Shown here: one piece after another, positions 1 through 64,000 of the stretch
Position numbering within the stretch: the first letter of the stretch is position 1
How the letters are laid out: each line of letters opens with the position of its first letter
Notes under the pieces: generated by a model
The model's input: only the letters and a program-made list of their open reading frames with translations
The model's database searches: none
What the model was told of the DNA's origin: nothing
Assembly: GCA_039193195.1 (NCBI GenBank)
Contig: JBCCWS010000004.1
Coordinates: 1-64,000, forward strand
Source: Pseudomonadota bacterium
GTDB lineage: Bacteria > Pseudomonadota > Gammaproteobacteria > Steroidobacterales > JBCBZW01
Reading direction: 5' to 3'
DNA length: 64,000 nt
Position numbers and translations under genes: made by a program

Positions 1-30
1 GTCGGCCCCGCCGGCACGCGCGGGGCCGAC
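1..30 (-). terminator. Hairpin downstream of the glutathione peroxidase gene
   Basis: Bases 1-11 and 20-30 are perfect 11-bp inverted copies around an 8-base loop, 11 bases beyond the stop of the minus-strand peroxidase gene. The position fits an intrinsic terminator, but any T-tract would lie left of the window, so this is partial evidence. Confidence 0.5.
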
Positions 31-41
31 GCCGAGAGCTC

Positions 42-590
42 CTAGCCTTCCTGCGCTAGCGCGCTTTCGATGGCCTTTACGATGCGCTTGTCGTAGGGCT
101 TGGTCCGCGGGGCGAACTCGGTGATCAGCTCACCGTCGCGACCGATCAGGAACTTGTGGAAGTTCCAGGTAGGGTAAGTGCCGGAGGCCTCGGCTAGGCC
201 GGCGAAGAGCGGGTTTGCGTTCTTACGCTTCACCGTGCTCTTCTCGAACATCGGGAACTCTACGCCGTAGGTGAGTCGGCAAAAGCTCTTGATCTCCTCC
301 TCTGTGCCGGGCTCCTGACCGGCAAAGTCGTTCGACGGGAAGCCGAGGATTACCAGACCGTCGTCGCCGTACTCCTTATAGAGCTTCTCCAGACCGTCGT
401 ACTGCGGCGTGTTGCCGCACTTCGAGGCGGTGTTGACGACCATCACGACCTTGCCAGAGTAGGCCTCGCAGAGGTTGACCTGCTCATCCGAGGCAAGGCG
501 ATCGAAGGTGTGGTCGAGGAGCGTGCTTTCGCAGGCCAGGACGGGTGCCGTGGCGATTAGGCCAGCGACCAGACTCAAGAACTTGTTCAC
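42..590 (-). CDS. Glutathione peroxidase family protein (thioredoxin-type), exported
   Basis: Reduces hydrogen peroxide or lipid hydroperoxides with thiol electrons. The 182-residue protein (GTG start) has the peroxidatic-cysteine motif NTASKCGNT, the Gln motif in LGFPSNDFAGQEPG and the Trp/Asn motif TWNFHKFL, which together form the family's Cys-Gln-Trp-Asn centre. The cysteine in SFCRLTYGVEFPMF sits where thioredoxin-dependent members carry the resolving cysteine. The first 20 residues form a signal peptide ending VLAC, so the protein is either cleaved to the periplasm or lipidated at that Cys. The start is set by the signal peptide; a longer open frame upstream lacks family similarity. It lies 125 bases after a small membrane ORF and may share its transcript. 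Confidence 0.88.
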   Translation of the reverse strand: MNKFLSLVAGLIATAPVLACESTLLDHTFDRLASDEQVNLCEAYSGKVVMVVNTASKCGNTPQYDGLEKLYKEYGDDGLVILGFPSNDFAGQEPGTEEEIKSFCRLTYGVEFPMFEKSTVKRKNANPLFAGLAEASGTYPTWNFHKFLIGRDGELITEFAPRTKPYDKRIVKAIESALAQEG

Positions 591-715
591 GTCGAGGATC
601 TCCCAGTGGCGTGGTGAATGTCCCCTGCATAATCGCGGTAAGCGCCTGTTCGGATTCACAAGCTCTGGCGCCTCTGAGGCAGCTGCTCCGCCGATAGCGG
701 AGCAGCCCGGCGATG

Positions 716-865
716 CTAAGTGCCGTGTCGCCACAGGGTGGCACCCAGCAAAAGCCACAGCATTCCCTTGGCGAAGAAGAATCCGATCCCGGCGGCAGTG
801 AGCCTGGGTCCCCAGGTGGAGCTGCTGATCGGAGCGACGGCGTTGCGCGCCGATCGGGCGCTCAT
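716..865 (-). CDS. Small single-span membrane protein coupled to the MddA-like gene
   Basis: A 49-residue ORF whose ATG overlaps the TGA stop of the upstream methyltransferase gene (ATGA), the usual geometry of translational coupling. It has a polar basic N-terminus and one hydrophobic segment at about residues 22-45 (GIGFFFAKGMLWLLLGATLW), then a short charged tail. Most codons end in G or C, as in neighbouring real genes. I know no function; it may be a membrane partner of the methyltransferase. It could still be a chance ORF, but overlap, hydrophobicity and codon use agree. Confidence 0.58.
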   Translation of the reverse strand: MSARSARNAVAPISSSTWGPRLTAAGIGFFFAKGMLWLLLGATLWRHGT

Positions 866-1641
866 GCCTCGCCCACTGCTGCGGGAGCAACAGGCGACGC
901 GTCGGCGACCCAGCGCTTGCGCAGGGACGGCACGAGCATCGGGACGCGCCGCCGGTATTCCTGGTACTCCGGGTGTGCACGCAGCAGGTCGCGCTCCTCG
1001 AGCAGCGTGCCGACGACGATGTAAGCGGTACAACCAAGGGCGAACAGCAGGTGTGCCGCGGTCATCGTTGGCGTCGCCCATACGATCGTTAGCCAGCCCA
1101 CGTAGATGGGGTGACGCACGTGGCTGTAGAGCCATGGCGTCTTGAACTGGGGGGCCACGGCGGGCTTCTCTCGGATTGCTTGCCACGCCTGGCGCAGACC
1201 GAAGAGCTCGAAGTGATCGAGCATGAACGTAGCGGCTAGGAGCAGCAGCCAGCCGCCCAGGTATACGCTAAGGAGCAGAGCTTCCCAGGGGGCTGATTGG
1301 ACCTGCCAGATGACGCCGCCGATCGGCTGCCAGCCCCAGAACAGGAGCAGCATCGCCAGCGAGGACATCAACACGTAGGTGGCGCGCTCTGCCGCGGCCG
1401 GAATCAACTGCGTCCACCAGCGTTTGAAGGCTGGTCGTGCCATCACACTGTGCTGGAGGGCAAACACCAGCAGTAGAGCGACGTTTACGGCGATCGCCTG
1501 CCACAGCGGCAGCTCCGGTACGGAATCGATACCCTTCGGCACGAACAGATTGCCGATGAACCCAACGGCGTACAGAAAGGTGGCAAAGAAGACGGCGTAG
1601 GAGAATAGGGACCAGGCGAACGGGCAAATACGCTTCAACAT
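862..1641 (-). CDS. Membrane methyltransferase, isoprenylcysteine methyltransferase-like (MddA-type methanethiol S-methyltransferase)
   Basis: A polytopic inner-membrane protein of 259 residues with about six hydrophobic segments. It resembles the NnrU/ICMT-like group that includes MddA, which methylates methanethiol to dimethyl sulfide with S-adenosylmethionine. Recognisable blocks are FALQHSVMARPAFKRWWT, DHFELFGLRQAW and the ICMT-like SAM-binding region YSHVRHPIYVGWL followed by LLEERDLLRAHPEYQEYRRR. The start at 1641 is chosen because GAGGAG lies about 7 bases upstream; an in-frame extension to 1764 adds only low-quality sequence. The substrate is inferred from similarity alone. It is divergent from the TPR regulator, which might control it. 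Confidence 0.75.
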   Translation of the reverse strand: MLKRICPFAWSLFSYAVFFATFLYAVGFIGNLFVPKGIDSVPELPLWQAIAVNVALLLVFALQHSVMARPAFKRWWTQLIPAAAERATYVLMSSLAMLLLFWGWQPIGGVIWQVQSAPWEALLLSVYLGGWLLLLAATFMLDHFELFGLRQAWQAIREKPAVAPQFKTPWLYSHVRHPIYVGWLTIVWATPTMTAAHLLFALGCTAYIVVGTLLEERDLLRAHPEYQEYRRRVPMLVPSLRKRWVADASPVAPAAVGEA

Positions 1642-1900
1642 GACGGACTCCTCAGGGTGGTTTGCGGGGTATCCAACGGGCCTCAAGACGTATGGGACTG
1701 GTAGGCGCCAGGTCTGAGACGAGCGTGCGCAGCCCTGGTGTGCTCGGCAAGGTAGGCCGTACACTCAGCTCTGTGACGACCATTCCCTGACGCTTCCCTG
1801 ACCATTTGGGCGACGTGAATAAAATCATGCAGGTACGTGGGTTTTTGGCCCGTCCAAGCGGGCCCCAGGGCGGTTGGCGGTGGGAGCAGAAGCGGCCCCT

Positions 1901-4351
1901 ATGGCGCAGTGCGCGGGCTCGATGCTGAGCGGCCCCATGCAGTTCGAGCGGTACGTGCTCGATCCGGACAGGCGCGAGCTGCGCCACGCTGGAGCTCCAC
2001 GCCAGGTCGAACCCCGAGTCTTCGATCTTCTCGCCTACCTCGTGGAGCACCGCGCGCGGGCGGTGTCAAAGGAGGAACTTCAGGACGCGGTGTGGCCCGG
2101 GGTCATCGTTTCGGAGACCGCCCTTACGCGGGCCGTGATGAAGGCGCGCCGCGCTGTTAATGACGATGCGACCGGCCAGCGTCTGATCAAGACCGTGCAC
2201 GGCCATGGGTACCGTTTCCTCGGTGAGGTCACCGCCCCGAGCCCTCTTGCCCCGCCAGGGCTGCCAGGCTCCATCGTTTCGGGTGCCGAGGCGGCCGATA
2301 CATTGCCGAGCACGGCCCCGCCACCGGCGCCCACACCAGCCACCGTCGCGGCGGCGCCAGCCGAGCGGTCACGCACGCATCTTTTGCCCTTCGCGGCCGC
2401 GGCGCTTGTCCTGGTCGCCGCTTCGTTCTGGTGGATCGGGCAGTCCACCACGGAGCCTGCCCGCGCGGAGGGGTTGCGCGTGGCGGTCCTGCCAGTAGTG
2501 AACGACACGGGGGACGACGCACTAAATTGGGTCGATCTCGGACTCATGTCGCTGGCGCGCAACGGCCTCGCCGAGTTGGGCGTGGATGTCCTGAGTGATG
2601 CCAACGTGGTGCAGCTGGCGAAGAACCTGGGCAGCGGCGTGGCCCTCACCGATCAAGCAGTGGGCGATGCCGTGCGCGAGCGCTTGCGCAGCGCCTACGG
2701 GGCCACTCACGTGTTGGCGATGCGCCTCACGCAGGATGCCGGTGCGCTGCGAATGGACTTCAGTCTGTTCGGTCCGAAAGACACGCCCAGTCGCTCGACT
2801 ATGCTGGGCGATGAGACCTTGCGCCTCGCTGAGGCGGTCACCCGCAGCGTCGGTGCGCGCCTGGTGGGCCAGCGGCGCCTAGAGGTGAGCGATGCGGGCT
2901 CCGGTGACGCCTTCGTCAACGAGGCCTACGCCCGCGGCAAGGGCTTGGCGCTCGAAGGACGCTGCGCTGAGGCGCTGCCGCTGCTCGAAGTGGCGCGAAC
3001 TCAGGATCCCGGACTATTCCTACCGCGCTTCGATCAGGCCTTCTGCCTGAGGTTGCTCGGGCGCACGGACGAGGCCACCGCGCTGCTGCTAGCGATGGAC
3101 GAGGAGTACTCGGCGCGAGCGCCGAACCGCGAGCTCGCCCAGGTACTCAATCTCCTCGGCATCGTGTACCTACGCACCGCCTCGCCAGATCTGGCGCGCA
3201 GCACCCTTACCCGAGGTCTTCAGGTCGCTGAGGCCGTCGAGAGCGCTGAGGTGCAGGCGAAGACTCTCGTTAACCTCGCTATCCTGGAGAAGGGGCGGCC
3301 GGATCTGTCCGCGGCGAAGGCCCTGCTCGGCCGTGCGCAGCTCGCCTACCAGGCGGCCGGCTACGATCCGCCCCCCGGATACGTGTACAACACCCTGTCC
3401 AACATCGCGATGAGCGAGGGACGCTACGCAGATGCGGAGGGCCATCTGACCCGAGCTTTGGAGTCCTGGCGCAACGTGGGTGATCGGCGCCTGGAGGCCA
3501 TGGCGCTGAACAACTTCGGTTACCTTCGCCGCCAGCAGGGCAGGCTGGAGGACGCCGAACCCTATCATCGCCAGTCGTTGGAGATCCGCGAGGAGATCGG
3601 CGATCGCACTGGGGTTGGCCGCATCCATAACCTGCTGGCCGCCCTGTACCAGGAGCGCGGCGACCTAGGCGCTGCCGAGGCCTCGGCGCAAGCTGCTCTG
3701 GCCGTGGCCCGCGAGGCGCGCGATCGCCTCTGGGAAGGGGGGGCACTGGCACTGCTCGGCGAGATCGAGCTTGCGCGTGGTGATCTGCCCACGGCCGCCA
3801 GTCACCTGGGAGAGGCGAGCGGGGTGTTCGACGCGATCCAGGATCGGTTCCACTCGCTGCAGACTGACGTGCAGGTCGGCCGTGTGCGCATGGCACAGGG
3901 CGATTTCTCACAGGCAGGGAAGATGGCCCGAGCCGTGGTTGCTGCGTCAGCCCAGGACGACGGACTGGCCCAGGTGCACGTGCAGGGATTGGAGCTTCAG
4001 GGCGACCTCTCGCTCGCGGCCAGCGACGCGGCGCTTGCCTTCGAACAGTACTCGGCTGCCCTGCAACAGGTGGAGGCGCTTAGCTGGGGCAGTAAGGAGG
4101 CGGGGTTGTTGGCAAAGTTGGCGCAGAGCCAGCTTGCCTTGGGGGATGTGGCCGCGGCGGCGCCCTTCATCGGACGCCTGCTCGAGTTCCCACCGAGCCC
4201 CCTAGGCTTGAAGGCCCGTGCGCGCTACGCCGAACTTGAGGGTGACCGACCGCAGGCGCGCCAGCTCATGGAGCAGGCGCGCGCGGCCGCTGGCGAGGCG
4301 TGGGGTGAGACGGACGAGGCGGAACTCCAGCGGCTCCTGTCCGCCGGCTAG
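1901..4351 (+). CDS. CadC-type membrane transcriptional regulator with TPR sensor domain
   Basis: About 816 residues. The N-terminus is an OmpR/PhoB-type winged helix (roughly residues 14-110; note RVFDLLAYLVEHR, SKEELQDAVWPG and IKTVHGHGYRFLGEV) that binds DNA. A Pro/Ala-rich linker leads to one transmembrane helix near residues 160-180 (FAAAALVLVAASFWWIG). The C-terminal two thirds is helical and TPR-rich (for example ALNNFGYLRRQQGRLEDAEPY and RIHNLLAALYQERGDLGAAE). This layout matches ToxR/CadC-like one-component regulators with periplasmic TPRs. Starts at 1874 (TTG), 1901, 1922 and 1937 (ATG) are all possible; none has a strong Shine-Dalgarno, and all keep the DNA-binding domain. The signal sensed is unknown. 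Confidence 0.82.
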   Translation: MAQCAGSMLSGPMQFERYVLDPDRRELRHAGAPRQVEPRVFDLLAYLVEHRARAVSKEELQDAVWPGVIVSETALTRAVMKARRAVNDDATGQRLIKTVHGHGYRFLGEVTAPSPLAPPGLPGSIVSGAEAADTLPSTAPPPAPTPATVAAAPAERSRTHLLPFAAAALVLVAASFWWIGQSTTEPARAEGLRVAVLPVVNDTGDDALNWVDLGLMSLARNGLAELGVDVLSDANVVQLAKNLGSGVALTDQAVGDAVRERLRSAYGATHVLAMRLTQDAGALRMDFSLFGPKDTPSRSTMLGDETLRLAEAVTRSVGARLVGQRRLEVSDAGSGDAFVNEAYARGKGLALEGRCAEALPLLEVARTQDPGLFLPRFDQAFCLRLLGRTDEATALLLAMDEEYSARAPNRELAQVLNLLGIVYLRTASPDLARSTLTRGLQVAEAVESAEVQAKTLVNLAILEKGRPDLSAAKALLGRAQLAYQAAGYDPPPGYVYNTLSNIAMSEGRYADAEGHLTRALESWRNVGDRRLEAMALNNFGYLRRQQGRLEDAEPYHRQSLEIREEIGDRTGVGRIHNLLAALYQERGDLGAAEASAQAALAVAREARDRLWEGGALALLGEIELARGDLPTAASHLGEASGVFDAIQDRFHSLQTDVQVGRVRMAQGDFSQAGKMARAVVAASAQDDGLAQVHVQGLELQGDLSLAASDAALAFEQYSAALQQVEALSWGSKEAGLLAKLAQSQLALGDVAAAAPFIGRLLEFPPSPLGLKARARYAELEGDRPQARQLMEQARAAAGEAWGETDEAELQRLLSAG

Positions 4352-4367
4352 AGGGCTCTGAAGCTAC

Positions 4368-4754
4368 CTAATGATCGTGTTCGTCAGCTTCCGCCTCGGC
4401 TCGCGTGCCGTGCTCCGTGCCGGCGGAGTGCTCCGGTGGCCCGTAGAGGGTGTAGAGCTTCAGGGGCCCGGTGCCGATATTGATGAAATTGTGGTAGGTG
4501 CCGGAGGCGACGAAGGCCAGATCGCCGGCCTTTACCACGCGTTCCTCCCCGCCGAGGACGGCCTTGCCCGTGCCTTCGACGAACACTAGCACCTGGTCAT
4601 GGCCTTCATGGGCCTCGGCGCCAATCTCCTCGCCCTCGGGGATGCTCATGAGCACGACCTGCAACTTCGTGCCCGTCTTGATCACGTCGCGGAATTGCTC
4701 GTTGGCGAGGGCGAGGCCCACGACGGGGAAGGTGGGGGTGCTACGTTCGGCCAT
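4368..4754 (-). CDS. Cupin-domain protein
   Basis: A 128-residue single-domain cupin. Cupin motif 1 is seen around PEGEEIGAEAHEGHDQVLVFVEG, with His and Glu able to bind a metal, and motif 2 around AGDLAFVASGTYHNFINIG. The final segment, LKLYTLYGPPEH, is typical of a small stand-alone subgroup of unknown enzymatic role. The C-terminus ends in an acidic, His-rich tail (ADEHDH) that could bind metal. It converges on the TPR regulator with only 16 bases between stop codons and probably has its own promoter. Confidence 0.82.
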   Translation of the reverse strand: MAERSTPTFPVVGLALANEQFRDVIKTGTKLQVVLMSIPEGEEIGAEAHEGHDQVLVFVEGTGKAVLGGEERVVKAGDLAFVASGTYHNFINIGTGPLKLYTLYGPPEHSAGTEHGTRAEAEADEHDH

Positions 4755-4828
4755 TCTGGTCGCTCCAAGATGGGGGCAGAAGGGCGACTAGCTTACCGCA
4801 GGGCATGTCGTCTGGGCCGGCGCGATGG

Positions 4829-4834
4829 TAATAT
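4829..4834 (+). promoter_or_regulatory. Probable -10 element of the SRP RNA promoter
   Basis: TAATAT lies about 15 bases before the 5' end of the SRP RNA. No good -35 hexamer is visible at 16-18 bases upstream, so the assignment rests on position and the AT-rich hexamer in GC-rich surroundings. Confidence 0.4.
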
Positions 4835-4848
4835 TAGCAGCTCGCTAT

Positions 4849-4960
4849 GGTGGGCCGCGTCGGTCCCCTCGCGGCGGTCAGCCGTCAACCCCGTCAGGCC
4901 CGGAAGGGAGCAGCGGTAGCGGTCATACCGGGCGCCGGGGTGTGACTGGCGCGGGCCGCC
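4849..4960 (+). ncRNA. ffs: 4.5S signal recognition particle RNA (bacterial small SRP RNA)
   Basis: The SRP domain IV signature is present: GTCAGGCCCGGAAGGGAGCA around 4893-4912, containing the GGAA tetraloop and the asymmetric internal loop that bind Ffh. The 5' end (GGTGGGCCGCG) pairs with the 3' end (GCGGGCCGCC) with few mismatches, closing the single long hairpin expected of the approximately 110-nt form. It pairs with Ffh to target nascent membrane proteins. Location directly upstream of dnaX is common in gammaproteobacteria. The ends are estimated from the closing stem. Confidence 0.93.
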
Positions 4961-5069
4961 TCCAACTCGATCGGTGGGAACTCCGGTCCGCGGTAGCTGA
5001 GCGTGCTAAATTCGGCGCCATGAGCCAGTTCGTCGCCCATCCCCTCACGCAGCAGGACGATCGCTCGGC

Positions 5070-7028
5070 ATGAGCTACCTCGTGCTGGCGCGCAAGTGGC
5101 GCCCGAAGACCTTCAGTGAAGTCGCCGGCCAGGAGCATGTACTGCGTGCCCTGATTAACGCCCTCGACAACGACCGCCTGCACCACGCGTTTCTGTTTTC
5201 GGGAACCCGCGGCGTGGGCAAGACCACTTTGGCGCGTATCTTCGCCAAGTCGATCAATTGCGAGCGCGGTGTGAGTTCAACTCCGTGCGGTGAGTGCAGC
5301 GCATGCGTGGAGATCGACCAGGGCCGCTACGTGGACTTGCTGGAGGTCGACGCGGCCTCGCGCACACGCGTGGACGACACGCGCGAGCTGCTCGACAACG
5401 TGCAGTACGCACCGACGCGCGGGCGCTATAAGGTCTACCTCATTGACGAGGTACACATGCTCTCGACGCACTCCTTCAACGCGCTGTTGAAGACGTTGGA
5501 GGAGCCGCCAGCCCATGTGAAGTTCCTGCTCGCGACCACCGATCCGCAGAAGCTGCCGGTGACCGTGCTATCACGCTGCTTGCAGTTCAACCTGAAGCGC
5601 TTGCCGCCCACGGTGATCGAGGCGCAGTTGACACGCATCGCACACGCCGAGGGCTATGCCCACGAGGCGTCCGCTCTGTCGCTCCTCGCGGGCGCGGCGG
5701 ATGGCAGTATGCGCGACGCCCTTAGCTTGCTCGATCAGGCGATCGCTCACGCCGGTGGCAACCTCGAGCGGGACGCGGTTGCCGACATGCTGGGCACCGT
5801 CGATCGCACCCACGTCTTGCGCCTACTGGAGGCGTTGACCGATGGCGACGGGGCGGCGCTCATGGGGGTAGCGAGCGAGCTCGCGGAGCGAGGCCTCGGC
5901 GCGGACAGCGTCCTCAGTGAGCTAGCCAGTGGCTGTCAGCAGCTGGCGCTCGCCCAGGTGGTGCCCGATGCCTTGGCGGAACGGGTGCAGGATGCGGAGG
6001 CTATTCATGCGCTCGCCACCAGGGCGCCGGCGGATGCCGTTCAGCTGTGGTACCAAATCGCCGTGAACGGCCGGCGCGATCTGCCCCTGGCGCCAACGCC
6101 GTGGTTGGGGTTGGAGATGACCCTGCTGCGCATGCTCGCATTCCAGGTTGAGGTTGGGGGCGAGGATGATTCAGGGCATAGCGCCAGCGCCAGCGGGTCC
6201 AGCCCAAGGGGTAAGCCGGCGTCGCGATCAGGGGCGGCCAAGGCCGCCGTTTCCAAGGCATCGGCGTCGCCCACACCCGCTAGCCAAGATCAACCTAACG
6301 GTGTCTCGTCTGCGGGCCGGACGGTAGCCTCGAAGGAGAGCAGGCCACAGATCCAAGGTCAGTCGAAGGTGGCTGCTGAGGTGCCCACCCCGAAGGTGAC
6401 GCCGCTCGCGCCCGCAGCGCCCACCTCCTCGATCGACGCTGCGGCGTCGCCAAGTTCCGCAGCGCCTGCGCCAGCACCAGCCATCGTTGCGGATGTCGTG
6501 CAAAGGACGACACCGACCCCAGCGGATCCACCGCAGCAAGGAGACTGGGAGCGTTTTGCGCAGTCGCTGGGCGCGAGCGGAATGCTTCGCCAGCTCGCCG
6601 ACAACAGCGTGATCATTGGTGTCGACGGTAAGATCCTGCGCTTACAGGTGGATGAGACACGTGAGCACCTGCTGACGGCTCAGCAGTGCTCAGCGATGGA
6701 ACAGTCATGGCGTGAGCACCGCGCTGACCAGGGCTGGCGCCTGGACTTTTCAGTCGGACAGCCGCAGACGCAGACGGCCGCTCAGCGAGCCGAGATCGCT
6801 CGCACTGAGCGCCACGCCCAGGCCGTGCAGTCCATGCGCGAAGACCCTTACGTGAGGGCGCTCCAGCAGACGTTCGGCGCTGAGCTCATCGAAGAGACAG
6901 TGCAGCCGCGGCAAGCGCCAGCGCGCACCGCCGTGAGCACCGTTGCCACCGCGAAGGACAGCGCTCCATCAGGGAACGGGCGCCCCCCAGCTCAGGCGCC
7001 GCATGTGCGTGAAGCAGGTGGCCGTTAG
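5070..7028 (+). CDS. dnaX: DNA polymerase III subunits gamma/tau
   Basis: The clamp-loader ATPase of the replicative polymerase, 652 residues. Walker A is GTRGVGKTT (from residue 45), the zinc module has Cys64, 73, 76 and 79, Walker B is LIDEVHML, and sensor 1 is in TVLSRCLQF. Domain III extends to about residue 370. A long Ala/Pro/Ser-rich linker follows, then a tau-specific C-terminal domain (about residues 500-600; QGDWERFAQSLGASGMLRQL) that in E. coli contacts the polymerase alpha subunit and DnaB. No run of A residues like the E. coli AAAAAAG slippery site is present in the linker coding region, so a short gamma form, if made, would need another mechanism. Followed by ybaB and recR, a classical operon. 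Confidence 0.96.
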   Translation: MSYLVLARKWRPKTFSEVAGQEHVLRALINALDNDRLHHAFLFSGTRGVGKTTLARIFAKSINCERGVSSTPCGECSACVEIDQGRYVDLLEVDAASRTRVDDTRELLDNVQYAPTRGRYKVYLIDEVHMLSTHSFNALLKTLEEPPAHVKFLLATTDPQKLPVTVLSRCLQFNLKRLPPTVIEAQLTRIAHAEGYAHEASALSLLAGAADGSMRDALSLLDQAIAHAGGNLERDAVADMLGTVDRTHVLRLLEALTDGDGAALMGVASELAERGLGADSVLSELASGCQQLALAQVVPDALAERVQDAEAIHALATRAPADAVQLWYQIAVNGRRDLPLAPTPWLGLEMTLLRMLAFQVEVGGEDDSGHSASASGSSPRGKPASRSGAAKAAVSKASASPTPASQDQPNGVSSAGRTVASKESRPQIQGQSKVAAEVPTPKVTPLAPAAPTSSIDAAASPSSAAPAPAPAIVADVVQRTTPTPADPPQQGDWERFAQSLGASGMLRQLADNSVIIGVDGKILRLQVDETREHLLTAQQCSAMEQSWREHRADQGWRLDFSVGQPQTQTAAQRAEIARTERHAQAVQSMREDPYVRALQQTFGAELIEETVQPRQAPARTAVSTVATAKDSAPSGNGRPPAQAPHVREAGGR

Positions 7029-7082
7029 CACGGGCGAGCCGCCGGTTGGGCGCTCACCACAACGTTACAGAAGAGGACAACC

Positions 7083-7403
7083 ATGAAGGGCGATATCGGC
7101 AAGCTGATGAAGCAGGCGCAAAAGATGCAGGCCGACATGCAGCGTGCGCAAGATGAGCTGGCCAACGTTGAGGTGACCGGCCAGTCCGGCGGTGGCATGG
7201 TGAACGTGACGATGACCTGCAAGCATGAGGTGAAGTCGATCACGATCGATGATGCGTCGGCGATGGAAGATAAGGAGATGCTCGAGGATCTCGTCGCCGC
7301 GGCGGTCAACGACGCCCTGCGCAAGGTTGAGGAAACCTCCAAGGAGCGTATGTCGGGGCTAGCCGCAGGCCTGATGCCTCCCGGTATGAAGCTCCCCTTC
7401 TGA
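7083..7403 (+). CDS. ybaB: YbaB/EbfC family nucleoid-associated protein
   Basis: A 106-residue dimeric DNA-binding protein. It starts with the Lys/Gln/Met-rich helix typical of the family ([19 protein letters not shown]), followed by the sheet region [22 protein letters not shown] and a C-terminal helix. AGAGGA lies about 5 bases before ATG. It sits between dnaX and recR as in most proteobacteria and likely helps organise DNA; its exact role in recombination or replication is not settled in any species I know of. Confidence 0.95.
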
Positions 7404-7419
7404 ACCCGCACTTACGTTT

Positions 7420-8016
7420 GTGATCTACTCGCCACTGCTTACGCGCCTCATCGACGCACTGCGTTGCCTTCCGGGGGTAGGTCCGAAGAGCGCGCAGCGC
7501 ATGGCATTCCATCTTCTCGACCGCGATCGGGAGGCGGCTCGCACGCTGGCGAGCGTGCTGGCAGATGCGGCAGAGCGGATGGGGCGTTGCCGCGATTGCC
7601 GCATGCTAAGTGAAGTCGACCTGTGCGCTATCTGCGCATCGCCGCGCCGCGATGACGGGCTACTTTGCGTCGTGGAGTCACCTGCCGACGTGGTTGCGAT
7701 AGAACAGACCGCGGATTACTCGGGTAAGTACTTCGTGCTGATGGGGCACCTCTCGCCCCTGGATGGCATCGGCCCCGCCGAACTTGGCCTCGATGTACTC
7801 GAACAGCGCCTCAGCGAACGCACACCCCGCGAGCTGATCTTAGCCACCAACCCGACCGTCGAGGGCGAGGCCACGGCGCACTACGTGGGAGAGCTCGCCC
7901 GCGAGGCTGGCGTGCAGGTGACGCGCATCGCCCACGGCGTTCCCCTTGGCGGAGAGCTGGAGTACGTGGATGCGGGCACTCTGGCTCACGCCTTGTCCGG
8001 GCGCCAACGCTTCTGA
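7420..8016 (+). CDS. recR: Recombination protein RecR
   Basis: 198 residues, the standard length. It has the N-terminal helix-hairpin-helix ([20 protein letters not shown]), the four-cysteine zinc finger (CRDC...CAIC), a Toprim domain with [12 protein letters not shown], and the C-terminal Walker-B-like element. With RecF/RecO it loads RecA at single-strand gaps. The start is a GTG 16 bases after the ybaB stop, giving the standard N-terminus [14 protein letters not shown]; the genes are presumably cotranscribed. Confidence 0.96.
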
Positions 8017-8101
8017 GAGGTCGCGGCCCCGGCTATGTACGCTGGCAGACCGGTGCTCTTGGGGTAAGCCCATACGCGCCCGTTCGCGCTGGGTCTGATC
8101 C

Positions 8102-9103
8102 CTAGTGATGTCCGCGACTCAGCGTTTCCATTAGGCGAACAAGGCGGCGGTAGCTCTCGTAGCGACGCGGGGCGAGTGAATGCGGCCCATCACCCTGCGC
8201 TGCTGCGCGTACCGCACAGCCTGGCTCGTGCATGTGTAGGCAATTGTGGAAGCGACAGCCGTGTGCCAAGGCACGAATCTCTCGAAAGCCCACTGCCACG
8301 TCCGCCTTCGCGACCCGACCTGGCGCATAGTCTCGCACCCCGGGTGAGTCGATCACCTGTCCGCCCCGGGGAAGGTGATGAAGGTGGGCAGCGGTGGTCG
8401 TATGGCGCCCCTCGCCGGAGCTCTCCGACAGCTCGCCGGTGGCGAGCCGCAGGTCAGGCACCAGAGCGTTTAGAAGCGATGATTTGCCCACCCCCGACTG
8501 TCCCACGAGAATCGAGGTGTCGTCCCGCAAGGCGTCGCTGAGCCTCGTGATGGCGGACGCCTCGCCGACGCTCACGGGTAAGGTCTCGTAGCCGGCGTGG
8601 CGCCACTCGTCGAATGCGCGTTCGAGCAGACCGCTGTCGTTCGGTGAGGGGAGATCTGCTTTACTGCGAACGATCAGCGCCTTGCATCCCATGAGCTCAG
8701 CTTGCGCCAGGTAACGATCCACCATGAAGGGGTCTGGTGCGGGGGCCGGTGCAACGACGACCACTAGACGGGTGAGATTCGCTGCCAGCACCTCGTTGAA
8801 GCCGCGAAGGTTGGGACGCTCCAGGGCATTCTCACGCGGCTCGACATTGAGCACTTGGCCGTCGCGCGCACCGCCTTGGGCCCGCTGCCAGCGCACCTGA
8901 TCGCCGCAGACGATACGCAGCTTGCGCCCCCGCGGCACGCAGCGGTGGCGCTTACGGGGCGCAGCCCCTAGCTCCTCTACCAGGCAGCGTCGGCCGAAGC
9001 TGGCGACCACCAGGCCCGCCTCAGCGGCTTGCGAAGATCCGCTCGTGTGCGCTCCTCGCGCCTCCTGCGCTCGCCGCTCGCGACGTCGCCCTCCAGCGGG
9101 CAC
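8102..9103 (-). CDS. rsgA: Small ribosomal subunit biogenesis GTPase RsgA
   Basis: A circularly permuted GTPase that checks late maturation of the 30S subunit. Domains in order: a basic N-terminal tail, an OB fold (about residues 25-95), the GTPase core with G4-like RSKADL first, then G1 GQSGVGKSS, switch region GEGRHTTT and G3 DSPGVRDY, and a C-terminal zinc knuckle with C-x6-7-C-x-H-x5-C spacing (CRFHNCLHMHEPGC). 333 residues. The GTG start lies 12 bases after the stop of the M48 protease gene, so the two form an operon, divergent from orn, a frequent arrangement. Confidence 0.94.
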   Translation of the reverse strand: MPAGGRRRERRAQEARGAHTSGSSQAAEAGLVVASFGRRCLVEELGAAPRKRHRCVPRGRKLRIVCGDQVRWQRAQGGARDGQVLNVEPRENALERPNLRGFNEVLAANLTRLVVVVAPAPAPDPFMVDRYLAQAELMGCKALIVRSKADLPSPNDSGLLERAFDEWRHAGYETLPVSVGEASAITRLSDALRDDTSILVGQSGVGKSSLLNALVPDLRLATGELSESSGEGRHTTTAAHLHHLPRGGQVIDSPGVRDYAPGRVAKADVAVGFREIRALAHGCRFHNCLHMHEPGCAVRAAAQGDGPHSLAPRRYESYRRLVRLMETLSRGHH

Positions 9104-9115
9104 AGGTATATCGGC

Positions 9116-10366
9116 TCAGCGGCTGTTGGCGAGTTGACTCAAGCGTGCGATGCGAATCGGGGCGGGAGGGTGGGAGTCGTAGAAGCGCGAGTGTGTCTCG
9201 TCCGGCGTCAGGGTGTTCGAGTTGTCCCGGTAGAGCTTCACCAGGGCTTCGATCAGCGCCGTGGGATCGGACTGCTCCGCCGCGTATTCGTCCGCCTCGA
9301 ACTCGTCTCTGCGCGAGAGGGCAGCGGTGATCGGCGTCATCGGGAAGGTGAAGACCGGAGAGATGACCAGCGCGAGGAGCAGGGCCAGCGCATCGGTCGG
9401 CACGGTGATCCCAAGCGCCGCCATCGCATCCGGTGACGCACGCAGCCAGCCGATCAAGGCTAAGCCAACTAGGGTCATAGCGAAGCTTTTCATTAGGCGT
9501 TTGCGCACGTGCTGACGGCGGAAATGCCCAAGTTCGTGGGCCAGTACGGCCTCGATCTCCTGACCGTTGAGGGACTCGAGTAGCGTGTCGAAGAAGACGA
9601 TGCGCTTGTTATTGCCCATGCCGGTAAAGTAGGCGTTTCCGTGGCTGGAGCGGCGTGAGCCGTCCATTACGAAAACACCCTGGCTCTTGAACCCGCACCG
9701 CTGCAGGAGCGATTCGATTTGCGCCTTCAGGCCAGCGTCCGTGAGTTCGGTGAAGCGGTTGAACAGGGGAGCGATGAACGCCGGGTACAGGTAGAACAGT
9801 GCGAGGCTGAACGCCACCCACACAACCCACGCGTACAACCACCACAGGCTGCCTGCCGCGGCCATCAGCCACAGCACCACAGCGATCATGGGCGTGCCGA
9901 GCACCGCCATCAAAACGAGCGACTTGAGTTGATCGGAAATGAACAGGCTCGGGGTCATGCGGTTAAACCCAAAGCGCGCCTCGATGCGGAAGGTGCGCCA
10001 GATCGCTAGGGGCAATTCGAGCGCAGACATCGCGATGAAGGCCAACAAGGTCACCAAGGTGCCCGTCAGCAGGGGGCCCAGACTGAGGGCGGAGACGAGC
10101 GAGTGCACGAGCATCAGGCCACCGCCGAGGGTCCACAGGAGCAGCAGTATCGCGTCCACCAAGGTACCGACGCGGCTGAGGCGCGTGGTGGCCATCGTGT
10201 AGTCCGCGGCCTTGTGGTGCTGTTCGAGGGAGATCGTGTCGTCGAAGGGGGCTGGGACACGTTCGCGACCGCGGCGTACGGCGGCGATCTGTCGGCTGCT
10301 GAGCCACAGGCGCACGATAGTGGTGGCGGCTAGCAGGGCCAGGAAAAGGGGCGTCATCCAGTGCAT
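9116..10366 (-). CDS. M48 family (Ste24/CAAX-like) membrane zinc metalloprotease
   Basis: 416 residues with several N-terminal transmembrane helices corresponding to the Ste24-type N-terminal domain (LFLALLAATTIVRLWLSS; LVDAILLLLWTLGGGLML). The zinc site is VLAHELGHFRRQH (HExxH, residues about 280), with the third ligand Glu probably in RRDEFEADEYAA. Further membrane helices flank the site. Bacterial members are thought to degrade misfolded membrane proteins; the physiological substrate here is unknown. First gene of a two-gene unit with rsgA, divergent from orn. Confidence 0.9.
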   Translation of the reverse strand: MHWMTPLFLALLAATTIVRLWLSSRQIAAVRRGRERVPAPFDDTISLEQHHKAADYTMATTRLSRVGTLVDAILLLLWTLGGGLMLVHSLVSALSLGPLLTGTLVTLLAFIAMSALELPLAIWRTFRIEARFGFNRMTPSLFISDQLKSLVLMAVLGTPMIAVVLWLMAAAGSLWWLYAWVVWVAFSLALFYLYPAFIAPLFNRFTELTDAGLKAQIESLLQRCGFKSQGVFVMDGSRRSSHGNAYFTGMGNNKRIVFFDTLLESLNGQEIEAVLAHELGHFRRQHVRKRLMKSFAMTLVGLALIGWLRASPDAMAALGITVPTDALALLLALVISPVFTFPMTPITAALSRRDEFEADEYAAEQSDPTALIEALVKLYRDNSNTLTPDETHSRFYDSHPPAPIRIARLSQLANSR

Positions 10367-10569
10367 CGTTGGGTAGTGTCCTAGCTCGTTGATTAGCTTC
10401 GCGTTCGAGACCGTCTGGGCGTGTCGTTGGGCCCCGATGGTAGTGGTATTCCCCTACTGCGCTCAAGATTTCCGCGCTAGACAGGGTGGAGGTGTGGGCG
10501 CCCGCGCGTGTTTGCAAGAGTGGCGCAAGCATAGGCGCTCGGGCGGCTGCGCTGCTAGACTCCTATCGT

Positions 10570-11124
10570 ATGGTAGCAAGCCCTGAAAACCTGATCTGGA
10601 TAGACCTGGAAATGACCGGTCTCGACACCGTGAATGACCAGATCATCGAAATCGCGACCGTGGTCACCGATAAGCACCTCGGGCTGATCGCCGAAGGTCC
10701 TGTCCTCGCCATTCACCAGCCCGACGAGGTGCTGGAGGGAATGGACGATTGGAACAAGCGCACGCATGGGGAATCGGGTCTCCTCGATCGCGTGCGTGCG
10801 AGCACGACCACTCCGCAAGAGGCTCAGGACCAAACCCTGGACTTTCTGCGCCAACTCGTGCCCCCCCGTAACTCTCCCATGTGTGGCAGCAGTATCTGCC
10901 AGGACCGGCGCTTCATGGCCCGTCTAATGCCCGATCTCGAGCGCTTCTTTCACTACCGAAACCTTGATGTGAGCACGCTCAAAGAGCTAGCCAAGCGCTG
11001 GGCACCGGACATGGCTGTCCGCTTTGAAAAGCGCGCACCGCACGTGGCCCTGGACGACATCCGCGAGTCTATCCGAGAGCTTCGCTTCTATCGGGAGCAC
11101 TTCATCTCGCTGCCCAACAACTAG
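10570..11124 (+). CDS. orn: Oligoribonuclease (3'-5' exoribonuclease)
   Basis: A DEDDh exonuclease of 184 residues that degrades 2-5-nt RNAs and pGpG, finishing cyclic-di-GMP turnover. Catalytic acids appear in [10 protein letters not shown], in the middle motif [20 protein letters not shown], and in the C-terminal [14 protein letters not shown] (the His general base and last Asp). The ATG at 10570 gives the expected N-terminus; a longer frame upstream lacks similarity. Its presence is relevant to the PilZ protein in this window, which presumably reads c-di-GMP. Confidence 0.96.
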
Positions 11125-11153
11125 CTCGTCTCGACGGCTGTGAGATCCAGCGA

Positions 11154-11762
11154 ATGAAACCGTTCGCCCCCGCCTGCGAGCGAAACCGCGACCCCATACT
11201 CGAGAAATTGCGCCCGACTCTTGCGCAATGGGTCAGGCCGCGTGTACTTGAAATTGGGTCAGGCACGGGGCAGCACGGCGTCTACTTCGCGGCGGCCCTG
11301 CCGCACCTCACGTGGATTATGAGCGATCGACGCGAAAACCACGCGGGCATTGAGGCGTGGCGTGAGGAAGCTGCTCTGGACAACGTCGAGGGGCCACACG
11401 TGCTTGACGTCGCCGACTTCGAAGCGGCGTTTCGACCTGCCGTGGAGGCGGTGTACAGCGCCAATACGGCCCATATCATGAGCTGGAAGCAGGTCACTCA
11501 GATGGTCTCGCTGGCGTCGAGAAGTCTACTGTCCGGCGGGGTATTTCTTCTGTACGGCCCCTTCAAGCGCGGCGGTGAACACACGAGTGAGGGCAACGAG
11601 CGCTTCGACGGCGCCTTGCGCGAGTCTGCTCCCCACATGGGTATCCGTGATCTAGAGGCCCTCGATGCGCTGGCGGCGAAGGCCCAGCTCCATTGCGAGG
11701 AAGTCCACCAAATGCCGGCCAATAACTTGCTCGTTCGCTGGCGCTCGGCGGGCAGCGCCTAA
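11154..11762 (+). CDS. DUF938 family SAM-dependent methyltransferase
   Basis: 202 residues. The N-terminus KPFAPACERNRDPILEKL and SAM motif I VLEIGSGTGQHGVYFAAALP match the DUF938 family of class I methyltransferases. The substrate is unknown in the family. It begins 29 bases after the orn stop and may be cotranscribed. Its stop codon overlaps that of the convergent efflux adaptor by 4 bases. Confidence 0.88.
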   Translation: MKPFAPACERNRDPILEKLRPTLAQWVRPRVLEIGSGTGQHGVYFAAALPHLTWIMSDRRENHAGIEAWREEAALDNVEGPHVLDVADFEAAFRPAVEAVYSANTAHIMSWKQVTQMVSLASRSLLSGGVFLLYGPFKRGGEHTSEGNERFDGALRESAPHMGIRDLEALDALAAKAQLHCEEVHQMPANNLLVRWRSAGSA

Positions 11763-12895
11763 CCTTCCTCGCTGACCTCTACCGCGGCGGGACCGAGCGG
11801 TTCCGGGGCGGCCAGCACCCGTACCTTGGTGCCGGGCATGAGGCGTTCGGCACCACGCACTACCACCCGGTCCCCAGGCTGCAGGTCGCCAGTGACGGCG
11901 ATCAGAGCCCCATCCGAGAGCCCGGTGCCGACATCCACACGTTCCGCTGTGTCATCGGCGTTGACGCGCATGACATAGGTATCTTCCTGGCGCAACACCA
12001 GGGCATCGCGCGGCACGGCCAAGACCTCCTGGGGCACCGACACCGGCACTTGCAGCACTACTGCTTGCGCGATCAACCAATCCTCGGCGGGCACGTCGAT
12101 GCGCATCTCGTACATGTGACGGGTGGAGTCTCCGAATGGCACGATCGTGCGTACGAGGCCGTCGCCCCGACGCCCCGTCTCGTCAGCGACCTTCACGTTG
12201 CCACCCACGTAGAGATAGCGCGCGGCGGTGACGGTGGTTTGCGACACGATCTCGATGCGCTCGTTGCCGACCACCCGCAGCACCTGGTCGCCGACCGCCA
12301 CCCGTTCGCCCGGATTGACGAACCGTTGGGTGATCGTGCCGCCGAAGGGTGCCCGCAACGCGGCCCGGTCGAGGTTGATCTGGTTCTGCGCCAGGCGCGC
12401 ATCGATCACATCGCGATCGCGGGCGGAGACGTCGCGTTGGGATCGCGTGTCGTCGAGCTCTCGCTCCGCCGCCACGTTGGTCGCGGCCAACGTGGTGAGG
12501 CGGTCTACTTCGCGCTCGAGAAAGGCTAGCTGGCTTTCGGCGCGGGCGCGTTCCGCGTTGATCTGGGCCCGTTCTTGGCGCAGCAGGGCGTCGTCCACCT
12601 GGGCGATGACATCGCCGGCCGATACGCGATCGCCCACCTCGGCAAGGCTCACTAATCGGCCTGCTGCCTCTGCCGCGAGGCGGGTGTCATCGCGGCTTAT
12701 CACCGATCCAGGCACGGGAATCGTGGGTGCCAGGGAGGTGATCTGTGCGCGCTCCACACGCACCGGCGGCGGCGGAAACCCCTCTGGAGGCTGCCCCTGA
12801 GCGAGTGAGCTCGGCGCCGCCATCACCAGCAACAGGGACAGCGTGCCGCTCGCCGTCCGGCGAGGGCAGTCGGTGCAAAAGGTAGCTTCGGTCAT
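11759..12895 (-). CDS. RND efflux periplasmic adaptor subunit (membrane fusion protein)
   Basis: 378 residues with an N-terminal signal peptide (hydrophobic segment GTLSLLLVMAAPSSLAQG). The order is typical of AcrA/MexA-like adaptors: a lipoyl half-motif (GRLVSLAEVGDRVSAGDVIAQVD), an alpha-helical hairpin of about 75 residues, the second lipoyl half (LRAPFGGTITQRFVNPGERV), then beta-barrel and membrane-proximal domains. It would bridge the inner-membrane pump to an outer-membrane channel. The ATG overlaps the stop of the upstream permease gene (ATGA). Here the permease precedes the adaptor, the reverse of the acrAB order. No TolC-like gene is present. Confidence 0.9.
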   Translation of the reverse strand: MTEATFCTDCPRRTASGTLSLLLVMAAPSSLAQGQPPEGFPPPPVRVERAQITSLAPTIPVPGSVISRDDTRLAAEAAGRLVSLAEVGDRVSAGDVIAQVDDALLRQERAQINAERARAESQLAFLEREVDRLTTLAATNVAAERELDDTRSQRDVSARDRDVIDARLAQNQINLDRAALRAPFGGTITQRFVNPGERVAVGDQVLRVVGNERIEIVSQTTVTAARYLYVGGNVKVADETGRRGDGLVRTIVPFGDSTRHMYEMRIDVPAEDWLIAQAVVLQVPVSVPQEVLAVPRDALVLRQEDTYVMRVNADDTAERVDVGTGLSDGALIAVTGDLQPGDRVVVRGAERLMPGTKVRVLAAPEPLGPAAVEVSEEG

Positions 12896-15800
12896 AGGGA
12901 GGAGTGCCTCTCAGCGTAGGACTCACGCAAGGGGCCACCGCTCGTGCTGTTGTTCGTGGGCTCAGTATCGGGTGCCATTCGCGCCTCGCCGATGCGCAGC
13001 AGGCTCGGCAAGAGAATCAGGGTGAAGACGGTAGAGACGGTCATGCCGCCGACGATCACCGCCGCTAAACCACGGTACAGCTCCGTGCCGGGCCCAGGTA
13101 TCAACAGTAGGGGAAGCATACCAAATAGGCTGGTTAGGGTACTCATGAGGATCGGGCGCAAGCGCAGGCGTACGGCCTGCGCCACGGAGTTTCGCCGGGT
13201 CATGCCGTCGCGTTCAGACATGCGTGTTTGATGCACGAGCAGGATCGCGTTGTTCACCACCAAGCCGAGCAGCGTGATGAAGCCGATCATTGTCATTAGG
13301 TCCATCGGCTGGAACACGAAGAAGTTTGTGATGCGTAAGGCTACGACGCCGCCCACGGTAGCCAGTGGCAAGGCGAGTATGACCAGCACGCTGTCGCGGA
13401 AGGACCGAAACAGCGCTGCCATCAGCAGGAACAGGATGGCCACGGCGAGGGTAAAGCTGCGGGCCATGTTGCCGAGGGCGATGGCGAGCTCATCGGCGCT
13501 ACCGTAGTAGGTGACCTCGCCATCTTCAGGCAGCTGGCTGCGAATCACTGGGTCGATTTCTTCCTGCAGCACCGCGAGGGCTTCCTCGAGGGAGACATCC
13601 GGTGGAGTGACCGCGAGGGTGACAGAGCGTCGGCGATCGACTCGGCGAATTTCGCTGGGGCCGGACGTGCGTTCGATCGTAACCACCTCGTTGAGGGCAG
13701 TAACCCCTGCAGCCGGCGTCTGCAGGGGAGTGGCAGCCAAGGTCTCGGGGGTAGCCCAGTCCGACCCACGGAGCACGACGTCGTAGCTCTTCTCGCCATC
13801 GAAGTAGTCGCCAACAAACAGACCATCGCCAAGGGCACGGACCACATCGGCGACGTTCTTACGATCCCATCCGACCTCGGCGATGCGCCGATCGTTTGGC
13901 ACCATGCGTAGCTCGGGTTCGGCGAACTCAAGGCCAGGGATTGGTCGCACTTGGGAGCCGGGGATAGCCTGCTGAATGGCCCCTAGGCCCGCGCCAGCTG
14001 CGGCAAAGGTCGCTTCGATGTCCCGGGACTGGATGGTCACCTCAATCTCGCGCCCACCGCCAAGTCGATCGAATATCGACGAGCGTTGGGCGAAGGCGAT
14101 CGTATCCGGTAGATCTTCGAATACCGTAGTGTTTACCGCTTCGATCAACGCATCGGAGTCCTTAGGGTCCGTTGCGCGCATACCGAAAAATCCAAAGTTC
14201 CCAAACAGGCCAAGAAAGTAGTTCCGCATCTGCGGTTGGGCTTCACCGGTGAGGAAGCGGCTCATGCGCTCATTGACGACATCAACGAACTCCGTCTCCG
14301 TGGTGTCGATGCTCTGCCCGGGCGGCGGCAGGATGAAGCCGAAGGCGAAGTTCATCTGGCCTTCGGGCAAGTAGTCCGCTTCGGGCTTGAGCCAGACCGT
14401 CAGGCCGATCGCAACGCTGACTAGCGCGGCGATCCAGAAGTAGCGTCTGCGCGGTGTGTCCGTAAGCGCCATCACCGTGCGCGAGCCGCGGTCCCACCAA
14501 CTCGAGTGGGGGTCGGTGAGCTGCACCTTGCGCAGCCACGTCGTGGCGGCGGTGGGTATGATCGTGATGGCGATGAGCAGTGAGGTGACCACCGCCACGG
14601 CGAGGGTGAAGGCCAGATCCGCGAATAGCTGCCCCGCAACGTCGCGCAGGAACAAGATGGGCAGGAAGATGGCCACCGTGGTGGCGGTGGAGGCCACGAG
14701 AGCGGCCCATACCTGCGCCGCGCCATCGTGGGCGGCGTCTGCACTGGATTTTCCCTGCTCACGCAGGCGCACGATGTTCTCCAGCACCACGATCGCGGCG
14801 TCCAGCACCATCCCCATCGCGAACGCAAGGCCAGCGAGGGAGATGATGTTTAGCGTGCGACCGGAGAACTGCAGGGCGGTGAAGGCGAAGAACAGGGACA
14901 CCGGGATGGCGAGGGCGACGATCACCGTCGGTCTCAGCTTGCGCATGAACCACCACAGAATCACCACGGCCAGGGTGATGCCGAGAAGCAGATTGGTGCG
15001 CAGCATGCTGATCGAGGATTCGATGTACACGGTCTCGTCGTAGACCTGTCGGATGAACATGCCGCGGCGACCGACGGGGCCGTCGTTGAGGGACTGAACG
15101 GTATCCTTCAGTCCCCGCATCACCTCCAACACGTTCACGCCGGTCTGTGGTTGCGCGTTAAAGGCGATCGAGGGGCCGCCGTTTTGGCTCAGAATCCCGC
15201 TCCGATCGACCAGCGTGCGTTCGACCTTGGCGATGTCGCGCAGGCGTACGGGCGAGCCGTCGGCCCAGTCCAACACCAGTTCACCGAATCCCTCTAAGCT
15301 CGGTTTGCCCGCGAAGCGTAGGGTGTATTGACGGCGAAAGACCTCGCTGAAGCCACCGGAGGTGTCGTTGTTACCACCGGTAAGGGCAGCGAGGGCGGGG
15401 ATCTCGATGCCGTAAGCTGCTGCCTTGTAGGGATCGAAGGTGATGCGAACCTCCGAGGGTCGACCACCGAAGGCGGATGAGCTGGAGATGCCTGGCACGC
15501 GCTCGATGGCGGTCACGATCACATCGTCCACGAAGTCCTGCTGGGCTGCCATGTCGATGGTCTGCCCCGGCAGGGGACGCACAGCAAACCACGCGATGGC
15601 GTTGCGGTTCTCATCCTGGCCAACGTTGATGATGGGTTCATCGACGTCCGCCGGGTAGCTCGGCACCCGGTTAAGGCGGTTCATCACCTCGATGAGTGCT
15701 CGGTCGATCTCGACGTCTATGTCGAAGACAAGATCGATGTTGGCGTTGCCTCGGCTCGCCGAAGAGGTCATCCGCTTAAGTCCCGGCAGTCCGCGCATCG

Positions 15801-16008
15801 CGTCCTCTTGGGGCTCGATGATCTCCGATTCCACCTCCTCCGGCGCCGCCGCGCGCCAGAAGGTCTGGATCTGAATGCGCGGGGTTTCCACTGTGGGAAT
15901 CATCTGTACGGGCAGGCCGAACAGGCTGATGCTGCCGAACAGCAACACCATGAGCACGGCCACCACGACCGCAACGGGGTTGGAAAGTGCCTGCCGGGTG
16001 ATGACCAT
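12892..16008 (-). CDS. RND family efflux permease (AcrB-like)
   Basis: 1038 residues with the internal duplication of HAE1-type pumps: two sets of six transmembrane helices separated by large periplasmic loops. The N-terminus RQALSNPVAVVVAVLMVLLF is TM1. The TM4 region GMVLDAAIVVLENIVRLRE carries one of the two acidic proton-relay residues of AcrB, with Ala at the second position, a variation seen in many sub-families. The C-terminal repeat has MMTMIGFITLLGLVVNNAILLVH-like features. GAGG lies 7 bases before ATG. Forms an operon with the downstream adaptor; substrates (drugs, solvents, lipids) cannot be told from sequence. Confidence 0.92.
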   Translation of the reverse strand: MVITRQALSNPVAVVVAVLMVLLFGSISLFGLPVQMIPTVETPRIQIQTFWRAAAPEEVESEIIEPQEDAMRGLPGLKRMTSSASRGNANIDLVFDIDVEIDRALIEVMNRLNRVPSYPADVDEPIINVGQDENRNAIAWFAVRPLPGQTIDMAAQQDFVDDVIVTAIERVPGISSSSAFGGRPSEVRITFDPYKAAAYGIEIPALAALTGGNNDTSGGFSEVFRRQYTLRFAGKPSLEGFGELVLDWADGSPVRLRDIAKVERTLVDRSGILSQNGGPSIAFNAQPQTGVNVLEVMRGLKDTVQSLNDGPVGRRGMFIRQVYDETVYIESSISMLRTNLLLGITLAVVILWWFMRKLRPTVIVALAIPVSLFFAFTALQFSGRTLNIISLAGLAFAMGMVLDAAIVVLENIVRLREQGKSSADAAHDGAAQVWAALVASTATTVAIFLPILFLRDVAGQLFADLAFTLAVAVVTSLLIAITIIPTAATTWLRKVQLTDPHSSWWDRGSRTVMALTDTPRRRYFWIAALVSVAIGLTVWLKPEADYLPEGQMNFAFGFILPPPGQSIDTTETEFVDVVNERMSRFLTGEAQPQMRNYFLGLFGNFGFFGMRATDPKDSDALIEAVNTTVFEDLPDTIAFAQRSSIFDRLGGGREIEVTIQSRDIEATFAAAGAGLGAIQQAIPGSQVRPIPGLEFAEPELRMVPNDRRIAEVGWDRKNVADVVRALGDGLFVGDYFDGEKSYDVVLRGSDWATPETLAATPLQTPAAGVTALNEVVTIERTSGPSEIRRVDRRRSVTLAVTPPDVSLEEALAVLQEEIDPVIRSQLPEDGEVTYYGSADELAIALGNMARSFTLAVAILFLLMAALFRSFRDSVLVILALPLATVGGVVALRITNFFVFQPMDLMTMIGFITLLGLVVNNAILLVHQTRMSERDGMTRRNSVAQAVRLRLRPILMSTLTSLFGMLPLLLIPGPGTELYRGLAAVIVGGMTVSTVFTLILLPSLLRIGEARMAPDTEPTNNSTSGGPLRESYAERHSSL

Positions 16009-16291
16009 GGATTTACCTCGCGCGCAGAACGCCTATTCTAGCGCGAGCAGTGTGACGACGCCTGCGATGCAGCACTAGTGGCGGCTAAGGAGATGCCGCA
16101 CGGCCAAGGTCGGTCGCGTAGCCGGCAGCCGCGGGGTGACCTCGGATGCAGGGGCTGGCACCCTTGAAACACTACTCGCCACGGGCCACAGGCCCCCAGG
16201 GAGACTTGCCTATGCGCCATCGTGATGACATGACCCCCGGTATTGGAGGGTCTTCGGCTGCGAGCAGTACTCGCTCGGTCCATCGAGGGCA

Positions 16292-17272
16292 GTGGTGGTG
16301 ACTGCTACTAAACTCCTTTTGGCCATCGGCGCGTTGGCGAGCACGGCCCTGAACGCACCGCAGGCCATGGCCGAGGAGGGCGAGGGCGGAGCGCCCGCCG
16401 CCGTTACCGCCGTGTCAGCCGGCGCGCCGCAAACGGATATCTACTTAGCGACCCTCGGCGGTGACGGCGATTACGTGCTGCTGGGACGCCCGCGCAACGT
16501 GACAGCTCGGGCTGGCTACGACAACCAGCCCGCCTTCTCGTCCGATGGCCGAGCTTTGTTCTACACGTCGATTCGTGAGGACGGACAGGCAGACATCTAC
16601 CGCCTTTCCCTCGTAGAAGAAGGCGCTCGACCCGTGCGGCTTACGACGACGCGGACCATGAGTGAATACTCGCCGACGCCGATGCCCGGGGGAGGCCTGT
16701 CCACCGTGCGCGTAGAGCCCGATGGCGCTCAACATCTCTGGCGCATTACCGGTGTCGGCACGGACGTCACGCGCCTGTTGCCGAGGCTCGACAACGTGGG
16801 CTATCACACGTGGGTGTCTGAGACGAGCCTGGCCCTATTCCTCGTCGCCGATCCCCTCGCCCTGGTGCTTGCCGACCGCGGGGACCGTACGCAGAGCGGG
16901 GGGGCGTCGCCCCTCACCCCTATCGCACAAGACATCGGTCGCGCGCTCGCCCGATCCGCCGACGGGCGCTACGTCGTCTTCGTCCAAACACACGACGCGC
17001 GCAACCCCGAGCTGCGACGGTACGAGGTGGCTACAGGTAAGGTGTCGACCTGGGCACCGATGGCGCCGGACGGAAGCGGTGACTTCGCGATCGATCCGGC
17101 GAGCGGCGCGGCCTTCACCGTGCTGGGCCAGACCCTGCTTCGCCTTGCGCCTGACCAGGTGCGGTGGTTGGCAGTGGGCGACCTCGCGGTCCCTGGCGGC
17201 GAGATCAACCGGTTGGCGATTTCGCCTCGGGGGGATCGTCTGGCGATCGTCGTCGCCGAAGCAGATCCCTAG
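16292..17272 (+). CDS. Exported beta-propeller (PD40/TolB-like) protein
   Basis: 326 residues with a signal peptide (LLLAIGALASTALNAPQAMA). The rest contains repeated WD40-like beta-propeller (PD40) blades, for example DNQPAFSSDGRALFYTSIREDGQADIYRL and related segments around SADGRYVVFVQTH and ISPRGDRLAIVV. Such proteins bind peptides or partners in the periplasm or carry lyase or peptidase functions, but no catalytic domain follows here. Three consecutive GTG codons (16292, 16295, 16298) could be the start; GAGGG at 16285 favours 16295 or 16298. Divergent from the efflux pair and convergent with the next gene. Confidence 0.72.
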   Translation: MVVTATKLLLAIGALASTALNAPQAMAEEGEGGAPAAVTAVSAGAPQTDIYLATLGGDGDYVLLGRPRNVTARAGYDNQPAFSSDGRALFYTSIREDGQADIYRLSLVEEGARPVRLTTTRTMSEYSPTPMPGGGLSTVRVEPDGAQHLWRITGVGTDVTRLLPRLDNVGYHTWVSETSLALFLVADPLALVLADRGDRTQSGGASPLTPIAQDIGRALARSADGRYVVFVQTHDARNPELRRYEVATGKVSTWAPMAPDGSGDFAIDPASGAAFTVLGQTLLRLAPDQVRWLAVGDLAVPGGEINRLAISPRGDRLAIVVAEADP

Positions 17273-17291
17273 CGGGGGATCTGAAGGGCCC

Positions 17292-18062
17292 TTAGGTGTC
17301 GGACTCCGGGGGCGTTCGCTGACCCTCTCGGTAGCGTTTCTCGACGGCGTCGAGCATACGGTCGATCGTATGCTTGGCGCGCGCCGTGACGCCCCCGCGC
17401 TGATACTGCTCCTGCAGGCGACTCTCGAGCGCCCCGATGAGATCGTCGATGGACTCAGCGTCGACGTTTTTCTGATCTTCGTTGCTCCAGCGCGAATCGC
17501 TATACCAGGTTCGCGGCTGTTCCGGCAGACGAGGCGGCTGCGAGTTCTCTCGGTGCTGATCGGGAGCTTCTTGCGTGCCCACCGGTGAGGGTGGCCGTCG
17601 ATAGTAACGCCGATGCTCGGCCTCACGAGCCCGTTCGGACGGCGCCTGAGACTGCGCCTCGCCCACGCGACGGGCGGCGCTGAACAGATCGATCCAACGC
17701 TCCGTTCGCCGGCCGAGGTGCAGCAGGTCGTAGAACCACTCGTGGCGACCGAGAGCTAGGCCGGCAATGGCGGCGATCAGGGACAGGGGACTTAGCAGCA
17801 CGTCGCGCAATCCATCCACCACCAACTTCACCTGAAAAGCCGCGGCATCTCGCAGTAGGCCCCAGCGACCGGGTAGTGCGAGGTACTCCGGGTCGTCCTC
17901 GTCTGCTAGCTCAGCATCGGGGCGCTCTTTGGCCGCAAGCGGAGTCGGTAGCACGGCGCCTTCCGCCGCGGATTCGCCCGCCGCGTGACTATGCGCGCTA
18001 TCCTCCGGAGCACGGTCCTCGCCGCGACCGGCTGTCGCATCATCCGCCGGCCTTTCTGCCAT
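17292..18062 (-). CDS. Unknown membrane-associated protein overlapping ppsA
   Basis: 256 residues, family not recognised. An acidic, low-complexity N-terminus (1-60) is followed by [25 protein letters not shown] and a probable membrane segment [18 protein letters not shown] (about residues 88-106), then a charged, Arg/Glu-rich C-terminal half with a likely helix near 205-245. The ATG lies 23 bases inside the 3' end of ppsA in another frame, so translation is probably coupled to PEP synthase. No catalytic motif is visible. Confidence 0.72.
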
Positions 18063-20418
18063 GACCTTCCGCTAGGGCGATCCACGTCTCGACGACCGTG
18101 TCGGGGTTTAGGGACATGCTTTCGATTCCCTGATCGAGCAGCCACTGGGCGAGATCCGGGTGATCCGAGGGCCCCTGGCCACAGATCCCCACATACTTTC
18201 CGGCCTTGCGACAGGCGTCGATGGCGCGCGTGAGCAGCATCTTCACTGCCTCGTCACGCTCGTCGAACAGTTCGGCGATGATGCCGGAATCGCGATCGAG
18301 GCCAAGCGTCAGCTGGGTCAGGTCGTTGGAGCCGATCGAGAAACCGTCGAAGAACTCGAGGAACTGCTCGGCGAGCAGGGCATTCGAGGGCAATTCACAC
18401 ATCATCATGATCTTTAGGTCGTGCCTGCCGCTTTCCAGGTCGTTGGCCGCTAGGAGGTCACGTACCTGTTTTGCCTCGCCGACCGTGCGTACGAAGGGCA
18501 CCATGGCCCACACGTTGTTCAGGCCAATCTCCTCGCGCACCATCCGCAGGGCTCGGCATTCGAGCTCGAAGCAAGGGCGAAACTCCTCGGCGATGTAGCG
18601 CGACGCGCCACGAAACCCGAGCATTGGGTTCTCTTCGTTCGGCTCGTAGCGGTCACCGCCGATTAGGTTGGCGTACTCGTTAGACTTGAAATCGGAGAGG
18701 CGTACGATCACGGGTTCCGGGGCGAAGGCCGCGCCGATCGTGGCGATGCCCTCGGCCAGGCGCCGCACGTAAAAGTCCACGGGGTCGTCGAAGCCCGCCA
18801 TCTGCAAACGGATCTCGTCGTGAACGAATGGGTCCACGGCGTCCAACTCCAGCAAGGCCTTCGGGTGCACCCCGATCATCCGGTTGATGATGAACTCCAG
18901 GCGCGCCAGGCCCACCCCGCGGTGAGGCAGCATGGCGAAGTCGAAGGCGCGGTCGGGGTTGCCTACATTCATCATTAGCTTGACGGGTACGTCGGGCATC
19001 TTATCCAGGGCGAGCTCGCTGCGCTCGAACTCCAGGCGCCCGCCGTAGACGAAGCCCTCGTCGCCCTCCGCACAAGACACGGTTACCGGCGCGCCCGGCT
19101 CGATGCGGCGCGTGCCGTCGCCGGTGCCAACCACAGCGGGGATGCCTAGCTCGCGGGCGATGATCGCGGCGTGACATGTGCGCCCGCCTCGGTTGGTGAC
19201 GATGGCTGAGGCGAGCTTCATCACCGGTTCCCAATCGGGGTCGGTCATGTCCGTGACGAGCACGTCACCTTCGCGCACCAGGCTCATCTGCTCGATACCG
19301 CCGATTACCTTAGCGGGGCCGCTGCCGATCAGATTGCCGATGCTTCGCCCGGAGGTGAGCACCTCGCCGCGCTCTTTGAGCTTGCAGCGTACGATGCGCC
19401 CACCCGACTGACTCTGTACCGTCTCCGGGCGCGCCTGCAGTATGTACAGCTGGCCGTCGCTCCCGTCCAAGCCCCATTCGATGTCCATAGGGCGTTGGTA
19501 GTGCTTCTCGATGATCATGGCCTGACGGGCCAAGGACTGTACCTGCTCGTCCGTGAGGGAGAATCGGCGTCGCTCGGCGCTTGGCACATCGACCGTGCGT
19601 ACGCGGTCGGCGCCTCCGTCCGAGTAGATCATCTTGATCGCCTTGCCGCCGAGGTTACGGCGCAGGATTGGGAACTTACCCGCTTCCAGAGCGGGCTTGT
19701 AAACGTAGTACTCGTCTGGATTGACCGCTCCCTGGACCACGGTCTCGCCAAGGCCGTAGGCGGAGGTGATGAATACCACGTCCGGGAAGCCGGATTCGGT
19801 GTCGATCGTGAACATCACGCCGCTAGCCCCTAGATCAGAGCGCACCATTCGCTGCACGCCGACGGACAGGGCGACCTCGTGGTGAACGAATCCCTTGTGT
19901 ACGCGATAGGAGATGGCGCGATCGTTGAACAAGGAGGCGAACACCGTACGCACCATATCTAGCACGTCCTGCACGCCGCGCACGTTCAGGAAAGTCTCCT
20001 GCTGGCCGGCGAAGGATGCGTCCGGCAGGTCTTCGGCCGTCGCCGAGGAGCGCACGGCTACGTCGATCTCACGGCCCTCTTGCTCGCACATATCGCGGTA
20101 GCTCTTACCTATAGCCTCGCGTAGGCCAGAGGGCAGCGGGGTGCTGCCGATCCACTCGCGGATCTGCTTGCCCGTGGATGCCAAGGCTTCCACGTCGTTG
20201 GTGTCTAGATGGTCCAAAATCTCGCGGATCCGCGCATCGAGGCCATCCTGGCGTAGGAACTCACGGAAAGCATCTGCGGTGGTGGCGAAACCATCGGGCA
20301 CGCTGACGCCGAGGCTGGATAAGCCCCTGATCATCTCGCCGAGGGATGCATTTTTGCCGCCTACCTGGGGCAGGTCATCAAGTCCTAGCTCCTGAAAGGG
20401 GATCACGTACTGGGTCAC
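18040..20418 (-). CDS. ppsA: Phosphoenolpyruvate synthase
   Basis: 792 residues, normal length. Makes PEP from pyruvate and ATP in gluconeogenesis. Domains in order: ATP-grasp nucleotide-binding domain ([13 protein letters not shown] near the start; [19 protein letters not shown]), the swivelling phosphohistidine domain with the catalytic His in [21 protein letters not shown], and a C-terminal PEP/pyruvate TIM barrel with [17 protein letters not shown] and [17 protein letters not shown] start. Divergent from ppsR (66 bases between starts), whose product inactivates and reactivates it, so both enzyme and regulator are present. Confidence 0.97.
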
Positions 20419-20484
20419 GGCCTTGGTTTTCTCCGCTCAGCGACGCAAAATCGGTCGGACATTTTAGCTCAGGAACGTGCACCG

Positions 20485-21330
20485 GTGGCGGCAGCGGCGA
20501 AAAAGCGCACGGTCTTCTTCGTGTCGGATCAGACGGGAATCACCGCTGAGACCATGGGGCGGAGCCTGCTGACCCAGTTCGAGGACATCGAGTTTCGGAT
20601 GATCACGATGCCCTTCGTCTCCGATGACGAAGCGGCCCGCGAAGCGATCCGCCGGATCAACTTGACCGCTGAACTCGAGGGGGAGCGGCCCCTCGTCTGC
20701 GCGACCTTCGTCGACGATCGCATCCGCCACGTTCTGCAGACTGCTGAAGCCTACTTCTTGGACTTTTTTGACGCCTTCATCGGTCCCCTGGAGGAGGAAC
20801 TCGGGGTCGCGTCCACGCATACCACAGGCCGCGCCCACGGCCAGGCCGATGACGCCGTCTATCGGGCACGGATCGATGCGATCAACTTCTCCCTCGCCTA
20901 CGACGATGGCCTGCAGCCGAAGAGCTACGAGGACGCAGACGTGATTCTGGTGGGCGTGTCTCGCTCCGGCAAGACACCGACCTCCCTCTACCTCGCTTTG
21001 CACTACGGCGTCTTCGCTGCCAATTTCCCCCTCACGGAGGAGCACTTCGATCGCGATGGGCGAGGGTTGCCGGCACCGATTCGTCCCTATCAGCGCAAGC
21101 TCTACGGCCTGACGATAGAGCCGCAGGTCCTGGTGCAGATTCGCGAGGATCGCAAGCCGAACAGTCGCTACGCCTCGCCGCAGCAGATACGCTTCGAGGT
21201 GCGCGAGGCCGAAGCCTTGTTCAAACGCCACGCGGTGCCCTACACCAATACCACCCATTCCTCCGTCGAAGAGGTGGCGGCGCGTATGGTCAGTCGCATG
21301 CGCCTGCCCGTACGCGCCCGACGCGACTAG
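20485..21330 (+). CDS. ppsR: PEP synthase regulatory protein (bifunctional kinase/pyrophosphorylase)
   Basis: 281 residues of the DUF299/PSRP family. These proteins use ADP to phosphorylate a conserved Thr next to the catalytic His of PEP synthase, and phosphate to remove it. The N-terminus VFFVSDQTGITAETMGRSLL and the P-loop GVSRSGKTPTSLYLA are diagnostic. The Thr substrate is visible in the neighbouring ppsA product (RTCHAA). AGGAA precedes the GTG start by 9 bases. The stop overlaps that of the convergent phosphoglucomutase by 4 bases. Confidence 0.95.
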   Translation: MAAAAKKRTVFFVSDQTGITAETMGRSLLTQFEDIEFRMITMPFVSDDEAAREAIRRINLTAELEGERPLVCATFVDDRIRHVLQTAEAYFLDFFDAFIGPLEEELGVASTHTTGRAHGQADDAVYRARIDAINFSLAYDDGLQPKSYEDADVILVGVSRSGKTPTSLYLALHYGVFAANFPLTEEHFDRDGRGLPAPIRPYQRKLYGLTIEPQVLVQIREDRKPNSRYASPQQIRFEVREAEALFKRHAVPYTNTTHSSVEEVAARMVSRMRLPVRARRD

Positions 21331-22955
21331 ATCACCGCGCTCGGTCGATCCAGGCCCGTGTGGCGGGCAAGTTCAGCCAGCTCTGCGGCCGCCGTGGTGG
21401 TCTCGCCGAGCATCGTGTGACGGTCCCGGTTGAGGTCTCGCTGCTCGGTGACGTGACGGTCCGCGTACAGGCGAAGCGTCGCACCTCCGGTGCCAGTGCC
21501 GGAGAGTCGAAACACTGCGCGAGCTCCGTTTGTGAAGTGGACGATCAGCCCCTGGTTGGTGGCGACCTCTCCGGACACCGGATCCGTATAGTCAAAGCGA
21601 AGCGCGTTGGCCACCGTGAGGGCGCCTGCTCTGCTGCCCGCGAGGGCGCCTAGCCGCTCTTCGAGAGAGCACATCACTTGCGCTGCGCGCTCACGTTCGC
21701 CCACGTGGTAGTCGTGGCGGGCAAAGAAGTCGCGGCCAAAGCGGGCCCAGTGCTCACGCACGAGCTGATCGATAGAGCGCCCGGTCACCGCGATCACGTT
21801 CAACCAAAACAGCACGGCCCACAGACCGTCCTTCTCGCGCACGTGGCTCGAGCCCGTGCCGAAGCTCTCTTCGCCGCACAGGGTGATGCGCTGACTTTGC
21901 AGTAAGGAGGCAAAGAATCGCCACCCCGTAGGGGTTTCGTAGCACGGTATCTTCAGGGCGTGCGCGACGCGATCGACCGCGCGCGCTGTGGGCATGGAGC
22001 GGGCTACTCCCGCCAGCCCACCCTGATAGCCAGGTGCCGTCGTGGCGTGTGCTGCGAGCATCGCCAAGCTATCGCCCGGGGACACCACTAAGCGGCGACC
22101 GAGGATCATGTTTCGATCACCATCGCCGTCGGAGGCGGCTGCAAAGTCGACCGCCCGGTCGCCGCTCATGAAATCGACCAGAGCCGCAGCGTCCACGGGA
22201 TTCGGGTCTGCGTGACCGCCTCCGAAGTCCTCCTTGGGCGACGCGTTGATCACGGTTCCTGGCGGCGCACCTAACGTGCCCTCCAGCAAGCGCTTGGCGT
22301 AGGGACCGGTAATCGCATGCATCGCATCAAAGCGCATACGGAATCCGCGTCCGATCAATTCCCGTAGGCGATCAAGATCAAACAGTCTTTCCAGCATCGC
22401 GCAGTAGTCCGCCAGCGGCTCCACGATGTCGATCCGCATGCCGTGGAAGTCGTGCTGGGCCAGTTGTTCCAGGCTGACGTCGGGAGCCTCGACGAGGCGA
22501 TACTCTCGCAGGGTTTTCGTGTGCCGCCATATCTCGTCTGCCAAGCTCGCACTCGCCTGCCCGCCACCACGCACGTTGATCTTGATCCCGAAGTCGCCAC
22601 TCGGGCCACCCGGGTTGTGGCTCGCGGTTAGGATCAATCCGCCATCCGCGTCGCACGTGGCGATCAGATTCGCTGCGGCCGGGGTGGACAACCAGCCCCA
22701 GCGGCCGATAATCAGCCGTGCGATGCCGTGCGCAGCGCTCAGGCGGATGATCGATTGAATAGCGCGGTCGTTGAAGTAGCGACCATCTCCACCGATGACC
22801 AGAGTGCTGCCCTTCGCAAAGCACGCATTCAGCGTGGCCTGGACGAAGTTCTCCAGATAATGGGTCTGCTTGAACACCGCTACGCGCCTGCGCAAGCCCG
22901 CCGTACCTGGGCGTTGATCGTCGAAGGGGACGGTGGAGACGGTGATCGGATCCAT
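21327..22955 (-). CDS. pgm: Alpha-D-glucose phosphate-specific phosphoglucomutase
   Basis: 542 residues. Interconverts glucose 1-phosphate and glucose 6-phosphate. The N-terminus DQRPGTAGLRRRV, the phosphoserine loop LTASHNPGG, the metal loop SDGDGDRNM, the sugar-specificity loop CGEESFGTGSSH and the phosphate-binding RLSGTGTGGATLRLY are all intact. The long-form order (TAGLRR, TASHNPGG with GDFGIK) matches the glucose-specific Pgm rather than bifunctional PMM/PGM. Neighbouring ppsA/ppsR place it in gluconeogenesis or glycogen and exopolysaccharide precursor supply. Confidence 0.95.
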   Translation of the reverse strand: MDPITVSTVPFDDQRPGTAGLRRRVAVFKQTHYLENFVQATLNACFAKGSTLVIGGDGRYFNDRAIQSIIRLSAAHGIARLIIGRWGWLSTPAAANLIATCDADGGLILTASHNPGGPSGDFGIKINVRGGGQASASLADEIWRHTKTLREYRLVEAPDVSLEQLAQHDFHGMRIDIVEPLADYCAMLERLFDLDRLRELIGRGFRMRFDAMHAITGPYAKRLLEGTLGAPPGTVINASPKEDFGGGHADPNPVDAAALVDFMSGDRAVDFAAASDGDGDRNMILGRRLVVSPGDSLAMLAAHATTAPGYQGGLAGVARSMPTARAVDRVAHALKIPCYETPTGWRFFASLLQSQRITLCGEESFGTGSSHVREKDGLWAVLFWLNVIAVTGRSIDQLVREHWARFGRDFFARHDYHVGERERAAQVMCSLEERLGALAGSRAGALTVANALRFDYTDPVSGEVATNQGLIVHFTNGARAVFRLSGTGTGGATLRLYADRHVTEQRDLNRDRHTMLGETTTAAAELAELARHTGLDRPSAVI

Positions 22956-23164
22956 AAACTAGTGCTCTTGCGGTACGGTAGCGGGCCAAGCCGTGGGGCT
23001 GCGCAGGCAACGCGCGCTGAGAATACCGTGTAACGCACAAACCCCTACACGAAGTCGCGGTTCCAGGCAAGGGTTGGGCCCGCGCAATCTCCGCGGAAGC
23101 GCGCTCGGTGACATGGGTCTCGTCATGGTTTACTCACGCTGGCGGTAGCGCCAGATCCCTATGC

Positions 23165-23170
23165 TATAGT
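23165..23170 (+). promoter_or_regulatory. Extended -10 promoter element before the DUF1249 gene
   Basis: TGCTATAGT (from 23162) matches an extended -10 (TGnTATAAT) with one mismatch. It lies about 35 bases before the GTG start, leaving a short leader with GGAGA. No clear -35 is visible, which extended -10 promoters tolerate. This also supports the start at 23204. Confidence 0.45.
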
Positions 23171-23203
23171 CCAGCGAAAGTGACCCACCGGAGACAGCGA
23201 TTC

Positions 23204-23683
23204 GTGGTCGCCGACAGCGCCATACTCACGCCAACGCTCGCGCCGCCGAAGAGTTTTGCGGCGCTCATGTCGTTGTACGAGAGTAACTTCCTGCGTCTAT
23301 CCTGGATCATCGAACCGCTGGGTGGGCTCGGAGTTGTCGGGCGCGACTACCGCTCCGATGTGGAGGGCGATTGCACTCTCTACCTGAGAGTGACCGAGGT
23401 CAGCTCCTACACCACCACCCTGCACCTCACCTACCGCTTCGTGGAGCACGATGAGCAAGTCGCTGACCCCGACTTGAGCGTGCGTGTTTACCGTGATGCG
23501 CGTCTCGCCGAGGCGATGGCGTGCGGTGGCCGAAGGTTCCACCCCGCACTGAGTCACTTCGATACTCACACGGGCGCGGAGTTGCGCCGTCGGTGGACTC
23601 GGAACATCATGCTCAACAAGTGGTTGGAGTACTGCGCGGATCGTGGCCATCGCTTCGCGGTTGGAGCGGGGCACCTGCGCTAA
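23204..23683 (+). CDS. DUF1249 (YqiB-like) family protein
   Basis: 159 residues. Similar in layout to E. coli YqiB: an N-terminal YESNFLRL block, the central SSYTTTLHLTYRF strand pair, VRVYRDARLAEAMAC, and the C-terminal LNKWLEYCADRGHRF. Function is unknown in the family; in other gammaproteobacteria it often lies near nudF and cpdA, which are not seen here. GGAGA lies 9 bases before the GTG start, and an extended -10 is just upstream. Confidence 0.82.
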   Translation: MVADSAILTPTLAPPKSFAALMSLYESNFLRLSWIIEPLGGLGVVGRDYRSDVEGDCTLYLRVTEVSSYTTTLHLTYRFVEHDEQVADPDLSVRVYRDARLAEAMACGGRRFHPALSHFDTHTGAELRRRWTRNIMLNKWLEYCADRGHRFAVGAGHLR

Positions 23684-23794
23684 CGCGGTAGCCACCATTG
23701 TGTGACCCGTGTGCCCACGCGGGGACGTGCCAGCCATTACTATTCGCGGTTTGCCCTAACGGGCTAGGTGACGTTCCAACGGCCTGTCGCAGTG

Positions 23795-24898
23795 ATGCCG
23801 GATTTGCTTTCAAAACTCGTGCGCAAACGTGCTGGCCCCACCGGGGCCGAAGCTGGCCCCGTCGCTTTGGATGAGGTTACGGGCCTCGATCCCGTCCCCA
23901 CGAACGGGGACGCGGACGACCGTCTGGTAGCGCTTTTCAAGAACCGGGCCGAACTGAAGAAAGCCTTTTCCGAATTGCGCTCGGAGTGTGACCACCTTCG
24001 CGAGCGCCTGGCTGCCATCGAGGCGGACCCAGCGCAGAGCAACCAACGACTGGCTGCCTTGGAGCAGCGCCTGAGCGAACGCGAGACGGCATACCCGGCG
24101 CTGGTGTACTTCCAGCTTCGTGGCCTGTGGCGTTTCTGCCATAACCAGCTGATAGAATTCTCCGAGCAGCTTCAGGAGCAACACTTAGGTCGCGAACGCG
24201 ATGATCGAGCGCAGGGCTTTCGCGCTCAACAGCAGCAAAGCTTAGCAGTCTTCGACGAGCGTCTAGCGCGCATCGGCGAAGAGTACGCCCGAGAACGGCA
24301 GACGATTCTTGATCAGCAGGCACGGCTAAAGGCCTTGAAGGGATTCTGGAATCACTTCAAGCGTCGCGGCGTCCGCGATGAGCTCTCCCACCAGGAAGCG
24401 GTGGTCACGGAGATCCGCGGTCGCGTCGATCAGCTTCGCCAGGAGCGAAAGGCGCAGCTAGATCAACAGCCGCCTGATTTCTCAGGTCTGAGCGTGGAGG
24501 CGAGGCGCAAGATCAACCTCGCGGTGCTGGCCTTTGCCCAGTATCTTTTCGTCGAGTTCTCGGAAAACTCCTTGGCCGCGTTCAGTCGCAAGGCGATGTC
24601 GGCGTCGGTCACGGAGGTGGCCTACGGTTCCCAGCGCGACTGTGAAGCACTAATGGAGATCATCGAACGATCCATGCAGCAGATGGCCAACAAGCGCGGT
24701 TACGCGGATGAGCTAAAGCTGCGTGCGCGGCACCTGAAGCTGAAGGCTCAGTTTCAGGGCGATCAGGCGACCGTGCCAACGGTCGAGTCCATGGCGACCT
24801 TTCCGCTGGAGTTTCACCAAGGTCAGGCCGGCGTTCAGGTCGACGTTAATATTCTCGCTGACGACTACTGGTCGGCCAGCGAGGCCCTCATCACCTAG
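23795..24898 (+). CDS. Coiled-coil protein of unknown function
   Basis: 367 residues, soluble, no signal peptide or membrane span. Residues about 50-100 and 130-240 are rich in Glu/Arg/Gln/Leu in heptad-like patterns (AELKKAFSELRSECDHLRER; RIGEEYARERQTILDQQAR). The C-terminal part is more globular (SVEARRKINLAVLAFAQYLF; ending VNILADDYWSASEALIT). It looks like a conserved hypothetical, possibly a scaffold, but I do not recognise the family. A GTG at 23768 is an alternative start. Confidence 0.7.
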   Translation: MPDLLSKLVRKRAGPTGAEAGPVALDEVTGLDPVPTNGDADDRLVALFKNRAELKKAFSELRSECDHLRERLAAIEADPAQSNQRLAALEQRLSERETAYPALVYFQLRGLWRFCHNQLIEFSEQLQEQHLGRERDDRAQGFRAQQQQSLAVFDERLARIGEEYARERQTILDQQARLKALKGFWNHFKRRGVRDELSHQEAVVTEIRGRVDQLRQERKAQLDQQPPDFSGLSVEARRKINLAVLAFAQYLFVEFSENSLAAFSRKAMSASVTEVAYGSQRDCEALMEIIERSMQQMANKRGYADELKLRARHLKLKAQFQGDQATVPTVESMATFPLEFHQGQAGVQVDVNILADDYWSASEALIT

Positions 24899-24938
24899 TA
24901 TAAGAATTCGCTAGCCCGGCGTTCTCGGCCGCATCGTG

Positions 24939-27900
24939 CTAGGCGGTGCGGGCCGTCCTGAATGCGGTGCGGATCACCATGCGCCACCAGTTATCCAGCT
25001 GATCGAACCACACGTATACGCGTGGCACGATGAGCAGGGAGGTGACGGTGGAGAACACCAGCCCACCGATGATGGCTCTCGCCATTGGGTAGTAGGGCGG
25101 GCCGTTTCCGCCGACCTGCGTGTCGCCCACAGCTAGCGGGAGCAGCCCTAGCACGGTGGTGGCCACGGTCATCAGGATGGGCCGTAGGCGATCGCGTCCC
25201 GCATCGAGTATCGCCTGTCGTCGCGGTACGCCCTCGAGTCGTAAGTTGTTTATGTGATCAACGAGTACGATGCCGTTGTTCACCACGACGCCGATCAGGA
25301 TCAGGATCCCGATCGTCGCCATGAACGAGAACGAGGTGCCCGTCAGCATGAAGAACCAGAACACGCCGATGATTGAGAACACGATCGAGGTGATGATTGA
25401 CATCGGCAGGAGCGTGGACTCGAACAGGGCGGCCATCACCAGAAATATCGATGCAATTCCGAGCAAGGTGTTGACGAGCATGATCTGTCCGGTCTCGTCA
25501 TTTCGCGAGAATCCACGGCCAAATTTCCACTTGTAGCCAGGCGGCAGATCGAACTGTGCCATGAGGGACTCAACGCGTGGTTTGACCTCATCGAGGGTAA
25601 GGTCACGCAGGTCGGCGCTAATCACGGCTGCGGTCGCCCGGTCCACGCGCTTGATCCGGCGGGCACCCCTCACCACCTGCAGGTCGGCGACAGCCGCTAG
25701 GGAAATCTGCTCTCCGTCGGCGGCAAATAGGGGCAAGCGGCGCAGGCTCTCGAGATCGGATTTGTCGGTGTCGCGGAACGCTAGGCGCATGTCGACATCG
25801 CCATCGGTGCCGCGGAACTCGCGCAGGTTTTCCCCGCGCATGGCGGTGGCGACTGAGGAGGCGACGGTCTGCGCCGAGAGGCCAAACTTCATCGCTCGCT
25901 CGCGGTCGACGACGATCCGTACCTCTTCATCGCCGTCACGGACGTCGGAACGTATGTTGGTGAGCCCGTCGATGCTAGCCAGCGCGCGCACCAGCTCGTC
26001 GGTCAACGGCGCTAGCACGTCCATCGAGTCGCCGCTGAGTTGTAGGCTGAACCCCTCGCTGCCGCCTTGGCGATTTTGCTCGAAGCTTGGGGCGGCGATC
26101 GCCAGGGTCGGCAGCCCGTCCTCGATGCGTTTTCTGATCTCAGCGGCCGATAGCACAGCCTCTTCCCTAGGCGACAGCAAGATTGATGATTGCGCTTGGA
26201 CCGTATCGAAGTAGCTGTAGACGTCGCGGATCTCAAACTCCTCGCGATGCGCGTCTAGGAACGCCTCCACGTCGTTGACCAGGGCTTCCGTACGCTCGAC
26301 GGGGTACACGCCGTCGACGTGGTAATGGAGCATCAGCCGTCGTTGCCCGTCTTCCGGCCACATATCGAAGGTGACCACTTTGGCCGGAATCGCTACGCTC
26401 ACCACGATCACTACGATCGCAAAGAGGGAGAGCCAGGGTCGGCGCAGGCAGGCGTCGAGCAGTCGCACATAGAGGTCGGTGAGCCGGCGCATGACACTCG
26501 ATCGCTGACTCTGTGGCGGAGGTGCCACGCGGGCAGCGAGCATCGGCACTAGCGTTTGCGCAATGATCAGCGAGGCGACAAGCGAGGCGACGATGGTTAT
26601 CGCCATGTGGGAAAGGAAGATCGTGATCTCCGCTTTGATCCCGAACAAGATCGGGAGAAACACGATGACTGACGTGGCCGTGCCGGCGAGGACGGCGATG
26701 CCCACGTTCCTTACCCCCTTGATAGTGGCCTGCGTAGGCGGTTCATCAGGGTGTTCCTGACGGTACTTGAAGACACTCTCCGTGACCACCACGGCGTTGT
26801 CGACCAGCATGCCCACCGCCAGCATTAGGCCCATCATGGTGAGGATGTTCAGGGTGAGCCCGGAGAAGTACATCACACCCAAGGTGATCAGCAGCGAGAA
26901 GGGCACCGACAGGGTGACGATCAGTGTCGTAGAGAGCTGGCGCAGGAATAGGTAGAGTACGGCGATGGCGAGGAGGGCGCCGATCAGCCCGGAGCGTAGC
27001 ACGTCGGCGAGCGAGGTCTTGACCCCATCCGCCTGATTTTCCAACTCGAACAGGGATACGCCGCGCATCATGGGCTTTTCGCCGATGCGCTCGACTTCCT
27101 CAACCACCCGCTCGGCGACGTCGACCATGTTGGCTTCGGTCTCCTTGAACACGGCTAAGCCGATCGCGTAGGTGCCGTTCAAGTGGCGTCCGTAGTCGCG
27201 CTCCGGGGCGGTGACTCTGACGTTGGCGATATCGCCCAGGCGCACGCTGCCGTTGACCGCGATGTTGCGCACGTCGTCCAGGGAGCGGAACTCTCCTTGG
27301 GGGCGCAGACTCAGGCGTCGCCCGCCGTCGGTGATTCGACCAGCGTTGACGGCAAAGTTGCTCTTGCGCAAAAGCTCGACGAGGGCGCCCAGGTCGACCC
27401 CGTAGGCGGCTACGCGATCGGAATCCAATAGGATGCGAATCTCGCGCGGCTCAACCCCTTGGAGCTCCACCCGCGACACCCCTGGTAGGCGCTCGATCGG
27501 ACGCTTAAGCTCGCGTTCGAGCATCGTGTAGGCATCTGAAAGATCGCGCTCAGAGGAGATACGTAGCTGTAGAATCGGTTGATCGCCGAGCGACCCGGTA
27601 AAGACCAAGATGCGCTGGATATCGGCGGGCAGTTCGTCACGAATCGCATCGATCTTGCTGCGCGCCTCGATGCCCCCGGCGGAGGCGTCGGTGTCCCAGT
27701 CGAACTCAAGGAAGATCTCGGCCTGATCTTGCGTCGTGGTCGACTCGATGCGTTTGACACCGCTCAGCGTAGCCAGCACCTCCTCCACGGGTCGGGTGAT
27801 GCGCTCTTCGATTTCCTCAGGCGTAGAGCCCGCGTAGGGAATCTGCACGAACAACCCAGGGAACTGGATGTCCGGTAGATACTCCAGGGACAGCTGGCGC

Positions 27901-27986
27901 GCGGAGATGAATCCGACCAGACCCAAGGCGATGAAGATCATCACGGTGCCGACGGGGCGGCTGAGGGCCAGACGCGTGTGCTTCAT
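24939..27986 (-). CDS. RND efflux permease, second of two in the operon
   Basis: 1015 residues. TM1 begins RPVGTVMIFIALGLVGF; the TM4 segment GMLVDNAVVVTESVFKYR has Asp-Asn where AcrB has Asp-Asp. The second half repeats the fold (IGILILIGVVVNNGIVLVDH). The ATG has GGAG 8 bases upstream and follows the first permease gene by 28 bases, so the two are cotranscribed. Two dissimilar permeases behind one adaptor recall MdtABC, in which two permeases form a mixed trimer; whether that happens here is inference. Converges on the coiled-coil gene with 40 bases between stops. Confidence 0.9.
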   Translation of the reverse strand: MKHTRLALSRPVGTVMIFIALGLVGFISARQLSLEYLPDIQFPGLFVQIPYAGSTPEEIEERITRPVEEVLATLSGVKRIESTTTQDQAEIFLEFDWDTDASAGGIEARSKIDAIRDELPADIQRILVFTGSLGDQPILQLRISSERDLSDAYTMLERELKRPIERLPGVSRVELQGVEPREIRILLDSDRVAAYGVDLGALVELLRKSNFAVNAGRITDGGRRLSLRPQGEFRSLDDVRNIAVNGSVRLGDIANVRVTAPERDYGRHLNGTYAIGLAVFKETEANMVDVAERVVEEVERIGEKPMMRGVSLFELENQADGVKTSLADVLRSGLIGALLAIAVLYLFLRQLSTTLIVTLSVPFSLLITLGVMYFSGLTLNILTMMGLMLAVGMLVDNAVVVTESVFKYRQEHPDEPPTQATIKGVRNVGIAVLAGTATSVIVFLPILFGIKAEITIFLSHMAITIVASLVASLIIAQTLVPMLAARVAPPPQSQRSSVMRRLTDLYVRLLDACLRRPWLSLFAIVVIVVSVAIPAKVVTFDMWPEDGQRRLMLHYHVDGVYPVERTEALVNDVEAFLDAHREEFEIRDVYSYFDTVQAQSSILLSPREEAVLSAAEIRKRIEDGLPTLAIAAPSFEQNRQGGSEGFSLQLSGDSMDVLAPLTDELVRALASIDGLTNIRSDVRDGDEEVRIVVDRERAMKFGLSAQTVASSVATAMRGENLREFRGTDGDVDMRLAFRDTDKSDLESLRRLPLFAADGEQISLAAVADLQVVRGARRIKRVDRATAAVISADLRDLTLDEVKPRVESLMAQFDLPPGYKWKFGRGFSRNDETGQIMLVNTLLGIASIFLVMAALFESTLLPMSIITSIVFSIIGVFWFFMLTGTSFSFMATIGILILIGVVVNNGIVLVDHINNLRLEGVPRRQAILDAGRDRLRPILMTVATTVLGLLPLAVGDTQVGGNGPPYYPMARAIIGGLVFSTVTSLLIVPRVYVWFDQLDNWWRMVIRTAFRTARTA

Positions 27987-28014
27987 CGGCTGATCTCCTT
28001 GATGCTCGTCGGGC

Positions 28015-31000
28015 CTAGCTGACAGCCAGGGCGTTGTTATTGCTGCTTGCGGGGGCGGCGTAGCGCTTGCGGTCTAGGAGCGAATACACCACGGGTATTA
28101 CGACCAAGGTCAGCACCGTGGCCACGAGCAGGCCGCCGATCACGGTGATGGCCATCGGTGCTCGGATCTCGGCTCCTTCACCGATGCCGAGGGCCATTGG
28201 CAGCAGACCAAGGGCGGTGGTCGCCGTGGTCATGAGGATTGGCCGCAGGCGCGCCTGGCCCGCCTCCATGATCGCCTGCTCTCGTGGCATGCCCTTCATC
28301 CGCGATTGGTTGATGTAGTCCACGAGTACTATCGCATTGTTGACGACGATGCCGACGAGCATTATCACGCCGATGAGCGCGACGACGTTGATGCTCGTGT
28401 TGGTGACCGTGAGTCCGAGCACGGCACCGACCAGGGCTAGCGGCACGGTGAGCAGAATGACGAACGGATGGATGAGCGACTCGAACTGTGAGGCCATCAC
28501 GAGGTATACGAGGAACACCGCCATTAACAGGGCGAAGCGCATGGATTGGAAGGACGCCTCCATCTCCTCGTTCTGGCCACCGATCTGAGCGGTGACGCCG
28601 CCCGGCATGGGTACGTTGGCGAGCAATGAGTCGAGCTTATCGACCGCTTCGCCGAGATCCCCGTGAGCCAGGTTCGCGCGAACCAAGGCGACGCGCTCCT
28701 GATCGGCGCGGCGGATCTCCGCGGGTCCGGCGGCAATGCGCACATCGGCCACGGCCTCGAGGGTGACGGGACGTTCGGATAGGGGATTGACGATCAGCTC
28801 GCGCACCTCCTGGATCGAGGCCTGCTCCGTATCTAGGGAGCGCACCAGCACGTCGATCTTGCGGTCGCGCAGGGTGTAGCGCGTGGCAAGCTCGCCGCGG
28901 ACCTTGGCCACGACCTCGTCCGCGATATCCCTCACCGCGAGGCCTAGGCGCGCGGCCCGTTCGTGGTCGAAGAGAATCTGGATCTCGGGCTGGCCAGACT
29001 GCATGGTGGTGCGCACATCGGCGAAGCGATCCGAGCCGCGTAGGGTTTCGGCAACGCGTTCGCTGGTCGCCTGCAGCTTATCGAGCTCATAGCCGCGCAG
29101 CACAACTTCCAGGGGTGTGCTGAAGGAGAACAGGGCAGGCCGGCTAAACTCGTACTCGACGCCCGGCTGCTGCTCGAGATGCTCGCGCAACACCTGCATC
29201 GCCTGGGCTTCCGCGGCGCGCTTGGCCCCCGCCTCGAGCTTGATGCTGAGCTGGGCCGTGTTCTCGCCGGCGTCCACGGGGTTGGCGTCCAGGCGATTGC
29301 CAGTGCCGGCGACGGAGAACGCACGGTCGTAGCCCTGGATATCCTGGGCCGCCATCTGCACTTCTCGGGCCACCTTATCCGTGCTCGCGAGGGGCGCGCC
29401 AGGGGCCAGGCGCAGGTCGACGTTGAACTCCCCTTGGCTGAGCTGGGGAATCAGCTCCGTGCCCAGGCGAGGTACTAGGGTCATCGTACCGGCGAAGATT
29501 GCCACCGCAATCGACGTCACCACTAGGCGATGGCGTAGGGCGCCTGCGAGCACCGGCCGGTAGGCGCCGGCAACCAACTCGTAGGCGCGTCGGAACAGCC
29601 AGGTGAAGGGGCGCAGCAGGAGGCTGAAGACGACCCAAGTCACGGCGCCGACGGCGCGGGCAAGCCAGCGCACGACGAACGAGAAGCCGCGGGTGAAGCG
29701 CCCCGGCGGTTCCGCGCCGCTCGCTTCTTGGAAGCGTTCGCCGCCGCCGACGGAGGCGAGCATCGGAATCAGCGTGACCGCGACCAGCAGTGAGAAGGCG
29801 AGGGCGAAGGTCACCGTCAATGCTTGATCGCGGAACAGCTGACCGGCGATCCCAGAGACGAACACCATTGGGAAGAACACCGCGATCGAGGTCAAGGTGG
29901 CAGCGGTGATCGCAGTACCAACCTCGTCCGTGCCATGCTGGGCTGCGCTCACGACATCCTCGCCGAACTCTCGGCGGCGGAAGATGCTCTCTAACACCAC
30001 GATGGAATTGTCGACCAGCAACCCGACCGCGAGGGCGATACCGCCCAGCGACATGATGTTGAGCGTGAGATCGAAGCTGTACATGGCGATGAAGGTACCG
30101 ATCACCGAAACCGGGATCGTGAGCCCGATGATCAGCGTCGAGCGGAGGTCGCGAAGGAAAAGGAACAGCACCAGCACGGCGAGTAGGCCGCCGACCAGGG
30201 CGGCGTTACGCACCTGGCTGATGGCTGCGTTGATGAACCGCGATTGATCGTAGAGGCTTCTAAGCTCTAGGCTCTCGGGCAGCGCTTCACGGACGGTCTC
30301 CAGACGCGTCTGCAACCGCGAGGCGACCTGCACCGTATTGCCATCGCCTTCTTTGTAGATCGCAAGCTCGACGGACTCGCGGCCGTCGACTCGGGTGACG
30401 GCCTCTCGCTCCTTGTAGCCGCGAATGACAGTTGCGACATCATCCAGGAATACGGTGCGCCCCTCTGGCGTGGCGATGATCGTGCGGGCGATGTCCTCAA
30501 TGCTAGTGAATTCGTTGAGCGTGCGCACCAAGAAGCGTTGTGAGCCCTGCTCGAGGCGACCGCCAGAGAGATTGACGTTCTCCGCCCGGATCCGCTGTGC
30601 GATCGTATCGATGGAGTAGCCGAGGGCCGCTACCTTGTCCTCGTCGACCAGGATCTGGATCTCGTCCTCCAGACCGCCGCTCACCTTCACCGCGGCCGTA
30701 CCCTCGATTCCCTCCAGGTCGGTCTTGAGATTGTCCTCGGCGAAACGCCGCAGCCACTTCAGACGCGCCTCACCGGACTCGACCTGGCTCTCGTCCGAGG
30801 CCGTGTCCATTAGGGCCAGGCGCATAATGGGTTCCGAGGAGGGGTCGAAGCGAAGTAGTAATGGGCGCTTTGCTTCCAGCGGGAGCTGTAGCGTGTCGAG
30901 CTTCTCACGCACGTCAACTGCGGCCAGATCCATGTTGGTACCCCAGAGGAACTCCAAGATCACATCGGACTGACCGGAGCGGGAGACGGATCGAACTTGG

Positions 31001-31233
31001 CGAACATTCTTGATCACACCCACCGATTCCTCGATCGGTTTGCTGAGCAGGTTTTCGATCTCCTGGGGTGCTGCGCCGGTGAGCTCCGTGCGCACGGTGA
31101 GCGTAGGGTAGGCGATGTCCGGCAGCAGGTTGACGTTGAGCCGCCCTAGGGACACCAGGCCGAAGAGGATCACTGCCGTCGTGAACATGATGACCGTGAC
31201 GCGCCGCTTGGTAGCGAGTTCGGCGAGAGTCAT
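28015..31233 (-). CDS. RND efflux permease, first of two in the operon
   Basis: 1072 residues, AcrB-like with duplicated 6-TM halves. TM1 is RRVTVIMFTTAVILFGLVSL; TM4 is GLLVDNSIVVLESIFRRR (Asp-Asn relay variant, as in its partner). An insertion of about 70 residues between TM6 and the second half (around GGGERFQEASGAEPPGRFTRG with added hydrophobic segments) makes it longer than its partner. A strong GGGAGGA lies 7 bases before the ATG. It follows the adaptor gene after a 131-base gap holding a hairpin. Confidence 0.91.
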   Translation of the reverse strand: MTLAELATKRRVTVIMFTTAVILFGLVSLGRLNVNLLPDIAYPTLTVRTELTGAAPQEIENLLSKPIEESVGVIKNVRQVRSVSRSGQSDVILEFLWGTNMDLAAVDVREKLDTLQLPLEAKRPLLLRFDPSSEPIMRLALMDTASDESQVESGEARLKWLRRFAEDNLKTDLEGIEGTAAVKVSGGLEDEIQILVDEDKVAALGYSIDTIAQRIRAENVNLSGGRLEQGSQRFLVRTLNEFTSIEDIARTIIATPEGRTVFLDDVATVIRGYKEREAVTRVDGRESVELAIYKEGDGNTVQVASRLQTRLETVREALPESLELRSLYDQSRFINAAISQVRNAALVGGLLAVLVLFLFLRDLRSTLIIGLTIPVSVIGTFIAMYSFDLTLNIMSLGGIALAVGLLVDNSIVVLESIFRRREFGEDVVSAAQHGTDEVGTAITAATLTSIAVFFPMVFVSGIAGQLFRDQALTVTFALAFSLLVAVTLIPMLASVGGGERFQEASGAEPPGRFTRGFSFVVRWLARAVGAVTWVVFSLLLRPFTWLFRRAYELVAGAYRPVLAGALRHRLVVTSIAVAIFAGTMTLVPRLGTELIPQLSQGEFNVDLRLAPGAPLASTDKVAREVQMAAQDIQGYDRAFSVAGTGNRLDANPVDAGENTAQLSIKLEAGAKRAAEAQAMQVLREHLEQQPGVEYEFSRPALFSFSTPLEVVLRGYELDKLQATSERVAETLRGSDRFADVRTTMQSGQPEIQILFDHERAARLGLAVRDIADEVVAKVRGELATRYTLRDRKIDVLVRSLDTEQASIQEVRELIVNPLSERPVTLEAVADVRIAAGPAEIRRADQERVALVRANLAHGDLGEAVDKLDSLLANVPMPGGVTAQIGGQNEEMEASFQSMRFALLMAVFLVYLVMASQFESLIHPFVILLTVPLALVGAVLGLTVTNTSINVVALIGVIMLVGIVVNNAIVLVDYINQSRMKGMPREQAIMEAGQARLRPILMTTATTALGLLPMALGIGEGAEIRAPMAITVIGGLLVATVLTLVVIPVVYSLLDRKRYAAPASSNNNALAVS

Positions 31234-31322
31234 GCGCGGATCCTCCCGTGGACTAGGCGCTCGGAATAGTGGCAGGCCGCGCCCTGGTGGACGAGGCTAG
31301 GGGTGGCGTTGAGCGGGGTGAG

Positions 31323-31348
31323 CGGGCCGCCGGCAGTCAGGCGGCCCG
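31323..31348. other. Intercistronic hairpin between adaptor and permease genes
   Basis: CGGGCCGCC (31323-31331) and GGCGGCCCG (31340-31348) form a perfect 9-bp stem with an 8-base loop inside the efflux operon. No T-tract follows on the minus strand, so it is more likely an RNA stability or partial attenuation element than a full terminator. Confidence 0.5.
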
Positions 31349-31364
31349 TCACCTAGAACCCTTA

Positions 31365-32519
31365 CTAGGGTTGGAAGAGATCCCCGGCGAACGCTTCGGT
31401 GATCGGTTCTACGCGGCGGTTGACCACGTTGATTTGACCGCCGTCGCGCAGGCTGGACTGGCCGACGACGACGACTTCTTCGCCATCGCTCAGGCCGTCG
31501 AGAATTTCTACGCGCCCCCCGTTGTCGAGGCCGGTGACGACCGTGCGCCGCTCCGCCGTGTTCTCCTCGCCCACAACGAAGACGGCCTGGTCGCCGACGC
31601 CGTCGACGAGCGCATCACGCGGGACTTGGAGGGCATCGGGGTGCACGTCGTAGACCACGTTGATCCGTGCAAACATTCCAGGGCTCAGGCGCCCCCCAGC
31701 ATCGGTGGTCTCTACCGTGACCTTGAAAGTCGCCGTCGTGGGATCGATCACCGGCGAGATGCGGGCGATGCGCCCGGCGAAGCTAGCGTCACCGAGGGCG
31801 TCCACCTTGACCTGCGCCTGCTGACCCGCGGCGAGCTTGCGGTACTCGCGTTCCGGCACGAAAAGCTCTGTGATAAGAGGCTCGAGATCGGTCACGCGGA
31901 AGGTGGGGGTGTTGGCGGTGATGGTATTGCCCACCTTGACCATGCGCTCGCTGACCACGCCGTCTATCGGAGCGCGGATCTGCGTGTATCCAAGGCGCAG
32001 GGCAGAGAGTTCAGCATCGGCCCGATTGGCCCGCACGTCGAAGTGGATCGTGTCGTAAGCCTCTTTCGTCACTAGACCCTTGCTGTGTAGGGCCTTGTTA
32101 CGTCCGTACTCCGCCTCGAGCTTCTCCAGGGACGCCCGCGCCCGGGCCAGTTCGAGGCGAAGCTGGTCGCCGTCGAGGCGGGCGAGGACGTCGCCGGCCT
32201 TCACCACATCGCCTTCCTCTACAAGGATCTCAGTGATTTGGCCTTCGACCTTGGCTACCACCTCGGCGTCGCGCTCGGCCTCTAGGGAGCCAGTAGCCGA
32301 GTAGACGGCGAGAATGTCACCGCGCTGCACGGCGGCCACTTCGACGGGAATGGTAGCCTCCCCCTCGTCGGCATCGGCAAGCTCCGCGTCCTCGCCGGCA
32401 CTGCAGCCGGTCAGCACGGCGGTCAAGGAGAAGCCGAGCAGGAGCGCCAGGGGAAGCAAGCGCAGGGTTCGATCGTTGGGTAGTGCTTGGGGCAGTCGTT
32501 GCAGCTTGGGGTCAGTCAT
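31365..32519 (-). CDS. RND efflux adaptor lipoprotein (membrane fusion protein)
   Basis: 384 residues. A basic N-terminus and hydrophobic stretch end in the lipobox VLTGC, so the mature protein is anchored to the inner membrane by lipidated Cys. Then come the first lipoyl half (VEGQITEILVEEGDVVKAGD), a coiled hairpin (RASLEKLEAEYGRNKALHSK), the second lipoyl half (IRAPIDGVVSERMVKVGNTI) and beta-barrel and membrane-proximal domains. First gene of a three-gene efflux operon with two permeases. GAGG precedes the ATG by 8 bases. No outer-membrane channel is encoded nearby. Confidence 0.92.
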   Translation of the reverse strand: MTDPKLQRLPQALPNDRTLRLLPLALLLGFSLTAVLTGCSAGEDAELADADEGEATIPVEVAAVQRGDILAVYSATGSLEAERDAEVVAKVEGQITEILVEEGDVVKAGDVLARLDGDQLRLELARARASLEKLEAEYGRNKALHSKGLVTKEAYDTIHFDVRANRADAELSALRLGYTQIRAPIDGVVSERMVKVGNTITANTPTFRVTDLEPLITELFVPEREYRKLAAGQQAQVKVDALGDASFAGRIARISPVIDPTTATFKVTVETTDAGGRLSPGMFARINVVYDVHPDALQVPRDALVDGVGDQAVFVVGEENTAERRTVVTGLDNGGRVEILDGLSDGEEVVVVGQSSLRDGGQINVVNRRVEPITEAFAGDLFQP

Positions 32520-32597
32520 GGGGGGTGCCTCGCCGTGCAGGTCAGTCCGCAGCTACTAGAGTTAGCCGTGTTACCGGTTTGCCGTAGTGGTCAATTA

Positions 32598-32637
32598 GTG
32601 TTGTAGATGAGTATAACACCAAACTACGTATGCGCAA
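32598..32637 (-). promoter_or_regulatory. Probable promoter and dyad operator of the efflux operon
   Basis: On the minus strand TTGCGC (32632-32637) and TATACT (32610-32615) are spaced by 16 bases, a plausible promoter about 90 bases before the adaptor start. The -10 is overlapped by a dyad, GTGTT (32598-32602) facing AACAC (32615-32619) with further partial symmetry inside, as expected for a TetR-type repressor site. No TetR gene lies nearby, so the regulator is unidentified. Confidence 0.42.
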
Positions 32638-32762
32638 GTCCCCAGCACGGCCGCGAGCATCCTCCTGCCTTCGACGTCCGACTGCCGCGATTGGTTGCGC
32701 ACATCCCAACAAGACGTAGGCGCTCGATCCCCGTTTGGTGACAGGGCTCGCGCCGGTGCCAC

Positions 32763-32800
32763 AAAAAAGGGGGAGGGCACCCTCTGGGCACCACTCCCCC
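32763..32800 (-). terminator. Intrinsic terminator downstream of prc
   Basis: Read on the minus strand: GGGGGAG, an inner arm GGTGCCC, loop AGA, GGGTGCC, CTCCCCC, then six T. The two-part stem has about 14 pairs, two of them wobble, with one bulged T. This is a textbook rho-independent terminator, 59 bases beyond the prc stop, and isolates prc from the efflux operon. The 340-base stretch 32520-32858 holds only this and the efflux promoter; no convincing gene was seen in it. Confidence 0.85.
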
Positions 32801-32858
32801 TCGCCTCGAGTGATCCAGGCGCATCGCATAAGACGCCGGGACTCGGGCCTTGACCGGG

Positions 32859-35051
32859 CTAGTTCATCACCGCCTCGGCCTTGCTCGGACCAGGCGTGCT
32901 CGCCGCGGTGCGCTGTGGCAGCAGCCCGGAGAGGCTCGAGTAGTCGGTGATGATCTCGGCCGCCTCATGCAGCATCACGTCTACCGGCTCCACGTCCTCC
33001 AGGGCCTCCACGTCTTTTAGCGCCTCCATGCCGAGTGCTTCGCGGCGCTCGTTCTCGAGTGCCAGGCGACGTTGCTGACGGTCATCGCGCTCGGCCTTGC
33101 GAGTATCGTAGTTCAGGGATACGGACGTGCGGGAGCTGAACTCCTCCAGATCCTCGATCTCGGTCTGCCACAGGCGGAAGTCCGGGTCGTCGGCAACGCG
33201 TTTGCCGTGGTAGCGCTCGAGGCTGACGATCTGCGTGTCGAGCGGCGTGCCCTGGCGGAAGCGCGTGGCGTCGATCTGGTCCCAGTTCAACGCGGTCTCG
33301 CGAGTCGACTCGCCGACCAGATCTTCGTCCACCGGGGAGGGCAGCTGAATGTCCGGGGCCACACCGCGCAGCTGGGTGCTGCCGCCGGTCACGCGGTAGT
33401 ACTTGCCAATCGTGAGGGTGAGCTGGCCCATGTCACCGGTGGCCCGCTTGGTGCTCCACCGGTTTAGGTCGTAGAGGTTTTGCACCGAGCCCTTGCCGAA
33501 GGTGTTTTGGCCGATCACAACCCCGCGCTCGTAGTCTTGAATGGCGGCGGCGAAGATCTCCGAGGCGGAGGCGCTGTAGCGATCGACTAGCACCGCCAGG
33601 GGACCGTCGTAGGCGACCCCAGGTTCGATGTCGCTGAGTTGACGAACGCGGCCGTTGGTCTCGCGGAACTGCACCACCGGGCCGTCTATGAACAGACCCG
33701 TCATGGCGCGTGCCTCCCACAGATGGCCGCCGCCATTGTTGCGAAGGTCAACGATTAGCGCATCCATCCCTTCTTCCTTCAGCTCGCCGATCAGGCGGCG
33801 CACATCGCGGGTGGTGCTCGTGTAGTCCTTGCGCCCGGCCTGACGGGCGGCGTAATCCTGGTAGAAGCTCGGGACCTTGATAACGCCAACCTTGTAAGCG
33901 TTGTTGCCGCGTTCGATATCGAGAGTTTCGCGCTTCGCCGCTTGCGCTTCCAGGCGTACTTCATCGCGCACCAGCGCCACGATCCTCTCAGCCGAGCCGG
34001 GCGCGGCTCCTGCTGGAAGGATCTGCAGACGGACGGTGGTGCCGCCTGGCCCGCGAATTAGTTCGACCACATCGTCGAGGCGCCAGCCGATCACGTCCAC
34101 CAGCGAGCCCTCGTCGCCCTGGCCGACGGCGGTGATGCGGTCCTTCTGCTCGACGGAGCCGTCGATCGCGGCGGGACCGCCGGGGATGATGTTCATTACC
34201 GTCACGTAGTCTTCCCGCAGCTGCAGGGACGCACCGATGCCCTCGTAGGAAAGGCTCATTTGGATCCGGTACTCCTCCGTGTTGCGCGGGGAGAAGTAGT
34301 TCGAGTGCGGATCGAGCGTGTCCGCGTATGCGTTCATGAAGCTCTCGAATACCTCGTCCTCCGTGAGCTGGCTGGTCCGGCGCAGAACGCGCTCGTAGCG
34401 CTTGCGTAAGGTGGATGCGACGCCGTCTTCCCCGTCCCACTCCTTGCCGGTCAGCATTAGGCTAAGCGCATCGTTCTTTACGCGCTGGCGCCAGATCTCG
34501 TCTAGCTCCGCCGTCGTGCCGGCCCAGGGCTGATCTTCGCGGTCGAAGTAGTACGCTTCGTCAATCGTGAAGTTGGGCTCGGCGCTGAGCAGCGAGATGG
34601 CATGCACGATGCGCTCGTGCACCCGTTGGCGGTAGCGGTTGAACACGTCGAAGGCGGGAGCCACGTTCCCCGCGCGGACGGAATCGTCGAGGGTGGTGCG
34701 ATAGCGTTCGAAGCGCTGGATGTCCTGCGCCAAAAAATAGAACTTGTTGCCGTCGAGCGCATCGATATAACCGTCAAGAATTTGACTGGAGAGCGCATTG
34801 TCGATTTCCGTGCCGGCGTAGTGAAACTGATCCATCAAGTCGGTCACTACCTGCACAATCTTCTTGTGCTGCTGTGCTGGTTGCAGAGCTTCCAGTGGCT
34901 GGTCCAGCACATTATCCTTCGCCGCCGGCATCGCCTCCTCATCGGCTTTTGCTTCACCGGCCCACCCGGGCGCGGCAGCGACCAACAAGAGCAGGGTGAA
35001 CAGGGCGAGCGCCTTGTGTAGCGCTGGGGCGGGCAATGCAATACTTCTCAT
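32859..35051 (-). CDS. prc: Carboxy-terminal (tail-specific) protease Prc, S41 family
   Basis: 730 residues with a signal peptide (ALALFTLLLLVAAAPGWAG). Periplasmic protease that trims C-termini such as that of PBP3 and degrades tagged proteins. An N-terminal helical domain (DALDGNKFYFLAQDIQRFERY; YADTLDPHSNYFSPRNTEEY) is followed by a PDZ domain (VMNIIPGGPAAIDGSVEQKD), then the catalytic core with Ser in YSASASEIFAAA and Lys in NTFGKGSVQNLY, and the C-terminal DUF3340-like region. ATG 35051 is preferred; a GTG at 35063 is in frame. A strong terminator follows. Confidence 0.93.
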   Translation of the reverse strand: MRSIALPAPALHKALALFTLLLLVAAAPGWAGEAKADEEAMPAAKDNVLDQPLEALQPAQQHKKIVQVVTDLMDQFHYAGTEIDNALSSQILDGYIDALDGNKFYFLAQDIQRFERYRTTLDDSVRAGNVAPAFDVFNRYRQRVHERIVHAISLLSAEPNFTIDEAYYFDREDQPWAGTTAELDEIWRQRVKNDALSLMLTGKEWDGEDGVASTLRKRYERVLRRTSQLTEDEVFESFMNAYADTLDPHSNYFSPRNTEEYRIQMSLSYEGIGASLQLREDYVTVMNIIPGGPAAIDGSVEQKDRITAVGQGDEGSLVDVIGWRLDDVVELIRGPGGTTVRLQILPAGAAPGSAERIVALVRDEVRLEAQAAKRETLDIERGNNAYKVGVIKVPSFYQDYAARQAGRKDYTSTTRDVRRLIGELKEEGMDALIVDLRNNGGGHLWEARAMTGLFIDGPVVQFRETNGRVRQLSDIEPGVAYDGPLAVLVDRYSASASEIFAAAIQDYERGVVIGQNTFGKGSVQNLYDLNRWSTKRATGDMGQLTLTIGKYYRVTGGSTQLRGVAPDIQLPSPVDEDLVGESTRETALNWDQIDATRFRQGTPLDTQIVSLERYHGKRVADDPDFRLWQTEIEDLEEFSSRTSVSLNYDTRKAERDDRQQRRLALENERREALGMEALKDVEALEDVEPVDVMLHEAAEIITDYSSLSGLLPQRTAASTPGPSKAEAVMN

Positions 35052-35240
35052 CTGTTCATTCACCTGGGGGATTAGCGTGGTGTTGAGGCCAAGACCGCCC
35101 GAGTTCGGGCGCTGTGGAGTTGTTGCGTTGCGAGTCGCAGTTGATGGCGAACGCGGCACCTTGAAACCAACACTAGACCCGGCTCCGCGCACGATCAAGG
35201 GCGCCGATTGCGCCTTTGCGCGCTTACGGAAAGCGTCGTC

Positions 35241-35543
35241 GTGCATCCGCTGACGTTTTTGACAGGGATCGTGTTCGGCTCATCTGGACTCATCCTGCTC
35301 GTGTTGCTGCTGGTCATGTTGATCAAGGGCGTACTACTCTTTTCTGGCGACTTGGACCCCGCGCGAGCGGAGCTAGAGGGGCAGCTCATGTGGCTCGCGG
35401 TCTTCACCGGTCTGACCGTAGTGAGTACGGCGAGTTTCGTCTCCCTTCTGCGTCGTCTGCCGTGGCGCTGGGCGGCACAGGCAGTCCTTTGGAGTAGCCT
35501 GGCATTACTTATCGCCAACCTCGGCACCTTGCGCGGTGCCTAA
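35241..35543 (+). CDS. Small integral membrane protein, unknown
   Basis: 100 residues with three likely transmembrane helices: FLTGIVFGSSGLILLVLLL, LMWLAVFTGLTVVSTASFV and the C-terminal WAAQAVLWSSLALLIANLG. No family recognised. The GTG start at 35241 is chosen because GGAAAG lies 7 bases upstream; an upstream TTG at 35208 would add a short polar segment. Divergent from prc and 47 bases upstream of the amidohydrolase, so possibly cotranscribed with it. Confidence 0.62.
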   Translation: MHPLTFLTGIVFGSSGLILLVLLLVMLIKGVLLFSGDLDPARAELEGQLMWLAVFTGLTVVSTASFVSLLRRLPWRWAAQAVLWSSLALLIANLGTLRGA

Positions 35544-35590
35544 AGTGAGCCAATAGCGCTCAAGGATTCGCAGGACATCGAGGTCCATCC

Positions 35591-37279
35591 ATGATTCGAT
35601 CCACGTCGCTGTTGGCCCGCGGGATTGGGCTTGGCCCTCTTATCGCGGTGCTCGCCTGGCCGGCACACGCACAGACACTGATCCACAACATAAACGGATA
35701 CACCTGCGAGGCGAACGGTCGCTTGGCTCGCTTCGTGGCTATCCAGGTCGATGCCCAGGGCCGGGTGGCCGAACGCTGGTCCAGCGCGGCTGAGGTGGTC
35801 GGGGCACGCGCCGCGGCGCCAGTCGGCATGTCGATCGTGGACGGGGCAGGACAGACGCTGCTACCCGGCTTGATCGACGCGCACGGCCACGTGCGAGCCC
35901 TCGGCGAGGCGCGCGGCCGGGTCAACCTGGTGGGAACGCGATCACTGGATGAGGCCCTCGAACGCGTGGCGGCCTACGCCGAAGCTCACCCACAGGCACC
36001 TTGGGTAGTGGGTCGTGGGTGGAATCAGGAGCAGTGGCCAGGCGGCAAGTTTCCCACGGCTAGCGATCTCGACCGTGTGGTCAAGGATCGCCCGGTGTAC
36101 CTCGGCCGTATCGATGGTCACGCCGCCTGGGTGAACTCGAAGGCCTTGGCGGTGGCGGAAATCACGGGCGCTGACGATGCGCCTGTGGGCGGCCGAGTGG
36201 AAGTGGACGAGCGAGGCAACCCCACCGGAGTTCTGATCGACGCTGCCGGCAATCTGGTTGAGCTCCTCGTACCGACGCCGTCTCGAGCCGATGACAAGGC
36301 CGCGATCGTGAGGGCGCTGACCGAGCTCGCGAGCCTAGGCATTACGGGCGTGCACGATGCCGGTATCACGCCTCAGGATCTTCTCATCTACCGTGAGCTC
36401 GCGTTGGCCGGTGAGCTGCCGATCCGCGTCTACGCCATGTTGGCGGAATCGGCGCGCGACGCGCTTGAGGCGCCGTTGGTGGGGGAGGGCAACGACTACC
36501 TCACCGTGAGCAGCGTCAAAGTGTATGCGGATGGTGCGCTAGGCAGTCGCGGGGCCGCGCTACTGGCCTCTTACGCGGACGAGGCCGGGAACCAAGGCCT
36601 AGCGTTCAAGGCCGACTCGGCCCTGGCGGCCCTGGTCAGGGAGACTTCTGCGCGTGGCTTCCAAGTCAACGTGCATGCCATCGGCGATGCCGCCAACCGC
36701 ATGGTGCTCGATGCGTTCGCACAGGTGCCGCCGCATGAGCGCACGGTGCGACGGCACCGTGTTGAGCATGCCCAGATCATCCACCCAGATGACATTGCTC
36801 GCTTTGCGGACCTCAACGTGATTGCGAGCATGCAGCCAACGCACGCCACTAGTGACATGTTCATGGCGGTGAAGCGCCTGGACCCGCAGCGTCTGGTCGG
36901 TGCTTACGCATGGCGACGCCTGATCGAGGGTGGCGCCAAGATCGCAGCGGGATCGGACTTCCCCGTAGAGCCGGCTAACCCGTTCTTCGGCCTGCATGCG
37001 GCGGTGACCAGGCGCAGCCGCGACGGTCGGCCCGCCGCCGGGTGGATCGTGGAGGAGGCGATGACCCGCACCGAAGCCCTGTGTGCATTCACCAGCGAGG
37101 GGGCGTTTGCCGCGCACGCCGAGGACCGCCAGGGACGCCTCGATCGCGGCTATTGGGCGGACTTTATCCTGATCGACGCTGACCCCTTAGAAATTCCGTC
37201 TCAGGAAATCTGGAAGATCGGGGTCGGAGCGACGTGGGTTTCGGGAAAGCCAATTTATGAAGCGAGTGGTACCCGCTGA
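35591..37279 (+). CDS. Exported amidohydrolase (YtcJ-like, amidohydrolase family 3)
   Basis: 562 residues with a signal peptide (LGPLIAVLAWPAHAQ). The metal-dependent hydrolase fold is shown by the HxH motif in LPGLIDAHGHV, the His motifs VNVHAIGDAANRM and HRVEHAQIIHPDDI, and the Asp motif IAAGSDFPVEPANPFFG. Members hydrolyse C-N bonds of small molecules; the substrate is unknown. GAGG lies 7 bases before the ATG. The periplasmic location is inferred from the signal peptide. Confidence 0.9.
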   Translation: MIRSTSLLARGIGLGPLIAVLAWPAHAQTLIHNINGYTCEANGRLARFVAIQVDAQGRVAERWSSAAEVVGARAAAPVGMSIVDGAGQTLLPGLIDAHGHVRALGEARGRVNLVGTRSLDEALERVAAYAEAHPQAPWVVGRGWNQEQWPGGKFPTASDLDRVVKDRPVYLGRIDGHAAWVNSKALAVAEITGADDAPVGGRVEVDERGNPTGVLIDAAGNLVELLVPTPSRADDKAAIVRALTELASLGITGVHDAGITPQDLLIYRELALAGELPIRVYAMLAESARDALEAPLVGEGNDYLTVSSVKVYADGALGSRGAALLASYADEAGNQGLAFKADSALAALVRETSARGFQVNVHAIGDAANRMVLDAFAQVPPHERTVRRHRVEHAQIIHPDDIARFADLNVIASMQPTHATSDMFMAVKRLDPQRLVGAYAWRRLIEGGAKIAAGSDFPVEPANPFFGLHAAVTRRSRDGRPAAGWIVEEAMTRTEALCAFTSEGAFAAHAEDRQGRLDRGYWADFILIDADPLEIPSQEIWKIGVGATWVSGKPIYEASGTR

Positions 37280-37291
37280 GGCGCGCGATGC

Positions 37292-37322
37292 AGCTGCCGG
37301 CGCGGGACCGCGACCGGCAGCT
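37292..37322. terminator. Hairpin between convergent amidohydrolase and PilZ genes
   Basis: AGCTGCCGG (37292-37300) pairs with CCGGCAGCT (37314-37322), and inner CGCG/CGCG extends the stem past a bulged A around a 4-base loop. No T-tract on either side. Its place between two convergent stops suggests transcript end formation in both directions. Confidence 0.45.
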
Positions 37323-37328
37323 CACCGC

Positions 37329-37634
37329 TCAGGAGTGCATGCGCAAGGAGGGTTCGACGCCTTGTCGGATCGTCCGGTGGAGTAACAACCCCATGCCCTC
37401 GCGGGAGCGATGCGCGACCACAGCCTTTCGATGGTAGAGCTTGGTGACGCTGCCGAGGTTGACCACGAATACCAGGTCGACGGCGGTGTCGAGGGGCAAG
37501 GCGTAGCCGCTAGAGCGGACGAACACGCCACGGGCACTTAAGTTGCCGATCGGGAGTTTGCGCCGGGTCTGACCATTGGTGCAGACGTAGACGAAACCGC
37601 TGCCCTTGTACCGTTTATTGAGACGACGTTCCAT
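37329..37634 (-). CDS. PilZ domain protein (cyclic-di-GMP effector)
   Basis: 101 residues, a single PilZ domain. Both c-di-GMP contact motifs are present: RxxxR at RLNKR near the N-terminus and N-x-S-x-x-G in GNLSARGVFV. The rest follows the six-strand barrel and the GMGLLLH segment. Binds cyclic-di-GMP and alters a partner such as a motility or secretion component; no partner gene is adjacent. It converges on the amidohydrolase gene. Confidence 0.88.
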   Translation of the reverse strand: MERRLNKRYKGSGFVYVCTNGQTRRKLPIGNLSARGVFVRSSGYALPLDTAVDLVFVVNLGSVTKLYHRKAVVAHRSREGMGLLLHRTIRQGVEPSLRMHS

Positions 37635-38010
37635 AACTAGTGCTGCCGTACTTCGTTGCTGATCCTGTCGAGGGGCAATGCAACGGCCGTGCCTCGCCCC
37701 CGTAAACTTTTGATTCTGCGTCGCGCAACGATCTGCCTTCCGGCTGCCGACTCAACGTCCCTGTAAAGATCACCGACGACGTCGACTAACGTAATCTTCT
37801 AACCACAAACCGGTATACGTCATAAGCGGTGGGTCTGCAACGCTTTGCGAACCGAGTGGCCTAATCATCGCGCCGTACGGTGCGATGTCATCCTGTTCCC
37901 GAAAGGCTACGTACCGCTATTGCATCAGCGCTTATGCGCATCCGTCGACCGTCACCGTAACCTGAGCCCCATGGTATCCTTGCGCCGCAGTTTTTTGGTT
38001 GGAGCCAGTC
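37635..38010. other. Intergenic region with a near-perfect 22-bp palindrome
   Basis: A 376-base gap between PilZ (minus) and acyl-CoA dehydrogenase (plus) with no convincing gene. At 37866-37887, CATCGC and GCGATG flank a 10-base core GCCGTACGGT; only one base pair breaks full symmetry. Such a site may be an operator of a dimeric repressor for the downstream dehydrogenase, whose start is 124 bases away. It could also form a hairpin in RNA. Confidence 0.4.
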
Positions 38011-39174
38011 ATGAATTTTGCACTCACCGACGAGCAGCGCATGATCCAGGACGCAGCGCGGGAGTTTGCTCAGAAGGAGATCGCGCCGGTCGCTGCTGCT
38101 CACGATCAGAGCGGGGAGTTCCCGACGCAGACCATCCGCAAGGCCGGTGAACTTGGCTTCATGGGAGTCGAGGTGCCTGAGGCCTACGGTGGCGCCGGCC
38201 TCGATACGATCGGTTATGCCCTGATGATGGAAGAGGTATGCGCTGCGGATGCAGCCCACGGCACCATCATTTCGGTGAACAATTCGCTTTACTGCAACGG
38301 CATCCTCCAGTACGGAACTGAAGAGCAGAAGCAACGCTTCGTCGTTCCGGTGGCGTCGGGTGAGGCGATCGGCGCCTACGCCTTGACGGAGTCCCAGTCG
38401 GGGTCGGACGCAAGCAACATGAACACGCGCGCGGAGCTCAGCGACGATGGCACTCATTACGTCATCAACGGCAAGAAGCAGTGGATTACCTCAGGCCCGG
38501 TGGCTCGCTACGTGGTGCTGTTTGCAAAGACCGACGCTGATGCCGGTGCGCGCGGCATCACCGCTTTCGTAATCGACACACAGGAGCCCGGTTTCAGCCG
38601 GGGCAAGACCGAGCCGAAGCTCGGCATTCGGGCGTCCGCTACGTGTGAGATCGAACTCTCTGATTACCGTTGCCCCGTCGAGGGGCGCCTCGGTGAAGAA
38701 GGCGAAGGGTTCAAGATCGCCATGTCCGTGCTCGACGCCGGTCGTGTCGGCATCGCCGCGCAGGCGCTCGGCATCGCCCGTGCAGCGTACGAAGCCTCGA
38801 TCGAGTATGCGAAGGAACGGACCGCTTTCGGTGAGCGCATCGGCAGCTTCCAGATGACGCAGGCCAAGATCGCCGACATGAAGACGCGCCTCGATGCTGC
38901 TCGCCTGCTGGTGCTGCGTGCCGCGTGGGCCAAGATGGAGTCAGCGCGTACAGGCGCACGCTTCACCACCGAGGCCAGCACGGCGAAGCTGTTCGCCTCC
39001 GAGACGGCCATGTTTGTTGCTCACCATGCCGTGCAGATCCACGGCGGCATGGGCTACAGCAAAGAGATGCCCGTCGAGCGCTACTTCCGTGATGCCAAGA
39101 TCACGGAGATCTACGAGGGCACGAGCGAGATCCAACGCTTGGTGATCGCGCGCCAAGAAACAGGGCTCCGATAG
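38011..39174 (+). CDS. Acyl-CoA dehydrogenase (short/medium-chain type)
   Basis: 387 residues. FAD enzyme that makes the 2,3-double bond of acyl-CoA in beta-oxidation. N-terminal helices (NFALTDEQRMIQDAAREFAQ), the middle beta domain with FAD-binding YALTESQSGSD and QWITSG, and the C-terminal domain with RTAFGERIGSFQ, QIHGGMGYSKEMPVERYFRD and catalytic Glu369 in EIYEGTSEIQ are intact. The position of the catalytic Glu fits short- and medium-chain enzymes. GGAG lies 6 bases before ATG 38011. No electron-transfer flavoprotein or thiolase gene is adjacent. Confidence 0.95.
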   Translation: MNFALTDEQRMIQDAAREFAQKEIAPVAAAHDQSGEFPTQTIRKAGELGFMGVEVPEAYGGAGLDTIGYALMMEEVCAADAAHGTIISVNNSLYCNGILQYGTEEQKQRFVVPVASGEAIGAYALTESQSGSDASNMNTRAELSDDGTHYVINGKKQWITSGPVARYVVLFAKTDADAGARGITAFVIDTQEPGFSRGKTEPKLGIRASATCEIELSDYRCPVEGRLGEEGEGFKIAMSVLDAGRVGIAAQALGIARAAYEASIEYAKERTAFGERIGSFQMTQAKIADMKTRLDAARLLVLRAAWAKMESARTGARFTTEASTAKLFASETAMFVAHHAVQIHGGMGYSKEMPVERYFRDAKITEIYEGTSEIQRLVIARQETGLR

Positions 39175-39177
39175 ACG

Positions 39178-39756
39178 TTGAGGTCAGCGCCGACCGCAGA
39201 TCGATCGGTATCCAGCTGGGTGTTCGGCTACGGCTCCCTGCTCTGGCGGCCAGACTTCCCCTTCGATGAGCGCGCAGGCGGATGGATCACCGGGTGGGCT
39301 CGGCGCTTCTGGCAGGGCTCCACAGACCACCGTGGCAGACCGGGACGACCAGGTCGCGTCGTGACGCTGGTCCGCTCAGCGGAGCAGCGTTGCTGGGGCG
39401 TTGCCTATCGCATCAATAGTCAGGTTCAGCACCAGGTGTTCGATCAGCTCGACTATCGAGAGAAGGGGGGCTACGAGCGCGAGGAGGTGCATGTGCACGT
39501 GGCTTCACCCGACGGCTCGCCGTCGCGCCTACGCGCTGTGGCCTACCGTGCCAGTGCAGCGAATCCGTGCTTTCTTGGCGACGCACCCATAGCCCAGATC
39601 GCTCGTCAAATAGTGCAGGCAGAAGGGCCGAGCGGGACTAACCGAGACTACCTCTTCAGGTTGGCGAGCGCCCTGCGCGCGGCGAAGGAACAGGATAACC
39701 ACGTGTTCGAGCTAGAACGAGCTGTTCGAGCACTCGAGGCCGATCAATACCAATAG
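39178..39756 (+). CDS. ChaC-like gamma-glutamylcyclotransferase
   Basis: 192 residues. Matches the ChaC family, which cleaves glutathione to 5-oxoproline and Cys-Gly. The substrate loop WVFGYGSLLWRPDFPFDE, the RRFWQGSTDHRG segment and the catalytic Glu region LDYREKGGYE are clear, as is the C-terminal GPSGTNRDYLFRLASAL. TTG start 3 bases after the acyl-CoA dehydrogenase stop, so the genes are cotranscribed. TTG is the only start that retains the whole FGYGSL strand. Confidence 0.88.
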   Translation: MRSAPTADRSVSSWVFGYGSLLWRPDFPFDERAGGWITGWARRFWQGSTDHRGRPGRPGRVVTLVRSAEQRCWGVAYRINSQVQHQVFDQLDYREKGGYEREEVHVHVASPDGSPSRLRAVAYRASAANPCFLGDAPIAQIARQIVQAEGPSGTNRDYLFRLASALRAAKEQDNHVFELERAVRALEADQYQ

Positions 39757-39763
39757 GTATCGG

Positions 39764-39798
39764 CCGGCCGAGCCGCCTGGTGTGGACGGCTCGACCGG
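39764..39798. terminator. Hairpin between convergent chaC-like and ydcH-like genes
   Basis: CCGGCCGAGCCG (39764-39775) and CGGCTCGACCGG (39787-39798) pair over 12 bp with one mismatch around an 11-base loop, between two convergent stop codons. No T-tract, so termination is likely but not of the classic type. Confidence 0.5.
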
Positions 39799-39818
39799 TG
39801 CGAAGGCTTGGCTAAGTG

Positions 39819-40055
39819 CTAGGCCCTGAGCATTGCGTAGAGCTGATCCTTGTGCAGGAGTCGCATTCGTTTCAGCTCGGTGGTGTAGCGGTCTGAGTGC
39901 ACGGTGCGGCGAAGGCCCGTTCGCACAACTTCCTTGTTGACCCGTTGGTAGTCGTCGTAGAGCTCAGCGAACTCGTTGCTCGACTCCCGCAGCGTAGCGA
40001 TACGATCCCGATACTCCGGGAATTCCTCGGCCAGGTCGTGACTTTCTCCAATCAT
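39819..40055 (-). CDS. YdcH/DUF465 family small protein
   Basis: 78 residues, two predicted helices (DLAEEFPEYRDRIATLRES; RYTTELKRMRLLHKDQLYAML), which is the DUF465 pattern with the terminal KRxRLxLKDxL-like motif. Cytoplasmic, function unknown in the family. A perfect AGGAGG at 40061-40066 fixes the start at 40055 instead of the longer frame to 40103. Confidence 0.85.
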   Translation of the reverse strand: MIGESHDLAEEFPEYRDRIATLRESSNEFAELYDDYQRVNKEVVRTGLRRTVHSDRYTTELKRMRLLHKDQLYAMLRA

Positions 40056-40221
40056 GCGCACCTCCTGAAGGGGCGGTGGGTGGACGGATAAGTCGAAGTT
40101 CACTCGAATCTATCGTACCTGCCCCGGGCTGTCACGCACGTCTAATGACGAGACTGCCGCGGGTCCACGCGTCAGGTCGCAAGACGGCCCAGGCGTAGTA
40201 GACTGGTCGATTCCGGGCCTG

Positions 40222-42549
40222 ATGATGACGCTGCGGTTCGAACGCGCCGCGGTCTCGGCTTTGTCGTCCCGCCGCAAAGGGCCCGCGGGGGGCGCCCCAA
40301 ATGAGGAGACTCCTGCTCTGAGTGCTGCCACCCGACATCCGCCCACCCGCTCTCGCGCCAAACCTGCTGCAGCCGCGATCGATTTAAACGATCCGGCCCT
40401 GTACCTAAATCGCGAGCTGACCTGGCTCGACTTCAACCTTCGGGTGCTCAACGAAGCCAGTGACTCGCGCACGCCGCTGCTCGAGCGGGTGAAATTCCTC
40501 GCCATCGTAAGCGGCAATCTAGACGAATTCTTCATGAAGCGTATCGGTGGTTTGCGCAACCTCGTGATGGCGGGCATCACCGATCGAAGCCCAGACGGGC
40601 GTACGCCGAGCGAACTGATCGAGGCCTGCCGCACTAAGATTACTGCGGTGCAGCGCCAACGCGAGGCGATCTTCGAGGAGGTTGTCGCGGACTTGGATGC
40701 AGCCGGCATAGGAATCTGTCGTTGGCAAGATCTGTCGCCTGGAGCGCGGACCAAGCTGCGCGACCACTTTATTCGCAACGTCTATCCGCTGATCACGCCC
40801 TTGGGCATGGATCCCGGTCACCCCTTTCCCTTCATCTCGAACTTGGCACTCAACCTGCTGGTCACGATGCACTATCCGGCGGAGCGCGAGCAGCGCATCG
40901 CGAGGGTCAAGGTGCCCGTGACTGACGATGTGGTGCCGCGCTTGCAGCGGGTGGAGCACAGCAACCGCTTCGTCCTCCTCGAAGACGTGATGGCCAACAA
41001 CCTGGATCTGCTCTTTCCCGGGATGCAGGTGGAGAGCTGCAGCCTGTTCCGCGTGACTCGCAACGCACGCCTGGACCTGCCGCAAGTCGACAGCGGTGAC
41101 CTACTGGAGCTCATCGAAAGCGGCCTGGAGGAGCAGCCGTTCAAGCCCATCGTCCGACTGCAGGTGGATGCGCAGATGAGGCCGCAGCTGCGCAGGACCC
41201 TAATGACCCGGCTTGGCCTGCAGCCGGAGGATGTTTACCCCGTGCGGGGGATGATCGCCATGCGCAGCCTGTTCGAGATCGCCGCGCTCGATATCTCATC
41301 ACTGAAGCCCGCGCCACATCACCCGGTTGATCACCCGCGACTCGCGCATGACTCGCGCAACATGTTCCAGCTGATTCGCTCCGGCGGACCGATGCTCGTG
41401 CAACATCCCTACGAGTCCTTCACCTCGTCCGTGGAACGCTTCCTTCGTACCGCATCTCTGGACCCCGACGTCTTAGCTATCAAGATGACGTTGTACCGGA
41501 CCTCCAACGAGGGAAAGGTCATCCAGTATCTGGTGGACGCTGCGCGCAACCGCAAGCACGTCGCCGTGTTGGTCGAGTTGCAGGCCCGCTTTGATGAGGC
41601 GGCCAACATCCGTTGGGCCAAGCGCTTGGAGGAAGCAGGCGTCCACGTGACCTACGGGGTTTTGGGACTAAAGACCCACACGAAGTTGATTCACGTGGTG
41701 CGCCGTGACCACGACGGTCTGCGCCGTTACATGCATATCGGCACCGGAAACTACCACTCGGGCACCGCGCGGTTGTACTCCGATATCGGCCTGTTCACCT
41801 GCGATGAAAGCATAGGCGCCGATGTTACAGAGCTTTTCAATTACCTGACGGGATATCCCACTCCGCGACGCTATGGGAAGGTATTGTGCGCCCCCGAAAC
41901 CTTGAAGGCCGGGCTGATTTCACGCATCGAGCGCGAAATCGAGCGGCATAGCGACACTCATCCTGGGCGCATCCAATTTAAGTGCAACGCGCTCGAAGAT
42001 GTCGATGTGGTGCGTGCCCTGTATCGCGCGTCGATGGCAGGCGTTACGATTGACCTCATCATTCGCGATACATGCCGGCTGCGGCCCGGGCTCGCTGGTG
42101 TAAGCGAGAACATCCGAGTGATCAGTATTGTTGGCCGCTTTCTTGAGCACGCCAGAGTTTTTTACTTCAACAACGGTGGTGATGAGGAATACTGGATAGG
42201 GTCGGCTGACATCATGCGTCGCAATCTAGAATCGCGGGTGGAGGTGATCGCCCCGATCGAAGATGCAGATTTGCGAGCACAGCTTCGCTTGATGCTCAAC
42301 GTGCAGCTCGGTGATGCGAGAAGCGCTTGGGATATGAGGTCAGACGGCACGTACGTACAACGGCAACCGGCAACTCATCGAGAAAAGCAGGGAAGCCAGG
42401 AAACGCTGATCGCGATCGCCGCAAGACGCGCGTCCGCAGCGTTGAAGCGCAGGGAAAAAAGCCTGAACGACAGGCTGGCCAGACAGTTCAGTCGGCGCCT
42501 CGAGCGTCGCTCCGCCAGGGGGTTCCCAAGCGACGATGGATCGCGCTAG
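40222..42549 (+). CDS. ppk1: Polyphosphate kinase 1
   Basis: 775 residues. Polymerises the gamma phosphate of ATP into polyphosphate. After an unusual N-terminal extension of about 55 residues rich in Arg, Lys, Ala and Pro comes the normal start LNRELTWLDFNLRVLNEA, then the head domain and the two phospholipase-D-like catalytic domains. The autophosphorylated His is His505 in YMHIGTGNYH; a second catalytic region is YFNNGGDEEYWIGSADIMRRNL. The C-terminus also carries about 55 extra basic residues (AARRASAALKRREKSLNDRL). First gene of a set with a CHAD protein and a ParA ATPase. Confidence 0.96.
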   Translation: MMTLRFERAAVSALSSRRKGPAGGAPNEETPALSAATRHPPTRSRAKPAAAAIDLNDPALYLNRELTWLDFNLRVLNEASDSRTPLLERVKFLAIVSGNLDEFFMKRIGGLRNLVMAGITDRSPDGRTPSELIEACRTKITAVQRQREAIFEEVVADLDAAGIGICRWQDLSPGARTKLRDHFIRNVYPLITPLGMDPGHPFPFISNLALNLLVTMHYPAEREQRIARVKVPVTDDVVPRLQRVEHSNRFVLLEDVMANNLDLLFPGMQVESCSLFRVTRNARLDLPQVDSGDLLELIESGLEEQPFKPIVRLQVDAQMRPQLRRTLMTRLGLQPEDVYPVRGMIAMRSLFEIAALDISSLKPAPHHPVDHPRLAHDSRNMFQLIRSGGPMLVQHPYESFTSSVERFLRTASLDPDVLAIKMTLYRTSNEGKVIQYLVDAARNRKHVAVLVELQARFDEAANIRWAKRLEEAGVHVTYGVLGLKTHTKLIHVVRRDHDGLRRYMHIGTGNYHSGTARLYSDIGLFTCDESIGADVTELFNYLTGYPTPRRYGKVLCAPETLKAGLISRIEREIERHSDTHPGRIQFKCNALEDVDVVRALYRASMAGVTIDLIIRDTCRLRPGLAGVSENIRVISIVGRFLEHARVFYFNNGGDEEYWIGSADIMRRNLESRVEVIAPIEDADLRAQLRLMLNVQLGDARSAWDMRSDGTYVQRQPATHREKQGSQETLIAIAARRASAALKRREKSLNDRLARQFSRRLERRSARGFPSDDGSR

Positions 42550-42614
42550 CGGGAAGCGGCGGCACGGCGTCGAGCAAGCGGCGCCGGGGAGCTGAGCGGC
42601 TGCGGTTGCAGACG

Positions 42615-42636
42615 CCCCGCGCGTCTGGACGCGGGG
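42615..42636 (+). promoter_or_regulatory. Hairpin covering the ribosome-binding region of the CHAD gene
   Basis: CCCCGCG (42615-42621) pairs with CGCGGGG (42630-42636) around an 8-base loop. The GGGG in its 3' arm is the only Shine-Dalgarno-like sequence before ATG 42641. Folding would hide it, so the hairpin could limit CHAD translation relative to ppk1. It might also be chance in GC-rich sequence. Confidence 0.35.
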
Positions 42637-42640
42637 ATTA

Positions 42641-44197
42641 ATGAGACACGAATACGCGCTGCCCGAGGAATTCGCGGCGGCAGACATCGCCGACACGCTG
42701 TGTCAGCGCTTTGCGCTGCAGGATCTCGGCGCCCAGCGATGGGTGATCTGCTACTTCGATACCTTCGATTGGCGGCTCTTCAACCAGGGCTACGTGCTGG
42801 AGGAGCATCGCAACGGCTCCTCCAATCACTTGCACTGGCGTTGTTTGGTGAACGGTGCACCAGAGCGGGTGCTGCCCAATGCGCGTATGCCGCACTTCGC
42901 TCACGAGCTTCCTGTCGGGGCGTTTCGCGATCGCCTGTCGGGGTTCACCGAGCCCCGCGCCCTGTTGCCGCAGGTGATCGTGCGCACGCAGGCACACACG
43001 CTGAACTTCGAGAACGAACACGGCAAGACGCTTGCTCAGCTGATCTTCGAGACGGGGAGTCTGGCAGACGGCAATCATTCCAAAGCCGCTCCGGTGGTCA
43101 GCCGGCGGCTGCGCTTGCTGCCCCTGCGAGGTTACGAGGAAAGCTGCAAGGCGCTGACCCGCGAGGTGAAGCGGCTTGGCTTGCAGCTCGCCGCACGGGA
43201 TCTGATGGTCGATGCGCTGGCGTTCAGTGGCCGGCGACCGGCGAGCTACGTGGTCCGCCCGCGCGTGGTCCTCGAGCCGCAAGCGCGTACGGACGAGGGC
43301 GCACGACAGCTGCTAGCCGCCTTCTTCGGGGTTATGCGGTGCAATTTGCCCGGCGTGCGGGCGCGTACGGACGCGGAGTTTCTTCACGACTTCCGCACTT
43401 CTGTGCGCCGCGCGCGTGCCTTGCTCGGTGAGCTCGACGGCGTGTTCCCTAAGCGTACGCTCGAGCGCTACCGCCGGGACCTAAAGTGGCTCGGGGACAT
43501 TACCGGCGACGCGCGCGACCTCGACGTGTTGGTGCTATCCCTCGATGAGTATGCCGACATGCTCGAGGGGCCGGTGCGCGATGCCTTTGCGAGCCACTGT
43601 CGGGCCTTCGTCGCGCGCGAGCTGGAGCAAGCCTACGAACGACTCCACGAGCGCCTGGCATCCGTACGCTTCGAGCGCTTGGTGAGTTCCCTTCAGGACT
43701 TCGTTGCCTCGCCGGTGCCTCGGCGCACGCCCCTAGCGCACGCGATGCTACCCATCGAAGGCTTTGCACGAGAGCGCCTCCGACGCCGCCTTCGCAAGCT
43801 GCGCAAGGCGGCCGCCAACGCAGGAAGCGGGGAGGACGCGCAAGGGCTGCATGACGCGCGCATCATCGCCAAGCGTTGCCGCTACCTGCTCGATGCCTTC
43901 GCCACGCTCCTGCCGGGGCGCGAGGTGCGTGCGCTGCGCCGCCAGCTCAAACTGCTGCAGGATCAGCTTGGCACGCACCACGACTGCTACGTTCACGAGC
44001 AGCGGCTGAGCACACTGTCCGAGCGGATGCGCCTGCAAGACGCTCTGACCCCGGCCGTCGCGAGCGCGATCAGACAGCTGCGCGCCGGGCTGCAAGGCAA
44101 GCAGCGGAGCCTTGGGCGAGAGGCGGCCACGTTGCTCGGGGCCTTCGCTGGCAAGGAGATGCGAGCGCTCAGCAAGGCCCTGTTTGCCAACTTATGA
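42641..44197 (+). CDS. CYTH-like/CHAD domain protein (polyphosphate-associated)
   Basis: 518 residues. The N-terminal ~210 residues resemble a CYTH beta-tunnel (YFDTFDWRLFNQGYVLEEH) but lack the ExExK start and most charged tunnel residues, so catalysis is doubtful. Residues about 215-510 form a CHAD domain: two helical repeats with conserved His and basic residues, FLHDFRTSVRRARALLGEL and LHDARIIAKRCRYLLDAFA. CHAD domains bind polyphosphate and target proteins to polyphosphate granules. Its stop overlaps the ParA start (ATGA), and ppk1 lies 91 bases upstream, so granule binding is the expected role. Confidence 0.88.
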   Translation: MRHEYALPEEFAAADIADTLCQRFALQDLGAQRWVICYFDTFDWRLFNQGYVLEEHRNGSSNHLHWRCLVNGAPERVLPNARMPHFAHELPVGAFRDRLSGFTEPRALLPQVIVRTQAHTLNFENEHGKTLAQLIFETGSLADGNHSKAAPVVSRRLRLLPLRGYEESCKALTREVKRLGLQLAARDLMVDALAFSGRRPASYVVRPRVVLEPQARTDEGARQLLAAFFGVMRCNLPGVRARTDAEFLHDFRTSVRRARALLGELDGVFPKRTLERYRRDLKWLGDITGDARDLDVLVLSLDEYADMLEGPVRDAFASHCRAFVARELEQAYERLHERLASVRFERLVSSLQDFVASPVPRRTPLAHAMLPIEGFARERLRRRLRKLRKAAANAGSGEDAQGLHDARIIAKRCRYLLDAFATLLPGREVRALRRQLKLLQDQLGTHHDCYVHEQRLSTLSERMRLQDALTPAVASAIRQLRAGLQGKQRSLGREAATLLGAFAGKEMRALSKALFANL

Positions 44198-44946
44198 CGT
44201 CGATTATCGGCAGTTTCGCGATCAAGGGTGGCGTGGGCAAGACGGCCACGGTGGTCAACTTGGCTTACCTGGCTGCTTGCGAAGGTGCACGGACGCTAGT
44301 TTGGGATCTCGACCCCCAAGGCGCCGTCAGCTTTTACTACCGTATGCAGCCGGCAGCCGGTGGTGGGGTCAAGAGCTTGCTACGCGAGCGTGGCCGGCTC
44401 GCCCACGCCGTACGCAGCACCGACTACGCCAATCTCGACCTGATTCCAGCGGACCCTAAGCACCGCAAGCTCGAGCGCCTCGTGCATCAGATCAGCAAAC
44501 CGCATCAGCTCCTTGCGGCCCGCCTGAAGACCCTGCGCCACGACTACGACTTTGTCTTTCTCGACTGCCCTGCCGGCTACACTCGCTTTACGCAAAGCGT
44601 GCTGCGCTGCCTAGACGCACTCATCATCCCCATCGTGCCGACAACCCTGTCCATGCGCACCTGGGAGCAGCTGCTGGCAGAACTTGATGGCAAGCGTTCC
44701 TCATCTATGCAGCTGCTGCCCTTCTTCTCTATGTGCGACCGACGCAAGCAGATGCACCGAGAGATCATGGACAGCGAGCTTCCCGGGAAGGTAAGCCCGC
44801 TGACCCACGGTGTGCCTTACGCCGTCGACGTGGAGCGAATGGGGGTCAAGCGTCAGCCAGTCGATCGCTTCGCGAGCACTAGTGATGCAGCCATGGCGTA
44901 CCGCGGAATGTGGGACGAGATCAAGCTGCGAATGGCGGCGCGCTAA
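44194..44946 (+). CDS. ParA/MinD-family ATPase linked to the polyphosphate genes
   Basis: 250 residues. The deviant Walker A KGGVGKTA near residue 11 with its signature Lys, the second motif LVWDLDPQGAVSFYY and the Walker B FVFLDCPAGY are those of ParA-type cargo-positioning ATPases. No DNA-binding HTH precedes them, as in small orphan ParAs that position cellular cargo rather than plasmid ParA. The ATG overlaps the CHAD stop by 4 bases (ATGA), so the CHAD protein is the natural adaptor candidate. No ParB lies nearby, which argues against chromosome segregation. Confidence 0.9.
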   Translation: MTSIIGSFAIKGGVGKTATVVNLAYLAACEGARTLVWDLDPQGAVSFYYRMQPAAGGGVKSLLRERGRLAHAVRSTDYANLDLIPADPKHRKLERLVHQISKPHQLLAARLKTLRHDYDFVFLDCPAGYTRFTQSVLRCLDALIIPIVPTTLSMRTWEQLLAELDGKRSSSMQLLPFFSMCDRRKQMHREIMDSELPGKVSPLTHGVPYAVDVERMGVKRQPVDRFASTSDAAMAYRGMWDEIKLRMAAR

Positions 44947-45275
44947 CTCCGACGAGGCTTCCCATCGGCGCGCCCTGCGCCTTGGCGTGGCGCCACTTCT
45001 ACCACCAGCACTTGTCAGTCAGAGTTGGCCACGACTACATGCGCAACGCATGATCCGAAAAAGTCGTCGCCTATTTGCAACGATTGCGCTAGAGTTCCGA
45101 CAGTTCTAGAAGTCACGCGACGCATAAATAACAAGGCACCTGCCGCGCTTGGGACATCACCCTTTGTGGAGCTATCCCCCTGCCGCGAGTAGGCGCCAAC
45201 ACCGATCGCGAGCCAGTAGGCTGGGCTGGCTGGATCGTACTCCTCGCTCCCCGGCCGGACTAAAGGAGGGTCCGT
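44947..45275. other. Intergenic region without a gene
   Basis: 329 bases between the ParA gene and a secreted-protein gene, both on plus. It is somewhat AT-richer around 45050-45140 than its surroundings, which fits promoter DNA for the downstream gene, but I could not assign a clear -35/-10 pair or terminator. Confidence 0.4.
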
Positions 45276-46010
45276 ATGACCTCAAGTAACCTAGCTCGCG
45301 CACTACTGCTCGGCTCCGCCCTGGCGCTCGGTGCCCAAGTGGCCGTCGCCGACCATCACGACGACCCGGGTTTTAGCCGCGCCATTACCGTCTGGTGGGT
45401 GATATTCAACAACCCCGATGCCTGCACGGAAAATCCCGGCGCTGCCGAGCAGTGCGGCCCGACCGATATCTTTGGCGCGGCCTACGTAGAGTCCATCGAG
45501 AATGGCGCGCCTGATCCTGGGCTGATCGCCCCCAACGAGGCCGCACAGATCGCCGTGGTCTTCGCCACCGGTGGTACCACCACCAATCGAGGTGGAATTC
45601 GCTTGGTCGGGGCGATCTATCGCTCAGCGGCCGGCGGCGGCTTGGATCTTGGGAGCGGGACGCTGGTCGATCCCATGGGCTTCGGGCGGGGATACGAGAA
45701 TCCCCAGGCAGAGGTGCACCTCGTGGTGCGGGATCACGGCAAGGCGCATCCCGTTCGCGGCGAGCTGCGACATCAGATTCTCAACTTCCTCGAGCCCTAC
45801 TGCTCAGATCCGAACCTCGACTACTACTCTGGCCCTAACTTGTGCCGCGATGCACAGTTCGCCCAGTTCGCACCGGCGGAGACCGGGGCCGACGCCATGT
45901 TCGAATTCCATGATCCGTCACACGCGGTGCACGGCGCGCGCGCCTACCTTGAGCGCAACGGCGACATGATGCAGTTCATCATTGAAACCCGCGTCACTCC
46001 CGCGCCGTAG
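45276..46010 (+). CDS. Secreted protein of unknown function
   Basis: 244 residues. A signal peptide (ARALLLGSALALGAQVAVA) is followed by the His/Asp-rich mature start DHHDDPG, then a compact beta-rich domain with FSRAITVWWVIFNNP, AEVHLVVRDHGKAHP and a C-terminal MMQFIIETRVTP. Four cysteines in the mature part (two in CTENPGAAEQC and two in CSDPNLDYYSGPNLC) could form disulfides, as expected in the periplasm. I do not recognise a named family. AGGAGG lies 5-6 bases before the ATG and a strong terminator follows, so it is expressed as a single gene. Confidence 0.75.
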   Translation: MTSSNLARALLLGSALALGAQVAVADHHDDPGFSRAITVWWVIFNNPDACTENPGAAEQCGPTDIFGAAYVESIENGAPDPGLIAPNEAAQIAVVFATGGTTTNRGGIRLVGAIYRSAAGGGLDLGSGTLVDPMGFGRGYENPQAEVHLVVRDHGKAHPVRGELRHQILNFLEPYCSDPNLDYYSGPNLCRDAQFAQFAPAETGADAMFEFHDPSHAVHGARAYLERNGDMMQFIIETRVTPAP

Positions 46011-46021
46011 CGGGGGCGGTA

Positions 46022-46058
46022 GCGCAGGTGAGCTGAGGCTCGCCTGCGCCTCCTTCTC
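46022..46058 (+). terminator. Intrinsic terminator after the secreted-protein gene
   Basis: GCGCAGGTGAGC (46022-46033) pairs with GCTCGCCTGCGC (46038-46049) over 12 bp, one G-U wobble, with a TGAG loop, then the pyrimidine-rich CTCCTTCTCATT. Located just after the stop at 46010. Confidence 0.78.
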
Positions 46059-46098
46059 ATTAGCTATCAGCAGCGTTGGGTCGGCTATTGCAGTGAGA

Positions 46099-46590
46099 TC
46101 ACCGTGCCGTGGCGGGCGGAGTGCCGTCCCAGTCGCGGTAGGGGCACCTGGCTAGGTAGACGTTGTAGTAGCGCTTATCCATGGAGACTTCCTGCCCAAG
46201 CCAGTCAGGTCTTGGGTGCGCTTGATCTGGCGAGGCGAGTTCGATCTCCGCGACGATCAAGCCAGCATTCGCCGCCTCGAACTCGTCGATCTCCCAGACG
46301 AACTGCCCGTCCGGGACGTAGTGACGGGTCTTTTCCACCGGATGGTCGGCGCAGAGAGGAAACAAGGCGAGCGCCTGTGCTAGGGGAATCGGAAACTCGA
46401 ACTCCTGGCGCTCAATCGAGAGTGTGCTGCTCTTGATATTCAAGTTTGCCTGCTCGCCCTCCACGCGCACGCGCACCGATGCCCGGCCGGCCTCGCTGAG
46501 GTAGGCCTGGCGCATCGTCACGGAGCGACTCACCAGCGGTCGCCAACCCTCATGGCGTAGGAGGAACTTGCGCTCGATTTCCTGTCCCAA
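46099..46590 (-). CDS. CYTH domain triphosphatase (triphosphate tunnel metalloenzyme)
   Basis: 163 residues. The opening motif EIERKFLL is the ExExK signature, and RVRVEGEQANLNIK and WEIDEFEAANAGLIVAEIEL supply the acidic and basic residues lining the tunnel. Bacterial stand-alone members hydrolyse inorganic tripolyphosphate or NTPs. TTG start 5 bases after the gpmA stop, so translation follows gpmA. It may process short polyphosphates, which would link it to the ppk1 cluster about 1.9 kb away, but that is inference. Confidence 0.88.
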   Translation of the reverse strand: MGQEIERKFLLRHEGWRPLVSRSVTMRQAYLSEAGRASVRVRVEGEQANLNIKSSTLSIERQEFEFPIPLAQALALFPLCADHPVEKTRHYVPDGQFVWEIDEFEAANAGLIVAEIELASPDQAHPRPDWLGQEVSMDKRYYNVYLARCPYRDWDGTPPATAR

Positions 46591-46595
46591 GGTAC

Positions 46596-47348
46596 CTAGC
46601 CCTGTGCTTGGCCCTGAGCGGCAACGGCCGCAGCCGCAGCCTTGATCGTTTCTGGGTCACCGAGGTACGCGCGGGAAATTTCTCGAAGATCGTCGTCGAG
46701 CTCGTAGACCAGCGGCACTCCGGTTGGGATGTTCAGGCCTGTAATCTCATCGTCGGAAATGCCGCTGAGCATTTTGACCAAGGCCCGAAGACTGTTGCCA
46801 TGAGCGGCGATCAAGACCCGTTCACCCGACCGAACGCGTGGGGCGATCTCCGCTTCCCAGAAAGGTTGTACGCGCGCCAACGTGTCCTTGAGGGATTCCG
46901 TGCCAGGCAGTTGCCCTGGATCGACCGCAGCATAGCGTCGATCGTGGCGGGGGTGGCGCTCATCATCGCCTTCCATGTGGGGCGGCGGGATGTCGTAGCT
47001 GCGGCGCCAAACGTGTACTTGCTCGTCGCCGTGTTTGGCGGCGGTCTGCGCCTTGTTGAGCCCCTGAAGGGCGCCGTAATGGCGCTCGTTCAGCTCCCAC
47101 TGGCGGTGGACAGGCAGCCATAGCAAGTCCAGTTCATCGAGGATGCTCCACAGGGTGCGAATGGCGCGTGTCAGCACGGATGTGTACGCGACATCGAATG
47201 TGAGGCCGGCGTCGCGGATGAGCGTTCCCGCAGCGATCGCCTCTGCGCGACCCTGCTCGGTGAGGTCGACATCCTTCCAACCGGTGAAGCGGTTCTCGAG
47301 GTTCCAGGTGCTCTGACCGTGGCGGACGAGGACGAGCGTGTGGGGCAT
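46596..47348 (-). CDS. gpmA: 2,3-bisphosphoglycerate-dependent phosphoglycerate mutase
   Basis: 250 residues. Interconverts 3- and 2-phosphoglycerate in glycolysis and gluconeogenesis. The phosphohistidine motif [18 protein letters not shown], the [15 protein letters not shown] loop and the second His in [10 protein letters not shown] are intact, and length is normal. ATG 47348 has GGAG 8 bases upstream; a longer frame to 47387 is not needed. Operon with the CYTH triphosphatase. Confidence 0.96.
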
Positions 47349-47474
47349 GACGCGAGCTCCGCTGTGATGAGGATGGCGCCAGAGCATACACCGCCGGTGC
47401 CCGCGCTGGCCCGGAGTGGGTATGATGCAGACACCGCAGCGGCGCCGCGCCGCGCAGCCAAGGACAGCTGATCG

Positions 47475-47720
47475 ATGGACGAGAGTCTCTGGAGCCTCTT
47501 CGATGCGTGGGAGCGCGTGCTCGAGCAGACCTACGCGTCGCAGCGCCTGCGAGCGCCTGGGCCGCGTCGCAGCGAACGTACCGGGCGCCCCCTGGCCGTG
47601 CCGACGTCGTTGATCACGCTAGAGTCTTTGATGGGCAACGTCAGCAGATCGGGGGTTGGTGGGGCTGCGCGACGTGCGGTCTTGGACGTGACGGCAACCG
47701 ATGAGTGGGATCTCGACTGA
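47475..47720 (+). CDS. Small hypothetical protein divergent from gpmA
   Basis: 81 residues, no recognised family. The N-terminus ([20 protein letters not shown]) looks helical and amphipathic, the middle is Arg/Pro-rich, and the end is acidic ([10 protein letters not shown]). AAGGA lies 9 bases before the ATG and codons mostly end in G or C as in real genes here. Could be a genuine small protein or a chance frame. Confidence 0.5.
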
Positions 47721-47777
47721 ACGCAACGCGGCGCCCCCAAGCCTCATCGTTCTGCGTCGGCTCGTGAAGAACTTCTT

Positions 47778-48785
47778 ATGCACCTTGCCCGCTTGCGGAC
47801 GCGTCCTCGCGTCCGTGTTCCGCTGCAACGCTCGCTTGTGGTGTTCTGTGCGTGCCTCTTGTGCAGGGCGGTGCCCGCGGTGAGCGATCCCGGGCCGTCC
47901 GTCCCCTCCAAGCTTACGCAGCTGAGCCCCTGGCTAGCCGCCCGCGAGGCGGCGATCGGCGACGTGCGAGAGGCCGCGGACAAGCAGGTCGTCTGGTATG
48001 GCGGCAAAGTTGGGCGCCGACCGCTGGCCCTGCTCTATTTGCATGGTTTCTCAGCCACTCGCCAAGAGACCCGCCCCTTCGCGGATCTTGTGGCCGACGC
48101 CCTTGGCGCGAACCTGTTTTACACCAGGCTCAGCGGGCATGGCCGCACTGGCGATGCCATGGCGCAGGCCAGCGTTGAGGACTGGCTGAACGATGGGCGA
48201 GAGGCGCTTGCCATTGCCAACCAACTTGGCGAGGAAGTCGTCGTCGTCGCGTGTTCGACCGGCGCAACACTGGCTACGGCCTTGGCAATGGAGGATGAGC
48301 TCGACGTAGGCCCCGTCAAAGCGATGGTCTTCATCTCACCTAACTTCGGGGTGGCGAACCGTGGCGCTCGCGTGTTTCTTTGGCCACTCGGCGGGTTCAT
48401 CGCTCGTATCGTCGGCGGAGCGTACCGCGAGTTTTCGCCCGTGAATGAGGCCCACGCACGGTATTGGACTACCCGCTATCCTACCTCCGCGGTGGGGACG
48501 ATGATGCGTTTGCTCCAGCGCGTGGAGCGTGGCTCGCCCGCCGCCTTGGACATGCCCGTTCTGACGTTTTACTCACCGAAGGATAAAGTGCTCGACGTGC
48601 CGGCGCTGCTGGCCATGCAGGAGCGCTTCGCAAACCCACGCAATCGCCTGCAGTCGGTAGAGGACGCGGCGGACAAAAGCCAACACGTGCTCGCTGGGGA
48701 TGCCTTATCGGCGCAGACGAGCGCACCGCTTGCAGAGCAGGCTATCCAGTTTCTGCTTTCCTTGGATCGCTCCAGGCCAGACTGA
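47778..48785 (+). CDS. Alpha/beta hydrolase, exported
   Basis: 335 residues with a basic N-terminus and hydrophobic stretch (SLVVFCACLLCRAVPAVS) that could be a signal peptide. The fold is shown by LLYLHGFSATRQETRPFADLV (oxyanion region), the nucleophile elbow VVACSTGATLATAL (Ala-Cys-Ser-Thr-Gly), acid in YSPKDKVLD and His in DKSQHVLAG. The lid segment is short and hydrophobic (LWPLGGFIARIVGG). Possibly an esterase or lipase; substrate unknown. Confidence 0.85.
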   Translation: MHLARLRTRPRVRVPLQRSLVVFCACLLCRAVPAVSDPGPSVPSKLTQLSPWLAAREAAIGDVREAADKQVVWYGGKVGRRPLALLYLHGFSATRQETRPFADLVADALGANLFYTRLSGHGRTGDAMAQASVEDWLNDGREALAIANQLGEEVVVVACSTGATLATALAMEDELDVGPVKAMVFISPNFGVANRGARVFLWPLGGFIARIVGGAYREFSPVNEAHARYWTTRYPTSAVGTMMRLLQRVERGSPAALDMPVLTFYSPKDKVLDVPALLAMQERFANPRNRLQSVEDAADKSQHVLAGDALSAQTSAPLAEQAIQFLLSLDRSRPD

Positions 48786-48848
48786 GGCTAACCTAACCGC
48801 TGCACTAGCTAGCGTCAATCTGGTATCGCACTGAAGGAGTTCAGGTTC

Positions 48849-50315
48849 TTGGATCGCAAGTGGGTTGTCTTCGTGGTGGTCGTGTTCGGCGTGTTCGTGT
48901 CTGTAGTGGACAGTAGCGCAACCGTTGTGGCCTTGCCGACGTTGGCGCAGCTATTTGCAACGGATCTACCCACCGTTCAGTGGGTAACTGTGGGCAACGG
49001 GTTGACGATAGCCGCCCTGCTCGTGCCCATGGGGCGCCTCGGCGATCTGATCGGGCGTAAGCTGGTGTATCTCCTTGGGTTCGCCACCTTCGTTACGGGG
49101 TCTTTAGTCGCGGGCAGTACCAACTCCGTCGAGATGCTCATTGTGGCCCGAGTGATCACCGGGGTCGGGGCCGCGGCCGCTCAAGGCAATGCCATGGCCA
49201 TCCTAGCGACCGCCTTCGAGAGCCACGAGCGGGGTCGCGTGCTCGGCTTGCAGATGGGCGTGGTAGGCGTAGGAGCGATCGTAGGGCCCGCCCTTGGCGG
49301 TTGGGTGATCGGTACGCTCGGCTGGCGCCAGGTCTTCCTGAGCGTTGGCGTCGCAGGCATCGCGGTGCTGATCTGTGCCCAGCTTGTGCTAAAACGACGC
49401 AAGGTGCGCCCGGTGCAACAAGCCCTGCGCTTTGACTGGCTCGGCGCTGCCCTGTCTGCGGCATTCCTAGTCGCCTTGTTGGTCAGCCTGTCGAGTGGCG
49501 CGCGAGTCGGTTGGACCTCGCCGCGACTATGGGCTGGGTTGGCCGCGGGCCTGGTCCTGTTGGTCTTGTTCGTCTGGCGTGAGCGTGTGGCAGCGGAGCC
49601 GATGCTGGATCTGCGCCTATTCTCCGTTCCCATCGTTGCAATGGGGGTGCTCGGCACCTTGACCACCTTTATGGGACTGGCAGCTATGCGCTACCTAGTG
49701 CCTTTCCACGTCCAGTCGGTGCTCGCGCTAGATGCCACCACCACCGGCCTGGTCTTGGTGCCGGCGGCCATCGTGACGGCTATCGCCTCGCCAGTCACTG
49801 GGCGCCTATCGGATCGCCTCGGTGCGCGGCGTTTTGCGCACGCCGGCCTTGCCGTCTGCGTACTCGGGTTGATCGGACTGGGCCTAGTGGGCCCTACTTC
49901 ATCGTTGGCCTTCGTGGTGGTGGCCATGATGGTCACGAGCTTCGGCGCTGCAGCCTTCCATGCGCCGAACACGAGTTCAGTGATAAACGCCGTCCCGAGG
50001 GAGCACTACGGAGTCGTTTCCGGATTTACTAATCTAGCGCGCAATGCGGGCAACGTGGTGGGCATCGCACTGGCCACGGCCACCGTGAGCTTGGTGATGA
50101 CCCGCGGAGGTTTCGCTCCAACGCTCGATCCGGCGGCGATGCCGGCAGCCGCGGCGGGCCAGGCTGCAGTGCTTGCGAGCTTCGATGGAGGCGCGCGTGC
50201 CGCCTTTTGGTTGCTGGCGGGGATCGCGGCCGCGGTGCTGCTCTGTTCGCTGCGGTTTGCTCGCGACCCCAAGCCAAATGATCAGGATGGCGAGGCGCCG
50301 GCTTTGAACGCGTAG
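48849..50315 (+). CDS. MFS drug:proton antiporter, DHA2 family (14 TM)
   Basis: 488 residues. TM1 with VVDSSATVVALPTLAQLF, the motif GRLGDLIGRKLVYLLG between TM2 and TM3, the antiporter motif region GPALGGWVIGTLGWRQVFLSV, and a late segment SSVINAVPREHYGVVSGFTNLARNAGNV are typical of EmrB/QacA-like pumps. The hydrophobic profile gives about 14 spans. Export of hydrophobic drugs is the family function; substrate not inferable. TTG start with AAGGAG 9 bases upstream. Confidence 0.92.
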   Translation: MDRKWVVFVVVVFGVFVSVVDSSATVVALPTLAQLFATDLPTVQWVTVGNGLTIAALLVPMGRLGDLIGRKLVYLLGFATFVTGSLVAGSTNSVEMLIVARVITGVGAAAAQGNAMAILATAFESHERGRVLGLQMGVVGVGAIVGPALGGWVIGTLGWRQVFLSVGVAGIAVLICAQLVLKRRKVRPVQQALRFDWLGAALSAAFLVALLVSLSSGARVGWTSPRLWAGLAAGLVLLVLFVWRERVAAEPMLDLRLFSVPIVAMGVLGTLTTFMGLAAMRYLVPFHVQSVLALDATTTGLVLVPAAIVTAIASPVTGRLSDRLGARRFAHAGLAVCVLGLIGLGLVGPTSSLAFVVVAMMVTSFGAAAFHAPNTSSVINAVPREHYGVVSGFTNLARNAGNVVGIALATATVSLVMTRGGFAPTLDPAAMPAAAAGQAAVLASFDGGARAAFWLLAGIAAAVLLCSLRFARDPKPNDQDGEAPALNA

Positions 50316-50333
50316 CTGCCCGTCGGACGCTGC

Positions 50334-50810
50334 TTACTTAGCCAGGGAGACGGGGCGCAGGCCGACGGCGACTGCGTCGGGAAGCTGGCAAATCGCCTTG
50401 GCATCGAGGAGCAGGGCGTAGACCTCGTGCAACCGGTCGGGAATGCGGAGTTGCCCATCGTTCGACTCGTACTTGCTCATCAAGAATCGGCGAGGTTCCA
50501 GCGGCAGGTTGTACAGATCGAGCATCACCATGTCCCATTCCGCGAAGTAGGCCGGACCCAGTGGCTCGTAGGTCAGCAGGGTGACGTTCTCGTGGCGTGG
50601 ATCGTTGATGATGTTGCCGTAAAGCTGGTTGATGGCACGGACAGGGCCCTCGAGCACCTGCAGGAACCTGTCGCCCGAGAGTAAGAGCATGCCGGTAATG
50701 TTCCGCGCGGCGTTTCTTTCCGCGCTCACCTGCGCGAGTGTCTCCAGGGCTGTCTCGGACAACATCTCGTCGATGCTGTTGCTGCGATAGATCAGTCTGC
50801 AACGCGACAT
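50334..50810 (-). CDS. BLUF domain blue-light photoreceptor
   Basis: 158 residues. Flavin-binding blue-light sensor. The photocycle residues are in place: Tyr8 in RLIYRSNS, Asn33 in SAERNAARNITG and Gln51 in FLQVLEG; the Trp/Met strand follows as AEWDMVML. No catalytic output domain is fused; the C-terminal ~60 residues are a short helical cap typical of stand-alone BLUF proteins that act through partners. Convergent with the MFS gene. Its partner is unknown. Confidence 0.92.
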   Translation of the reverse strand: MSRCRLIYRSNSIDEMLSETALETLAQVSAERNAARNITGMLLLSGDRFLQVLEGPVRAINQLYGNIINDPRHENVTLLTYEPLGPAYFAEWDMVMLDLYNLPLEPRRFLMSKYESNDGQLRIPDRLHEVYALLLDAKAICQLPDAVAVGLRPVSLAK

Positions 50811-50963
50811 GCGGCTTAGCTGTGGGTCGGAATCTGGCGCTTAGACTACCGGAATCATGGGTGACGAGGTAGCGATCTGGGTACCCGTGCCGCGACGCTA
50901 GCCCACGCGCCCGAGCGCGGTACAATCGCCTCCACAGTGGTGCTAGACGCACGGGGGACAGCG

Positions 50964-51626
50964 GTGCCTGATGCAGAGTTCTGGTTGGCGCGCTGGCGCG
51001 AAGGCGCCATTGGATTTCACCAAGGTCACACCAACCAGACCCTGGAGCGCTTCGTTGACCGCCTAGGCCTCGATGAGCGTCCTGGCGCCGTGTTTTTGCC
51101 CTTGTGCGGGAAAGCCTACGATATGGATTGGCTAGCGGCGCGCGGCCATCCGGTGATCGGCATCGACCTGAGCGAGCTCGCCGCCCAGCAGTTCTTCGCG
51201 GAGTACGGACATGCCCCGAAGGTCACGCCGGAGGGCCCCAGGCTCACTCGCTACGCGGCTGGAAACGTCACCTTCTTCGTTGGCGATGTCTTCGCCCTCG
51301 AACAGTCGCATTTAGCCGACGTCACCGCCGTGTTCGATCGAGGGGCGCTAGTCGCCCTCGATGACGCCGAGCGCGCCCGCTACGTCGATCACCTGGCGCG
51401 GGTGCTACCGAGCGCCTGCAATACGCTCCTGGTAGTGGTCGAGTACGATGAGCAGGCTATGCACGGACCTCCGTTTTCCGTACGTGAGGAGGAGGTTCAA
51501 GCCCTGTTTGAGGCAAGGCACGAGATCGACTTGCTAATGCGTCGGGAGGTGCTGGACGAGGAGCCGAAGTTTCGCGATCGAGGCCTCACGGCAATGGCTG
51601 AAACCGCATACCTCCTGCGCAGCTAA
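50964..51626 (+). CDS. tpm: Thiopurine S-methyltransferase
   Basis: 220 residues. Transfers methyl from SAM to thiopurines and, in bacteria, to selenium or tellurium compounds. The signature FWLARWREGAIGFHQG at the N-terminus, VFLPLCGKAYDMDWLAARGH with GIDLSE (SAM site), and VFDRGALVALD are diagnostic. GTG 50964 with GGGGGA about 6 bases upstream gives the standard N-terminus. Followed 41 bases later by another methyltransferase. Confidence 0.93.
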   Translation: MPDAEFWLARWREGAIGFHQGHTNQTLERFVDRLGLDERPGAVFLPLCGKAYDMDWLAARGHPVIGIDLSELAAQQFFAEYGHAPKVTPEGPRLTRYAAGNVTFFVGDVFALEQSHLADVTAVFDRGALVALDDAERARYVDHLARVLPSACNTLLVVVEYDEQAMHGPPFSVREEEVQALFEARHEIDLLMRREVLDEEPKFRDRGLTAMAETAYLLRS

Positions 51627-51667
51627 GTGAGTTACCGGCAGCCCGCAACCGGTGAGTGCTCGGACCC

Positions 51668-53038
51668 ATGAGCTCCCTGGAGGGTAAGTTGGCCTGCCCG
51701 ATCAGCAACCAGGCCCTCCAGCTCGTTGCGCAGGCCTGGTGTTCTGACGATGGTTCCGCGCAATACCCCGTGCGTGGGGGTCTGCCCTGCCTTTACGGTG
51801 CGCCCACGGCCGCTCTTGGCGATTGGCGATTGCGATTTCATCGAGAGATTGCGATGGCAAAGCGGGAAGCGAGTGAACTGCGCAGGCACCTCGCCAGCGC
51901 AGGCAAGCGGGTGCTGGCGCCGAGCCGCGAGCGTATGGCCAAGGTAGCAGAAGCCCGCGCGCGCTACGCCCAGGAGGTTGGTGAGATCCTTGCACCGTTC
52001 GCAGAAGACGCCTTGGATACGGCGCAGATCGACGCCGAACTCTCCACGCTGATCGCTCTGCGCACGCGACTACCACCGACGCAAGGCGTGTTGACTTACA
52101 CCGCGAACATATTTCGCGATTGGGCTTGGGGAGACGAGGAGAACCGCGCTTCGCTTGAGGCGGTGGTCGCGGCATTGCCAAATCGCACGACTGATCGGCT
52201 GGTACTCGGCAGTGGAGCCGGGCGCCTGAGCTACGATATTCACCAGTACCTCGCAGAAGGCACCACGCTGGCGCTCGACATCAACCCCTTCCTGGCTCGA
52301 ATCGCGTATGTGCTGAGCGCAGGCGGTGAGATTGCGCTGCACGAGTTTCCCCTGGCGCCCAAGGGCGTCGCCGACGTGGCGATCGCGCACCGACTTAAGG
52401 CACCGCAGCGCGCACGCGAGGGCCTGCACTTCCTGCTCGCAGATGTGCATCGCCCACCCCTCATCTGGGGCAGCATGGACCTGGTAGTGACCCCGTGGGT
52501 GGTCGACATCGTGGATGAAGATCTGGGGCAGCAGGCGCGCCGGATCAACCGCCTGCTAAAGCCTGAGGGACGCTGGATCTCCTTTGGATCACTGAGCTTC
52601 TCGGGCGCGGATTCGCCGGCGCGCTATTGCCTCGAGGAAGTGCTAGCGGTGGTGGAAGCCGCGGGTTTTACTCCGCCGCTCGTGACGGAACACGAGCTGC
52701 CGTACTTGCGTTCGCCGCACAGTCGCCACGCGCGGATGGAGCAGGTGCTGGTCCTGGCAGCCGACAAGACGCGAGACGCAGCGGCACCAGCCGCGCACGT
52801 TAGCCTGCCAGACTGGATCAGCGTGGGGGAGACGCCCGTGCCACTCAGCGAGTCGTTCAAACTGCAGGCAGCCTCCACGCGGATCCACGCATTTCTCATG
52901 TCCATGATCGACGGTCAACGCTCGATCGCAGACATGGCCACGCTGATGGAGGCGCAGCAGTTGATGCCTAAAGCGGATGCGCAGCAGGCGATCAGAGGTT
53001 TCCTGACTCGCATGTATGAAGAAAGTCGCCAGCGCTAG
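51668..53038 (+). CDS. Multi-module methyltransferase (zinc-ribbon-like/SAM/PqqD-like)
   Basis: 456 residues in three parts. Residues 1-45 look like a Trm112/zinc-ribbon module (LACPISNQALQLV, YPVRGGLPCLYG). Residues ~140-355 form a class I SAM methyltransferase with a block resembling the N2227/carnosine methyltransferase family: TYTANIFRDWAWGDEENRAS, then the SAM loop RLVLGSGAGRLSYDIHQ and LALDINPFLARIAY. The last ~55 residues (FLMSMIDGQRSIADMATLME) resemble PqqD-like small peptide-binding domains. The substrate is unknown; the last part hints at peptide or protein substrates. GTG 51656 is an alternative start. Confidence 0.78.
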   Translation: MSSLEGKLACPISNQALQLVAQAWCSDDGSAQYPVRGGLPCLYGAPTAALGDWRLRFHREIAMAKREASELRRHLASAGKRVLAPSRERMAKVAEARARYAQEVGEILAPFAEDALDTAQIDAELSTLIALRTRLPPTQGVLTYTANIFRDWAWGDEENRASLEAVVAALPNRTTDRLVLGSGAGRLSYDIHQYLAEGTTLALDINPFLARIAYVLSAGGEIALHEFPLAPKGVADVAIAHRLKAPQRAREGLHFLLADVHRPPLIWGSMDLVVTPWVVDIVDEDLGQQARRINRLLKPEGRWISFGSLSFSGADSPARYCLEEVLAVVEAAGFTPPLVTEHELPYLRSPHSRHARMEQVLVLAADKTRDAAAPAAHVSLPDWISVGETPVPLSESFKLQAASTRIHAFLMSMIDGQRSIADMATLMEAQQLMPKADAQQAIRGFLTRMYEESRQR

Positions 53039-53059
53039 TGAGTCTGTTGGGGGCTGGGT

Positions 53060-54166
53060 TCAGTCGCCAGGCCGATCGAAGCTGACAGACTTGATGAGGG
53101 CGTACAGCGCTTGCCCTTCGCGCAGGGATAGCGCCTCCCTTGCAGCGCGCGTGATGCGTGAGCGCAGCTGCTGGTCGCCGAGCGCCAACAACACCTCGAC
53201 GAAGGGAGAGTCTGGCCCCGCCTGTCGACAGCGGATGACTTCCGCTCGGAGCACGTTGCGGATGCTGATCGCCTGCGGCGGATCCAGCGCCAAGGATACG
53301 TCGCGCGCCAACACGCGAAGTCGCAGAGCCGTCCCGGGCTCGACCGGGGCGAGGGTAGGGATGACCAAGCGGTGCTGGGCGACCCTCACGCTCATAAGGC
53401 GATAGTGCTCGTCGTAGTTATCGGCCTCGCCGTGGAGCAGCACGCCTGCATCGTAGCGACCGGTGATAGCTTCGAGGTCCTCCCGCGCCAACACCTCACC
53501 GACCGGGCCCAGCAGGCGCAGGCGGCCCCCGTCGAGCACCAACACCCGGTCTGCCAATCGCGTCACTTCATCTAGTGCGTGGGTCACGTACAGAACGGGC
53601 AAGGAGAAGCGGGTCGACAATGCATCAAGGTAGGGCAATATCTCGCCCTTGCGACTAGCGTCCAGGGCGGACAGGGGCTCATCTAGGAGCAGGAGCTTCG
53701 GCCTCGCCAGCAGCGTCCGCGCGAGGGACACTCGCTGATGCTCACCGCCCGATAGGCCCTCTACGCGCCGGGCGAGCAGGGGGCCGAGGTCGAAGGCCTC
53801 GGTGACCTCCTCGAAGTAGGCCCGTTGGCGCAGGTGGCTCGCCACCTGGCGCCAGGCAAATCGCAGATTGCCACTGACATCGAGGTGGGGGAAGAGCCGG
53901 CCGTCCTGGAATGTCAGCCCAACCGGTCGTTGGTGGGCTGGGAGGTCGAGCCCACGGGCACTGTCCAGCAGGCATTGATCGGCGAGCATGATGCGCCCGG
54001 CCGCGCGATCCAAACCTGCAATCGCGCGCAACAAGGTGCTCTTGCCGCTGCCGCTTGGGCCGAAGACGGCGGTGATGCCCCGCAGGGGGAGCCGCTCGGC
54101 GAGGACCAGCGAGAAGGTACCCCGATCGACTGTGATGTCGAGCTGCAGCCGCGAGTCATCGCGCAT
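53060..54166 (-). CDS. modC: Molybdate ABC transporter ATP-binding protein
   Basis: 368 residues. Walker A GPSGSGKST, Q-loop VGLTFQDGRLFPHL, signature LSGGEHQRVSLARTL, Walker B LLLLDEPLSALDA and the H-loop VTHALDE are intact. The C-terminal ~110 residues form an Mop/OB-fold regulatory domain (TALRLRVLARDVSLALD), diagnostic for ModC rather than general importers. The ATG overlaps the modB end by 11 bases. Confidence 0.93.
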   Translation of the reverse strand: MRDDSRLQLDITVDRGTFSLVLAERLPLRGITAVFGPSGSGKSTLLRAIAGLDRAAGRIMLADQCLLDSARGLDLPAHQRPVGLTFQDGRLFPHLDVSGNLRFAWRQVASHLRQRAYFEEVTEAFDLGPLLARRVEGLSGGEHQRVSLARTLLARPKLLLLDEPLSALDASRKGEILPYLDALSTRFSLPVLYVTHALDEVTRLADRVLVLDGGRLRLLGPVGEVLAREDLEAITGRYDAGVLLHGEADNYDEHYRLMSVRVAQHRLVIPTLAPVEPGTALRLRVLARDVSLALDPPQAISIRNVLRAEVIRCRQAGPDSPFVEVLLALGDQQLRSRITRAAREALSLREGQALYALIKSVSFDRPGD

Positions 54167-54839
54167 GGGGGCCTCGGGGGTACAGACGCCGGCTATTGCC
54201 GCCGTAGACCAGCAACAGGACGAAAAACGAGAACAGCAGCAGCCCGAGGGACAGGACGTGCGCTTCGCCGTAACGCAGGGTCTCCACCTGTTCGTAGATC
54301 GCGATTGAGATCACCCGAGTCTCTCCGGGTATCGCACCGCCCACCATGAGCACTACGCCGAACTCGCCGACCGTGTGGGTGAATGCCAATACCCCAGCGG
54401 TCAGATAGCCGCGGCGCGCGAGCGGAAGGGCGAGGCGCGCAAACCGCTCCCTCGGCCCGGCGCCCAAGGTCGCTGCGGCTTCCAGAAGACGCCCGTCGAC
54501 GCCTTCGAACGCTCGTTGCAAGGGTTGCACTGCGAAGGGCAAGGAGTAGACCACCGAGGCGACCACCAGGCCGGTGAAGGAAAAAGTCAGGGCATCGCCG
54601 GTTAGCTGCACCCACAGGCGGCCAAGCGGCGCGGTGGGGCTGAGCAGGGTAAGTAGGTAGAAACCTAGCACTGTGGGGGGGAGGACTAGGGGCAGTGCAG
54701 TGATGGCCTCGACGGTGGGCCGGAACGGTGACTGGGAGCGCGCCAACCACCAGGCCAGGGGAGTCGCCAGGGCGAGCAGGATGAGTGTGGTCACGCCCGC
54801 CAGGCGCGCCGTTAGCCACACGGGATCCAGATCGAGCAT
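54156..54839 (-). CDS. modB: Molybdate ABC transporter permease
   Basis: 227 residues with five or six hydrophobic segments (VTTLILLALATPLAWWLA; AITALPLVLPPTVLGFYLL). The EAA loop that docks the ATPase is LLEAAATLGAGPRERFARLALP. Overlaps modC, so both are translated together. The periplasmic binding protein gene modA normally precedes modB; the upstream sequence here is an unrelated divergent gene, so modA must lie elsewhere or be absent. Confidence 0.93.
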   Translation of the reverse strand: MLDLDPVWLTARLAGVTTLILLALATPLAWWLARSQSPFRPTVEAITALPLVLPPTVLGFYLLTLLSPTAPLGRLWVQLTGDALTFSFTGLVVASVVYSLPFAVQPLQRAFEGVDGRLLEAAATLGAGPRERFARLALPLARRGYLTAGVLAFTHTVGEFGVVLMVGGAIPGETRVISIAIYEQVETLRYGEAHVLSLGLLLFSFFVLLLVYGGNSRRLYPRGPHAR

Positions 54840-54951
54840 CAGGCGTGTTTTTCGATCGACATTACGAGCAGTATAGCGTTCGGCTGGCTCCCTCGCTGCG
54901 GCCAGCGCGCTGATACACTGGTGAGCGAATGATTACTGCAGGGAAGGATGC

Positions 54952-56037
54952 ATGAGCGACAAGGTCTCGGATGGAACCTCCGGCACGGTGCAGCCGCCGC
55001 CGTTTGAAATCTCCGTATCTCGCCAGTTCTTGCCCTGGCTGGTCGAGGTGGGCGCCAGCCTTGCCTTCACCACCTATCAGGTAGGTAAGGTGTTTTGGAT
55101 AGGAATCAAGCCGGATGGGCGCCTGGAGCTATTCAATCGGACCTTCAACCGCTCGATGGGGCTGTACTGCTCGTCGCAGACCCTGTACCTGAGCACTCTC
55201 TACCAGCTCTGGCGCTTCGAGAACGCGCTAGGGGCGCAGGAGCGCCACCAGGGCTACGATCGCATGTACGTACCGCAGACGGCGTGGACAACGGGCGATG
55301 TGGACATCCACGACATCGCCCTCGACAGCACTGGACGCCCGATATTCGTCAGCACCCTGTTCAGCTGCCTCGCAACGACGAGCGAAACGCACAGCTTCGC
55401 GCCCCTGTGGAAACCGCCGTTCATCTCTCGCTTGGCGGCGGAGGATCGCTGCCATATGAACGGCCTGGCGATGGTCGATGGGAGCCCTGGCTTCGTGACA
55501 GCCGTGAGTCGCAGCGACGTGGCCGATGGCTGGCGTGAGCGCCGCGATACGGGTGGCGTGGTGCTGCACGTGGAGTCTGGTGAGGTCGTTCTGGACGGAC
55601 TGTCGATGCCACATTCGCCCCGCTGGCACGAGGGTAAGCTTTGGGTCCTGGATTCGGGGAACGGTCGTTTCGGTTGCGTCGACACGCAAGCGGGGCGCTT
55701 CGAGGAAGTCGCCTTTTGCCCAGGGTACGCGCGGGGCCTGGCGTTTGTCGGTTCGTATGCGGTGATCGGCCTGTCCCGTCCACGGGGCGAACGGGGCACC
55801 TTTGCCGGCCTGGCGCTGGATGAAGCCCTGGCCAAGCGCGACGTCGAGGCCCGTTGCGGCCTGATGGTCGTGGATTTGCGTACGGGCGATGCGCCTCACT
55901 GGTTACGGGTCAGTGGGGTGGTGGAGGAACTCTACGACGTAGGGGTATTGCCCGGGGCCATACGACCGATGGCGATAGGCCTGCAGTCCGACGAGATCAG
56001 GCGAGTGCTGAGCATGGCCCCCGGCGATGCGGGGTAA
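54952..56037 (+). CDS. TIGR03032 family protein
   Basis: 361 residues. Matches the TIGR03032 (DUF4915-like) family: LPWLVEVGASLAFTTYQVGKVF near the start, LYLSTLYQLWRFEN, DVDIHDIALDSTGRPIFVST, HMNGLAMVDGSPGFVTAVS and the final CPGYARGLAFVGSYAVIGLSRPR. The fold is probably a beta-propeller. No signal peptide and no known function. GGAAGG lies 4-5 bases before the ATG. Divergent from modBC. Confidence 0.88.
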   Translation: MSDKVSDGTSGTVQPPPFEISVSRQFLPWLVEVGASLAFTTYQVGKVFWIGIKPDGRLELFNRTFNRSMGLYCSSQTLYLSTLYQLWRFENALGAQERHQGYDRMYVPQTAWTTGDVDIHDIALDSTGRPIFVSTLFSCLATTSETHSFAPLWKPPFISRLAAEDRCHMNGLAMVDGSPGFVTAVSRSDVADGWRERRDTGGVVLHVESGEVVLDGLSMPHSPRWHEGKLWVLDSGNGRFGCVDTQAGRFEEVAFCPGYARGLAFVGSYAVIGLSRPRGERGTFAGLALDEALAKRDVEARCGLMVVDLRTGDAPHWLRVSGVVEELYDVGVLPGAIRPMAIGLQSDEIRRVLSMAPGDAG

Positions 56038-56055
56038 GCTAAGCGAATAGTCGCA

Positions 56056-56427
56056 TTAGGAAAAGGCAGGGGCGATCGAGATCGCCTGGGCGAGCGTCTC
56101 CAGCAGCACCGTTGCGTCAAACGGCTTACTCAGCAGCGCAAAGGCGCCGCTCCGCTCAGCGCGAGACTGTAGGCTGGGATCGCGGTTGGCGGTCGCCAGC
56201 ACCACAGGGAGCCCCAGTCGCTCACGCAGACGCGTGGTGAGTTCGAAGCCGTTTCCACCCGGTAGGCCGACGTCGACGATGGCGGCATCGGGGCGCTCAG
56301 CGAGGGCCTTGGCGAGGGCTTCGTCCACGTGGGTCGCCGTGACCACCGCGTAGCCGGCGTGTTCCAGGCGGATGGTAAATGCCTTGCTGAGGTGCTTGCT
56401 GTCTTCAACCAGCAGGATACGGGTCAT
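56056..56427 (-). CDS. Single-domain response regulator (CheY-like)
   Basis: 123 residues with all receiver residues: Glu8/Asp9 in VEDS, phospho-acceptor Asp52 in IVDVGLPGGNG, Thr79 in ATANRD and Lys101 in LSKPF. There is no output domain, so it acts by protein contact or in a phosphorelay. No histidine kinase lies nearby. A perfect CRP-type site is 107 bases upstream of its start. Confidence 0.93.
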   Translation of the reverse strand: MTRILLVEDSKHLSKAFTIRLEHAGYAVVTATHVDEALAKALAERPDAAIVDVGLPGGNGFELTTRLRERLGLPVVLATANRDPSLQSRAERSGAFALLSKPFDATVLLETLAQAISIAPAFS

Positions 56428-56533
56428 GTCGCCTCTACCTCCACAGCGCCTCGCACACGGCCACGATGTAGGCCAACAGCCTGCGGCGCAGCGCTCACGA
56501 TGTCCAAGACACGGGGAGCCATCGGTAGATCCC

Positions 56534-56549
56534 TGTGACGATCATCACA
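56534..56549. promoter_or_regulatory. CRP/Vfr-type binding site
   Basis: TGTGA-CGATCA-TCACA: both half-sites match the CRP consensus fully with the right 6-base spacer. It lies between the response regulator gene (start 56427, minus) and the DUF6777-like gene (GTG 56711, plus), so it could act on either. No CRP homologue is in the window. The 283-base gap holds no gene otherwise. Confidence 0.55.
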
Positions 56550-56710
56550 AGAGGGCGTCAACGACCTGACAATAGTGCGTGGAAGGGGGCAGTACCTGGG
56601 TCTCGGCGAAGCTCATGTGCGTCATTGGCGCGTCATAAGCGCGCGTTTATCCGGTAAACAACGCTGCAGCTGCTGCGTTATGGACCGAGATCAGACTAGA
56701 ATGGTAGCCC

Positions 56711-57961
56711 GTGAAGTACTCGTCGACATCTCCGGCTCGAATCGACGGCCCAATCGCCAATGTGGCTCTAGAGACTGTAGTCAGGAAGCGACATACAGGG
56801 CGAGCGCAGTGGACGCGGTGGTTACTCCTCGTCATCGCCGGACTCCACGCTGCCAACGGGAGCGCGGCCGAGCAACCTCGCCTGGTCGCGCCGGAGAGCC
56901 GCGGAGCCGCATCCTTCTTCGTGCTTACGGTCGGTGAGCCCTACATCGATCTGCCCGAGCGTGGTAGCGGCGCCTTCGATCCGCAGCTCGTAACCCTAGG
57001 CGGGCTATGGGCACGCTATGGCGCCCGTGAGTGGTACGTTCGCTTGGATCCCCAGGCCTGCGACCTCGCGGGCCTACAAGCCGGTCTGGCGCGGGATGTT
57101 TCTCGCCGGGACGCCTTCGCCGCCATCTTGGGCTGGCCTCGCGATGAGGTGCCGGCGCGCTTGGCCGCCCTGCGAGGGGGTTATCTTCAATCGCACCTAG
57201 ACGTCATCAACCACGGCTTTAGCAATGGTGAGACATTTGGGAGTCCGAGAAGACTCGCGGGGGGCACGGCGGTGCTGATTGACAACCGTGGGATTCCCAT
57301 CGTGCGCTGCGCCTGCGGCAACCCGCTGCTCTCCTTGCGGCCGCAGGATGAGCCGCCGCTGCCGGCGCAGTTGGCGGAAGCCGGTCAACTGGCCGAGGCG
57401 CCGAAGCTCGGACAGATCGATGAGACCCCCCTGGCTCAGCCGAAGACCGAGGACGGCGGCGATGCGCCGGTGGATGAGCCGCCGAACGCTGCGCCCGAAG
57501 AGCCAACGTTGGTGGAGGAGGGCGATCCCGCTGATGATGTCGATGCAGCCGAGGTGCTCGAGGAGATCCTAAGCGAGGACGAGCCCGATCCGATCCAGGT
57601 AGCTCAGGAGCGGCCACCGCAACCCGACAGTCCCATCCATGATCTTCGCGCCCCGCCGGTCCCGACGGGTGGAATGATCGGTGAGTTCTCAGAGGAGCTG
57701 TTGCCCCTGCCGCTTAGCGTGATCGTGGTGTCCCTCCTACCCATCGCCGAGGAACTGGGTGACGATACGGCGAATGATGAGGCGGACGAGATGGACGGGG
57801 GCCTTGGCTCCGGTGGTGGCGGAATGCCGCCGGAGGATGAGGTGATGCTGCCGCCGCCGAGCGTGCCTGCGCCCGCGGCGGGTTGGCTGTTCGCCGGTGC
57901 CCTGGCGTGGCTCGGCTGGTCCCGCTTGCGCGGCCGACCCGAGGCGATGGCCGCCGCCTAG
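56711..57961 (+). CDS. DUF6777-like exported protein with PEP-CTERM-like tail
   Basis: 416 residues. A basic N-terminus and hydrophobic segment (WTRWLLLVIAGLHAANGSAA) form a signal peptide. Residues ~60-215 match the DUF6777 pattern: GAFDPQLVTLGGLWARYG, LDPQACDLAGLQAGLARD, VINHGFSNGETFG, and GGTAVLIDNRGIPIVRCACGNPL with a CxC pair. An acidic Pro/Glu-rich linker (~215-375) follows. The end, VPAPAAGWLFAGALAWLGWS then Arg-rich residues, resembles the gammaproteobacterial PEP-CTERM sorting signal (VPxPAAxWLF, TM, basic end), suggesting exosortase processing. The GTG start is tentative; a GTG at 56760 is possible. Confidence 0.68.
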   Translation: MKYSSTSPARIDGPIANVALETVVRKRHTGRAQWTRWLLLVIAGLHAANGSAAEQPRLVAPESRGAASFFVLTVGEPYIDLPERGSGAFDPQLVTLGGLWARYGAREWYVRLDPQACDLAGLQAGLARDVSRRDAFAAILGWPRDEVPARLAALRGGYLQSHLDVINHGFSNGETFGSPRRLAGGTAVLIDNRGIPIVRCACGNPLLSLRPQDEPPLPAQLAEAGQLAEAPKLGQIDETPLAQPKTEDGGDAPVDEPPNAAPEEPTLVEEGDPADDVDAAEVLEEILSEDEPDPIQVAQERPPQPDSPIHDLRAPPVPTGGMIGEFSEELLPLPLSVIVVSLLPIAEELGDDTANDEADEMDGGLGSGGGGMPPEDEVMLPPPSVPAPAAGWLFAGALAWLGWSRLRGRPEAMAAA

Positions 57962-57973
57962 GCGCCCGCGCTG

Positions 57974-59923
57974 CTAGGGCTGCTCTACCGGCGCCGCTAG
58001 CACGTTACTCAGAATAGAGTCTGCTCCCTGCACTCCTCGCCGGACTACGCCCTGAGCGAATAGCTCCGTTAGCTGTGGATTCGCGCCCACAGTGATCTCG
58101 AGTACCGCAACGCCGGCAGCGTTCGCAACAGCGTTACCGCGGTAGCTTGCCCCACGCAACTCCAGACACGCGCCGCCAAAGACGGGAAAGCACGGCCCAT
58201 CTCCCACCCCCTGCACCGAGGTGAAGAAATGCGCGCGCTGGCCCGGCGCGATGCCACTCAATCGTAGTTCCCCCGTCTGCGCGGCTACCATCGGCGAGGC
58301 GCTCAGGGGCGGGAGTACCTCGATGACCAGCCGCCGGTTTGTGGGAATGCCACGCAGACTCGTAAGAAAGCCATCGGGCCCGATCGCGGTCACCTGCTGA
58401 GCGAGTGCATGCGTACCCAGGCCGAAATGAGCCATCAGCTCATGGCCGCCGAGGTAGCTAGCGCCACCGGCGATCATGCGCTGCAGCGTTTCGCCGTTCG
58501 CCGAGAGGCGTATCTCGTACCCCTGACCATTGGGGGCGACGTCAGGGTGGGCCTTCGTATCGACGATCACCTCGAGCCAGTTCGTGTCCTCACCTGTCAG
58601 GTCATTACGGAACAGGCGCAGGGCGCCGCCGTGAGTGGAGATCACCAGGTCCATGTCCCCATCGCGGTCGTAGTCCAACAGGCCGAGGCTGCGCCCTTCT
58701 TCCGTGTGGTCGAGGCCGATCGCCTGGCCCATCTCCGTGAAGGTGAGGTCACCGTTGTTGCGGAAGAGATAGGTCGGCTCGTTGCGCCAGTCCTCCCCGT
58801 GCACGGGGTCCACGTGCGGCCAGCCGTTGGTCATGACGATGTCTTCCCAACCGTCGTGATCGAGGTCCAGAGGCGCCGTACCCCAGCCGAAGCCGCCGTC
58901 GTTCACGCCGCCGCTCTCGGGCAGCTCCGTGAACTGGTGGTTGCCCTCGCCAAGGTAGAGGCGATTCCCCGGTGGGCCCAAAAACTGCATCGAAGGGTAT
59001 GCGGCGGTCACGAACCAGTCGTAATGGCCGTTGCGATCGAAATCAGCGATCGTCGCGCCCATACCGTGCCACACCTTGTTCCCGCCGAAGATGTCGATCT
59101 GGGAAAAGGTGCCGTCCCCGTCGTTGGCGTAGTACTGGGTGCCACCACCGTCGTTGGCGATCATAAGCTCTGGATAACGATCGCCGTTCATGTCTGCAAA
59201 GATCGCACCGAACGCGCCAGTTCGGTTTCGATTGCTGTGTACGACGCCCGCTGCCTCGGTAACGTCCGTGAAGGTGCCGTCACCGTTGTTGCGGTAGAGG
59301 CGCGAGCGAGGGAGCTGCTGGTCCGCGTCGAACCACCACCCGGATACCCAGAGGTCGAGATCCCCGTCGAGATCGTAGTCTCCAAAGGCCGGACCGAAGC
59401 CATCAGGTTGATCACCGAGGGCACTGACACCCGCCAGGTCCGCCACCTCTTCGAAGCTCGTACCTGTGTTGCGGTAAAGGCGGTGTACGCCGGGAGTGGG
59501 TACGTCGCCGGCGTCGCCGTGGCTGGTGACAAAGAGGTCGACGTCGCCATCCCTATCGTAGTCGCCGGCGGCGGCGCCGTTGCCGCGGTAGAGTTCGGAA
59601 AGGCCCCACTCAGCGGCGCGATCAGTGAACGTACCATCCCCGTTGTTGAGGTACAGCACATCCGCTGTGCCGCCACCGCCGACCGCGAAGATGTCCGGCC
59701 ATCCATCGCCGTTGAAGTCAGCTACGGTGGCCCCGCCGTGCATTTCCCCACCCACCGCGATGTCCGCCAAGGGGGAGTGGACGAAGTCAATGCCAGCGGT
59801 GTCCGTCTGTTCCGTGAACGAGGGTTCCGCGCCGTAGGCCGACATCACTCCACTGAGTAATCCCGATAGGGCGAGCGCAACGTAGGCAGTTGCGGAAGAA
59901 GCGAAGTGGCGCATCACAGTCAT
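57974..59923 (-). CDS. CRTAC1/FG-GAP (VCBS) repeat protein with ASPIC/UnbV-like region
   Basis: 649 residues with a signal peptide (ATAYVALALSGLLSGVMSAYG). At least six FG-GAP/VCBS blades repeat the calcium-binding pattern ADFNGDGWPDIFAVGGGG, YDRDGDVDLFVTSHGD and YDLDGDLDLWVSG, each joined to LYRNNGDGTFTDVT-type segments; these form a beta-propeller. Residues ~430-520 resemble ASPIC/UnbV (GYEIRLSANGETLQRMIAGG, LMAHFGLG). Surface or periplasmic adhesion or binding role inferred from the family. Converges on the DUF6777-like gene with 12 bases between stops. Confidence 0.9.
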   Translation of the reverse strand: MTVMRHFASSATAYVALALSGLLSGVMSAYGAEPSFTEQTDTAGIDFVHSPLADIAVGGEMHGGATVADFNGDGWPDIFAVGGGGTADVLYLNNGDGTFTDRAAEWGLSELYRGNGAAAGDYDRDGDVDLFVTSHGDAGDVPTPGVHRLYRNTGTSFEEVADLAGVSALGDQPDGFGPAFGDYDLDGDLDLWVSGWWFDADQQLPRSRLYRNNGDGTFTDVTEAAGVVHSNRNRTGAFGAIFADMNGDRYPELMIANDGGGTQYYANDGDGTFSQIDIFGGNKVWHGMGATIADFDRNGHYDWFVTAAYPSMQFLGPPGNRLYLGEGNHQFTELPESGGVNDGGFGWGTAPLDLDHDGWEDIVMTNGWPHVDPVHGEDWRNEPTYLFRNNGDLTFTEMGQAIGLDHTEEGRSLGLLDYDRDGDMDLVISTHGGALRLFRNDLTGEDTNWLEVIVDTKAHPDVAPNGQGYEIRLSANGETLQRMIAGGASYLGGHELMAHFGLGTHALAQQVTAIGPDGFLTSLRGIPTNRRLVIEVLPPLSASPMVAAQTGELRLSGIAPGQRAHFFTSVQGVGDGPCFPVFGGACLELRGASYRGNAVANAAGVAVLEITVGANPQLTELFAQGVVRRGVQGADSILSNVLAAPVEQP

Positions 59924-60097
59924 ACCTCAAGCGTCCTTGCACGGTAGGTTCTGGCGAGTTGTTGTCGTTATCCCGGCGCACGAAGCGCTCGACCGCGCAT
60001 TGCCTTACGCGCACTGCCGATCGTAGCACAGTGCTCGGAAGCTTCGGGTTGCGATGGCTAGCAAACGTTTGCGTTAGTAGCTGCGCCGCAGCAAGAT

Positions 60098-60406
60098 CTA
60101 ATTCGGTTGTCCGTCTGGGCACCCTGTTGCGCGCTCCAGGGCATCCGCGGCGACCGCCGCCCAGGGCGTGGAGATGCCGAGCTCGCGTAGCCACGTGCGC
60201 ACGTTCTTTTGGTGCCAGAGCAGGCGTCGGCCGACGCGAACGTAGTGCACGCCGCTGGTGAGGCCATTGCTCGCCGATCGGCCGCGCCAAAGTTGCTCGC
60301 GGGTCAAGCCTGAGCGCGCGACCAGCTGCTCTGTGGTGAGAAACCGTCGGTCGGGATCCGCCGGGCGCGGCAGGGAGTGTCGGCGACGATGACGCTTGCG
60401 AGCCAT
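60098..60406 (-). CDS. Excisionase/MerR-like small DNA-binding protein
   Basis: 102 residues. After a basic tail (ARKRHRRRHSLPRPADPDRR) comes a winged-helix pattern, FLTTEQLVARSGLTREQLWR, then GVHYVRVGRRLLWHQKNVRTWLREL, which resembles excisionase-type DNA-binding domains (target-site wing and C-terminal helix). Such proteins are found in integrative elements and in gene regulators. No integrase or other mobile gene lies nearby, so its origin is unclear. No clear ribosome-binding site. Confidence 0.68.
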   Translation of the reverse strand: MARKRHRRRHSLPRPADPDRRFLTTEQLVARSGLTREQLWRGRSASNGLTSGVHYVRVGRRLLWHQKNVRTWLRELGISTPWAAVAADALERATGCPDGQPN

Positions 60407-60510
60407 GGAGGGATTGTCGCAGCTTGTGTCGGCGCACGCCTGCGGCTGGAGTCGCATCGTTATTGTGCCTACAGTGAGCGGTTCCACCCGCACAACCATG
60501 GAGAACAGCT

Positions 60511-61290
60511 TTGCGAACTCCCCTAACCCGCGCTGGCGGCGCCATCGGTCTGACCGCCCTGTGTTTGGCGATCACCTTGCAGAGCGCGCAGGCCGGATGG
60601 CTGGATCGTCTGAAGGGCGTCTTCAAGGACGATGCAGAGGCCAGCGAGTCCGCCCAGGGCGGGGTCGCCGCGCTGGGCACGGATCAGATCGCCAGCGCCT
60701 TGCGCGAGGCGCTTCGGGTCGGGGCAGGAAACGTGGTGGGGCAGCTTGGCGCCGAGGATGGGTTCAACCTCGACCCGACGATTCACATACCGTTGCCCGA
60801 CCAGTTAGACCAGGCGCGCACATTCCTCGCGAGGGTCGGTCTAGAAGGCTCGCTGACCGATCTGGAGGCTCAGTTGAATCGAGCTGCGGAGGTGGCCACC
60901 TCGAACGCAGGCGAGCTGTTCGTGAACGCCATCTCCCAGATGACCCTGGAGGACGTAAGGGACATCCTGCAGGGCCCGGACGACGCGGCGACGAGATACT
61001 TCCGTAGCACGATGGGCGTGGAGCTTTCCGAACGCATGACTCCGGTGGTGTCTGAGAGCCTCGATCAGGTGGGCGCCGCGCGACTCTATGAGCAGACCGT
61101 CGGGCGCTACAACTCCCTGCCGTTAGTGCCACCGATCGAGTCCGATCTCACCTCACATGTGGTAAACCTCGGGATCGACGGGATCTTCCATTACCTCGCC
61201 GAGGAGGAGGCCGCGATTCGCGCGGACCCGGCGGCGCGCACGAGCGATCTCCTGCGCACGGTCTTCTCCGCGGCCGCGGGCGGCAACTAG
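60511..61290 (+). CDS. DUF4197 domain exported protein
   Basis: 259 residues with a signal peptide (GLTALCLAITLQSAQAG). The body matches DUF4197: QIASALREALRVGAGNVVGQL, IHIPLPDQLDQARTFLARVG, FVNAISQMTLEDVRDILQGP, DDAATRYFRSTM and IFHYLAEEEAAIRADPAARTSDLL. All-helical periplasmic protein, function unknown. TTG start with GGAGA 8 bases upstream. Its stop overlaps that of the convergent lipocalin gene. Confidence 0.9.
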   Translation: MRTPLTRAGGAIGLTALCLAITLQSAQAGWLDRLKGVFKDDAEASESAQGGVAALGTDQIASALREALRVGAGNVVGQLGAEDGFNLDPTIHIPLPDQLDQARTFLARVGLEGSLTDLEAQLNRAAEVATSNAGELFVNAISQMTLEDVRDILQGPDDAATRYFRSTMGVELSERMTPVVSESLDQVGAARLYEQTVGRYNSLPLVPPIESDLTSHVVNLGIDGIFHYLAEEEAAIRADPAARTSDLLRTVFSAAAGGN

Positions 61291-61883
61291 CGGGCCCCGA
61301 CCGAGGTGAGTGCTGGTGGCTCGTTCTGCTGCACCCAGATTAGGGCATCCACCGCGAAATCCAACTCGCGCGCCTTCGCCACTAGGGCTTCCTTCACCAA
61401 CTCCGGCAGGTTGGGCTCGCGCGCCAGAATCCAAAGATAGTCGCGATTGGGGCCACACACCATGGCGTAGGCGTATTCATCGCGATCGAGCGCAATGACG
61501 TTGTAGCCGCCGAAGAACGGGCCGAAGAATGAGACCTTTATCTCAGCGACGTCCCGCTCACCGACGAACAAGGCTCGCCCCTCCACCGATTGCCACTCCT
61601 GCTTGTTCGTCGAGTAGCCGCTGTTGAGAACGCCGACACTGCCGTCGTCGCGGAGCGAGTACTCAGCACGCACGTGGGTGAGGCCGCGTTCGAAGCGATG
61701 GTCTAAGCGCGCGATCTCGTACCAGCGCCCGAGGTAGCGTTCGAGCTCGAAGTCGCCGACGGCTTCCACCCCCTCTGGGACGCCGACGCAGCCCGCTAGC
61801 AAGCCGAAGCAAACGGCCATTACGGCGAGGGGAGTGCCCCCCCTCGCTAGGCGCGCGACGCGTGAACTCTCGACAATACCCAT
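61287..61883 (-). CDS. blc: Outer-membrane lipoprotein lipocalin (Blc-like)
   Basis: 198 residues. Lipobox LLAGC at about residues 28-32 after a hydrophobic segment, then the lipocalin GxW motif FELERYLGRWYEIARLDHRFERGL and the later TDY-like ALDRDEYAYAMVCGPNRDYLWILAR. Binds fatty acids or lysophospholipids and is expected in the outer membrane. No envelope-stress element was recognised upstream. Confidence 0.92.
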   Translation of the reverse strand: MGIVESSRVARLARGGTPLAVMAVCFGLLAGCVGVPEGVEAVGDFELERYLGRWYEIARLDHRFERGLTHVRAEYSLRDDGSVGVLNSGYSTNKQEWQSVEGRALFVGERDVAEIKVSFFGPFFGGYNVIALDRDEYAYAMVCGPNRDYLWILAREPNLPELVKEALVAKARELDFAVDALIWVQQNEPPALTSVGAR

Positions 61884-62735
61884 CGATGCTCTCCATTACT
61901 GTGAGACGAAGGGGATGGGTTCAACACCCCCGATCGAATCCTCACATTGTACTCGGCAGTCGGTCACCACCATCAACAGTGACCAGTACCGGCGCGGCGG
62001 TTTCGGTGGCGACGCGCCCCACGGGGCAGTGTTTCCCTAAGCAGCAATCTTTCGCGTTAGGCCCCCGCAATGTATCGCGCGCCTACCCCGTCTGAACCTA
62101 GGAGCTTAATGCGCGGGGGATCCGGGTCGAGTGACTCATATTGCGCGCGGGTTTCGTGCTCCTTGAGCGTGCTCGCACCGGGGAGATCCACGAGCTCAAG
62201 CGCGATCTGACCAAACCTGACCGAGGCGGATACGCAACGGACGCGCTGGAGCCGCTGCCCGGCAGCGTGTCCGATCAGGAAGGGCTGGAGCGAACTCCCT
62301 GCGTGCACATACTGCACTTCGCAGCCTCCCTCATCCGCCGCTTGACTTAGCACCCAAGCTAGTAGCCGCGCTGGGTACGAGCGTCGGGAAGCCCCTTGGG
62401 ACCGAGTACCGAAAGGGTGGCGTTAAGCGCATGTAGCCACAAGCGGCGCGTGAAGAATCCCAACGTGAGCACCGCTTGGGCGAGCAGCTCGACGAACCCT
62501 CGAGCGGAGCGGCCACCGCTGCAGCGTCGATCGCATGCGCGTGATGCGCGGGCTAGATCCGTACGCCCACCTCGGCCATACGGTGCCTGCTGGGGCCGTG
62601 CACTTGCGGATGCAGTAGTCGGCGCCTGGGGAGACCCTTGGATATCATTGGTACCCCGTGGCGGGCGAGTTCCTCATCGAAGACCGGATCGCACGTATGG
62701 CAAGCTAAGTGACTCCCCCGAGGTGGAGAATCGCC
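61884..62735. other. Gene-poor stretch, possibly decayed
   Basis: 850 bases without a convincing full gene. A minus-strand frame at 62057-62353 (98 residues; VRFGQIALELVDLPGA) has fairly good codon use, and vaguely resembles a glyoxalase-type sequence, but has no clear start signal. A minus-strand stretch near 62361-62490 encodes protein-like LLAQAVLTLGFFTRRLWLHA without a start codon, and a plus-strand segment ending at 62708 (PVAGEFLIEDRIARMAS) is likewise start-less. These look like remnants of lost genes. Confidence 0.35.
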
Positions 62736-63284
62736 ATGGCTGACCAGTATCCCGCGCTGCTCGATAGGCACGTCGAGTTCATGCAGCAGCAACACCTGTT
62801 CTTCGTGGCCACCGCTGCGGCGGAGGGGTACGTCAACATCTCGCCAAAGGGCATGGACACCCTGCGTGTGGTGGACACGCAGAAGGTCATCTGGCTGAAC
62901 CTAACGGGCAGTGGCAATGAGACAGCGGCACATGTGCTGGAGAATGACCGCATGACTCTTATGTTCTGCTCTTTCGACAGGCAGCCACTGATCCTGCGGC
63001 TCTACGGCAACGCCAAGGTGATTCATGCCGATGATCCTGCATGGTCGGCTAACATCGGGCGGTTCCCCTCGTACACGGGGGCAAGACAGTTGTTCGAGAT
63101 CACGCTCTCGTTGGTACAGACCTCTTGCGGCTACGCCGTTCCGTACTTTGAGGCCAGGGGCGAGCGCCCTACGCTGGCCAAGTGGGCGGACAACAAGGGA
63201 CGCGCCGGCATCGAGGACTACTGGCAGGCCAAGAACACCACGAGTCTCAATGGTAAGCCGACCGGGATGGACTCCGGCGAGTAG
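62736..63284 (+). CDS. Pyridoxamine 5'-phosphate oxidase-fold (PNPOx-like) family protein
   Basis: 182 residues. The N-terminal QQHLFFVATAAAEGYVNISP, VIWLNLTGSGNETAAHVLEN and MTLMFCSFDRQPLILRLYG follow the flavin/PLP split-barrel family, which binds FMN or F420 but has varied reactions. The specific activity is unknown; it lacks the full pyridoxine oxidase C-terminal motif. GGTGGAG lies 8 bases before the ATG, which rules out the longer frame starting at 62709. Confidence 0.85.
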   Translation: MADQYPALLDRHVEFMQQQHLFFVATAAAEGYVNISPKGMDTLRVVDTQKVIWLNLTGSGNETAAHVLENDRMTLMFCSFDRQPLILRLYGNAKVIHADDPAWSANIGRFPSYTGARQLFEITLSLVQTSCGYAVPYFEARGERPTLAKWADNKGRAGIEDYWQAKNTTSLNGKPTGMDSGE

Positions 63285-63742
63285 CTTCGCTCAAGCGGGC
63301 AGCTAGACACCTCAAATGGGGGGCTGCGCTGGAGCATGGGGCACCTACCCACACGGGAATCTGACCACGGCCCTGCCGACCGGGACGCCGACCGGTCGTC
63401 GCAACGTTGCTAGTTGGATCAATTCTTCGTTGACACTCATCCCCTAGGTGCGTCCTGGACGCTCCTCCGCAGGGGGCGAGGATGGCCACCCCAGCGATTT
63501 GGCTTGACTTAGGGAGAATCGCCTAATGAATTCGATTGTTCACGAATACACTGCTTTAGTTTGCCCAGACTGGGAGCGGTGATGGCCAATGCACACGGCG
63601 ACTCGCGAATTGGTTTACTGTATTGTTGAAAAAACGACGACTTTCCGAACAAGCTCGTTTCATTCCGCGTGCATTTCGTGCTAATTGTTACGATGCCGTT
63701 TTACATAAGACGGAACTCAATGTCATCAATAGGGAGCGATCG
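63285..63742. other. Intergenic region, AT-richer right half
   Basis: 458 bases with no convincing gene. From about 63500 the composition becomes clearly AT-richer than the rest of the window. It contains a -35-like TTGACT at 63504-63509 without a convincing -10. The change in composition suggests promoter DNA or acquired sequence leading to the small peptide gene. Confidence 0.4.
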
Positions 63743-63931
63743 ATGAGCAAACTCAACCCGAAGAAGTCCGGTGAGCTGTTCGCATTCAAGCTAGCGACGA
63801 AGCGAGCGCAGACCCAGTCCAAGCGCGCTCAGTGGCAGACCCGTGACGGCGTTTCCGCAGCAGGTTGCACCGTCAACCTTCGCGGCCACGTCCTCTGCCC
63901 ATCCTGGGGCGACGGTGGTAACTACTGCTAG
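63743..63931 (+). CDS. Small peptide with cysteine-containing C-terminus, possible RiPP precursor
   Basis: 62 residues. AGGGAG lies 6 bases before ATG 63743. The first ~40 residues are polar and basic (SKLNPKKSGELFAFKLATKR, QTQSKRAQWQTRDGV). After an Ala-Ala-Gly comes a 21-residue end with three Cys and two Trp/Tyr: CTVNLRGHVLCPSWGDGGNY then a final Cys. A charged leader followed by a short Cys/Gly-rich core after a small-residue site is the layout of a ribosomally made modified peptide. No modifying enzyme is visible before the window ends, and no family is recognised, so this is a hypothesis. Confidence 0.55.
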   Translation: MSKLNPKKSGELFAFKLATKRAQTQSKRAQWQTRDGVSAAGCTVNLRGHVLCPSWGDGGNYC

Positions 63932-63952
63932 GGCTCGTGCCTAGCTAGGGGA

Positions 63953-63998
63953 TGAGCTGGGCATGCCGAGCGCCCTGCGATTAGGCATGCCCAGCTCA
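63953..63998. terminator. Long perfect inverted repeat after the small peptide gene
   Basis: TGAGCTGGGCATGCC (63953-63967) and GGCATGCCCAGCTCA (63984-63998) are perfect 15-bp inverted copies with a 16-base loop, 22 bases past the peptide stop. It is probably a terminator, but the window ends 2 bases later so a T-tract cannot be seen. It might also be one end of a repeat or mobile element. Confidence 0.6.
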
Positions 63999-64000
63999 CT

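Follow-up and report, generated by a model that had tools for sequence, protein, structure and literature searches.

A conserved CHAD-ParA gene pair, often near ppk1, as a strong candidate for bacterial polyphosphate granule-spacing machinery

Introduction

The gene cluster described here, found in a 64,000-nucleotide stretch of gammaproteobacterial DNA (the window), probably produces polyphosphate granules and spaces them by means of a CHAD adaptor and a ParA-type ATPase, and the conserved CHAD-ParA pair, often near ppk1, is a strong candidate for granule-spacing machinery. How bacterial polyphosphate granules are spaced and inherited is an open question according to the available part of a 2025 review (PMC13052382), in which AlgP is the only positioning protein in the table, the granule-positioning proteins of Caulobacter are given as not identified, and the energy expenditure as remaining to be seen. 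The cluster supplies a candidate ATPase and a likely adaptor, in lineages that include the laboratory strains Chlorobaculum tepidum and Methylotuvimicrobium buryatense, and therefore the granule-spacing question becomes approachable through two genes. In addition, a CHAD protein whose complex with polyphosphate has been solved gains a suggested role, and the ParA/MinD family a probable new cargo. With somewhat less confidence, we lean towards a dedicated ATP-driven granule partition system, consisting of the CHAD adaptor and its own ParA subfamily, in several bacterial phyla; if this is true, polyphosphate granules would be actively partitioned as plasmids and carboxysomes are, including in C. 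tepidum, the organism of the known CHAD-polyphosphate crystal structure.

Results and Discussion

The gene cluster

The original prediction placed ppk1, a CHAD gene and a ParA gene consecutively on one strand, with the latter two overlapping as ATGA, and this was confirmed by the coordinates, the Pfam and NCBIfam matches and the sequence:

40222..42549, + strand: ppk1, polyphosphate kinase 1, 775 aa; PP_kinase_N, PP_kinase, PP_kinase_C_1 and PP_kinase_C over Pfam cut-offs
42641..44197, + strand: CHAD gene, 518 aa, with a degenerate N-terminal CYTH/triphosphate-tunnel fold (predicted) and a long CHAD domain (E 2.7e-50); proposed granule-binding adaptor
44194..44197, + strand: CHAD stop overlapping with ParA start; sequence around it TTATGACG
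44194..44946, + strand: ParA-type ATPase of a distinct subfamily, 250 aa; AAA_31 (E 3e-27), KGGVGKT Walker A
46099..46590, - strand: stand-alone CYTH protein, 163 aa, with intact EIERK motif, convergent with the cluster; CYTH (E 5.9e-14)

The ppk1 product scores 759 bits against NCBIfam poly_P_kin (polyphosphate kinase 1), for which the cut-off is 465.85. Around positions 44194-44197 the sequence reads TTATGACG, so that the stop codon of CHAD and the start codon of ParA share an ATGA, and judged from the sequence the two genes are likely to be translationally coupled. The mechanical ORF of the ParA opens upstream, at TTG 43876, and 44194 is the start that fits the ParA relatives. Scans for promoter-like sites (1, against 1.1 in shuffles) and terminator-like sites (7, against 4.6 in shuffles, sd 1.8) were uninformative.

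Conservation of the neighbourhood

The original prediction would have been refuted by a neighbourhood confined to the genome of the window, but it is conserved elsewhere, with CHAD-ParA adjacency in several phyla and ppk1 enriched nearby, and the gene arrangement exceeds by far what chance would give. Immediately upstream of this ParA, a CHAD gene was found in 49 of the 80 best loci from a collection scan, in 38 of the 52 loci from a class sample of 321 genomes and in 49 of the 60 from 247 sampled genomes of another phylum; none of the 24 control loci with other ParAs had one. Where the gap was computed, 22 of 46 linked loci of the scan show the 4-base overlap. Across the 321 genomes, those that match CHAD and those that carry this ParA overlap with a Fisher p of 1.3e-19, which is not corrected for relatedness, while ppk1 occurs in 8 of the 51 fetched class regions (the window itself not being among the 8), where 0.21 would be expected (p 6.6e-11). 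The class-sample count leaves out four genomes whose CHAD match falls short of the family cut-off, takes the split G371 ParA (two pieces) as one locus and includes the G258 ParA, which has an in-frame stop; among the 45 genomes with both CHAD and ParA, G248 has only a stop-ridden CHAD fragment. For the 247-genome sample, the CHAD places were taken from the ParA-bearing genomes and a few others, not from the whole CHAD list; one adjacent CHAD (G603) is a fragment, and one G603 CHAD fragment on another contig was left out.

The order ppk1-CHAD-ParA-CYTH is found in the window, in four relatives (L133-L136) and in L058, and in these five further loci the stand-alone CYTH gene is likewise convergent and downstream of ParA. 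In L205 the crystallised C. tepidum CHAD (CtCHAD) was matched 100% over 313 aa, and its gene, downstream of ppk1, ends 2 bases before the ParA. In L178, ppk1 lies 7 bases upstream of this ParA with no CHAD nearby, and it therefore provides an independent tie of the ParA to polyphosphate.

The pairing has exceptions. In the class sample, CHAD is not adjacent at 14 of the 52 ParA loci, and 6 of the 51 ParA genomes lack a CHAD match over the cut-off; in favour of the pairing, among the scan genomes (best 80 loci) with a non-adjacent ParA, 12 of 31 carry the same CHAD type elsewhere. Eight genomes have this CHAD type with only generic ParAs (<=126 bits). CHADs located away from this ParA mostly score lower against the profile of ParA-linked CHADs, 17 of 25 at <=213 bits. 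No common alternative adaptor emerged from the CHAD-less loci, where the representatives of the neighbour clusters were UvrB, DNA polymerase I, glycogen phosphorylase, MgtE and others, the class-sample CHAD-less loci being listed by ORF only in this comparison. CHAD-ParA fusions were absent from the labelled ORFs in both the scan loci and L133-L192; CHAD-PPK1 fusions were looked for in the scan loci only and were absent there.

Such exceptions bear on the possibility that the ParA serves general or other cargo, such as the chromosome or another storage body, and that its place beside CHAD is an inherited order without function. This would agree with the Bacteroidetes genomes of the scan, where the ParA occurs without this CHAD type and many copies stand beside uvrB or polA, and with 8 Methylococcales loci that have a glycogen phosphorylase-type gene in the vicinity of ParA. 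We nevertheless consider it improbable, as the adjacency, often with ATGA coupling, is retained across phyla at ParA identities of 39-49%, genes for PPK1, PPK2 and Ppx/GppA recur near this ParA, and a ParB_N search of the genome gave no ParB match near the window ParA, which stands without the adjacent parB of a ParABS system.

The CHAD protein

In the window protein, the CHAD domain covers residues 224-456 (Pfam), and in the AlphaFold model (pLDDT 93.0, pTM 0.89) the CHAD half matches 6qv7 at Z 34.8. It is established by others that the CHAD protein of C. tepidum binds polyphosphate, with which it was crystallised, and that mutation of its central residues H253, R256, R260, R296, R418 and Y419 weakens the binding (PMC6537752). 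These correspond to H249, R252, R256, R292, R414 and Y415 of the window CHAD, which are unchanged in every one of the 45 aligned CHADs, while the back-face residues of CtCHAD, likewise mutation-tested, are poorly conserved. The premise of the original prediction that CHAD domains bind polyphosphate granules was borne out to this extent: because the mutation-tested residues are invariant and the crystallised C. tepidum protein, encoded beside the same ParA, is matched, the sequence supports the window CHAD as a polyphosphate binder. A C-terminal F..LF helix, considered as a mark of the ParA-linked CHADs, was also seen by eye in CHADs of the same type without ParA, and is therefore not discriminating.

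The N-terminus had been described as CYTH-like, and this holds for the predicted fold but not for the sequence. By sequence, no Pfam CYTH match was obtained and the hhalign probability was 0.3%, whereas in the predicted structure about residues 1-204 adopt a CYTH/triphosphate-tunnel fold that matches triphosphate-tunnel enzymes (Z about 15; for 5a68, Z 15.5 over 175 residues with an rmsd of 3.1). The CYTH signature is ExExK. Inspection by eye showed it in none of 16 aligned N-terminal halves of CHAD proteins, and it occurs in 0 of 19 scanned ParA-linked CHADs, both sets being without Acidithiobacillus proteins. It is present in 8 of 25 regions of CHADs away from this ParA, and intact in 9 of 9 rows of the stand-alone CYTH alignment.

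These counts are relevant to the literature on Acidithiobacillus, where the same three gene types lie together as ppk-parA-CHAD (PMC6416229, PMC10892726). In the available parts of these papers the neighbourhood is interpreted either as cAMP signalling, with conserved active-site residues reported there (PMC6416229), or as plasmid partition, with a possible copper-resistance protein alongside (PMC10892726), and granule positioning does not appear in those parts. Following the former, the CHAD protein could be a class IV adenylyl cyclase or a polyphosphatase in cAMP/phosphate signalling, with ParA providing a link to cell division. The tunnel fold predicted for the N-terminal half is in line with such a role, but the signature is missing from the N-terminal halves and the linked CHADs, while stand-alone CYTH proteins do carry it, and we regard this explanation as very unlikely.

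The ParA-type ATPase

Residues K11, G12, G13, G15, K16, T17, D40 and D124 of the window ParA are invariant in 50 aligned rows, and V14 is nearly so; the protein thus has the deviant Walker A of the ParA/MinD family (KGGxxK[S/T] with the signature lysine) and the conserved aspartates, which we take to be those of the A' and B motifs. Its model (pLDDT 89.7) has a ParA/Soj fold, with TM values by query length of 0.90 to 8ray, 0.84 to 1wcv and 0.87 to McdA 6nop. In nine genomes this ParA scores 353-420 bits, compared with <=135 for other ParAs, so that it belongs to a distinct subfamily, separate from the other ParAs; the ParA tree had usable rows from only 6 of 13 requested outgroup loci, and most linked loci of the class sample were not entered. 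A chromosomal partition ParA was considered and rejected, because the only ParB_N match of the genome (G000:C2:290634) adjoins a different, generic ParA at C2:289663 and the scores separate cleanly.

It could also be that the ParA regulates polyphosphate synthesis or granule nucleation and not position, acting as an ATP-dependent scaffold or switch on PPK1 or CHAD somewhat in the manner of BcsQ; its loss would then change granule number or polymer amount, with no role in spacing. The genetic evidence is shared between this explanation and positioning, ppk1 can directly adjoin ParA without CHAD, and BcsQ, itself an orphan ParA, is associated with a polymer synthase, that of cellulose, as stated in the available part of PMC9178275. 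We still find it unlikely: among solved structures, the ParA model matches Soj/ParA chains best and McdA next, with BcsQ below; the Walker A is KGGVGKT here and RGGVGTT in BcsQ (same part of PMC9178275); and in the class sample a CHAD beside the ParA is commoner than ppk1 in the flanks.

Proposed mechanism and related systems

The link between this ParA and polyphosphate is well supported, because of the conserved CHAD-ParA adjacency, the ppk1 enrichment, the CtCHAD locus and the invariant binding residues, and granule positioning is the most likely function of the pair. To hypothesize, the cluster as a whole would manufacture polyphosphate granules and distribute them. PPK1 would synthesize polyphosphate, and the CHAD protein, using the basic pore and the surface of the CHAD domain, would coat this polymer and recruit the co-translated ParA-type ATPase, probably through the degenerate CYTH/tunnel domain or another exposed face, thus serving as the putative physical adaptor between granule and ParA. 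ParA-ATP dimers would bind the nucleoid non-specifically, CHAD-coated granules would stimulate ATP hydrolysis and clear ParA locally, and the granules would travel up the ParA gradient, so staying separated and being distributed to both daughter cells, as with McdAB and carboxysomes. The original prediction, that CHAD links the granule to ParA and that one operon makes and spaces the granules, is partly supported by these results. The idea of ParA/CHAD granule positioning was not found in the open-licence literature that was searched, and a word search of the CtCHAD paper (PMC6537752) did not find the word ParA.

Several known systems are comparable. The CHAD phosins (CtCHAD 6QV7, 6QVA and 3E0S; E. 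coli YgiF) share the long CHAD and the same central polyphosphate-binding residues, and CtCHAD has its own gene beside the same ParA subfamily. Even spacing of polyphosphate granules, the outcome proposed here, is the one described for AlgP of Pseudomonas aeruginosa in the available parts of PMC9239181 and PMC13052382; unlike the separate ATPase proposed here, AlgP is a histone H1-like DNA-binding protein and no ATPase. In McdAB, a gene for a ParA-type ATPase of the ParA/MinD fold likewise stands beside a gene for a binder of a large cytoplasmic body, but the partner here is CHAD and not McdB, the cargo would be polyphosphate granules, and the Walker A of McdA is SGGQGKT (PMC9178275, available part) as opposed to KGGVGKT. 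According to the accessible text of PMC12204374, an N-terminal basic peptide of McdB contacts the ATPase; the window CHAD has no such basic tail, its N-terminus MRHEYALP running into the first strand of the model. This missing peptide, together with ParA without CHAD and CHAD without ParA, speaks against a strict two-part model.

DNA-binding tails were also considered as a general CHAD feature and rejected, since only 6 of 91 CHAD entries (two overlapping sets) have more than 12 Lys/Arg in 30 residues. By our own reading, added tails occur among these 91 entries only in L099 and L088, and the L099 CHAD has an HHH_5 match of 17.4 bits, under the cut-off of 27.

Results and Discussion

Gene order at the window locus

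The original prediction had lined up ppk1, a CHAD gene and a ParA-type gene on one strand with an ATGA overlap, and this is borne out by the window sequence and coordinates, ATGA being common to the end of the CHAD gene and the start of the ParA-type gene. The genome holding the window is a 6.7 Mb draft.

Features of the window locus
40222-42549, + strand, ppk1
42641-44197, + strand, CHAD gene
44194-44946, + strand, ParA-type gene
45276-46010, ORF without a Pfam match, after the ParA-type gene
46099-46590, - strand, stand-alone CYTH gene, next after that ORF

The protein of 45276-46010 (244 aa) looks signal-peptide-like by eye and has no match in Pfam or NCBIfam, and a similar ORF occupies the same place in a same-genus genome (L003). 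A small DUF465 gene (39819-40103) is divergent from ppk1.

The ParA subfamily

Judged by sequence, the window ParA belongs to a subfamily of its own. With the ParA profile (A2), the ortholog scored 353–420 bits in nine genomes and all other listed matches at most 135 bits. A tree of 115 rows set 109 subfamily members apart from the 6 generic ParAs (support 100/100, bootstrap not yet settled). Across 50 rows of the ParA alignment there is no variation at D40, D124 or the Walker A positions, apart from V14, which is nearly constant. The sole ParB_N match of the window's genome adjoins a different ParA. In structure comparison, the ParA model (pLDDT 89.7) resembles Soj/ParA first and McdA, the ATPase of carboxysome positioning, next.

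Pairing of CHAD and ParA

The CHAD/ParA neighbourhood recurs in other genomes. Among 59 relatives, four have full-length orthologs (48–90% identity) and in a fifth, G004, the contig end leaves only the first part of one; a CHAD gene lies directly upstream in 5/5. CHAD was upstream of ParA in 49 of the best 80 loci taken from a scan of an 84,980-species collection, and in the 46 of these 49 for which the gap was computed (three with KGGIGKT escaped the motif used), 22 have a 4-base overlap and 44 a gap within 70 bases. By label, the linked loci come from Gammaproteobacteria, Nitrosomonas, Nitrotoga, Alphaproteobacteria, Acidobacteriota, Calditrichota, Desulfobacteraceae and Desulfuromonadales, together with one Acidimicrobiia MAG that could be misbinned.

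The class sample (321 genomes of a class that appears to be Gammaproteobacteria, scoring limited to eight candidates per genome, ParA cut-off E up to 1e-45) gave 52 ParA loci in 51 genomes, 38 with CHAD directly upstream; these partly overlap the scan loci, so the counts are not additive. A CHAD match over the cut-off was present anywhere in 45/51 ParA genomes vs 104/321 overall (Fisher p = 1.3e-19, kinship ignored). The second sample, 247 genomes from the phylum of a Ferruginibacter genome, gave 60 ParA loci in 59 genomes, with CHAD adjacent in 49 and a long CHAD on another contig in six more. As a control, CHAD was found in 0/24 loci of other ParAs from the relatives (2.1–3.6 kb each).

Probable link to polyphosphate

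The order ppk1, CHAD, ParA and convergent CYTH is repeated in five further loci (L133–L136 and L058). In the class sample, ppk1 on either strand was present in 8/51 fetched regions besides the window. These regions average 13.7 kb, many of them shortened by contig ends, and with one ppk1 copy per genome of 3.4 Mb only 0.21 such regions would be expected (p = 6.6e-11). Neighbour clustering of 136 loci (overlapping sets, single linkage, Pfam check of cluster representatives only) placed a histidine phosphatase of ~170 aa, presumably SixA-like, in 24 loci, PPK1 in 17, a periplasmic binding protein that we take to be PstS-like in eight, CYTH in seven, PPK2 in six and Ppx/GppA in five. The phosphatase genes (L154, 9919-10425, and 23 other clustered loci) mostly sit at CHAD-ParA pairs. 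That this ParA is functionally tied to polyphosphate is, in our judgement, highly probable.

At locus L178 (5671-8689), a gap of 7 bases separates ppk1 from the ParA gene that follows it, with no CHAD nearby, and here ParA is tied to polyphosphate without the putative CHAD adaptor. The main rival to granule positioning is that the ATPase regulates PPK1 or granule nucleation; positioning remains the likely function. Most economically, the locus would be read as a counterpart of McdAB that carries polyphosphate granules as its cargo.

A glycogen phosphorylase-type gene was also seen near ParA in eight Methylococcales loci (L041, 5750-9191; L039, L043, L050, L055, L064, L067 and L094), on the ParA strand in 7/8, identified by Pfam in L041 and by clustering in the others; L039 and L064 have CHAD upstream too. 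This gene may point to a connection with a second storage polymer.

The crystallised CHAD

Among solved structures, those closest to the CHAD family are the Chlorobaculum tepidum chains 3E0S and 6QV7/6QVA, at about 326 bits. The crystallised protein belongs to a CHAD-ParA pair; its chain gives a 100% match, 313 residues long, to the CHAD of locus L205, which adjoins a ParA ortholog.

Features of locus L205
7196-7939, same strand as CHAD and ppk1, ParA ortholog
7942-9510, CHAD gene, ending 2 bases before the ParA ortholog
9531-10352, gene for a 273-aa protein, between ppk1 and CHAD
10551-12737, same strand, ppk1, upstream of CHAD

The 273-aa protein of this Chlorobaculum tepidum locus is repeat-rich by eye, with no Pfam match. 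L207 and L208 likewise have ppk1, CHAD and ParA in order on one strand.

Lorenzo-Orts et al. found polyphosphate inside the pore of C. tepidum CHAD, and combined mutation of H253, R256 and R260, then R296 and R418/Y419, weakened its binding (PMC6537752). The window equivalents (H249, R252, R256, R292, R414 and Y415) are identical in 45/45 aligned CHADs. Distal residues, including K441, R438 and four back-face positions, were likewise mutation-tested in that study (PMC6537752); assuming the same numbering offset, the K441 position is basic in 45/45 CHADs and the R438 position in 36/45 or more, and the four back-face positions vary. The predicted structure of the window CHAD matches 6QV7 at a Z of 34.8 across 314 residues.

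The CHAD protein had been called CYTH-like, which holds for the fold of its N-terminal half (CYTH/triphosphate-tunnel, Z 15.5 to 5a68) and fails for the sequence: no resemblance to the alignment of stand-alone CYTH proteins could be detected, and ExExK was found in 0/16 aligned and 0/19 scanned linked proteins. We infer a non-catalytic domain, possibly protein-binding. That CHAD itself acts directly as the adaptor is an idea we favour slightly.

Earlier reports

Two Acidithiobacillus papers report a folD-ppk-parA-CHAD neighbourhood, read as cAMP signalling in one (PMC6416229), with its ParA called a plasmid partition protein in the other (PMC10892726). A word search of the main text of a Halothiobacillus study of ParA/MinD cargos (PMC10241942) gave no polyphosphate, CHAD or ppk, and a 2025 review treats polyphosphate positioning as unresolved (PMC13052382). 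No paper assigning this ParA to granule positioning was found in the open-licence literature searched.

Exceptions to the pair

Adjacent CHAD is absent from 14/52 class-sample loci and 31 of the best 80 scan loci; among these 31 genomes, 12 have a linked-type CHAD elsewhere, five short CHADs only and 14 no match. In the tree, a 22-row clade without CHAD linkage is mostly Bacteroidetes and further genomes of their phylum, with one row (L065) labelled Beijerinckiaceae. Conversely, of 25 CHAD regions away from this ParA (23 from genomes without this ParA subfamily, two second copies in pair-bearing ones), eight hold a linked-type CHAD (at least 238 bits with profile A3), in genomes with generic ParAs only (126 bits or less). 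The coupling is therefore strong but not obligate, and in some lineages ParA probably works with another partner or cargo. In four class-sample loci a short CHAD replaces the long one upstream of ParA, the CHAD match being confirmed by Pfam in both loci checked (L165 and L172).

Bacteroidetes loci with ParA and no adjacent CHAD include L068, L071, L072, L082, L083, L086 and L090; in many such loci ParA has uvrB-type and polA-type genes nearby, along with a 243-aa gene that looks esterase-like. Lys-rich tails were seen on the CHAD proteins of L099 (318-2318) and L088 (7163-8995); in L099 the tail is preceded by a weak helix-hairpin-helix match, below the cut-off, an arrangement that recalls PhaH and AlgP, granule proteins that bind DNA.
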